Source: Prasinococcaceae sp. CCMP 1430
Taxonomy: Eukaryota; Prasinodermophyta; Palmophyllophyceae; Prasinococcales; Prasinococcaceae
Assembly: GCA_013416795.1 (NCBI GenBank)
Contig: RQSC01001125.1
Coordinates: 33,010 to 73,891, forward strand
Length of the DNA stretch: 40,882 nucleotides
Direction of reading: 5' to 3'
The notes beneath the pieces were generated by a model, which saw only the letters and a program-made list of their open reading frames with translations, searched no databases and was not told the DNA's origin. Both the position numbers and the translations under genes were made by a program. How positions within the stretch are numbered: the stretch's first letter is position 1; the number at the start of each line of letters is the position of its first letter. Of this stretch, positions 1 to 40,882 are shown piece after piece.

Positions 1-885
1 AACGGCACGCTCTTCGGCACGCTCTGCGGCAACCACCGCGAGATCCTGCACAAGTTCAGTGTCGAGCTGCCCAAGAAGCACGGTCGCGGTGGACAGTCGG
101 CGCTGCGTTTCGCGCGCCTGCGCCTCGAGAAGCGCCACAACTACGTCCGCAAGACGGCCGAGCAGTGCACGCAGATGTTCATCACGAACGACAAGCCCAA
201 CGTGGCGGGCCTCATCCTGGCGGGTAGCGCCGACTTCAAGACCGTGCTCAGTGAGTCCGAGCTCTTCGACCCGCGCCTGAAGGCCGTTGTGCTCAACATC
301 GTGGATGTGTCGTACGGCGGCGAGAACGGCTTCTCGCAGGCGATCGAGCTCTCCGCGGAGTGCCTGGCCAACGTCAAGTTCATCCAGGAGAAGAAGCTGC
401 TGTCGAAGTATTTCGACGAGATTTCGCAGGACACGGGCAAGTACGTCTTCGGCGTGCGCGACACCCTGTGCTGCCTCGAGATGGGCGCCGTGGAGACGCT
501 CATCGTGTGGGAGAGCCTCGACGTGACGCGCCACGTGCTGCGCAACTCTGCCACGGGCGAGGAGACGGTGGTGAACCTCTCGCCCGAGCAGGAGGCCGAG
601 TTCTCGTTCCAGGACAAGGAGACAGGCGTGGACCTCGACAAGGTCGAGTCCAAGCCGCTGCTGGAGTGGTTTGCCGAGGAGTACAAGAAGTTCGGCTGCA
701 CGCTGGAGTTCGTCACCAACCGCTCGCAGGAGGGGTCCCAGTTTTGCAGGGGCTTCGGCGGCATTGGCGGCACGCTCCGCTACCAGGTGGACTGCAGCAC
801 GTTCGACGAGGAGCAGTACGAGGCGTACGAGGACGACGCCGACTCGGGCAGCGACGCGTGGGATAGTGATGAGGACTTCATCTGA
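1..885 (+). CDS. ETF1: Eukaryotic peptide chain release factor 1 (eRF1), 3' part
   Basis: The frame is open from base 1 and ends at TGA 883-885, giving 294 residues. It is the middle and C-terminal part of eRF1, the cytosolic factor that recognises all three stop codons and releases the nascent peptide together with eRF3. The catalytic GGQ tripeptide lies at 88-96, inside a [17 protein letters not shown] context typical of the M domain. The C domain that binds eRF3 follows, and the protein ends in an acidic Asp/Glu-rich tail (about 820-882), as in animal and plant eRF1. GGQ is near residue 183 in human eRF1 but at residue 30 here, so about 150 N-terminal residues (NIKS and YxCxxxF decoding motifs) lie left of the window. 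No intron is seen in this part. It converges on the DNAI3-like gene. Family assignment is very secure. Confidence 0.97.
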
Positions 886-906
886 GCTGCATTGTCCACA
901 TACATT

Positions 907-930
907 CACACACACACACACACACACACA
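907..930. repeat. (CA)12 microsatellite
   Basis: Twelve uninterrupted CA units lie 22 bases after the eRF1 stop codon, in its presumed 3' UTR. Confidence 0.95.
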
Positions 931-1132
931 AGCCGCCAACGCCACCTCGTGATTAGCGTGGGCGGCGGCAAGGCCTGTGCGCTCGCGCGCGTCGCCCGCC
1001 CAGGCACGCGCGGGTCACATGCCGCACCACATTATAATACTTTCGTGCGAGGCATCGGCGCACACCTGCGTCGTTCAAACCTGCGCGCGTTCGCGATGTG
1101 TCGCGCGTGCGCGCTATGTCTATGCTGTGCCA

Positions 1133-1138
1133 AATAAA
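1133..1138 (+). promoter_or_regulatory. Possible AATAAA polyadenylation signal for eRF1
   Basis: A canonical AATAAA hexamer lies about 250 bases downstream of the eRF1 stop, before the convergent gene. It is the only perfect match in a sensible position; whether this organism uses AATAAA is unknown. Confidence 0.35.
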
Positions 1139-1217
1139 GTAATGGTCGCATCGCACGCGCCACAGGGCACTGCTGGCACGGGGCCGATGGGAGTGCACCA
1201 GAATCGAGCTCGCCGCA

Positions 1218-4200
1218 CTAGGCAGCTATCCCGCCGCCCGCCTCGTCGACAATGCCGAGCTCCACCTTGAACGCCGCAAGCATTTTTTGGTACACCTTCT
1301 CCTCGGCCTTGATGGTGAGGTCGTCGTCGGTGTTGCTCTTCCCCCCGTCGCCCTCGCCGTCGCCGCCGAGCTCGCTGTCCGTATCCGCGCTGGCGTTGAC
1401 AGCGCCAGAGCCAAGCCCACCCGCCGAGCTCTCCTGCGCCGGTCGTGCGCGTGTTGCCTCGCCTGACCCTCCGTCGCCGCGGGCTGACAGCAGCTCTGCG
1501 AAGTACTCCACGCGTGCCTCCTCGCGGCTGAGGAAAGCCGCCATGGTCGCCTGCTCGCCTGCCACCGGCCGGCGCAGACTACGGGGCATCTCAACGATGT
1601 GCAGCACGCCGCTCTCGTCACCAGCCGCGAGCAACTGCGGCGTGGCCTGCGACGAGAATTCCAGAGAAGTGACGGCGCTGCTCGCAACGGTCGCCACCAT
1701 CGAGGGCTCGTGAGAGCGGTCGAGGAGGTCCCACGCCTCTAGCAGGCCGTCGGCGCGAGCGACAAAGAGCACACCGGGCCGACTGGGCGACCAGCAGCCT
1801 GATGTGAGGTACGTGGCCGCCGAAGCGCTCGAGAAGATGGGGCTGCTCTTGCCCTCGCGCCACACACGGAACGAAAAGTCCGCCACGGTCATCACCACAT
1901 CCGAGAAGAACGGCGAGCGGGCCACGGTCTTGACTGGCCCACAGTGCGCGTCGTTGCTCCAAAGCATCGTGCCGTTTCCGCCTGGCGACGCAGGAACGCC
2001 ATCCGCGCCCGCGCCTCCCGGCGCCCCCCCCACTGCTCCATCCCCCGCGTCGCCAGCCCCCGCACCCCCGCCCCCGCCGCCGGACTTGTCGAACGAGGCG
2101 AATACTACGTCGCCATCCTCAGACGCGCAGAAGAATCGCGCCGGGGCCGCCGAACCGGGTGCGGCTAGGCAGAGCTTGAGCGCACCCAGGTCGCCCGCGC
2201 CATCAAGCCTGGCGAGGGGCGTGACGTGCGCGGGCACCCACTGGGGCTCGCCCTTTTTGCCCGAGCTACTGATCGACAGCTGCCCCTTCGCGCGGTAGTC
2301 CCAGAAGCACAGCCGCCCGTCGGCTGCGATTGTCGCAAAGAAGCTCGTGTCAGCGCTGCTACCCGACCGCAGGTGTCCGCCCCTGGCAATCCCCATATCC
2401 GCAGGTAGCCACTCGAGCCCGGTGATGGCCATCTTGTGCGAGGCCTCGACGGCGCTCAGCCGGCTGGTGGACACCACGGAGACGCCCGCAGCCGCGCCCT
2501 CGTGATCGGCATCCGCAGCTGCCAGCGCGTCCTGCGTGCGCGAGCGATCTGTATTGCGTCTCTCCACCTTGCGCGTGTCCCACAGCGCCACCTGGCCGTT
2601 GTACATGCCGCCGGCGACGATCTCGGGCCGCCGCGGGTTGAAGCGGAATGCCATGACGTCCGCGGGCGACTCGAGCACAAGCTGCGGGTGGATTGGGTCC
2701 ACGAAGTTCCAAACGAGCACGGTTGCAGTGCCGACGGCGCCGGCGTTCTCGAGACGCTCGTCGAAGCTCTGGCGCGCGGCGCACGCCACGCCCACCGCGC
2801 CGTGCTCTCCAGGCATCCAATCGACAGCGCTCACCACCTTCGACTTCGAGTACGTCAGGTGTGTGAACGACTGGAACTCTGAGATGACATTCTCGAGCCT
2901 GTTGCCCGGCGCGCTATCTTCATCGGCGAGTGCCGCAAGGTCGTCTAAGAAGAGATCTGCCACCTCGTTTTGCTGCAGTGCGTGGCCCATCCGCGACGTC
3001 ACGCTCTCCAGGAAGGACGCAAGGGCTGGCGCGCCGACGGCGGCCTTGCGCTCGGCTTTGGTGAATTGCAAGGGCTCCGACTGCGTTGCCCCGTTGCGAG
3101 GCCGCCCGGGCGCCGCCTGCACGCCCGCATCGGCCGTCGGCATGACACCCTGGCACCCAACCTCCATCTCTGCTCGGCGAAGCTCAAAGTTGGGGTCCTT
3201 GTGTGGGCGGCACTCCATCTGACCGCTCGACCAGAGCTCCTCCGCGTCGCGATCGGCGAGCTTCAGGCGCTCGCCGAAGCCGCGGCGGGGGCGCGAAAAG
3301 GCCATGCGCACACGCCCGCGCAGCGGGTGCACCGCGCGCTCCGCCAGCTCCGCAGCAGACCCCAGCTCCATCCACGGCTTGGCCTTGGGTCGCCCGCGGT
3401 TTGCTTTGCGCTCGGCCTTCTCCCGCGCGATGCGCTCGATGTCCTCCTGCTCGCGGCGCTTCTCTTCCTCGTATGCCTCGCGCTGCGCCTCGACGTCCGC
3501 CATGAGTTGGGCCTGCACCTCGGCGCTGACCACGAGAATCCAGTTGTTGCCGTCGCCAAATTTGTCGTTCGGATTGTACAGCATGGCGAGCTCGTCCCCT
3601 TCGACGGCCTCGATCTTTTTCTTCGAATTGGCGAAGTCGGAGATGGCGCCGCGGAACTGGATGTCGTCGAGCACCTTCTGCTTGTCCAGCAAAAACAGCA
3701 CGCCAACCTCGGCGGCCTCCTCGTCCACCTCGACGATCTTGAGCGTCGCAGCCGTGAGAAAAACCGACTCGACCCCCTGGGGGACATCGTTGGCCGAGCC
3801 CTCGCCGAAGATGGCGTCCTCGTCGATCTTAAACACGGGCTCGGGCTCGGGCTCTGGTTCCGCGGCCTCCTCGGCGTTCACGGCCTCGGTGACCTCGGCC
3901 GCAGCGGCCGCCTCGGGGTTCGCGATCAGCTGCATGTGCGAGCGCAGCGTTTCAATGGCGCCCGCCGTGGAGCAGATGATGAAGTTGTTGCCGTCACCGA
4001 ACTTGTCGTTCTCATTCACAAGCAGGGGTACCGACTCATACCCATCGAGCGACTTGAGCCCGTCCTTGGCGCAGTCGAAGTCCGATATCGCGCCGCGAAA
4101 CTTGAGGTCGTCGAGCATCTTGGCGAGCGACACGAACACAGGTGTGCCGACGTCGCAGTCGACGGGATCTACGTCGACGATGCCGAGAGTGGTGCCAGAG

Positions 4201-4835
4201 AGGAACGCGGACACGAACCCTTCGGGCACGGGGTTGCCATTGCCCTCGCCGAAGAGCTGCACGCATGGGTTCGAGGTGGGCCGGGGGTGGGGTGGGGTGG
4301 GGGGGGTACCACGCGCGCGTCAGCACTCGAGTAGTCGAGCAGCCAGCGGAGCGCGTGGAAAGAGAGCCAGAGGAGCTGCAACATCTGCCGCGAAGGCACC
4401 CCGCTGGCTCGTTTGCCGCACGCGCGTGCAGGCGCGCGCAGGACGCCGCAGCATGCGCCGCGCATGGCGCGCGGTGTCGCGCCGCGTGCCCCGCGCTGCC
4501 TCCCGTTGCCGGTGCCGCCGTCACTGTAGCGTGCGCACCTTGTCCTCGTCGTACTCAACGTCGGGCCACGCAGCCGCGAGTGCATCGGCGCCCTCCCCTT
4601 CCCTGTCGGCCTCAGCGGCGCCCTCCGCCGCGGGCGTGACCCCAGCATCCGCATCGCCTCCCCCCTCGTTGCCGCTGTCGGCGACAGCCTCTGCGTTCTC
4701 CGCGACGGGCGCCGCGCTGCCGTCGGCCCCGCCGGCGTCGGCGCCGTTCGACGCCTGCTCGGCAGGCTCTGCGACCTTCTCCGCGGCTGAAGGCTCCGCC
4801 TCCGCGGGCGGGGCCGCTGTTTCACCCTCCGCCAT
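1218..4835 (-). CDS. DNAI3: Axonemal inner-arm dynein intermediate chain, DNAI3 (WDR63) / IC140-like
   Basis: Two exons: 4835-4539 and 4256-1218, intron 4538-4257 (gtgcgc...gtgcag), phase 0, predicted 1,111 residues. The family is an intermediate chain of the two-headed inner-arm dynein I1/f (Chlamydomonas IC140, human WDR63) and helps anchor heavy chains in the flagellar axoneme. Exon 1 encodes an Ala/Glu-rich acidic N terminus. Next come two copies of a roughly 100-residue unit (landmarks FGEG, FRGAISDF, NDKFGDGNN) separated by a Glu/Pro linker. A highly charged helix follows (about residues 350-390), then C-terminal WD40 repeats (about residues 570-990) with blades such as VLVWNFVDPIHPQL and GQVALWDTRK. 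A Gly/Ala-rich loop and an acidic tail close the protein. ATG 4835 is chosen because it is the last clear Met before the poly-C tract. The splice join is supported because YDEDK|LFGEG mirrors IDEDAIFGEG in the second repeat. Family assignment is strong; the start is probable. Confidence 0.9.
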
Positions 4836-5026
4836 CGCGTGCCCCCACGCCTGCCCCCCGACGCTCACCGCGCAAGCACTTCGAACGCGCGGGGGAGCAC
4901 GCGCGCTCCGATCGGACACGGTCCCCTCCCCCCAGCCCCCGTGCCCCCTCGCGCACGCGCGCGCGCGCTCCGGGCCTCTCGGGCCTCGGCACGCGCGCCG
5001 AGCGCGCGGCTCGGCGCGCGTGTGGC

Positions 5027-5078
<52 letters not shown>

Positions 5079-5877
5079 ACGCCATCTCCACCCCGACCCC
5101 CGCGCGCGCGCGTCCGCCGAGCGCGGCCACAGCACCGCCCCAAACCCAGCCACAGCCACGACCGCCGAGGACCGGACCCGGTATTCACCGGGCAGACCCG
5201 GCTGAGCACCCCATCTCCCGAGAACGACCCCGGATCACCGCCGGCCGTCCCCGGCGTCCGAATGCGGCGCTGCGCGCGCCGCGCCGCGCGGCCCCTGTCC
5301 CGAAATGGAAATGCCATCCGCAGAATTCCACACTCATGAGGGATTTGGATTTGATACGTACCATCAGGATATGTAGTACAAACGACGGAATCCAAATGGC
5401 GCTGGCTCTTTGCAAAAAATGCATCTGTTTTGACGTGCGTGTGCGCGTAGCGCGCGCGCGACGCGCCCGTCCTTCCCGCGCCCAGGAACGCGCATGCGTT
5501 TTGACTGCAGGCGACCGGCCGTTCCCCGACCGACGGGCGCGCGCGCGACGCGCCGCGCGAGCCATCGACTCGAGCCGCGCTGGGGCACACACCGCCGGCC
5601 CGCCCGCCCGCCCGTATCTTGCTGGCCGGAGCCCAGGCATTACTCAGTCCCGTCCGTTTCTCACGTCAGGCGGGCCGGGCCAACCAACCGCCCGGCGCCC
5701 CTCGCTCCAACGACCCAGGGAGAATCTAGCTCAGATCCCAAGGAGGTGGGGGTGGCCCCACAGAGCGCGCCCGCGCGCTCGCGGGGTGTGGGCGCACGCG
5801 CGCGCGGGGGGGGGGGGGGCTGAAGGCAACAGCGACACGGCGCCCGGCTGCCCGCGACCGGGGTGGAGTCGCGAGCG
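4836..5877. other. Divergent promoter region between DNAI3 and the cysteine-rich gene
   Basis: About 1 kb without a convincing gene. It is extremely GC-rich, with alternating CG/GC stretches, the 50-nt C run and a shorter G run at about 5809-5819. A less GC-rich island at about 5330-5435 stands out and may be promoter or 5' UTR sequence. The long open frames here have poor codon bias and no recognisable domains. Confidence 0.6.
5029..5078. repeat. 50-nt poly-C / poly-G homopolymer
   Basis: An uninterrupted run of 50 C on the plus strand (G on the minus strand) lies about 195 bases upstream of the DNAI3 start. The exact length may be a sequencing or assembly estimate. Confidence 0.9.
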
Positions 5878-8800
5878 ATGCGCGCGCCGGCGCGGGCGGC
5901 GCAGCTCGCCGCGGCGTGGCTGCTCGCACTCGCGGCGGCGGCGGGGGCGCAGGTCCTCCCCGAGATTGGAGCGAGCGGCTCAAACTCAACCGCTGGCGGC
6001 AGCGACAGCCCCTGCGCACGCGCGTACGAGTACGTGCCGCGCGGATGCATGCGCTACCGCACGAGCGCGCGCTGCGAGCGGCGCTCCTAGCGCCCGCGCG
6101 CCTACCCCTCGGTCGCCCGCGACTGCGCGCGCACTCCCTGACGCAGCAGCGGCGCCGCGCTCCCGCTGCGCGCGCGAACGCAGGCTTGGCGCCACATTCG
6201 GCTCAGCGTGCCCCAAGGACTGCTCGTACGACGTGGGCGAGAGCGGCTCCGGCCCCGAGTGTAAAAGGTATCAGCCCGAGTACGGCGTCAGGTGCACCGC
6301 GACGCGCTCGCAAAGCGACGACTGCCTCGCGGTGCTCCAGGAGATCCTTGGCGACGACGACGCCAAAGCATGCCTGGCCGCCGACCTTTCCATCAGCGAG
6401 AAGGAGCTCGTCAACGGCGTGGAGTACATCGCGGGACGGTGTGCTCTCGTCAGCGACGACGCCGAAGAAGGCCCCGATGCTTGCGCAGCCAGCTTAACCG
6501 GCCCGTGGCAAGACTTTTCGAACAACTGCCCGAAGGTGCGCAGAGACGCCCGAGGACGAGGCTTCCAGAGGGCGCCAGTCTGCCCAGGCGCGGGATGGTC
6601 GGCGTCACGCGCGCGCGCGCGCGCGCGCCCGTCGCCCGAACGCGAGCGCAAACTCTCACGCGCGCCCCCTGGCCTCGCCTGCTGACCCCCTCACCGACCC
6701 ACAAACGCCCCCCCTGCCTGTCATGCTCACTCGTGCAGGACTGTACAAATGATCCCAGCGAATACGGTCGCTACCGCGCCTGCGAAAGCGAGGAGGAGCA
6801 AGAGTACGGTAATGCGTGCTCGGAGCCTTCGCTCAACTGCGTTGGGACCCTAGACGCACTCACCGCGGAAGACTTCGCGTGTTTTGCGCAGGCGTACCTT
6901 GGCAATGCCATCGCCGGAGAGGACCTGCAAGGCATCTTCCTTCTGTACCTACGCCCCGCCTGCGCAGGCGCAGCCACAGGCGAGTGTGCCGCGTCGAACG
7001 CGCGCTGGGCGCGCTGGCCGCAGATGTGCCCCCAAGACTGTGCCGACTGGTGAGAGGCGCGCCTCCGCGGAGCGATGCGGCAACGCGCGAGCGAGCGTTG
7101 GCGCGCTGAGCGCGCGAGCGCTCGCAGCGAGCTCGTCGCAACATTTGCGCGCGCAAACGCGCGCCGCGCTGCGGGTATCGGTGCTGACTGCGCGCACCAC
7201 GCCAGCTCGGAGGACCCAGACTCCGAAATGCGCTGCTGCGAGAGGGGTGAGGAAGAGTATGGACACGCCTGTCGCGAGAGTGAATGCGCGGCATACCTCT
7301 CCTCGTTCACTCACGAGGACTTGGAGTGCCACCCCTCAGTGATCACCGGCGATCTTCCGATCGACTCGCTGGTGGAATATATGGGGCAGTTCGCATCTGT
7401 GTGCTCGCCGGGTGCGTCAGAGTGTCACGAAGCGCCCAACTACTTCCAAGAGGTAGACGAAGCGTGCGAGCGCGACTGCACTACGGATGATGACGACCGT
7501 GACTTGCCGCAATGCGAGCGCGGGCAATACGAGCGTGGCAAGAAGTGTGCCGGGGACAAGAAGGTGCGCCCGCGCGTTCGTGCGGGGCGGCGCGGGCCTG
7601 CGGATACCCGGGCGATCGGGCGCGCCGCGCGCGAGCGCGCTTCGTTCGCTCGCAATACGCTGCTCACGCGCGCGTTTGTGCTGCGGTCTCACAGTGCTCC
7701 AGGGCCTTCGAAAAGGCATTCACCGAGGAGGCTGCGACGTGCTTCATCGAGGCGGCTCAGGGACGCCAGACGGCCGCCATCGAGTTTATGGTCAATGTTG
7801 TCGGCCCCACACTAGGTGCGCAGGGCGCAGGGCGAAAGGCGTAGGCGTCCTCTGCGCGTGCGTGCGTGCGCACGGGCGGGCGGGCGCGCGCGCGCGCGTG
7901 GCCGCGTCTTCACCTTTGCACTCGCGCGGGTTTCTCTGACCCCAGCGAGCGCTGCAGGGTGTGACGCCGACTTTGATTGCGACGTGGACGATCTATCCTG
8001 CATCGCGGATGAGGAGTGCGGTGAGTCATTCCAGGCGGTTACCGTTGACAATTACTGCGAGGACATCGAGTCCTTGTTGACAGGCCCGTGCCTCAAGAGT
8101 TGCAACAAGTGCGTGAAAAAGTACGTGATTGAACGCTTCCAGAAATCGGTGTGCGGCGATCGCAGGTCTGGCCCGGCCGACCTGACAGGCGAGCCGGCCG
8201 AGGCATCGTGCTCGACCAAGACGCTCTATCAGTGTGGCCTGGACTCGAGCTGCTTCTTTTCGCAACCGCTGCGGCGCTGCTTCGACAAGCCCAGCGGCTG
8301 CGTGGGACTGGACCAGGCGGCGTGCGGCGCCGCGGCCTCCATGGGCTGCTTCTTTGATCCCGATTCCGCGCTGTGCCTCAGCTTCTCTCCGGCTGAAGCC
8401 GGGTGTCGCGCTGTGGAATCACTATTCAGCGCATGCCCCGCCGATTGCACCAACGACTACGAGGGCGTGACTCCGTGGCTGCCGCTCTGTGACGGGGCGC
8501 CGCAATACGGGCGTCTCTGCAGCACGAGCAGCATGTGCGCGGATGCCATCCGCGACGCCGACCCCGAGTTGCTGGGGGCGGCGCTGCGCGAGCCGTCTGA
8601 CGAGTCGCCTGAATCCTTTTGGAGTTGGTCGCTGTTGGAGCTGCTCTATCAGTGTCAATCCGAAGCCGCGGAGGACTTCCCGTTCTATCCAATGTGTGGT
8701 GACTCCTGCGACTTCGACATATCCCAGGACGTCTGCGACGGCGTGGAGGACTTCTTCCGCAGCCGCGACTGTCTCGATTCTTGCAGCCCCTTGCAGGTAC

Positions 8801-11800
8801 AGGCCCTTGAACGCGCCAACGTGAAGTTGGGCTGCCGCAAGAATGAGCGCGACTTCAGCGATCACGAGGCCACCGGCGCATGTGGAGGCATAGGCAGCAA
8901 CGACGAGTGCGACGACGACGACGAGTGCATGTGGTCGGCTAGTGCACAGCGCTGCCTCGACCGCGAAGACCACCTCGAATGCCACCACTTCTCGGCTCAG
9001 AGCTGCCCCGTGGGCGACGAGGAGGAGCGCAGGACATTTGCTCTCTCAGAGGACGTACAAGTGTGCCGCGAAGTCCAGCACAGGTGCCAGCATCATGCCA
9101 CGCGCGCCGAGTGCGATGCGGACGACGACCTTTGCGTGTGGTATAGCCTCAACGAAAGTGCGTACGGCACGTGCGACAAGCCCGCCGACGACTGTTACGA
9201 GTATCGCACCGCAGACTCGTGCACCGAGACCTATCACGCAGAATGCAAGTGGAATGCAGCGGTGGGTGGAGGAGGCGCGTGCGAGAGGATGCCGGAAGGC
9301 TGCGCGCGCTTCAGCGGGCGCGATGAGTGCGAGAGCGACGAGGCGCGCACCGAATTTGGGTGCATATATGACTCCGCCCAGGCGAGGTGCATGGACCCAC
9401 CGAACTCGTGCTACGAAATCACCTCAGAGAGCACTTGCGCTGCGGTGTTTGACTTGTACTCGGAGGGCGTCCTGGATGATGAGACCTTCAAGGGCGGCTG
9501 CAAATGGACCAATGCGGATGGGTACTCGTACTGTGGGTACCCGTGCAATTGCTGCAACGACCATGGCAGCGATCGATACACGTGCTCTGCCGATCCCCAA
9601 TGCTACTTCGTTGAGGAGGGAGAGGAGCAGTCGTGTAGGGAGCTACCATCAAGCTGTTGGGAAGTGGGATCAGAGACACACTGCCGCGCTCCGTGCTTGT
9701 GGCATGACGACCGCTGCCAGAACCCTCCCGAAATGAGCTGTGGGGAAATCAAAGACACTTTTGGCGCGGAGGCGTGCGAGGCTTTTGACGACTACAAGAA
9801 GTGCGTGTTGCTGGAGGACGGCGCATGTGAGGAAGCCTCGTGCAGCTCGTACACGAACGCCTTCCAGTGCGACACGCGATCCAATGGCCAGTGCCGCTGG
9901 GACGGCCCGCACGGCTCCGGCAAGTGCCGCAAGTACATGGGTTGGTGCGATGGGTACAATCAGGACTACATGGCGGGGGAGACGGAGGATTCGCGAAGAG
10001 AGGACTGCGAGGCGACGCGCAATTTCTTCTACGAGTGGAGCAAGCCCTGTACTTGGAGAGACGGACGGTGCGCTGATACGGTGGACGAGCAGGTCCACAT
10101 CTGCAAAGGCGAGGAGTCTGGGCGGGTGCGTTTCACACGCGCGCGTGGTGCAACCGAGCGAGTATGCGTACTACTCATTCGGTCGCTCTGCCCGCCGCGT
10201 CCGCCCGCAAGTCTCGCTGCGCGCCGGCGCGCCAGCCCGCTGCGCTCGTGCTGACGCGCCGTCGCCGGATGCGTGCGCGCGGCCGCGCCCGTGGGCGCTA
10301 CGGGTGCCGTTTTGGCTGGTTTCCATCACCGGCGCCGACGCCGCCTCACCCCGCATCCCCCCCCCCCTCCCCCCCCCCTCCCTCGACACCCCCGTCGACG
10401 ACGTCATGCCGCATGGACAAGGCCTGCACTGGCGTCAGCCACTGCGAGTGGGTTCCAGGCTCCGAGGACTATGAAGGCATGGTCTGCCGCCCCAAGTCCT
10501 GCCGCGAGGCCACTGACGCGGACGCTTGCAACATGCTGTCCGAGGCCATGCCCTGGTGCTACTGGGAGCCCGAGGAGGGCGTGTGCGTCACGCAAGCGCG
10601 GGAGTGCGTCGACCTCTCTGGCGACCCGCTCGCTTGCGAGTTGGACGGGCGCTGCAAATACCGCCCCGCAAGCGAGCTCGGCGTGGTGGGTGGTGCCCAC
10701 GGAACGTGCGAAAACAAATGGGATAGTTGCAGGCCTTTCGCAGGGCGCGACGAGATGTGTGGGAACGGGGAGTTGTTTGGCTTCAAGCAATGCAAGACCA
10801 GTCCGGTGGGTGGCACGGGCAACATCGTGCGATGCGACGAGTCGAGGCCAGACGACTGCGGCTCGTTCTCGGACGCGGATAGCTGTGCTGATGCGAACGC
10901 TTGGCGTTCAGGCTGGGATTCGCGGAGGTGCGTGTGGCGCCCCCGCCTCGGTGGTGACGGCGGCGCCTGCATTGACACAGATGAGAACGACAAGTGCGCG
11001 GCGGCGACGACCGAGGAGTCCTGCGAGAACACAATGGATCAAGCTGGGGAGATCTGCCACTGGGCAACGCCCGAGTACTTCGAACCGATGTGCATTTCGC
11101 GCCCTTGGAGCTGCTGGGACGTGATCGACCAGAAGGGATGCGCAGCAGACATGACAATAAGTGGGAACGAGTGCATGATGTACACGGAGAAAAAAGAGTG
11201 GGCAAGTGGCGACAATATCTGCCAAGACTTCAGCTGCCACGAGCTTGCCAACGATCGATGCGAGGGCGTTCTGGGTGGAGCACGTTGCATGGTGAACGAC
11301 TGGGGAGGGTGCGAGGATTGGAAGTGCGATCGATTCGGCGACAGCGAGGACGAGTGCGCTGCCGCTGGTGGCGGGGGGTTGTGCCTCATGCATCCGGAGC
11401 GCAGGGAGTGCTTGCCCGCGCCGTGCTCGTCGTTCGACTCGCAGGACACATGCGAGGACGACAGGGGCGGCTCGCGCAAAGCGAGGTGTGGCTGGCTGGA
11501 TGGCACATGCATAGAGATGCTTGGCCACTGCGGCGAATACGACCACCACAACGCTGATATGGGGAGACCTTCCCAGGACGCCTGCATGTGGCACGAAGGC
11601 GGAGGCCACTGCAGGGTCCGTCGCTGGGGCTGGGATTCCCATGCAACCAGCTGCACCGAGGTGGACGACGAATGCGCGGAGATTTCAGATGCGGGCGAAT
11701 GCGAGGACGAAGGCTGCGCCTGGCACTCCATCCGGCTCCCCGGCGGCGGCGAGGCACACGCGTGCTTCGAAGGCGGGTATTGGTCATGCGATGATGGCGC

Positions 11801-13404
11801 CTACAGCGAGGAAGCGTGCGAAGTGGCTTCCACTGCCGACCGGCGATGCGCGTGGTTCCCCGACGCGACAAGCCGAGCAGGCGTGGGCAGGTGCAAGGAG
11901 ATTCACGACGAGAACCAGTGCGAGGCACGCTCCTCGCGCAGGAGCTGCGAGGGTAGTTGGGAGGACTGCATGTGGGCAAGCGGCGAGAGGTTCACGCGCT
12001 GTCAGAGCAGCCCTCAGTCGTGTCACGAATACAGCGAAAACGACGGCGAATTGATCTCGGCTTGCGCATCGCACGGCGACGGCACGACGTGCGCAGTGCG
12101 AACAGACTTGGAGTGGTCCAGCTGCGAAGATGTGCAATACGGCATACCTGGCGGCTGGAGTGTCGACCGCACTTATTGTGACGACGCCTCCGTAGAGGGG
12201 TGTTCGAGCAAGAGCAACCGCAAGGTTGGCTGCGTGGTGAGCGAGCCCACCTGGATGCATCCCGAGGGCGTGTGCGTTCTTGGGGCCACCGTCGCCGACG
12301 TCACCGAGCTCGAGATCGTCAGGGGGCGCGCGACGAGCGCCCTCGTGGGCACACGCGTGCGCGTCGAGGGAATCGTGACGGCGTCCGGGGTGGGCCCATC
12401 CGAAGAGTTCTCGTATGTGCAGCACGACGGCGCCGGCGTGGCGGTGCGATTGCCCTTGCGCAGGGGGCAGCGCGTTGCGATCACCGCGTACGTGGGCTAC
12501 GAGGTGCGACCGTGGATGCGCGCTCGTTCTCGCGTGGCGCGCGCATGCGCTTGGCGCTGGCGCGAGCGCCCATGCAAAGGTAGCTGACAGAACGGGGCGG
12601 CGTCCCGCACGCGCGCGACGCGCACGCACACACTCACTACCGCCGAAAAGGACGGGCGGGCATCTCTCGCATTCCCCTCGGTGTCCTATCTGGGCGCCGC
12701 CACCAGCAAGGAGCTTCGGAATGCTGTGGCCGAGACCACCATCTCCGCGCTGCAGTACGACGTGGCCGTAGGCACGCTGGTATCTATACAGGGAGTGATG
12801 CTCGGCAACTCCTGGGGTGAATGGGACTACCCCAGGCGTTTCGACGCCTTCGATGGCAACTTCCGGGAGCTGCGAATCGCATTCAGGTGGTACCTCAAGG
12901 AGGACGAGGACGATCATGACCTGGGCGAGCTGGATGTCTCCTCCGGTGACTACCTCGCGTCGGTCGTGGGGTTGGTGCTCATCATTGATGGTGCGCAATG
13001 CGCACGTGTGTGTCCGCCGCCTGCGCGTACAGCACTGCTTTTTCGTGGGTCGGAGTAGAGAGTGGCGTGGTGGGTGGTTTGCAAAGAGGACAAGCGTGCA
13101 ATGTGCTAACGCGATCCACCGCGGTCGGGCCCGCCGCCGCCGCGCCGCAGATGAGCTCACGCTCGTGCCGAGGGACCGCGACGACGTCGTGGTGGGCAGG
13201 CCCCCCGCGGACGACGACTCGAAGAAGAAGAAGAAGAAGAGCAAGAAGAAGGAATCGGCCAAGAAAGCCAAGAAGGCCAAGAAACTCTCCAAGAAGCAGG
13301 TCAAGAAGCTCTGCAAAAAGGCCAAGTCGAAGAAGAAGTGCAGGAAGGGCGACGCCAAGAAGCACTGCTCCTTTAGCAAGAAGAAGGGCTGCGCCCCGAA
13401 ATAG
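5878..13404 (+). CDS. Very large secreted cysteine-rich modular protein, function unknown
   Basis: ATG 5878 begins a clear signal peptide (short basic start, Leu/Ala core, AGAQV). Modelled exons: 5878-about 6033 (3' limit uncertain), 6218-6535, 6739-7049, 7206-7563, 7695-7815, 7958-10125, 10422-12503, 12651-12990, 13151-13404. All phases fit, giving about 2,000 residues. The N-terminal third carries modules with CPxDC and C-x(3-7)-[EQ]YG-x2-C signatures. From about 8880 to 12270 there is a long array of PSI/plexin-like repeats (C..C.W....C...P..C with Asp/Glu before Cys). Then comes a roughly 170-residue Cys-poor part resembling the OB-fold found in extracellular nucleases (TRVRVEGIVTA, YVQHDGAGVAVR). 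The protein ends in a Lys-rich tail with a few Cys. I recognise no catalytic domain. An extracellular, cell-wall, scale or adhesion role is inferred only from the signal peptide and Cys content. The exon 1/2 junction is unresolved: frame 1 stops at 6088, and either the GT at 6034 or a non-GT donor could be used. Confidence 0.8.
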
Positions 13405-13755
13405 GCACAGGGCGCCACACGCGCTCGGGCGCCTGTAGCAGAAGACACGGGCGTGCACCTGCCCATTAGCGCACGCTCGGGGAAGGCAAGCCCGCAGCGC
13501 ACGGGCTGTGCTCGTCATCGAGCGTGCCGCGGCTGCGCCCACGCGTTCGTAAGTCTTCCTGACGTTCCTGGCGCCGGCGCCCGCTTCCGTCGCGCGAAGC
13601 AGACAGAGGGGGGAGAAATGGAGGCTCGTTTAAAAATAAAAAATGGGGGCTTGTCCGTCCGGGAGACCTGGCACGCCGCTGCGCGCCACACGCACGGGCG
13701 CGCGCGCACGCGCGCGCACACGTGCGTGCGAGCACACACACACGCACACACGCAC
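13405..13755. other. Intergenic region upstream of TXNL4A
   Basis: It is GC-rich except for an A/T-rich patch at about 13628-13647 (TTTAAAAATAAAAAA) about 110 bases before the TXNL4A start, a plausible TATA-like promoter element. A mixed CACG/CACA repeat runs up to the ATG. No gene seen. Confidence 0.5.
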
Positions 13756-14400
13756 ATGAGTTATCTCATCCCGCACCTGGCCAACGGCTGGGAGGTTGAC
13801 CAGGCCATCCTCAGCGAGGAGGAGCGCGTGGTGATCATGCGCTTTGGCACCGACGGCGACGCGACGTGCATGCTCATGGATGAGGTCCTCGCGGGCATCA
13901 TGGACAAGATCAAGAACTTCGCAGGTGTGGAACGCCGGGCGAGAGCGCGCGAGCGCGAGCGCGAGCGCGAGCGCGAGCGCGAGTGCGTGCGCGTGCGCGT
14001 ACGCTTGCGCCGCAGCCGCAGATGCGGCGCAACGCTGACGCGCTGCGGCGCAACGCTAACGCACCGGCGCGCCGCTGCTGTGCCCGTCTACCCCACGCTC
14101 CCACCCACCCATCCCTCGCGTGCGCTGCGGACGAGTGCAGTCGTGTACTGCGTGGACAACCAGAAAGTGCCGGACTTCAACTCGATGTACGAGCTTTACG
14201 ATCCGTGCACGGTCATGTTCTTCTTCCGGAACAAGCACATCATGGTGGACCTGGGCACGGGCAACAACAACAAGATCAACTGGGCGCTCACCGACAAGCA
14301 AGAGTTCATCGACATCGTGGAGACCGTGTTCAAGGGCGCGAGGAAGGGCCGCGGCCTCGTGGTCTCGCCCAAGGACTACTCCACCAAGCTCCGGTACTAG
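13756..14400 (+). CDS. TXNL4A: U5 snRNP thioredoxin-like protein TXNL4A / Dim1 / Dib1
   Basis: Two exons, 13756-13924 and 14141-14400, intron 13925-14140 (gtgtgg...gtgcag), phase 1. The predicted protein has 142 residues, exactly the length of human TXNL4A. It is a component of the U5 snRNP and U4/U6.U5 tri-snRNP needed for spliceosome activation in the nucleus. Family signatures are nearly invariant: MSYLIPHL at the start, VVIMRFG, YELYDPCTVMFFFRNKHIM, DLGTGNNNKINWA, and SPKDYSTKLRY at the C terminus. The join NFA|VVYCVD restores the expected strand. The fold is thioredoxin-like but, as usual for the family, lacks the redox CxxC. ATG 13756 starts the conserved N terminus, so the start is certain. 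The intron contains a GAGCGC hexanucleotide repeat. Confidence 0.97.
   Translation: MSYLIPHLANGWEVDQAILSEEERVVIMRFGTDGDATCMLMDEVLAGIMDKIKNFAGVERRARARERERERERERECVRVRVRLRRSRRCGATLTRCGATLTHRRAAAVPVYPTLPPTHPSRALRTSAVVYCVDNQKVPDFNSMYELYDPCTVMFFFRNKHIMVDLGTGNNNKINWALTDKQEFIDIVETVFKGARKGRGLVVSPKDYSTKLRY
13951..13983. repeat. GAGCGC hexanucleotide tandem repeat in the TXNL4A intron
   Basis: Five perfect GAGCGC units plus a partial one, continuing into degenerate GTGCGC sequence. It is intronic and shifts no reading frame. Confidence 0.85.
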
Positions 14401-14575
14401 CACCTGGGGTCGGGCAACCCACATACAGTATGTATACCACTCCCCAGTGTATTTGTATTCTTGCCGATGGCCCATCGCCCGCGCGCCTGCGCGCGTGGGC
14501 TGGCGCAGTGCGGTGCTCATGAGGGCGCGTGCTGCGCGCGCGGCCCTGCGCAGAGCAACATGTTCTTTACTGTGC

Positions 14576-15452
14576 CTACCAGGTTCCGACGGCGTGCTGC
14601 GAGGGGTTCTCATAGGCCTTGAGGTCCCACTTTGTGCCCACGGCGAACGGCTCGCTGATTTTGACACCCGCGTCCGTGACTGTGCCCATGACGAACTTGT
14701 TGATTGAGTTCTTGTCGCGGTAGTAACACACGGACAGGCAGCGCTCCATCAGCGCGCGCGCCTCCACGGCGCTCATGTCCGGCCTGTGCTCAGCGCGCAG
14801 CAGCGGGATGGCCAGGTGGTTGCCGAAGCCCGTGGCAATCATGTCATCTTTGTACGCAATCCCCAGCAGGTTGACCGACCCCAGGAAGCTTTCCCCCTTG
14901 CTGCGACCGGCGACCACGAGCGAGTTCCACAACGGGTCGAGCTTCGAGCGCCTGTTGTACATCACGCGCGTCAGGTAGCTGTGGACCTCCTTGGGCTCCA
15001 GCGGTGCGCCGTCATCCTCACAGAAGTCGTCGGTGGCGATCTCGTCCAGGTACTTCATGATCTGTGTGGCGTCCGACACCTCGCCGCCGAAACCAAGGCA
15101 CGTCGTCTCGTTCACCTTCTTAATGCGCACGACGTCCTTGTAGCGCAAGGTCGAGCCGTAGGCGGCCAGTGTGTCCGCGGCGATCATCACGCCGTCCGCG
15201 TACGTGAACGCCACCACGGATGTGCCCGTCACGTACTGGGTTGCGCGCGGCAGCGGCAACAGGCGCAGGCATCAGACCGCGTTTTCGCACCGCGGCAGCG
15301 AGCGTTGGGCGAGGCGAGTGGGTCAGCGTACGTGCTCGGCCGCGCGTGAATGGCACTCGCAGCGAGCGCGGCCGTGAGCAGTCAATCAAAGGTCGGCGCT
15401 CTGGGAGCGGCATTCCCGAGCGCCCCGCCGCGGTGCTCCTGCGCAGCGCCAT
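14576..15452 (-). CDS. PSMB4: 20S proteasome subunit beta type-4 (beta7)
   Basis: The main exon, 15235-14576, is secure and encodes about 219 residues. It starts at YVTGTSVVAF, continues through ADTLAAYGSTLRYKDV, SYLTRVMYNRRSKLDPLWN and GFGNHLAIPLLR, and ends NPSQHAVGTW. This matches the non-catalytic beta7 subunit and is closest in style to plant PBG1. The protein is part of the 20S core; this subunit has no proteolytic threonine activity. No ATG is in frame before 15235, where an AG acceptor (acccag) sits behind a pyrimidine-rich stretch, so a first exon must lie upstream. A phase-compatible candidate is 15452-15357 (begins MALRRSTAAG, donor gtgcca), giving 251 residues in all; this exon is a guess. 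The gene converges on TXNL4A with about 175 bases between stops. Confidence 0.9.
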
Positions 15453-16184
15453 GCTGCACGCACCGGGTACTTTGTGTGCGACTTCGGCCCCGCGCGCCCG
15501 GGCAGCTCCACCGCCGGCGGCGCCGACCGCGCGGGCGCGACGCCACGCGAGCGAGCGCATGCGATCCTGCCGGCATCTGGAACGCCATATCGCGCGCCGT
15601 CGCCCGCACGGGCGGGGGTGCGAGGCGGCGCCCCTCGCGCCTCGTGCGCGCAGTGGGCTGCGCAGCACGTGCCGAGCGCGTCGCGCGCGCGCGCGCCGGC
15701 AGATCTTCCGCTCGCCGAAACCGCTGCGCCGAAAGCGCTGCGCTCCGCAGTTTCGATTGGCGATCCGCAGCCCGCGGCGCGCATGGGCGCCCATAGCGGA
15801 ACGCAGAGCGCAGGACCGGACGGGACTTTGAAATCCGCACGCGGGTGCCAACGCGATACCAATGCGCAATGCGAACATATTGACATTGGTGCATGCAGGT
15901 GCACCTGCACAGCGCACGCGCGGTCCTCCACTGCGTGCGCCGCGATGAGCGGCCAGTGAGTGCGGGCGCTGCAGAGCCCCCCGTGCACGGCATGGCACAG
16001 CGCGGTGCAGGCAGGGCTGCACAGAGCGCGCGCAGCGCAGGGGAGTGCGGTGGAGCGAGAGCGAGCGGTGGAGAATTGATTGAAGGTGTTGTAGTTACAT
16101 GTGCGGCGCCGCTCTGTGGTGCCGCCCCGCCGCGGGGAAGAGTGCCCGCGCGGCGAGGCCCTGGCAGAAAGGCGTAGCTTAGAA
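15453..16184. other. GC-rich intergenic region, no gene supported
   Basis: Several long open frames exist on both strands, but they are rich in Arg, Ala and Pro, have weak third-position bias and match no family. They are what GC-rich non-coding DNA produces. The region probably holds the PSMB4 promoter and the 3' UTR of the next minus-strand gene. Confidence 0.55.
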
Positions 16185-16724
16185 TTACTTGGCGACAGGG
16201 ATGGTCGCCTTCACCGCAGCGGCGAGATCCGCGTCGGTGGTCCACGGCGGGAAGCTCCACTTCTTGTCCACCTTCGCGAGCGGGCGAGCGGGCGGGCGGG
16301 CAGACGCATTCGCAGCGAGCGCGAGGGATCACGCGGCGCGGCGCAGGCAGAGGTCAGGGCGCGTGCGCATGTCCATGTCAGCGCTAGCGCAGGCATGTGC
16401 GCGCTTGCCGGCGCGCTGCACGCAGGATTTCCCAACGAGCGCTTCCGCCGCGAGCGTTGCCGGCAAGGCCGCGCGGTCGCGCACAGGCGAACGCACCATC
16501 GTCGTGACGTCGTACTCGTGGTCCGGGACCGCCGGCTGAGTGTTCTCGATGAATTTGCCGTAGAAGCGGCCGGACAGAGTGAGCCAGTCCGTGCCGCGGA
16601 CATGGACGCCGGCCTCGAGGAGGCCCCAGTAAATCATGCCGAGGCAAACGTAGAGGGTAAGCAGGATTGCCGTGATGCGCGCCCAGTCCTTGGGGTAGAT
16701 GCCAAGGATCTTGCCGGCGTTGCT
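16185..16724 (-). CDS. Small single-pass membrane protein, 5' end unresolved
   Basis: Two exons, 16724-16497 and 16271-16185, intron 16496-16272 (gtgcgt...cgaag), phase 0; 104 residues are visible. The first exon begins after a caacag acceptor preceded by an exceptionally long pyrimidine tract (about 16736-16770), so at least one upstream exon is missing from the model. The visible protein has a short basic N-terminal part (KILGIYPKDWAR), one hydrophobic segment of about 22 residues (ITAILLTLYVCLGMIYWGLL), then an aromatic-rich extramembrane part ending KATIPVAK. The layout (short N tail, LG-x4-DW, one membrane span) loosely recalls P-type-ATPase beta subunits. The similarity is too weak to name it. 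Confidence 0.6.
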
Positions 16725-17627
16725 CTGTTGAAGAGGATCAGTGGGGATGAGGGGAGGGGGGGGGGGGGTAGAAGGACCGTCAGTGCGTGCGCTGCACGTG
16801 CACTTGTGCCGGCGCACATCACATTCCTTTCCACACTGGGCACAAGCACGCGCGCGCACGCCCACACGCAGACGGCACCGGGACCGCTCGGCAGCGTGGG
16901 CCCGCGAGCACGCATGCACGACCGGGCGCGATCCCTACGGCGCCTGCAGGTGCATCAGCGGCAGCGGCCGGCCGCGGCCACCGCTGCTGCAGCCGCCCCG
17001 CCCACTGGCGGGTGGGCGGTGGATGGGTTTGGGACGGAGCGGCGCTGCCATTTTTCCTGCCGCATTTCGTGCGCTTTTCCCCAGCAGGCTTGCGGGCGCG
17101 CGCGCCGGGGTGTGCCCACTCCTCCCGCCTCCCTCCCTCCCTCTCCACGCCCCCGATCGACGCGCTCGAGGTTCGGGCGGGACGCGCGTCGCAAGTGCCG
17201 TGATGGCATCGCGGAGGTGCGCGCGCGGGCGTGCAGGGATAGGCGCGCGCGGCCGACGTCGCGCGCGCGCGCGCGCGAGCACCCCCGCCCGCCCACCCCA
17301 AAAAGCCCAAAAAACGGTGCAAAAAGTGACAAGAGAAAACCCTCAGCGTACACACGCACGCACAGGGGCGCGGGCGTGCACGCACTGGGGCCACGCCGTC
17401 GCCAACCGACGCGCGCACCTGCCAATCGCAAACACGCGTCCGCGCGCCTTCGGATTGGGAGCAGTCAAGCAGCGCGTCGATTCATGGAGTCTGGTCAGAG
17501 GCGCGGAGCGAGACTCAGGGGCAAGTGTCAAACTCAAGTTTTGCGTTCAACAACATTGGCGTGTGTGATCCAGCGACAAGCGCAACGGCGTCTGTCGCCA
17601 CGGGTGGCGCGTGGGCCGTGCCGACGC
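16725..17627. other. GC-rich region between the small membrane gene and PiT
   Basis: It should contain the missing 5' exon(s) of the small membrane protein and the PiT 3' UTR. A long minus-strand pyrimidine tract lies at its left end. A short A-rich patch (about 17300-17340) and alternating GC repeats (about 17262-17278) are present. I could not choose a first exon. Confidence 0.5.
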
Positions 17628-17882
17628 TTAGCGGCCGGCATCCGCGACGATGAGCTCCAGCGGCTTCTGCACGGTGGGGGCGTACACGCCGCTGGCGAAC
17701 ACCAGCGCCACGCCCGAGCCCACGATCACCAGGGTGAGGATCCAGCCGAGGACCACCTTGCCCAGCAGCTTGTAGTTGACGCCCTTCGAGCCCTCCATCC
17801 ACGCAACGGCGGAGGTGGCGCCCACCTGGCAATGCGTGGTGGACAGCGGCCAGCCCTGGCGCGAGCCGATGATGATCACCAG
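17628..17882 (-). CDS. Inorganic phosphate transporter, PiT (PHO4) family, C-terminal end only
   Basis: The frame ends at TAA 17630-17628 and is open rightwards to the N at 17883. About 84 residues are visible. They contain the PiT C-terminal signature GWPLSTTHCQVGA, followed by VNYKLLGKVVLGWILTLVIVGSGVALVFASGVYAP, which matches the last cytosolic loop and final transmembrane helix of Na+- or H+-coupled phosphate permeases. Full-length family members have about 450-600 residues, so most of the protein is absent. Beyond the N the sequence is a CG repeat with no coding continuation, which points to an assembly break rather than a natural truncation. Family assignment is strong; completeness is not. 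Confidence 0.85.
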   Translation of the reverse strand: MVIIIGSRQGWPLSTTHCQVGATSAVAWMEGSKGVNYKLLGKVVLGWILTLVIVGSGVALVFASGVYAPTVQKPLELIVADAGR

Positions 17883-17883
17883 N
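17883..17883. other. Single ambiguous base (N), probable assembly junction
   Basis: One N interrupts the PiT coding sequence, and coding similarity ends exactly here. The sequence to the right is CG-repeat and then A/T-rich. Confidence 0.7.
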
Positions 17884-18429
17884 ACGCGCGCGCGCCGGGC
17901 GACCGGCCGCGGGACGCCGCGTTTCGGCGCCGCGCCACCGCGTTTTATTAGACTAGACTAGACTACATATTCGTAGTTTTATTTGGCTCCCGCCGTGACA
18001 CATTCTCTGACGCGCGGCGTGGGGCGAATGCGCTTTGACGAGTCAAAATCAAAATCAAAATAAAAATAAAAATAAAAAAGCCGTCGGTGGCACAGGCCAA
18101 ACAGCAGGCAGCAGGAGCGTGCGACCCACGAAAAAGCAACACGAAAACCTCTCAACCGCACGCACTTTTTAATCTAAGAAAAAGAACAGAAAAGAAGAGA
18201 AAAACGGGCGAAAAAAAAAGGCGGCCGGACGCGGCACCCGAACGGGCGGGGAGCGGCGACGCGCCGGTCCGCGCCGCGCGCGGGAGCGCAGCGCTCGCGG
18301 CGGCGGGCGACGCGTCTGCGGCGTGGGTGCGTGTGCGTGTGCGTGTGTCTGTGTGTGTGTGGCCAGGGGGCGTCAGACGCACGCCTTGGCGCGCGGGGGG
18401 TGCCGGCGCGGGCGCGCGCGGGGGTAGCG
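17884..18429. other. A/T-rich island and region upstream of the Tctex1-type gene
   Basis: No gene seen. It contains four GACTA-like units (about 17951-17968), an A-rich repeat (18042-18079) and further A-rich sequence to about 18225. A GT-rich repeat follows (about 18326-18360). It may include the promoter of the dynein light chain gene. Confidence 0.6.
18042..18079. repeat. A-rich (TCAAAA/TAAAAA) short tandem repeat
   Basis: Tandem hexamers TCAAAA then TAAAAA. Conspicuous because the surrounding DNA is strongly GC-rich. Confidence 0.85.
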
Positions 18430-18978
18430 ATGGACGAGGACGAGCAGGGGCTCACCGAGGAGCAGCTCGTCGACCATGAGGAGATGGACACGATCATCCG
18501 CGAGGTGCGCGAGCGGCCGCGCGGGCGAGGCGGGCGCCGCCGGTGTGTGGACGAGTCGGAGGCCGCGTGACAGCGCGCGTTGGCGAGTGGCATGTCCCTG
18601 GCGCGCGCGATCGGATGTTCCCGTCGCCTGCGCGCGCCCCCCTCGGCGCGGCTGGTGTCGGCGAGAAAGCGCTGACGGCCATGCGCACGCGCGCACGAAC
18701 CGCAGTCGATCGAATCGGTGCTGAACGACCAGTCGTTCGCGCTGGCAAAGATTGACACGTGGTCGAACAACGTCATCGAGGCATGCCTCAAGCGCTGCTC
18801 GGCGCTGGGCAAGCCTTTCAAATACGTGGCCACAGCGCACCTCGCGCAGAAGGCCGGCGCGGGCATGCACGTGGCGAGCACGAGCCTCACCGACCCGCGG
18901 ACCGATGGCAAACTCTCAGTCACGTGGGGCAACAACACCATGCAGTGCGTGGTCACTGTCTACTGGGTTTCTATCTAG
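18430..18978 (+). CDS. Tctex1-type dynein light chain (DYNLT family)
   Basis: Two exons, 18430-18504 and 18706-18978, intron 18505-18705 (gtgcgc...ccgcag), phase 0, 115 residues (human DYNLT1 has 113). Tctex1 light chains are homodimeric cargo and assembly subunits of cytoplasmic and flagellar dyneins. Exon 1 gives a short acidic N terminus. Exon 2 contains the family core: ALAKIDTWSNNVIEACLKR, FKYVATAHLAQKAGAGMHVAS, DGKLSVTWGNNTMQCVVTVYWVSI, ending exactly as DYNLT1/3 end. ATG 18430 is the natural start. Together with DNAI3 it is the second dynein subunit in the window. The subtype (cytoplasmic or axonemal) cannot be told from sequence alone. Confidence 0.94.
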
Positions 18979-19175
18979 CTAGGCACGCGTACATGCGCAC
19001 GCGGGCGTGGGAATGGCGTCGCGACCGCGGACACGCGCGCGCATGTTTGTTCAATATGTGCATGAGTAGGACAGACTCTCTCCCTCTCTCGCGCGCGCTT
19101 GCGCTGCGTGCGGGAAGTTGTGTACATACATTTACAGCAGCACGTCCTGATGGCTCGGTTTTGTGGCACGCAGCC

Positions 19176-20972
19176 TCACGGCAGCCTGTGGGTGGCATCT
19201 GCCAACAGGCCGGCGTGCGTGCACTCGAACGCACGGTGCTTGTAGACGAACATGGCCACGTGCGTCACGGCCACGTATGCGAGAGCGAGCGCCGTGCGCG
19301 TGCTCATGCCTCGAGGCAGAACGCGCGTGGCACCGCGCGAGGTCGACGTCGACGGCTTGGACGTGCGCGGCTCGCCATCCTCCGCCTCGATCGTGATGCT
19401 CGAGAGCGGAACGTGCAGGCTCTCGAGAGCACTCTTGCGCGGCGCGCGCCGACTGGCGCTTGCTGTCGTCGCCTGTGCGTGCGCGCGCGCATCCTCGGCA
19501 TCGCGACGAGCGTGCTCCGCGGCATCCTCCGCAGCGGTGACGCGCGCGCGAAGCGCGGCGATTTCGTCGGCGCCGACCTCAGCAACACTTGCCCTGCGAA
19601 CAGAGCTCGCCTCCTGGGCGCGCTCCGCCGCTGCGCGCGCCTCGGCCTGGGCAGTCGCAGCGCGCTCGTCTGCGGCGCGGCGTGCCATGGCGAGCTCGCG
19701 TGCGTCGTCGTTTGCTGCGGCGGCGCGCACCTCGGCCTCGGCGATCAGCTTGCGCGCATTGGCAAGCTCCCCCTCAGCGGCGGCCGCTCGCGTCTCGGCC
19801 GCACTCGCCGCAGCCTCGACCGCGGAGAGCTTGGCAGCGCTTGCCGCGTGCGTACTCGCGAGTGCAGCGGTGAGCTCCTCCTCACGCGCGGCACGCGACG
19901 CGGCTTCGGCGCGAAGCGCCGCATTGCGCGAACGCTCCGAGTCTGCCTCTTCCGCTCTTGTCGCGGCCTCGGCGCGTGCCATGACCAGTGCGTCGCGTTC
20001 GCGCGCGAGCTCGGTTCGCAGCGCCGTGACTTCCGCCTGCAGCGCACCCTGCACGTTCACGGCCTCGTCGCGCACCCGCGCTGCAGCCGCATCGAGCGTT
20101 GCGCTGAACGTCGCCGCGCGTCGCGCGTTCGCCTCCTCGACTTCAGCAACGCGCGCCTCGGCGGCGTCTGCTCGCTGGATCGCCTCCGAAAGCGTGCGCT
20201 CTGCGGCCTCGGCGCGCAGCATCGCCGCCTCTCGTGCGCTCTCCGCGGCGAGCGCCGCGTCCCTCGCGAGCGCCGCGTCCTCGCTCGCCGCTCGTGCGGC
20301 CTCGCGCAGCGCTCCTGCTTCGGCGCGCTCCGCCTCAGCAACGCGTTGGGCAGCTGCGCAGCGCTCCTCCAATGCGAGCGCCTCAGCGGCGCCGCCGTTC
20401 GCTCTTGCAGCGCCACGCTTCAGCTCTGCCAGCTCCGCGCCCACGCGATGCGCCTCCGCGCGCGCCTCCTTCGCCTGCCGCCTGTACGCGTCGGCCGCTC
20501 CAGCGCTGCTCTCGGCGGCGTCGCTCGCACGCGCGCGCTCGCCAGCAGCCGCGCGCAGCTCCTTCTCCGCGCGTGCGCAATCTGCCCGCAGCGCGTCTCG
20601 CTCGGCACGCAGGGCGGCCGCCTCGTCCGCGGACGCGTCTGCCTCAGCCTGCAGGCCCCGCATGCGCGTCTCCAGGCGCTCGGCGAGCGCCGCGACGCGC
20701 GCCTCAGTCGCGCGCCTCTCGTCGGCCTCTCGCGCCGCAGCATCGCGCGAGGCGGCGGCGTCCGCCTGCGCCACCGCCAGCGCCGCGCGTAGCGCCGCCT
20801 CCCCCGACGGCCCGCCCACGTCCCCTGTCCCGACGCCGACGCCCGCCCCGCTCCGCGCGCCCGCCGCCGCGCCGCAGCCCCTGGCACGCCCTCGCGGCTC
20901 TCGAGCCCCCCAGCCCCCCACCACCCTCCTCGGGGAGGCGCACCTGCGCCGCCCGCGTGCCTGTGCCACCAC
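19176..20972 (-). CDS. Tail-anchored Ala/Glu/Arg coiled-coil protein, golgin-84/CASP-like
   Basis: About 598 residues are visible. From about residue 60 to 500 it is an uninterrupted Ala/Glu/Arg-rich coiled coil with heptad-like spacing. A Ser/Thr-rich linker follows, then one hydrophobic segment near the C terminus (TALALAYVAVTHVAMFVY) and a short 20-residue tail. A long cytosolic coiled coil with a C-terminal anchor is the architecture of Golgi tethers. The segment has Tyr and His spaced Y-x4-H, as in golgin-84 and CASP membrane spans. This is inference from architecture and a short motif, not overall similarity. The frame has no ATG at its open end (20972 is a GTG codon), and the first in-frame Met is about residue 105, so an upstream exon is likely. 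The very high third-position GC supports this strand; the equally long plus-strand frame is its shadow. Confidence 0.75.
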   Translation of the reverse strand: MVAQARGRRRCASPRRVVGGWGAREPRGRARGCGAAAGARSGAGVGVGTGDVGGPSGEAALRAALAVAQADAAASRDAAAREADERRATEARVAALAERLETRMRGLQAEADASADEAAALRAERDALRADCARAEKELRAAAGERARASDAAESSAGAADAYRRQAKEARAEAHRVGAELAELKRGAARANGGAAEALALEERCAAAQRVAEAERAEAGALREAARAASEDAALARDAALAAESAREAAMLRAEAAERTLSEAIQRADAAEARVAEVEEANARRAATFSATLDAAAARVRDEAVNVQGALQAEVTALRTELARERDALVMARAEAATRAEEADSERSRNAALRAEAASRAAREEELTAALASTHAASAAKLSAVEAAASAAETRAAAAEGELANARKLIAEAEVRAAAANDDARELAMARRAADERAATAQAEARAAAERAQEASSVRRASVAEVGADEIAALRARVTAAEDAAEHARRDAEDARAHAQATTASASRRAPRKSALESLHVPLSSITIEAEDGEPRTSKPSTSTSRGATRVLPRGMSTRTALALAYVAVTHVAMFVYKHRAFECTHAGLLADATHRLP

Positions 20973-21394
20973 CCTCCCCGCGCCTGCCGCTGCTGCCGCT
21001 GGCTGTCGCGAGGGACCCGAGCTGCGAGTTCAAACTCTGGCATGCACAGTCAACCACAGACCCTATTTTATGCCAAGGCGATTTTATCATCATGACTTTA
21101 CTGTATGGCGCTTTAGTGCGCATGCAAACCTTAATGTAGTAAACCTAAACCTCATCGCGCGCGCGCGCACGCGTTCCGTCCCGGCTGAGTCAGCGCCGGC
21201 GCCATATCTGGCAGCGCGGCGGGCGAGCGCGCTTGCGGCTCTGTACCGCGGGGCGTGTGACCGCACGTGCGTGTGCGTGTGGGTGGGTGGGTGGGTGGGT
21301 GCACGTCCCTACGTGAGCGTGCGTGCGTGTCTGTACGCGTGCCTGCGTGCGTGTGTGCCTTGTGCGTGCGGTGCGCGCGGCGGCGGCATAGCAG
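20973..21394. other. Region upstream of the golgin-like gene
   Basis: It contains an A/T-richer island (about 21025-21150) with TATTTTAT and two AAACCT units, then alternating GC repeats and a GTGGGTGG repeat (about 21280-21300). It is probably a divergent promoter and/or the place of missing 5' exons. No gene is supported. Confidence 0.5.
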
Positions 21395-21851
21395 AGGTGT
21401 GGGGCGCCGCCAACTCGGGCCGCGACAGGCGCTGTGCCTGCAGCGACTGCTCGGTACGGAGGACGCCTTGGCTGTGCCGATGGCGGCGTTGGTGCAATCA
21501 CTCTCGCACGTACGCACATGCGCACGCGCACGGGCACCCTCGCTCGCGCGCGGGCGCGCGGATGTGAGGGTGCGCGTCTTTCCCACGCGGCGCTGCGAGC
21601 GGCTGCTGCCGCCGATGCACGCCACCAAGGAGGGCAGCGCTGCAGGGGGTGAGGGCCGCGACGTGTCGCCGCAGCCGCGCGACACGTCGGGAATGTACAA
21701 CCCCGACCGCGCGGGCGTACGCGCATCTGAGGACCCCGAGCACACCGTCGAGGCGCTCTTCGACTCGGTGATCGTCGTCGGCTTCCTCGCGCTGCTGGCG
21801 CTCGTCGGCGTTGTCGTCGTCGTCCTCGCGCCGGCCGCGGACAACTACTAG
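21395..21851 (+). CDS. Small protein with a C-terminal membrane segment, unknown function, 5' end uncertain
   Basis: The frame ends at TAG 21849-21851. The most secure part starts at ATG 21615 and gives 78 residues: a polar region (MHATKEGSAAGG, MYNPDRAGVRASEDPEHT) followed by one strong hydrophobic span (VIVVGFLALLALVGVVVVVLA) and a five-residue tail, so it is tail-anchored. Coding-like sequence with good third-position GC continues upstream to a possible acceptor (gcatagcag) at 21394, encoding LGPRQALCLQRLLGTEDALA. I therefore place the start there, with an intron possibly removed at about 21511-21570. The last 20 bases before the convergent 99-residue membrane gene leave almost no room for separate 3' UTRs. 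I do not recognise the family. Confidence 0.45.
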
Positions 21852-21871
21852 GCGAAGAAGAGGGGGGGGGG

Positions 21872-22473
21872 CTACACACGTACGTGGTCTATGACAATGC
21901 AAAGAACGACCGAGAGCGCCGCTTCGAAGACGGACGCAGCCGTCCCAACGCGGCAGACGCCGGACAGCGCAGAGAAGAGAGCGATGATGAGGATCGCCGT
22001 GCACAGCACCGACACACACACGCGCCTGCCCCCACCCCCCCACCCCCTACCCCCAACACACGCAAGCAGGTGTGGACACGCTGCGACCTCCATCGACTGC
22101 TGCTGTGCGAGTGGGGCGCAGGCGCGCGTCCACGACGGCTGCGCCCCCCTCCCTCCGCTCCTCCCCTCCCTCGCCGGAGGACGAGTGCGTGAGGTTTTGA
22201 GGTTTGTTTTTAAGGTATAGGGTTTCATAGGGTCTAAAAAATGCGTGCGCTGCCGCGCGGCGTCCTCCCAAAGACCTCGGCGGCGCTCCTCTTCCCCTCC
22301 CCCTGGCCGGCCCCCGCGGGGCGTCACGCGACGGCGAGGGCGACGGCGGCGAAGACGGCCGCTGCGGCGGCGAAGCACGACGCGGTGATGGCGGCGAAGG
22401 CGCCGGCGCGGCCCATGCCGAGGCGGCTGGCGGAGCAGCGCGAGCGCTCGCGCACGCACCAGCTCATCTTCAT
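21872..22473 (-). CDS. 99-residue polytopic membrane protein, unknown family
   Basis: Two exons, 22473-22328 and 22025-21872, intron 22327-22026 (gtgacg...gggcag), phase 2; total 99 residues. Exon 1 starts at MKMSW, is basic for 20 residues, then has an Ala/Phe/Val-rich span (FAAITASCFAAAAAVFAAV). Exon 2 adds a second span (VSVLCTAILIIALFSALSGV) and a third (AASVFEAALSVVLCIVIDHV), ending VRV. Nearly every codon of exon 1 ends in G or C in this frame but not in the longer overlapping frames, which is why I prefer it. The intron has a very long pyrimidine tract at its 3' end on this strand. No known family is recognised; a small MARVEL- or tetraspan-like shape is conceivable but unproven. Confidence 0.6.
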
Positions 22474-22517
22474 ACTCGGCCTCCACCGCCGCGCGGCTTG
22501 GCTGAGCAACCGCGCGC

Positions 22518-23048
22518 ATGGCGCACTGCTGGGTGCTTGCGCGACGACGCCCCGCCCCGCACTCGCCCTTGCCGGTGCTACGCAAGACAGCTCCCGCGCG
22601 CGCTCAAGCGCGCGCGGAAAGCGCAGCCGCCGCGGCACGCAGGCTCGCGCGCCGCGCCGCCAAAAAATCGCGCCACGTACGGCGAGCTGTCGGCAGGCTG
22701 CTCACGTCCTCCTGCGGCGACGCCTTCCGCGCGCTGAGTGGCGCCCTCCTCCACACACTCACACCCTTACCCCGCAACCTGCGGAGCAGCCCGCTCGCCT
22801 CCCCGCGCCTGACGGGACCGCGGCACCCGCCGTCGCCCGTGTGTGTGCGAAAGAAGCATATCCCCCTCCCCGGAGAGAGCCCTGCGGTCCGCTGCGGCCA
22901 CGCAGAGGCCAGAGGGCGCCGCCGCCGCTGCCCTCCTCGCCGCCGTGGCCGGCGTCGCCAGCGCCCTCGCCGAGGACCTCACGCCACGTGCCCGCCACGT
23001 GGCATATCTTTTTTTTCTTTTTCGAGCCCCGCTTTTGACGTCGCTTAA
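22518..23048 (+). CDS. Doubtful basic protein, possibly organelle-targeted
   Basis: ATG 22518 opens a frame whose first roughly 85 codons have reasonable third-position GC and encode an Arg/Ala-rich, amphipathic stretch (ARRLARRAAKKSRHVRRAV) that could be a targeting sequence. A second coding-like stretch in another frame (about 22895-22985) encodes a hydrophobic Ala/Leu/Val segment (AAAALLAAVAGVASALAEDL), so a two-exon gene is possible, but I could not find a consistent splice. It starts 45 bases from the 99-residue gene, head to head. It may equally be non-coding GC-rich sequence. Confidence 0.22.
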   Translation: MAHCWVLARRRPAPHSPLPVLRKTAPARAQARAESAAAAARRLARRAAKKSRHVRRAVGRLLTSSCGDAFRALSGALLHTLTPLPRNLRSSPLASPRLTGPRHPPSPVCVRKKHIPLPGESPAVRCGHAEARGRRRRCPPRRRGRRRQRPRRGPHATCPPRGISFFSFSSPAFDVA

Positions 23049-23315
23049 ATGTACCCACGGGAGACTCTGTGAATGTCAAAATGAATTGGAAAATTCGAAA
23101 CTGTTTTTTTTTCGAACGCGAGCGTTCGATTCGCCTGCCAGCGAGGGACTGCAGGGGACGGGACGGCGGCGGTGCCACGCACAGGAGGGGCGGCGCTGCC
23201 GGCGCGAGGCGCGGCGCGGTGGGCGACGCCGCGGCGTCACGAGCGCCCGCACGTTACCGTCCGCGCGCGCGAGCCGGGAGCGAGCGCCGCGCACCCTGGG
23301 GCGCGCGAGAGGGGG

Positions 23316-25264
<1,949 letters not shown>

Positions 25265-25638
25265 NNNNNNNNNNNNNNNNNNNNNNNNNNNNNNNNNNNN
25301 NNNNNNNNNNNNNNNNNNNNNNNNNNNNNNNNNNNNNNNNNNNNNNNNNNNNNNNNNNNNNNNNNNNNNNNNNNNNNNNNNNNNNNNNNNNNNNNNNNNN
25401 NNNNNNNNNNNNNNNNNNNNNNNNNNNNNNNNNNNNNNNNNNNNNNNNNNNNNNNNNNNNNNNNNNNNNNNNNNNNNNNNNNNNNNNNNNNNNNNNNNNN
25501 NNNNNNNNNNNNNNNNNNNNNNNNNNNNNNNNNNNNNNNNNNNNNNNNNNNNNNNNNNNNNNNNNNNNNNNNNNNNNNNNNNNNNNNNNNNNNNNNNNNN
25601 NNNNNNNNNNNNNNNNNNNNNNNNNNNNNNNNNNNNNN
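25265..25638. other. Assembly gap (374 N)
   Basis: A run of N. It hides the 5' end of TGS1 (-) and the start of the RlmN-like fragment (+), and their shared divergent promoter. Confidence 1.
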
Positions 25639-25890
25639 AGCGGCACGGAGTCGGGCACCCGCGCGGACGGTGCGAGCGCGACGCACCTGACGGGCCTGCG
25701 GCGCAGCGAGCTGGAGGCGTGGGCGGCTGGCGCGCTGCCGGAAGGCCTCGCGACGCCCGCGCGCGCACGTGCGCTCTGGCGAGCGCTGTACGCTGCGTCG
25801 ACCGACCCGGACGCCGTGTGGCCTGCCACGGCCGAGTCGCTCGTCGCGGCGGGCGTGGGCGGGAAGTACGTGGCGGCGGCGGCCGCTGGG
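25639..25890 (+). CDS. RlmN/Cfr-like N-terminal fragment (tentative)
   Basis: Directly right of the gap one frame encodes about 75 residues with strong third-position GC. The stretch HLTGLRRSELEAWAAG, then ATPARARALWRALYA, then PATAESLVAAGV resembles the helical N-terminal domain that precedes the radical-SAM core in RlmN-type rRNA/tRNA m2A methyltransferases (L-x-L-x2-x-EL...FRA-x-Q-x-W-x-LY). No CxxxCxxC core follows: the coding signal fades after GGKYVAAA and a different frame (prolyl 4-hydroxylase) takes over about 30 bases later. It could be a truncated gene, a first exon whose continuation is misassembled, or an unrelated helical domain. Confidence 0.3.
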
Positions 25891-25918
25891 AGCTCGCGGC
25901 CGAGCACGCGGCGGCGGC

Positions 25919-26974
25919 ACGGCGCTGCCGGCGCCGCTCGCGGCGGCGGCGTGCCTGTTTTGCTTCACGCTCGGCGCCACGCTCAACACGATGGATGCGC
26001 TGCCGTCGCTCGGCGCGGGCGCCGGGTTCGGGCCGCACGGGACGGCTGTCCGTGCACACGTGCGGCGAGCAGCGGCGGAGGTCAAGCGCATCGGCGCGAT
26101 TGATCCTGTGCCTGGTGGGGATGCACGCTCGGGCGGGCCGCGCGACGTGTTTGCAGCTGATTCCGCTGCAGCGAGCGGCGGCGGTGGTGCGAGTGGCGGG
26201 GACGCGCACTCGGGAGGGCTTCACGGCGTTCCGCTGCCCGCTGGCGCGCAGCAGTACCGCACTGCGAGCGCGGTGGGCGCCACGGGCAATAATTACCTCA
26301 GCGTGTACCCCTTCCAGGTGTTGAGCTGGTCACCGCGAGCACTCTACTTTCCAGCCTTCGCCAACCACTCGTTGTGCGAGGAGATCATCAAGATGAGCGA
26401 GCGGCGGCTTGGCCCCTCGGCGCTAGCGCTGAAGCGCGGCCAGACCGCCAAGGGTACGGAGGACATACGCACGTCGAGCGGCACCTTCTTATCGGCCAAT
26501 AGGGATGGCACCGGTGCGCTCGCCTGGGTCGAGAGGAAGATTGCCGAGGTGACTGGCGTGCCGCCCTTTCACGGGGAAGCGTTCAACGTGTTGCGCTACA
26601 CTGCAGGCCAGCACTACGACCAGCACTACGACACCTTCGATCCGGCTGAGTACGGCAAGCAAAGCTCGCAGCGCATGTACTCATTTCTACTGTACCTCAG
26701 CGACGGCGTGGAGGGCGGCGAGACCATTTTTCCGAAGAACGACGAAAACCTGCTGAGGAGCGTCGACTACAAAAGTTGCGACGTCGGCCTCAAAGTGAGC
26801 CCGCGCCGGGGCGATGCGCTGCTCTTCTACAACATCGCGGTGAACGGCACCTTCGACAAGGCCAGCCTGCATGGCGGTTGCCCGGTGAAGCAGGGGACCA
26901 AGTGGGTGGCGACGAAATGGGTACGCGACAACGCCCACGGCGAGCTTCGGGACGGGCCCTTCGACGCGTGGTAG
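25919..26974 (+). CDS. Prolyl 4-hydroxylase alpha-type, membrane-anchored 2OG-Fe(II) oxygenase
   Basis: About 351 residues, ending TAG 26972-26974. An N-terminal hydrophobic anchor (LAAAACLFCFTLGATL) and a Gly/Ala-rich stem precede the catalytic domain (about residues 125-345), the layout of plant ER/Golgi type II prolyl 4-hydroxylases that modify hydroxyproline-rich cell-wall proteins. Catalytic features visible: VLSWSPRALYFPAF start, DIRTSSGTFL, GEAFNVLRYTAGQHYDQHYD with the iron ligands His and Asp (codons 26624-26632), SFLLYLSDGVEGGETIFP, SPRRGDALLFYN, distal His in SLHGGCPV (26870-26872), and Lys in GTKWVATKWV for 2-oxoglutarate. No ATG precedes the anchor in frame: the first in-frame Met is 25991, inside or after the anchor. 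The true start is therefore unresolved, perhaps in a lost exon. One uninterrupted exon otherwise. Confidence 0.9.
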   Translation, partial: TALPAPLAAAACLFCFTLGATLNTMDALPSLGAGAGFGPHGTAVRAHVRRAAAEVKRIGAIDPVPGGDARSGGPRDVFAADSAAASGGGGASGGDAHSGGLHGVPLPAGAQQYRTASAVGATGNNYLSVYPFQVLSWSPRALYFPAFANHSLCEEIIKMSERRLGPSALALKRGQTAKGTEDIRTSSGTFLSANRDGTGALAWVERKIAEVTGVPPFHGEAFNVLRYTAGQHYDQHYDTFDPAEYGKQSSQRMYSFLLYLSDGVEGGETIFPKNDENLLRSVDYKSCDVGLKVSPRRGDALLFYNIAVNGTFDKASLHGGCPVKQGTKWVATKWVRDNAHGELRDGPFDAW

Positions 26975-27498
26975 AAGCCTACGCGTTACGCTGCTGAGCA
27001 GCCAGCGGTGTGCAGCGAGCTCGTTCCCCAGCGGCGATCACCGGCCCGCGATGGCGCCGGTCACCCTCCTTCTCGCATGTGAACCCTAATAAGGCAACCC
27101 ATTGTCACCCCAAAACTCCCATTTGCTTTCGAGTCTCATTTCATCCAGTCAACTTGCATTGAACCCAAACGTCCCCAGCGACGCGTCGCGAGGTCAAAAC
27201 GAAGGGTCGGGAACGCACACAGGGAAAATTCCATCAGAAACGCTGATCCGATCGCGCAATACTGCGGCCGGCGCCACAGCGCGCGCGCCGGGGCGACGGG
27301 CAGGCGGGCGGGGCGGTGTGGCGCGGCGCGGCCGGGGCGCTCGCCAGTGAGGCCCGCGAGTCGGGCGCGTNCGCGCGAGCGGGCGAGCGGGCGCGGCTGC
27401 GGGCTGGCGGCCGGCCGGCGGCGAGGCGGATAAGGCAGGCGAGGCGCATGGCGTGTGGGCGAGCGATGCGATCGATGCGTAAGCCCGAGTGAGCTGAC
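26975..27498. other. Intergenic region between P4H and KCR
   Basis: The left part (about 27075-27250) is less GC-rich and contains CCTAATAAGG, possibly a polyadenylation region for P4H. The right part is extremely GC-rich, with an N at 27371 inside a CG-rich repeat. No gene seen. Confidence 0.55.
27371..27371. other. Single ambiguous base (N) in GC-rich sequence
   Basis: An isolated N between GGGCGCGT and CGCGCGAG, again in CG-repeat sequence; a possible collapsed junction like that at 17883. Confidence 0.6.
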
Positions 27499-28800
27499 AT
27501 GACCCGCCCGCCCTCGCCGTGCCGCGGACGCCGACACCGACGACACCGCCGCTGGCGACGACGACGTTGTTGCTGCCGCACGCAATCGCACACGCGCCCC
27601 AATTCGTGGACGCAGATCACCATCGCCTTTGCCGCCGTCGGCATCATATACGTCGGTGCGCTGATCGCCAAGTTGTTCACCTACACTATCGCGTGGGTGC
27701 GCCCGGGCCGCAAGCTCCGCAAGTACGGCCAGTGGGCGGTCGTGACCGGAGCCACCGACGGTATCGGCAAGGGTGTGTGCACGCGCGTCCCCCCCCCCCC
27801 CCCCCCGACCCCACCCCCTGGGTGTGTTGTCTGCGCTCATGCTCTTCGCGTGCTCGCGACGCGCTGACGCTTCGTGTGCCGCAGCGTACTGCTATGAAAT
27901 GGCTAAGCAGAAACTCGACGTCGTGGTGATGGGCCGCACCGAGTCCAAAGTGAAGGAGCTCTGCTCGGCGCTCGAAACCAAGTACGGCGTCAAGACGCTC
28001 GCGCTGGTTGAGGACTTCAGCGCGGCTGATCAGGCGATGTTCGACCGCGTCGCGGGAGCCCTCAAGGGCCTTGACGTGGGCGTGCTTATCAACAACGTGG
28101 GCATGTCGTACCCCCACGCGAAATATTTCACGGAGTGCGTGCATCGCGCGGCGCCCGCCGTCCCCGAGTGACACACACACACGCACACACACACACACAC
28201 CAACACCCCGACACCACAACACCCGCCCCCACGCCCCCTCGCCGTGCGCGCGCATGCGATCTTGCGTGTCTGTGCTGACAGGATGCTCGCAGGGTGGACT
28301 CGAAGCTCATCGATGACCTGATTCGCATCAACATCTACACGACGACGCAGATGACCAAGACGGTGCTGCCCGGCATGGAGGCGCGCAGGCGCGGCGCGGT
28401 CGTCTTCATCGGGAGCGGGAGCGCGACTGTGCTGCCCACCGACCCGCTGTATGGTGTGTACGCTGGTGCCAAGGGCTACGTCGAGCAGTTCGCGCGCGCG
28501 CTCGCCGTCGAGTGCAAGCCGCGTGGGGTGGATGTGCAGTTGCAGGCGCCGCTCTTCGTTGCCACCAAAATGGCGAAGATCCGCAAGGGCTCGCTCACCG
28601 CGCCGGCGCCGGCGGTATACGCGCGCTGGGGCACGGGCGCCATCGGCTACGAGACCGTCACGACGCCCTACTGGGTGCACACCATCATGTGGGGCATCAT
28701 CTCGCTCATGCCACTCAAGCTGTGGGACGCCATCCGCATGTCGCAGGTGCGCTCCATCCGCAAGAGGGCGCTCGCCAAGAAGGGCAAGAAGTCTTCCTAG
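27499..28800 (+). CDS. Very-long-chain 3-oxoacyl-CoA reductase (KCR / HSD17B12 type)
   Basis: Three exons, 27499-27772, 27885-28134, 28293-28800; introns 27773-27884 (gtgtgt...ccgcag) and 28135-28292 (gtgcgt...tcgcag), phases 1 and 2. Total 343 residues (yeast 347, human 312). The enzyme performs the first NADPH-dependent reduction in microsomal fatty-acid elongation, acting at the ER. It has an N-terminal membrane helix (ITIAFAAVGIIYVGALI), the Rossmann motif TGATDGIGK, LINNVGMSYP, the catalytic Ser in FIGSGSA and YAGAK (YxxxK). The C-terminal hydrophobic part is followed by the ending KKGKKSS, whose last four residues fit a KKxx ER-retrieval signal. The ATG at 27499 gives an Arg-rich first 30 residues of unusual composition, so the true start or a first intron may differ. 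Everything from the membrane helix onward is secure. Confidence 0.92.
28171..28200. repeat. (AC)n microsatellite in KCR intron 2
   Basis: A 30-base AC repeat with one CG interruption, just after the donor site of intron 2. Confidence 0.9.
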
Positions 28801-29232
28801 GCAGAGCGGGCGGAATGCCTGGGGCCTAGCGCGCATGCGGCGCGCCTTAGGGTGCTGTAGATGTCGTGCTTGCGAAAATGTCTTTAAAAAGTAACGTGCT
28901 GGCGTGCGTTGCGTGCGTCGTGCATTTCGTCGTGCATGGATGCATGCGCGCGAAGCGATGCGTGCACACCGTCGTTGGGTGTCATCGCGCGCATGGAGCC
29001 AACTGCATTGAGGAGGCAGGCACTGCTGTCCACATGATGGACGATAGGATCGATAGATGACATGGTAGTGACATAGTAGTGGCGTGTGAAGGTGAGATGT
29101 CAGTGGTAGAATCGGCATTCGTGGTGGTTCTCGGGCGGACACAGTGGGCATGACGCGCTGCCGGTGTGTGCGTCGGTGCACACGGCGTGGGCGTCGGCAC
29201 GGCGGCGATCCGGACGATCGTTGGAGTCAGTG
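28801..29232. other. Convergent intergenic region KCR / HFM1
   Basis: About 430 bases of mixed composition, somewhat lower in GC than elsewhere, with short TAGTG/GATAG repeats (about 29040-29110). It must contain both 3' UTRs. No gene seen. Confidence 0.6.
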
Positions 29233-32200
29233 TCAGAAGAAGAAGCTGAAGGCGCTCATGTTCGGATCCAGGAACTGCGTCGAGCGCGCAGGTTGGTCAG
29301 GCGGGGTCGTCTTCGCCGCGGACGCCGCCTGTGCCATATCGGCAGCACGGCTGCGCGCTGATGAGTCGTCATGCAGGACGCCCCTGCTCGCCTCAAAGTG
29401 AAGCGATTTGGGCGCATCGAGCGCGTCAGGGTGAAGCAGGGGCAGCGGAAGAGGCGGGGGAGCTGGGCGAGTACGAGGAGAGATGTCCGTGTTGGCAGTC
29501 GGAGGCGTCGGTGTTGGCACAGGCGCGAGCGTGTGGCCATGATCGTCGTGCAAGCGTGGCTGCCGCGTCGTAGGCTGCTGCGGGCTCCTCAGGGCCGAGA
29601 TGCGGTTGGGCACAGCAGGAGTTGACCTGCTGCTTGCGAGCGGCTGACGAGCCGATGCCGGGAGGCGTTGCTGCGAACATTCATTCAGGGCCCCTTGCCG
29701 CTGCTGCGCGAGAATGTCGCTGGCCATGCGGAAGGATGAGAATGGGCTGTGCCCAGCCCCAGCACCCGGTACCCCCGCCGACCCGCGTGGTGAGACGCGA
29801 TCCCTTGCTGCAGACGAGAGGTCACGTGACGAGGACGAGGACTGCCTCTGTCGCAACGCTGCGAGGCGAGCAGCTTCTCCGGGGGGCGTGCCCGTATCGC
29901 TCGATTGCTGCCGTGTCTGCGGCTGCTGGATGAAGTGCTGCACCGACACCCCGTCTCCCCCAGCGAGGTCAACAGAATGAGCGCCCTCATCAAGGTGCTG
30001 CAGATCATACAAGAAGGATCCTACTGGTGAAGGCACTTGTTGGACTCTGCTGCTGGGAGTGACATCAGATGGTGGCGGGCGCGTCGTCGGCTCCAGCGGG
30101 TGTGGCTGCTGGTGCCGGTCATGTGCTGAAAGCCAAAAGCCACTGCCGCTCCCCCCGTGCACCGGTGCTTGTTTGGGTGGTGCTTCGTGGGTGGCCGATG
30201 GTGGTGCTGGCGCTGCGTCTGTTGCTGCACCCAGGCCACTGACACCAATCTGATGCCCCTGTTGATCAAACGCGGGCGTCGTCATCGCCGCCGCTGCCAT
30301 GCCTCCGTGCGTTGCGGCCCCTACCGAGGCCCCCTGCCGCAAGGTGTCGAGAGCTGCGGGTGTCCTTTCACCAAGAGCGAATCCTGCGTGGGCGTCGCCA
30401 CCGGCATTGTCTGAAGGGGTGTCGACGTCGTTTGTGAGAAGGGGCTGACGCCGTGGTGCCTTGCGCGAGCTACCGCCGGAGCTCGTGCCTAGTGTTCGTT
30501 TTGCAGCGGGTGCCTTGCTGGCGGTCTTGCGTTTGCCAGGTTCGCACTCGGCAAGCGACTTTCGCCAACGTGACCAGTCGTCGTCGTCCCACATGAGACC
30601 CCTCTTGCTGCAGGAGCGTCGCCATCATGTGACGGTGATTTGAGTTTGCGTAGTGGAAAGCGGATCGAGTTTGAGATCGCGCGCGCGCTGATTAGCTACT
30701 GCCAGTTCGAGCTCTACTCACAATGCTGGGATAAGTGCGCGCCGCATGGCTTTCCTTCCGCTGGTCCGCCGCGCTTGGCGCGCGCTGAGCGCATGCGTAC
30801 CAGCACATGTGCTTGCATGTAGTGCGGTCTTTGCAACGGCACTTGCAAGGCGGACGCCCCTGCATCCCAGTTTTCTGCTTCTTCTTTTGAAGTTCCTGAG
30901 CCTGTTCCAGCCGCTGCTGCTGCTGCTGCTGCTGCTGCTGCGTCTGTGCATCAAGGTCCACCTGGAACTCGCTATCGGTTGTGCTAGGCGTGCCGTTGCC
31001 GAGAAGATCGAACGCACCGCTGCCAATCTCCAGAGAATTGCGCGCAGGCGGCGGCTTTGCAGCAGCAGGGCTCGGCGACATCGTGCGGTTGAGAGAAGAC
31101 TGTACCATGCGACGTTGTGATTGCTGCAGTCCCCCGGCGGCGCCAGCGGGACTGCTGGTGGGGCTGCCGTTGCTGCCAGCAATGGTGATTGCCCTGTCGC
31201 AACCGACGAGACGCTCGTTGATGAGCCACGCACGGATAGCCTCACCTGGCCCAAGCATGGATGGCACCTGCACGGTCAATTCGAGGGGAGAATTGAATCT
31301 GCACAAGTCGATGCGCTCGCGCAGGAAGATGGACTGGGTGCCCGTGGAGCCGAGGCAGACCACCGCCCAGCGCGCTCCCGGGTCGGGCTCGGGCTGGCGC
31401 GCCGTCGCTCCCGCGTCGTCGGTGCGAGAAAGAACAACACTCACGCGCATGTTGCCGCCAGGTGCCGCCGACGTGGAGGCGCGCAGCTGCACGTCTGGAG
31501 GCAGCATTGCCGCCACCTTGCCCTTGAGCTGCTGGCCGAACGGGTAGTCCTTCATGCACGCGCGCTCCAGGAGGCGAGTATCGGCGTTTGCAATTGAGCT
31601 GAAGCTCGTGAAACCGGCGCTAGCCAGGCGCTGACTCAGCACCGGGCCGATGTCGGGCAGCTGGCGCGCCACCAACTTCGAGTCGTGCCACAGGCGCTGG
31701 CGTGATGCTTTGGCCAGTCGCATGGCACCAAGGTACATGTCGAGCCTCAAGACGCTCGTGCAAGTGAAGTACTCTGCCATGACTTTGCAGAGTCGCGGCA
31801 CGACGTTGGCGAGCCCTCGCTCCTCGTTTATGCATTCAGCCGGCAGTGCATCTCGCCCGCTGGATGAATCCGAGCCAGCCCGAGCGCCGCCGCCGCCGCC
31901 GGATCCGGGGGTCTGGTCGAACTCGGGTGGTGGACCAATCATGTGGTTCATGAGGATCTTGGTTTTCTCTTGTCCTGAGGCGATACGCTTGCGCACCTTG
32001 GCGTGATCGTCTGGATCGCGCGCCGGGAAGCGGCAGGCCGCCTTGTTGCGATTGAAAGCGTTCAGGCCGTTTTTCTCGTTGCGGCGAAGGCGCACATTCG
32101 AGAGCTCCGCAGATGCCGCGACCGTGTTGATGACAGCCTCCTCGGCGCTGATCCCCTGCGCAGGCCGGGCAGAGACGATGCGCTGCATCGTCGGCCAGCG

Positions 32201-34030
32201 CACGCACCAGCGAGCCATGATCACACCTGCTTCGGTCGACTCGAAGGACCGCCCGTCTGGCTTGAGGGTCAGCATGCCCGCCGCGCCGAGCTCCTTGGCA
32301 GCAGCTGTGGCGAGCGCCCGCAGCTTTTCGGACACGATCTCCGCATTTGCGCGCGCAGCGGGAGGAAGGCCGTAGTGACTTGGGTTTGACTTCATGCGCT
32401 GAAACATGAATGTTGTCTTCATCCAGTCTGCAGCCCGGTCGACGTCGTTGACCGTGAGCAGCGCGGCCTCGACATTCATTTGCTCGACCATCGTGGTCGC
32501 GAAGGCGCTCTCCAGCGGCTCGCCCTTGCCGATCATGGCACGATAGCGCGCCTCCTGCGTCCCGCGGCCCATGATCACGCAGGTACCGCTGTCGTCGAAC
32601 TGCGGCCGACCAGCGCGACCCACCATCTGCTGGATGTCGCTCATTGGGTACTCCACATGACTAGCCTGGCCCGCGACGTAGCGTGCTGTCCCGCACACGA
32701 TCACAAGGTGCGCGGGCAGGTTGACGCCCACCGCAAGCGTCGTCGTGGCCGTCACAACAGCAAGGTCGCCTGCAATGAACAGCCTCTCGACGAGCTCGCG
32801 GTCAGCAATATCGAGGCCAGCGTTGTGATGCGCGACGCCAAAACGGATTGATGCCCTCAGCTCGCGATCCTTAGCGAGCGCTGCCGCGCGGTCGAGGCGT
32901 TGGGCCTGTTGCTGCGTGCATACGAATGAGTTGGCATTGGCGCGTGAGTCCTCTGCCAGCCTCTTCGCGCACTCCACGGCTTCTTTGCGCGTGGCCAGAA
33001 ACACCAGCGAGGGCTTGGAGTCTGAGTACTTGTTCACGACCGAAAAGAGCTGTTTCTGCAGCGTAAATTTGGTGAACATGAAGTCTGACGAGCGCGTGTC
33101 ATTGAAGCCAAGCACAACGCGCTTGAGCTGCACCGGTCGGTGCTCCTCGCCAAAGCGTTTGATGTTCTGCGGCTGGCACTCGAGCCACTGCCCGACGTCC
33201 TGCAAGTTCGGGATCGTCGCTGACACGGCAACGACGCGCAACCTACTGATAGGCGCGTTTCTCAGCTCAGGGAAGCGCGAGAGCAGCCGCAACCTGCTCA
33301 CCACAGCTTCCAGGATCGAACCGCGGTCGTCGCCGACGGTGTGCACCTCGTCGAGCATCAGCAGGCCGACCTCGCCGTAGAAGCTCATGCCGCTCGTGCC
33401 GCCTTTGTTCTGCAGGTGCCACGGCGCACGGCTCGTTGAGTCCAGCTTTTCTGCGGTGCACACAAGCACGTCAGCGTCCGCGAGCGCCGCGGCGTCTGCC
33501 GCCTCATCAGTGTCTCCGGTGAGCTCGTGGAGCTTGATGCCGAGCAGGCCGAGCCGCTTGCGCCACTCCCTGAGCTTCTCCTGAATGAGGCTCTTCAGTG
33601 GCGCGATGTAGAGCGCCTTCACATCGCGCATGGCATGCGCCTCCGGCGGAGCGTTGGGGGGCGCAGCTCGCGCTGCGGCGCGGAGCTCGAGCATGCGCAG
33701 GATGGCGAGCTCGAAGGCGACCGTCTTCCCGCTGCCCGTCGGGGCTTGCAGCACGACGTTGTCGTCCGCACCGCGTACCGTGGGCAGGATGTTGCTCTGC
33801 AGCGCGTTGAAGAAGCGGAAGGAAAAGCACGCGCGCTCGCGCTGCGGCAGGGAGCTCACAGGCACGAGCGCGTAGTCCTCGTTGCTGCCAGCCGCAGCGC
33901 CATCCCCGCCATCGCTCCGCCGCGAGGAGGGTGCCTCGTTCCAGCTGCTGGGCCCGCCACCTCCAGCAACAGCGGAGGCTTGCGCGCCGCTGCTCAGCCG
34001 CCGCACCTCCCTCGCCGCAGCGCCCGCCAT
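29233..34030 (-). CDS. HFM1: Meiotic DNA helicase HFM1/MER3 with long low-complexity C-terminal exon
   Basis: The main exon, 34030-30722, encodes the helicase; intron 30721-30604 (gtgagt...cagcaag), phase 0, leads to exon 30603-29233. Predicted 1,559 residues. HFM1/Mer3 is a 3'-5' superfamily-2 Ski2-like helicase that stabilises recombination intermediates for class I (ZMM) crossovers in meiotic nuclei. Motifs seen: APTGSGKT (Walker A, about residue 96), LMLDEVH (DEVH box, about 223), VSATIPN, QMVGRAGRPQFDD (motif VI, about 465), then the Sec63-like region. Near residue 1030 there is a nine-Gln run. Next comes a Cys/His cluster (PCKCRCKDRTTCKHMCW) like the C-terminal zinc finger of HFM1. The second exon is Ser/Pro/Gln-rich low complexity, begins RGLMWDDDDW and is linked only by splice phase; it could be a separate gene starting at ATG 30594. 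The start at ATG 34030 (MAGAAAREVRR) is preferred over upstream codons in poor-bias sequence. Confidence 0.88.
30914..30940. repeat. (CTG)9 / (CAG)9 trinucleotide repeat coding for poly-Gln
   Basis: Nine perfect CAG codons on the minus strand inside the HFM1 coding exon, giving a nine-Gln run just before the zinc-finger cluster. A pure repeat, so likely to vary in length between alleles. Confidence 0.93.
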
Positions 34031-34768
34031 CGATCGCCGCCTGCAGCCCGGGAGAGCGCGGCGCGGCCCGCTCAGGAGAGCGGCAGGCGCAAAAAAAACG
34101 CGCCCGCGGAGAAAGAATAGAGGCGCAGCACGAGGATGCACGGCCCCGCGCGGCGCGGCGCGGGGGCGGGGGGTGGGGAGTGGCACACTGCGCGCGAGTG
34201 GACGCACGGACGCCTCGCCTGCTCGCCCTCCCCCTGTTCTTTGCTTCGTTCCCACCGCACAGGCTTTCGGTCGAGATGGCGGCCTCGCGGGCGGCGGCGG
34301 CGGCGCCGGCGGCGCGCGAGCGAGGGGCGCGCGCGCGCGCACGCCCCTCGCCCCTCGGCACTGCCGCAAGCTTGTAGGAGAGGGCGGGGCGGGGGAGGGT
34401 GCAGAGGGGGGCGGGGCGCGCGGCGCGCGCGCCGTGTGGCGCGCCGCCGCCAACAATGCCAACAACGTGCGCCGGCGCAGCAATTGCGATTTTCCGGGTT
34501 TGCGAAGCTGCGGATTTCGGAGACTCCGCACGAAACGGAACGCCGCGCTCGGACCCTTCCGCATGTTTGGCTGTTGAGTGCGTTCGCGCATCAAAGACGG
34601 AGAAAGCGCGGAAAGCGGCGCACGCGATCCGCGATGCGATGCCGATGCGATGCGATGCGATGCGCCGCTTGCCGCGGCGCGCAGTGCGGGCGCGCGGGCG
34701 GCGTGCCGCTGTCACACCCCGTCCCGGCCACGGCCGCTCCCTGGCGTCCCCGTGCTCGCTCGGGGGGG
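34031..34768. other. Divergent promoter region, HFM1 / membrane protein
   Basis: About 740 bases between two divergent starts. Mostly extremely GC-rich; one lower-GC patch at about 34475-34610 and a GCGAT tandem repeat (about 34632-34662). Minus-strand translation is open but Pro/Arg/Ala-rich with poor codon bias, so I treat it as non-coding. Confidence 0.5.
34632..34662. repeat. GCGAT pentanucleotide tandem repeat
   Basis: Repeated GCGAT/GCCGAT units, five to six copies, about 110-140 bases upstream of ATG 34769. Confidence 0.75.
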
Positions 34769-35380
34769 ATGGCAGCTGTGGCGATGGTCGCGCCCGCCGC
34801 CAAAGCCGCGCGCGGCGGCGCGCGCGCACGGCGCGCCGGAGCCCTGGGCCGGCACCCGAGGAGCACGAGTGCTCACTCGCGCTTGCATGGCCCGTGCCAC
34901 CGCGCAGCAGTGCGTTCGCTCGCTGCGCCTACTGGGCTCCAGGCGTTGCACATCGTCGAGACGGGCGCCGAGACGACAGTGGCGCTCTCGCTCGTGGGGG
35001 GCGCGCTCGCTGCGACGCTGACAGGCTCCCTCAGTCCGGCCGCTTGGGTCGAAGCCGAGGCCGAGTCACGATTCAAGGGGGAGATCGCGGCCGTCGCGGG
35101 TGCTGGCGCCTTGGCCGTCCTCGTCGCAGTAGAGGCGGCTCATGCGCTCGAGCCAGTCGCGCCATTCCTCCTGCGCGTGTGTGGCATGCTCGGCATTGCT
35201 GGCGCGTGCATTGTAGCGCTTGACAACGACGAGTGGGTGGCCGACCTGCGCGACGCGCTCGAGTACGAGTTCTCGGTCGGCGTTCTGAACGATTGGCGGA
35301 AAAGCTCCACGCGCGAGCAGAACGTGAAGGGGAAAAAGAGAACGCCGCGCGTGCGTAGGCGGGGCGAGAAGATAAAGTGA
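34769..35380 (+). CDS. Membrane protein of unknown family, 203 residues
   Basis: ATG 34769 to TGA 35380, one exon. The first 60 residues are Ala/Arg-rich with no acidic residues (MAAVAMVAPAAKAARGG...), consistent with an organelle (plastid or mitochondrial) targeting peptide. At least three hydrophobic segments follow (ALSLVGGALAATLTGSL; IAAVAGAGALAVLVAVEAAHAL; FLLRVCGMLGIAGACIVAL). A soluble acidic stretch (DNDEWVADLRDALEYEF) and a strongly basic C-terminal tail (KGKKRTPRVRRRGEKIK) close the protein. I do not recognise the family. It diverges from HFM1 and converges on the next minus-strand gene, 152 bases away. Confidence 0.6.
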   Translation: MAAVAMVAPAAKAARGGARARRAGALGRHPRSTSAHSRLHGPCHRAAVRSLAAPTGLQALHIVETGAETTVALSLVGGALAATLTGSLSPAAWVEAEAESRFKGEIAAVAGAGALAVLVAVEAAHALEPVAPFLLRVCGMLGIAGACIVALDNDEWVADLRDALEYEFSVGVLNDWRKSSTREQNVKGKKRTPRVRRRGEKIK

Positions 35381-35532
35381 GCAGGGTTCCGCTGACCCTC
35401 CGAGCGCAGGAGCGAGGACGTAGCTACGGACGCCAACGTGCGCAGACGGTCGCCTTATAGTGTGGGGGCGCGCACCCGGGCGACTAGTCTGCAGCACATC
35501 CACGAAGAGTGCAAATATGAAATGCGAGCGCA

Positions 35533-36876
35533 TCACGGGGTGACATCCATGAGGAAGTCAACCAGGCTCTGCGAGCTCATAATGTCGAAGCCCAGGCCTT
35601 CGTGTCCAGTCGGGAGCGGTGGCACCAGCAGCTCGGCGGCAACAGCGGGATCCTCCGCGGTTGCCACGCCCGTCGCCATCGCTTCGGCTGGCGCTCCACC
35701 GTAGTAAAAGTGTTTGCCTCCAATGGGCGTGCCTGCTGTAGCTGCCATGGCTTCGTCAACTTCCGCTGCTCCATCGCATGCACAAGCACCGGCACCAAGA
35801 GGATCGCCAGCGTGGGCAACATGCGCTGGACTTGTATTTTCTTGCCCGCCGTCGACGAGAAATGTCTTGGCACCGTGACGCCCCCCAGGCGGCGTCGATG
35901 CTACCGTCGGAGGGGCGCGCGTAGCGCCAGGTGTGGCCTCGTTGGCAGGTCGCACGCGCAGGCCACGCGCGCGTTTCTTTGGCGGCGGAGACGCGTCCAC
36001 AGCCCGCCCCGCCAACACTGCCGCTCCTGGTGCCAGCGCGGGCGAGCAGGTCGGGGCACCAGGGCCGCCCCCCTCCTCATGCTCACTTGCAACACCATGC
36101 GAGACGATGTCCACGAGCGGAAAAAGCTCTTCGAATCGTTGCCACAGCGGTCTGCACCGAGCGTCGGCCGTTTCTTCGTCGAATTGGCGTTTGAGCTTGG
36201 CCTGGTGGCGTAGCAGGCGGTGTCGCGCGCTGTCGCGGTCGTAGCCGTGGCGCAGGAGTGCCTCGATGGCCTCCACATTATCGCGGACACTCTTGTTCAG
36301 GGAGAGCGTGGTCGGCTTGAGAGAGCCCCCCGCTCGTGGGCGCTTCGCGTTCCTCTCCTGCTGCGCGCGCTCTGCATGCTGACCAGCATGTAGGCACGAG
36401 CGCAGCGACTCGGACAGCCCGTCCGGATCGCCGGCGCCATCTTTGCTGCCACAGTTGAGAAGGTGCGCCCTGAGAGACGCTGCGCGGTGCGGCGCTCCCC
36501 CGAGCGCGGCGTCCACGTGCGCGAGGAGGTGGTCGCGCGGGTGCGCGACGCTTGAGCCAAGGCTGCGTGCGAGCGACTGGGCGCGTACGCGGGCGGCATC
36601 CGTCACAGCCGGACGACGGGCAGCACGTGATGGTGGGGGACTCACCGTCAGCACGCATCGATAAATAGGCCACACGCGCACACGAGACCACACACAGCTC
36701 GCCGCGCGCAGCGACCGAGCAAAAGTCGCGCGCGCAGCGACGCTTACATGCAGCGCCACCAGGTTCTGGCTGTCGCTATTGAACTCGCTCAGCAAGGGTG
36801 GCAGCTCGAGCGCAAGGTCGAATTTGGACGCCGCGCCGGCGGCGGCCGCGCCCCCCCGCGCCCTGCCTTGCCGCGG
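35533..36876 (-). CDS. Unrecognised protein with basic patch and Ser/Asp-rich tail, 5' end unresolved
   Basis: The frame ends at TGA 35535-35533. The last exon probably runs 36576-35533 (about 347 residues). An upstream exon at about 36876-36748 encodes FDLALELPPLLSEFNSDSQN and ends at a near-consensus donor (gtaagc at 36747); acceptor cgcccag at 36577, phase 0. The frame is also open through this intron, so it may be retained. Visible parts: an Ala/His-rich start, a charged helical region (VRDNVEAIEALLRHGYDRDS, RHQAKLKRQFDEETAD), PPPKKRARG and RPRAG patches that look like nuclear localisation signals, and an acidic C-terminal tail ending SLVDFLMDVTP. No Met starts the upstream part, so at least one 5' exon is missing. 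A nuclear role is only an inference from the basic motifs. Confidence 0.55.
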   Translation of the reverse strand, partial: PRQGRARGGAAAAGAASKFDLALELPPLLSEFNSDSQNLVALHVSVAARATFARSLRAASCVWSRVRVWPIYRCVLTVSPPPSRAARRPAVTDAARVRAQSLARSLGSSVAHPRDHLLAHVDAALGGAPHRAASLRAHLLNCGSKDGAGDPDGLSESLRSCLHAGQHAERAQQERNAKRPRAGGSLKPTTLSLNKSVRDNVEAIEALLRHGYDRDSARHRLLRHQAKLKRQFDEETADARCRPLWQRFEELFPLVDIVSHGVASEHEEGGGPGAPTCSPALAPGAAVLAGRAVDASPPPKKRARGLRVRPANEATPGATRAPPTVASTPPGGRHGAKTFLVDGGQENTSPAHVAHAGDPLGAGACACDGAAEVDEAMAATAGTPIGGKHFYYGGAPAEAMATGVATAEDPAVAAELLVPPLPTGHEGLGFDIMSSQSLVDFLMDVTP

Positions 36877-37915
36877 CGCCCGCTGTTGCTGCTGCGCTCG
36901 CACCCGTACTACCGCGTGCCGCTGCTGCCCGTGCCCACCGAGAGCACCAGGCAACACCCCGCGCTCGCCCGCCCGCGCCCGCGCCCGCGCGCGCGCACAC
37001 GCCCCGGGCGCGCTCCACGTCAAAAAGCATGCCGCGACACGGCCTGCACATGCACCCGAAATATCCGGCCGGCCTACTACATCAGAATGCAATGCGCCGA
37101 GCGCAACACTCACATTTCCGCGTTTTCGCGAGAAGAGATCTCAGTTTGTATGCTGTTTATGCACAAAGAGAGGTTTTTGGTGTGTTTTCGACAAAAAACA
37201 GATCCGGATCGCGCCACGCTGGCAAGCTCCGCCAGCGTGGCGGCGTCCGCCAACCCAGGCACCGGCACCGGCACCGCACGACACACCGAAAAAAAACGGC
37301 CGCCGGGGTTTCGCGCGGGAGCGGCGGGCGCGCGGCCGCGCCGCGTGGTCGCCGCGACGGCGCTGCGCTGCGCTGCGCTGCAGCGCGCTTCGCACCGCCG
37401 TCGCCGCGCGGCGTTCGAGGCGGCGGGGGAGCCCCATTGCGGCGACGGCAACGGCAGCGTTCTGGTGGGCCCGAGGGCCGAGCTCGTCGCGCTCGCCGCA
37501 TGATCGCGGAGAATAGGCGCCCGATCTCGCGCGGCTGGAGCGGCGGCGCGAGCGCGGCTCCACCACCGGCGGGAGGCGACTCTGCCAGCGGCGCCCCCCC
37601 TCGAACGAAGCGACCGCGCTTTTCTTGCGCGCGGATGCGCCAGGTCGCCCATGGGCTGCCGTGCGCGGCGCAGGCGGGCGCGCGGCACGCGGATGGTCCC
37701 TACCGTGCGCGAGAGGGTCATGTGGCTCGCCATAGTGCTCCGCTGGCGCGACGGATGCGCCCCGAGGCGCCCGGGCACGGCCGCGTCGGCGCGCCCCGCT
37801 TCTCGTTCGCCGCCCACTACCCGATCACTCGCTCACGTCCACCGCTTTTCCCACGCACGCGCAAAACCCACCCCCTCTCGCCGCGCGCGCGCCGCACGCT
37901 CCAGGTAACACCGCA
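36877..37915. other. GC-rich region upstream of the SCP2 gene
   Basis: It should hold the missing 5' end of the preceding minus-strand gene and the SCP2 promoter. A lower-GC patch lies at about 37040-37210. CTGCG repeats (about 37364-37385) and ACCGGC repeats (about 37260-37278) are present. Open frames on both strands have poor bias and no recognisable domain. Confidence 0.5.
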
Positions 37916-38257
37916 ATGGCCGCGTCCGCGGCCGTCTTCGACGCCCTCTCCAAGGCTGTCGACACCAAAGGCGCGGAGCTCGTCTCCAAGTTCAACGGCG
38001 TCGTACGCTTCAAGATCGACGACAAGGAGTGGCTCGTCGACCTCAAGAACGGCACCGGGTCGGTCAAGGAGTCCGGCGATGGCAAGGCGGACATCACGGT
38101 GACCGTTGCAGACGGCGACTTCGTCAAGATGGCCATGGGCAAGCTCAATCCGCAGAGTGCGTTCATGAGCGGCAAGCTCAAGGTGGCGGGCAACATGGGG
38201 CTCGCCATGAAGCTCGGCCCTGTGTTGGCCGCGGCCAAGCCCTCGGCCAAGCTGTGA
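37916..38257 (+). CDS. SCP2 (sterol carrier protein 2) domain protein, peroxisomal
   Basis: A single exon of 113 residues that is one SCP2 domain: an N-terminal amphipathic helix (VFDALSKAVDTKGAELVSKF), strands GVVRFKIDDKEWLVDLKNG and ADITVTVADGDFVKMAMGKL, then NPQSAFMSGKLKVAGNMGLAMKLG, the family hallmark. SCP2 domains bind sterols, fatty acyl-CoAs and other lipids in a hydrophobic tunnel. The C terminus is SAKL, whose last three residues AKL fit a peroxisomal PTS1 signal. The length (about 110-120) is typical for the stand-alone form, which in animals is made from the SCPx thiolase fusion. ATG 37916 is preceded by a C-rich leader with no competing upstream in-frame Met nearby. Confidence 0.94.
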   Translation: MAASAAVFDALSKAVDTKGAELVSKFNGVVRFKIDDKEWLVDLKNGTGSVKESGDGKADITVTVADGDFVKMAMGKLNPQSAFMSGKLKVAGNMGLAMKLGPVLAAAKPSAKL

Positions 38258-38450
38258 GCGGTGGCACGTCCACAGCACGGGTCCCCCTCCATAGGTACAC
38301 TTTGAGCTCCCGTAGTTCATGCCACACGGGCACGTGCTCGCGCAGGGCGGGCAGGCACCGTCCGTGCGAATGTGCTGGCAACACCTCAAGCGCGCGTCTC
38401 TGCCTTTACCTTATCATTTTTACGTGGGTGCATTTCATTTGCATACGCAC

Positions 38451-40813
38451 TCACGCGCTCCCCTCACGCGCCATGCGCGCGAGCTCTCGCAGTATGTGCG
38501 CCGCGCGCAGCGGCGCCCGTTCGCCTCGCACACACTCGCCGACAACGCGTGCCAGCCGCGCGCGCCGGTGCTCCAGCGCAGCGTTCAGTGCGGCGTCGGC
38601 GGCCTCTGCGGTGAGCTCAGCAGCCGGCAGCGGTTCGGGGCACAATCCCCGCGCGTGCAGCGCCGCCGCGCGCGCTCGCTGGTCGTACTCGGACGGTGCG
38701 CACAATGATGGCACGCCCGCCTGCAGAGCACATGCACATGCAAGCGCCGAACCCGTGTGAACGTACAGGCGGCAGCGCTCCAGCAGCCACGCGCGCGGCA
38801 CCGCCTCGGATGCGTCGAGCTCATGCACAAGGCTCTGCGTGCCCGAATCGCACAGCCCCGCGAGCGACCAGTCGGTGGTATCAGTCATCACATGCCCGCC
38901 CGTGGACACAGCCTTGCGTCTAATCACCGCGCCGGGCTCCAGCACGCAGCGACGCGAGCGATGGCCCATTGCGCGCAACAGCACGCGCAGCTTGGCCTGC
39001 GGCAGCCCGGCCTCGACCAGGATGGGGGCATTGGTCGACTTCCAGCGCTCGCAGAAGTCAACGAGCGTGCGAGGAGGGGTCCAGACCTCTGCGCGGTAGC
39101 GCGCGCGCAACTCTCGCAGCTTGGTCTGCCGGTAGGTCAGGCCTGTCTCGGAGTCGACCATCTGCTCCATGCGGTCCCGCACGCCCTGGAAGCGCTTGCG
39201 GTAGTCAAAGTCACTCTCTCGCGCGTCCTTGGGAAATTGCCTCTTGACCTCGCCGTCGAGCGCAGCGCACACGGTGTCCGTGGGTACGATCAGCTCGTCA
39301 CCACCTGCGAGCGAGCCCACGCACAAATCGCTCTCGCCCCAATCTGAGGGCGGTGGGAACAGCTCCGGCGAGCGCAGGTGCAAAGTTGGGGTCGCCCGTG
39401 CTCGCAGCAGCGCGAGCGTGCCGCCGCGCGCGCACGCGCGCGCGGCGGGCACACTTCCGAGCGCGCACTCGAGCGCATCCTGCAAGGGCGGCAGTCCATT
39501 GTCCGCGCGCCAGCGCGCGGCGACCCCTGCAAAGGGCGCGTAGCTGAGCGCCTCCGCCTATGCACGGGAGCGAGGGCAATGGACGCGCATTTATTTGTCG
39601 GGGCATGGCCGCCGTAGTCAGCGCTCCTCACACGCTAGCGCCGCGCGCGCGCGCGCGAGAAACGAATGCTACGAACCTCCAAGCAGCTCGCACGCCGCCA
39701 GCCGCGATCGCCGTGCCTCTCCCTGAGCGCTCTCTTGACGGCACCCATGCCTGCCCCCGCCAGTACAGGGCTCTCCTCCTGGTCCGAGTGCGCAGCAACT
39801 CCATACGCAGGCGCCACCGCCGCAGCCGGGCAGCCCAGCAGCTCCGCCAGCAGAGAACCGCACACGCCGCTCGCGCCCTCGTAGTTGAATACTAGGAGGT
39901 GCGGCACGCTGCCCTCACGTGCGAGCTGCACAAGTGGCTCACACGCGGCGAGCATGTGCTCAAGTATCGCTGGGGACTGCGCGCGCGTGAGGTCGGAGCA
40001 CTCGGGCCCGGGAACAGCCATGTGCTGCGCGATCGCGCACGAGCATGCGCACGAAAGCGTGATTGTGCCAATGTGAGCGAGGCGGTCAGAGTGTGCACAC
40101 GTACTCACACGGGCGCGCTCGCGAACACACGCTCACGTGTGCGCAGCTCACCAGCATCCCCAGCGCGTCCACGTCTGTAAAGAATCGTTTGTCGCACAAC
40201 ACGATGGCGTTGTCGCCAAGAGAGCACACGCCCGCGGCGAGCTCCAGCATCGGTGCGAAGTCCTCCGTTCCACCCGGCGCGAGCACCGCCACCCGCCGCC
40301 GCTCGCTCGGCTGAGCGCCTTCAAGAGAGGGCGCATATGTGCACGGTCGCTCTTTGTTGTCGTGTGTGAGCGCACTCGTGCGTGTGATGCGGCCTTCGCT
40401 CTCGCTGCAACTGTCGATGTCATCCACCCCCTCCTGTCGACCGACCAGCGCAGAGAGCGAGCGCCCGGCGCCCTCGTGCTCAGCAGCCTCGGACGCAATC
40501 CGCGCGTCAACAGCTGCACGTGCGCGCGCCACGCACGCACGTATAGTCGCCGGCGCGTACACGAATGCACAGCGCACCAGCGAATCTGTGCATGTGTACA
40601 TATGCGTCAGTGCCAACTTTGCCAGCGCTCAGGTGCGCATGCGCGCGCGCGTGCGCGCTCATCCCCACCTGCTCCTTCCCCAATGGGTACATCCTCGCCC
40701 ACTGTCGCGCGTGCGGCCACGCGCGTGCGCGGGTGCACCTCCCCCAGGACGTCGGTGCCTGCCATTACGCCAACCCCCACACCGTCAGGCACGTCGCCAT
40801 CGCCCGTCGCCAT
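38451..40813 (-). CDS. UDP-glycosyltransferase, sterol 3-beta-glucosyltransferase-like (GT-B fold)
   Basis: Exons 40813-40669, 40513-40152, 40024-39677 and 39557-38451; introns 40668-40514 (gtgggg), 40151-40025 (gtgagc), 39676-39558 (gttcgt), phases 1, 0, 0. Total 653 residues from ATG 40813. The N-terminal Rossmann-like domain is recognised by RRVAVLAPGGTEDFAPMLEL followed by FTDVDALGML. The C-terminal donor domain has RCRLYVHTGSALACACALQ then AGVPSLCAPSEYDQRARAAAL, matching the nucleotide-sugar binding region of GT1/GT28 enzymes (usual HHGGAGT...AGVP....P...DQ). Sterol glucosyltransferases (UGT80) have this long form; sterol as acceptor is inferred, not shown. HTGS replaces the usual HHGG. 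The frame remains open upstream of ATG 40813 to the window edge, coding for an AAY/AAC repeat, so the real start could lie outside. Confidence 0.82.
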
Positions 40814-40826
40814 CGCGTGGCAGGCG

Positions 40827-40871
40827 CAGGCGGCGCAGGCGGCGTAGGCGGCGTAGGCGGCGTAGGCGGCG
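40827..40871. repeat. Nine-base GGCGTAGGC/GGCGCAGGC tandem repeat at window edge
   Basis: About five near-perfect 9-mers. On the minus strand, in frame with the glycosyltransferase, they read Ala-Ala-Tyr and Ala-Ala-Cys. Coding status is uncertain. Confidence 0.8.
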
Positions 40872-40882
40872 GCGCGCGCGCG

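Follow-up and report, generated by a model that had tools for sequence, protein, structure and literature searches.

The window, a stretch of 40,882 nucleotides from the green alga Prasinococcaceae sp. CCMP 1430 (contig RQSC01001125.1, positions 33,010 to 73,891), has a GC content of 66.9%. Positions 5878 to 13404 of its forward strand hold a gene for which we built, from the sequence alone, a model of nine exons and eight GT-AG introns. The spliced frame encodes 2,049 amino acids without an internal stop codon and finishes at 13404, the same gene end as proposed in an earlier note on this DNA. The eight introns are 130 to 296 nt long, their phases are all compatible, and six of them have donor sites starting with GTGCG. 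The model is least certain where introns 6 and 7 end, at AAG acceptors that were picked by phase. The gene has the following features:

5878-5949 (+): signal-peptide-like N-terminus, aa 1-24 (MRAPARAAQLAAAWLLALAAAAGAQ), called by the same heuristic that was used on the other tail-bearing proteins
5878-6029 (+): exon 1 of the gene model
6184-6535 (+): exon 2, Cys-rich helical module 1 (CPKDC...PEYG...)
6739-7049 (+): exon 3, module 2 (DCTND...QEYG...)
7206-7563 (+): exon 4, module 3 (EEYG...) and the beginning of module 4
7695-7815 (+): exon 5, remainder of the degenerate module 4
7946-10125 (+): exon 6 of the gene model
8209-8406 (+): two 4-Cys units in exon 6, aa 520-585
8434-8709 (+): additional CPxDC/QYG module within the array, aa 595-686
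8881-10125 (+): 4-Cys array part 1, aa 744-1158 (C-x6/8-C-xn-C-x-W-xn-C units)
10422-12503 (+): exon 7 of the gene model
10422-12275 (+): 4-Cys array part 2, aa 1159-1776, in exon 7
12276-12503, 12651-12990 and 13151-13209 (+): Cys-poor domain or domains, aa 1777-1985
12651-12990 (+): exon 8
13151-13404 (+): exon 9
13219-13278 (+): Lys-rich linker (KKKKKKSKKKESAKKAKKAK)
13279-13404 (+): C-terminal 4-Cys Lys module of 41 aa (KLSKKQVKKLCKKAKSKKKCRKGDAKKHCSFSKKKGCAPK, then stop), including the stop codon

The predicted product contains 176 cysteines (8.6%) and 45 tryptophans. With its signal peptide and uninterrupted frame, it bears out the earlier description of a single, very large, secreted and Cys-rich protein made of several modules. 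The architecture was also said to match no named family, and we found no full-length relative of the protein in its own genome (24.5 Mb searched, in 145 contigs), in Pfam or in the PDB. Its rank as the window's largest gene is not established: a Brr2/SNRNP200-like helicase gene on the minus strand, of which one frame alone spans 1,339 aa (30695-34711), may be longer. The window also contains an eRF1/pelota-like gene at positions 1-882 (+) and, as the next gene downstream, a homologue of Dim1/TXNL4A at 13757-14400 (+). Upstream of the gene, among CG-rich repeats, are a poly-C run of about 50 bases (5029-5078) and a poly-G run (5808-5819).

Cysteine-rich modules and the Cys-poor domain

The first three CPxDC/EYG modules are encoded by one exon each (2, 3 and 4), and the degenerate fourth module spans exons 4 and 5. 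These modules had been described as N-terminal. They are present there, but they are not confined to this region: one of them recurs inside the array (aa 595-686). The structure predicted for an N-terminal module is mostly helical, with a confidence (pLDDT 59) too low for a fold search. Searches among PDB sequences returned nothing credible for the N-terminal modules or for the array.

Some 21-22 units with the pattern C-x6/8-C-xn-C-x-W-xn-C-xn make up the array (aa 520-585 and 744-1776). A profile trained on these same units recovered 21 of them from the protein at i-E<0.1, whereas 300 shuffled versions of the protein gave none. The long Cys-Trp array reported in the earlier note is thus real, but its likeness to PSI domains did not hold. 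PSI domains (PF01437) are likewise small, built around cysteines and marked by a C-x-W motif; however, the spacing of cysteines in the array differs, and PF01437 gave no match to the full protein at E<=10. The sole Pfam family to match was PF01508 (Paramecium_SA). In the genome search, this family matched two stretches of the array above its cut-off of 21.2 bits, at 9769-9948 (27.4 bits) and at 11340-11519 (24.7 bits). It scored 21.7 bits against the translation of exon 6 and 20.8 bits, just under the cut-off, against the full-length protein. Because of this last score, we regard membership of the family as borderline. Judged from these sequence matches, 'Paramecium surface-antigen-like' still appears to be a better label for the array than 'PSI-like', and the array would put a ciliate-antigen-like Cys unit into green plants. 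The structure predicted for the 4-Cys unit, from a model based on 20 units, is a helix followed by a beta hairpin (pLDDT 79), and it had no significant PDB match in the fold search.

We found no paralogue of the N-terminal modules or of the array in the genome at the search threshold, except for a fragment on contig C120 (C120:225636-226010, L036). There, 162 nt are identical at the DNA level to positions 10742-10903 of the window, beside a single N and in otherwise unrelated sequence. We rejected this stretch as a paralogue of the array, since 162 nt of identical DNA next to an N are probably an assembly artefact.

The region between the array and the tail (aa 1777-1985), which is interrupted by two introns, had been described as an OB-fold-like Cys-poor domain. 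It is indeed poor in cysteine, but searches of Pfam, NCBIfam and PDB sequences gave no support for an OB-fold.

A C-terminal tail shared by unrelated proteins

The Lys-rich tail described in the earlier note is present, and its last 41 residues recur in about 20 other genes, which makes it the most informative part of the protein. Using the C-terminal part as the query of a genome search, we obtained 22 matches outside the window gene, every one of them to the tail. The tail alone, in a protein search of the genome, retrieved 22 copies with E-values from 1e-13 to 5e-5, including that of the window gene, and one weaker copy. About 20 genes besides that of the window end exactly with this module. 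In each copy examined, the stop codon comes right after C-x-P-[KRA] or C-x-P-T-K, except in the first member of a tandem pair at the end of a repetitive protein (L050, C31:187195-187431). The loci that we read share one layout: a Lys-rich linker of variable length, the 4-Cys module and the stop codon. The consensus is K-L-S-K-K-x-V-K-K-L-C-K-x-A-K-S-K-K-x-C-K-K-G-D-A-K-K-x-C-x-F-S-K-K-K-G-C-x-P-K-stop. When 21 copies were aligned over 43 columns, the mean column identity was 74%, and L3, K9, K18, the four cysteines and the final proline were invariant.

At E<=1e-3, no more than two pairs (L045/L046 and L052/L053) resemble each other in the DNA 3' of the stop codon. Hence, the copies do not stem from one recent duplication. 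Since pN is also lower than pS in 198 of the 210 pairs of tails, the peptide seems to have been maintained rather than freshly copied. The constraint is only modest (pN/pS of about 0.53), and codon bias is strong. The first of the two pairs is one gene found on both contigs C69 and C108, identical beyond the stop codon too; this may be a duplicated region, an allele or a redundant contig. As a consequence, the number of other distinct tail genes is about 20 to 21. The second pair lies in a stretch (C3:329336-358436) with three adjacent tail copies and related 3' flanks.

We found no significant match to the tail in Pfam, the PDB, or the viral (IMG/VR) and prokaryotic (GTDB) collections, and a literature search retrieved no description of such a C-terminal tail. 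The tail has no hydrophobic stretch and hence no GPI or membrane anchor. Its cysteine spacing, C-x8-C-x8-C-x-[FYW]-x5/6-C, matches that of the array unit. Among Pfam families, PF01508 scores best against the tail consensus, at 14.2 bits and far below the cut-off; two divergent tails (L056 and L058) align weakly to the array-unit profile in local HMM scans, and an hhalign comparison of the unit and tail profiles was not significant (0.4%). We offer a common origin of tail and array unit as a suggestion based on these resemblances.

Proteins that carry the tail

The hosts of the tail are mutually unrelated, and several belong to no known family. The tail follows a GH19 chitinase (L040), a peptidase M60 (L041), a temptin with a copper monooxygenase (L044), a DOMON domain with a copper monooxygenase and a DUF4215 (L054), an array of 11 LNR repeats (L043) and an esterase-like protein whose profile score is below the cut-off (L051). 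Two neighbouring genes on C3 (L052 and L053) encode RCC1_2 repeats with the tail and have signal-peptide-like starts. The heuristic used to identify signal peptides gives about 0.76 chance hits per 5 kb, and about half of the hosts have upstream exons that are missing or unmodelled. Given this chance rate, only in-frame signal peptides were counted. They occur in the window gene and in at least six other genes (L038, L040, L043, L044, L045/L046 and L052). Two of these, L043 and L052, have the signal peptide and the repeats in one frame and the tail in another further downstream, presumably with an intron in between. In three cases (L037, L042 and C43), the tail is preceded by Pro-rich stalks of the SPPPP type, which are typical of wall glycoproteins. 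None of the tail-bearing proteins that we saw is clearly cytosolic or nuclear.

Genes of the sulfotransferase family are present in the genome, so a sulfated matrix would be possible. A search of the genome for lysyl oxidase (PF01186) gave no match, and the control likewise matched nowhere. Another giant Cys-rich frame, of 1,777 aa, lies at C36:11302-14448 (L006, L007) and is not among the tail-bearing genes. Repeats that resemble LNR (Notch) come first in it and give way to numerous, nearly identical PSI-looking repeats of the form C-DYKSC-DAC-..-GCVWW..GQC.

Possible function of the tail and of the protein

We propose, with a probability of roughly 55%, that the window protein is a scaffold of the cell wall or matrix, held in place by a C-terminal Lys/Cys retention module that is used genome-wide. 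Retention is the simplest account of the tail, because the latter is strongly basic, has four invariant cysteines, lacks a hydrophobic anchor and ends diverse secreted hosts. The signal peptide would route the window protein into the secretory pathway. The 21-22 or so 4-Cys units, if disulfide-bonded, would form with the helical Cys modules a stiff, protease-resistant rod, and the Cys-poor part may serve as a distinct domain for ligand binding or spacing. In the tail, the compact 4-Cys knob, together with its flexible poly-Lys stem, would bind, or become cross-linked to, an acidic or sulfated polymer of the wall. Such binding would keep enzymes, lectin-like proteins and scaffold proteins on the cell, the window protein being a large structural or adhesive scaffold in the wall or extracellular matrix of this green picoalga. 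Extracellular matrix, scales, mating and adhesion had all been put forward as roles for the protein; a wall or matrix role fits best, and nothing that we found points to scales or mating.

The tail might instead be an intracellular sorting signal, read by a receptor and directing proteins to a secretory granule, a vacuole or a Golgi-derived compartment, without binding the wall. Its extreme C-terminal position in unrelated secretory proteins would suit such a signal, as would the constancy of its length and sequence, which extends beyond the charged positions. However, four invariant cysteines and long Lys stems that vary in length are more suggestive of a binding module than of a receptor motif, and several of the hosts have Pro-rich stalks of the wall type. 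We therefore consider this alternative unlikely. It is less probable still that the tail is cleaved off and acts as a cationic, Cys-stabilised peptide with an antimicrobial or signalling role. The tail is small and very basic, has four cysteines and, being C-terminal, could be released by cleavage of the Lys linker that precedes it, but large enzymes and scaffolds would then serve as mere carriers, and the linkers show no constant cleavage site.

The match to PF01508 raises the question of whether the window protein belongs with the variable surface antigens known from Paramecium and Tetrahymena. This is the only Pfam family matched, with two stretches above the cut-off, and Paramecium surface antigens are likewise large, secreted and built from Cys units that recur periodically. 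In contrast to them, the window gene is green-algal and single-copy, and it adds the N-terminal modules, the Cys-poor domain and the Lys/Cys tail. The C-terminus is hydrophilic, Lys-rich and without a GPI signal. Moreover, the genome contains no whole-gene paralogue that we could find, and hence no repertoire of antigens to switch, which makes this reading very improbable. Finally, the tail can hardly be an intracellular or nuclear Lys-rich region, given that its hosts include secreted enzymes with signal peptides, nor a similarity due to low-complexity lysine: Lys-rich stretches are common and inflate scores, but the four invariant cysteines, the invariant leucine and proline, the GDAK core and the fixed end speak against it, and a degenerate DNA pattern (CxxGxAKxxC) gave 29 matches, about 20 of them tails, against 2 for the reversed control. 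This control and the 21-copy alignment exclude pure low complexity.

If the tail does retain proteins in the wall, it would be the first retention tag of this kind, C-terminal and used genome-wide, to come from a green alga, and it would provide both a ready-made list of wall proteins and a handle for purifying them. The data suggest that it is a 'keep me in the cell wall' tag that has not been named before. We advance a more far-reaching version of this proposal tentatively, at somewhat less than even odds: this early-diverging green alga may construct its wall or matrix by means of a Lys/Cys anchor that is dedicated to this task and sits at the C-terminus of about 20 unrelated secreted proteins, a eukaryotic counterpart of bacterial surface-sorting tags. 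The window protein would be one of the scaffolds so anchored, and the module would be a Lys-rich descendant of a 4-Cys unit resembling that of the Paramecium antigens.

The same module on many unrelated exported proteins is a general trait of C-terminal sorting and retention tags, and the algal tail shows it. Bacteria use such tags for surface display, e.g. MYXO-CTERM with myxosortase (PMC11980579). Like the algal tail, MYXO-CTERM is a short C-terminal module common to dozens of unrelated exported proteins of one organism. It combines a Cys motif with a transmembrane helix and an Arg-rich end. The algal tail, by comparison, has four cysteines and no known enzyme that processes it, and it lacks the hydrophobic helix with basic residues behind it that is typical of MYXO-CTERM and LPXTG signals. 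In diatoms, Lys clusters target secreted proteins to the frustule, and the pentalysine clusters and LERs of silaffins and cingulins resemble the algal tail as Lys-rich segments on secreted proteins (PMC9650480). These clusters are short, interspaced with Ser and Gly, internal and devoid of a conserved four-Cys domain, whereas the algal tail is strictly conserved in sequence and ends the protein.

In the genome of Prasinoderma coloniale (25.3 Mb, 69.8% GC), no enzymes for the main plant wall polymers were found, and its authors noted that the wall components still need exploring (PMC7455551). The genome analysed here encodes chlorophyll a/b-binding proteins, which we read as being of the green type, and plastid psbA. 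On contig C136 (236903-363430), psbA and psbD each occur twice, inverted and with unequal spacing, psbD being called by its weaker Photo_RC score; this arrangement may be an inverted repeat or a misassembly.
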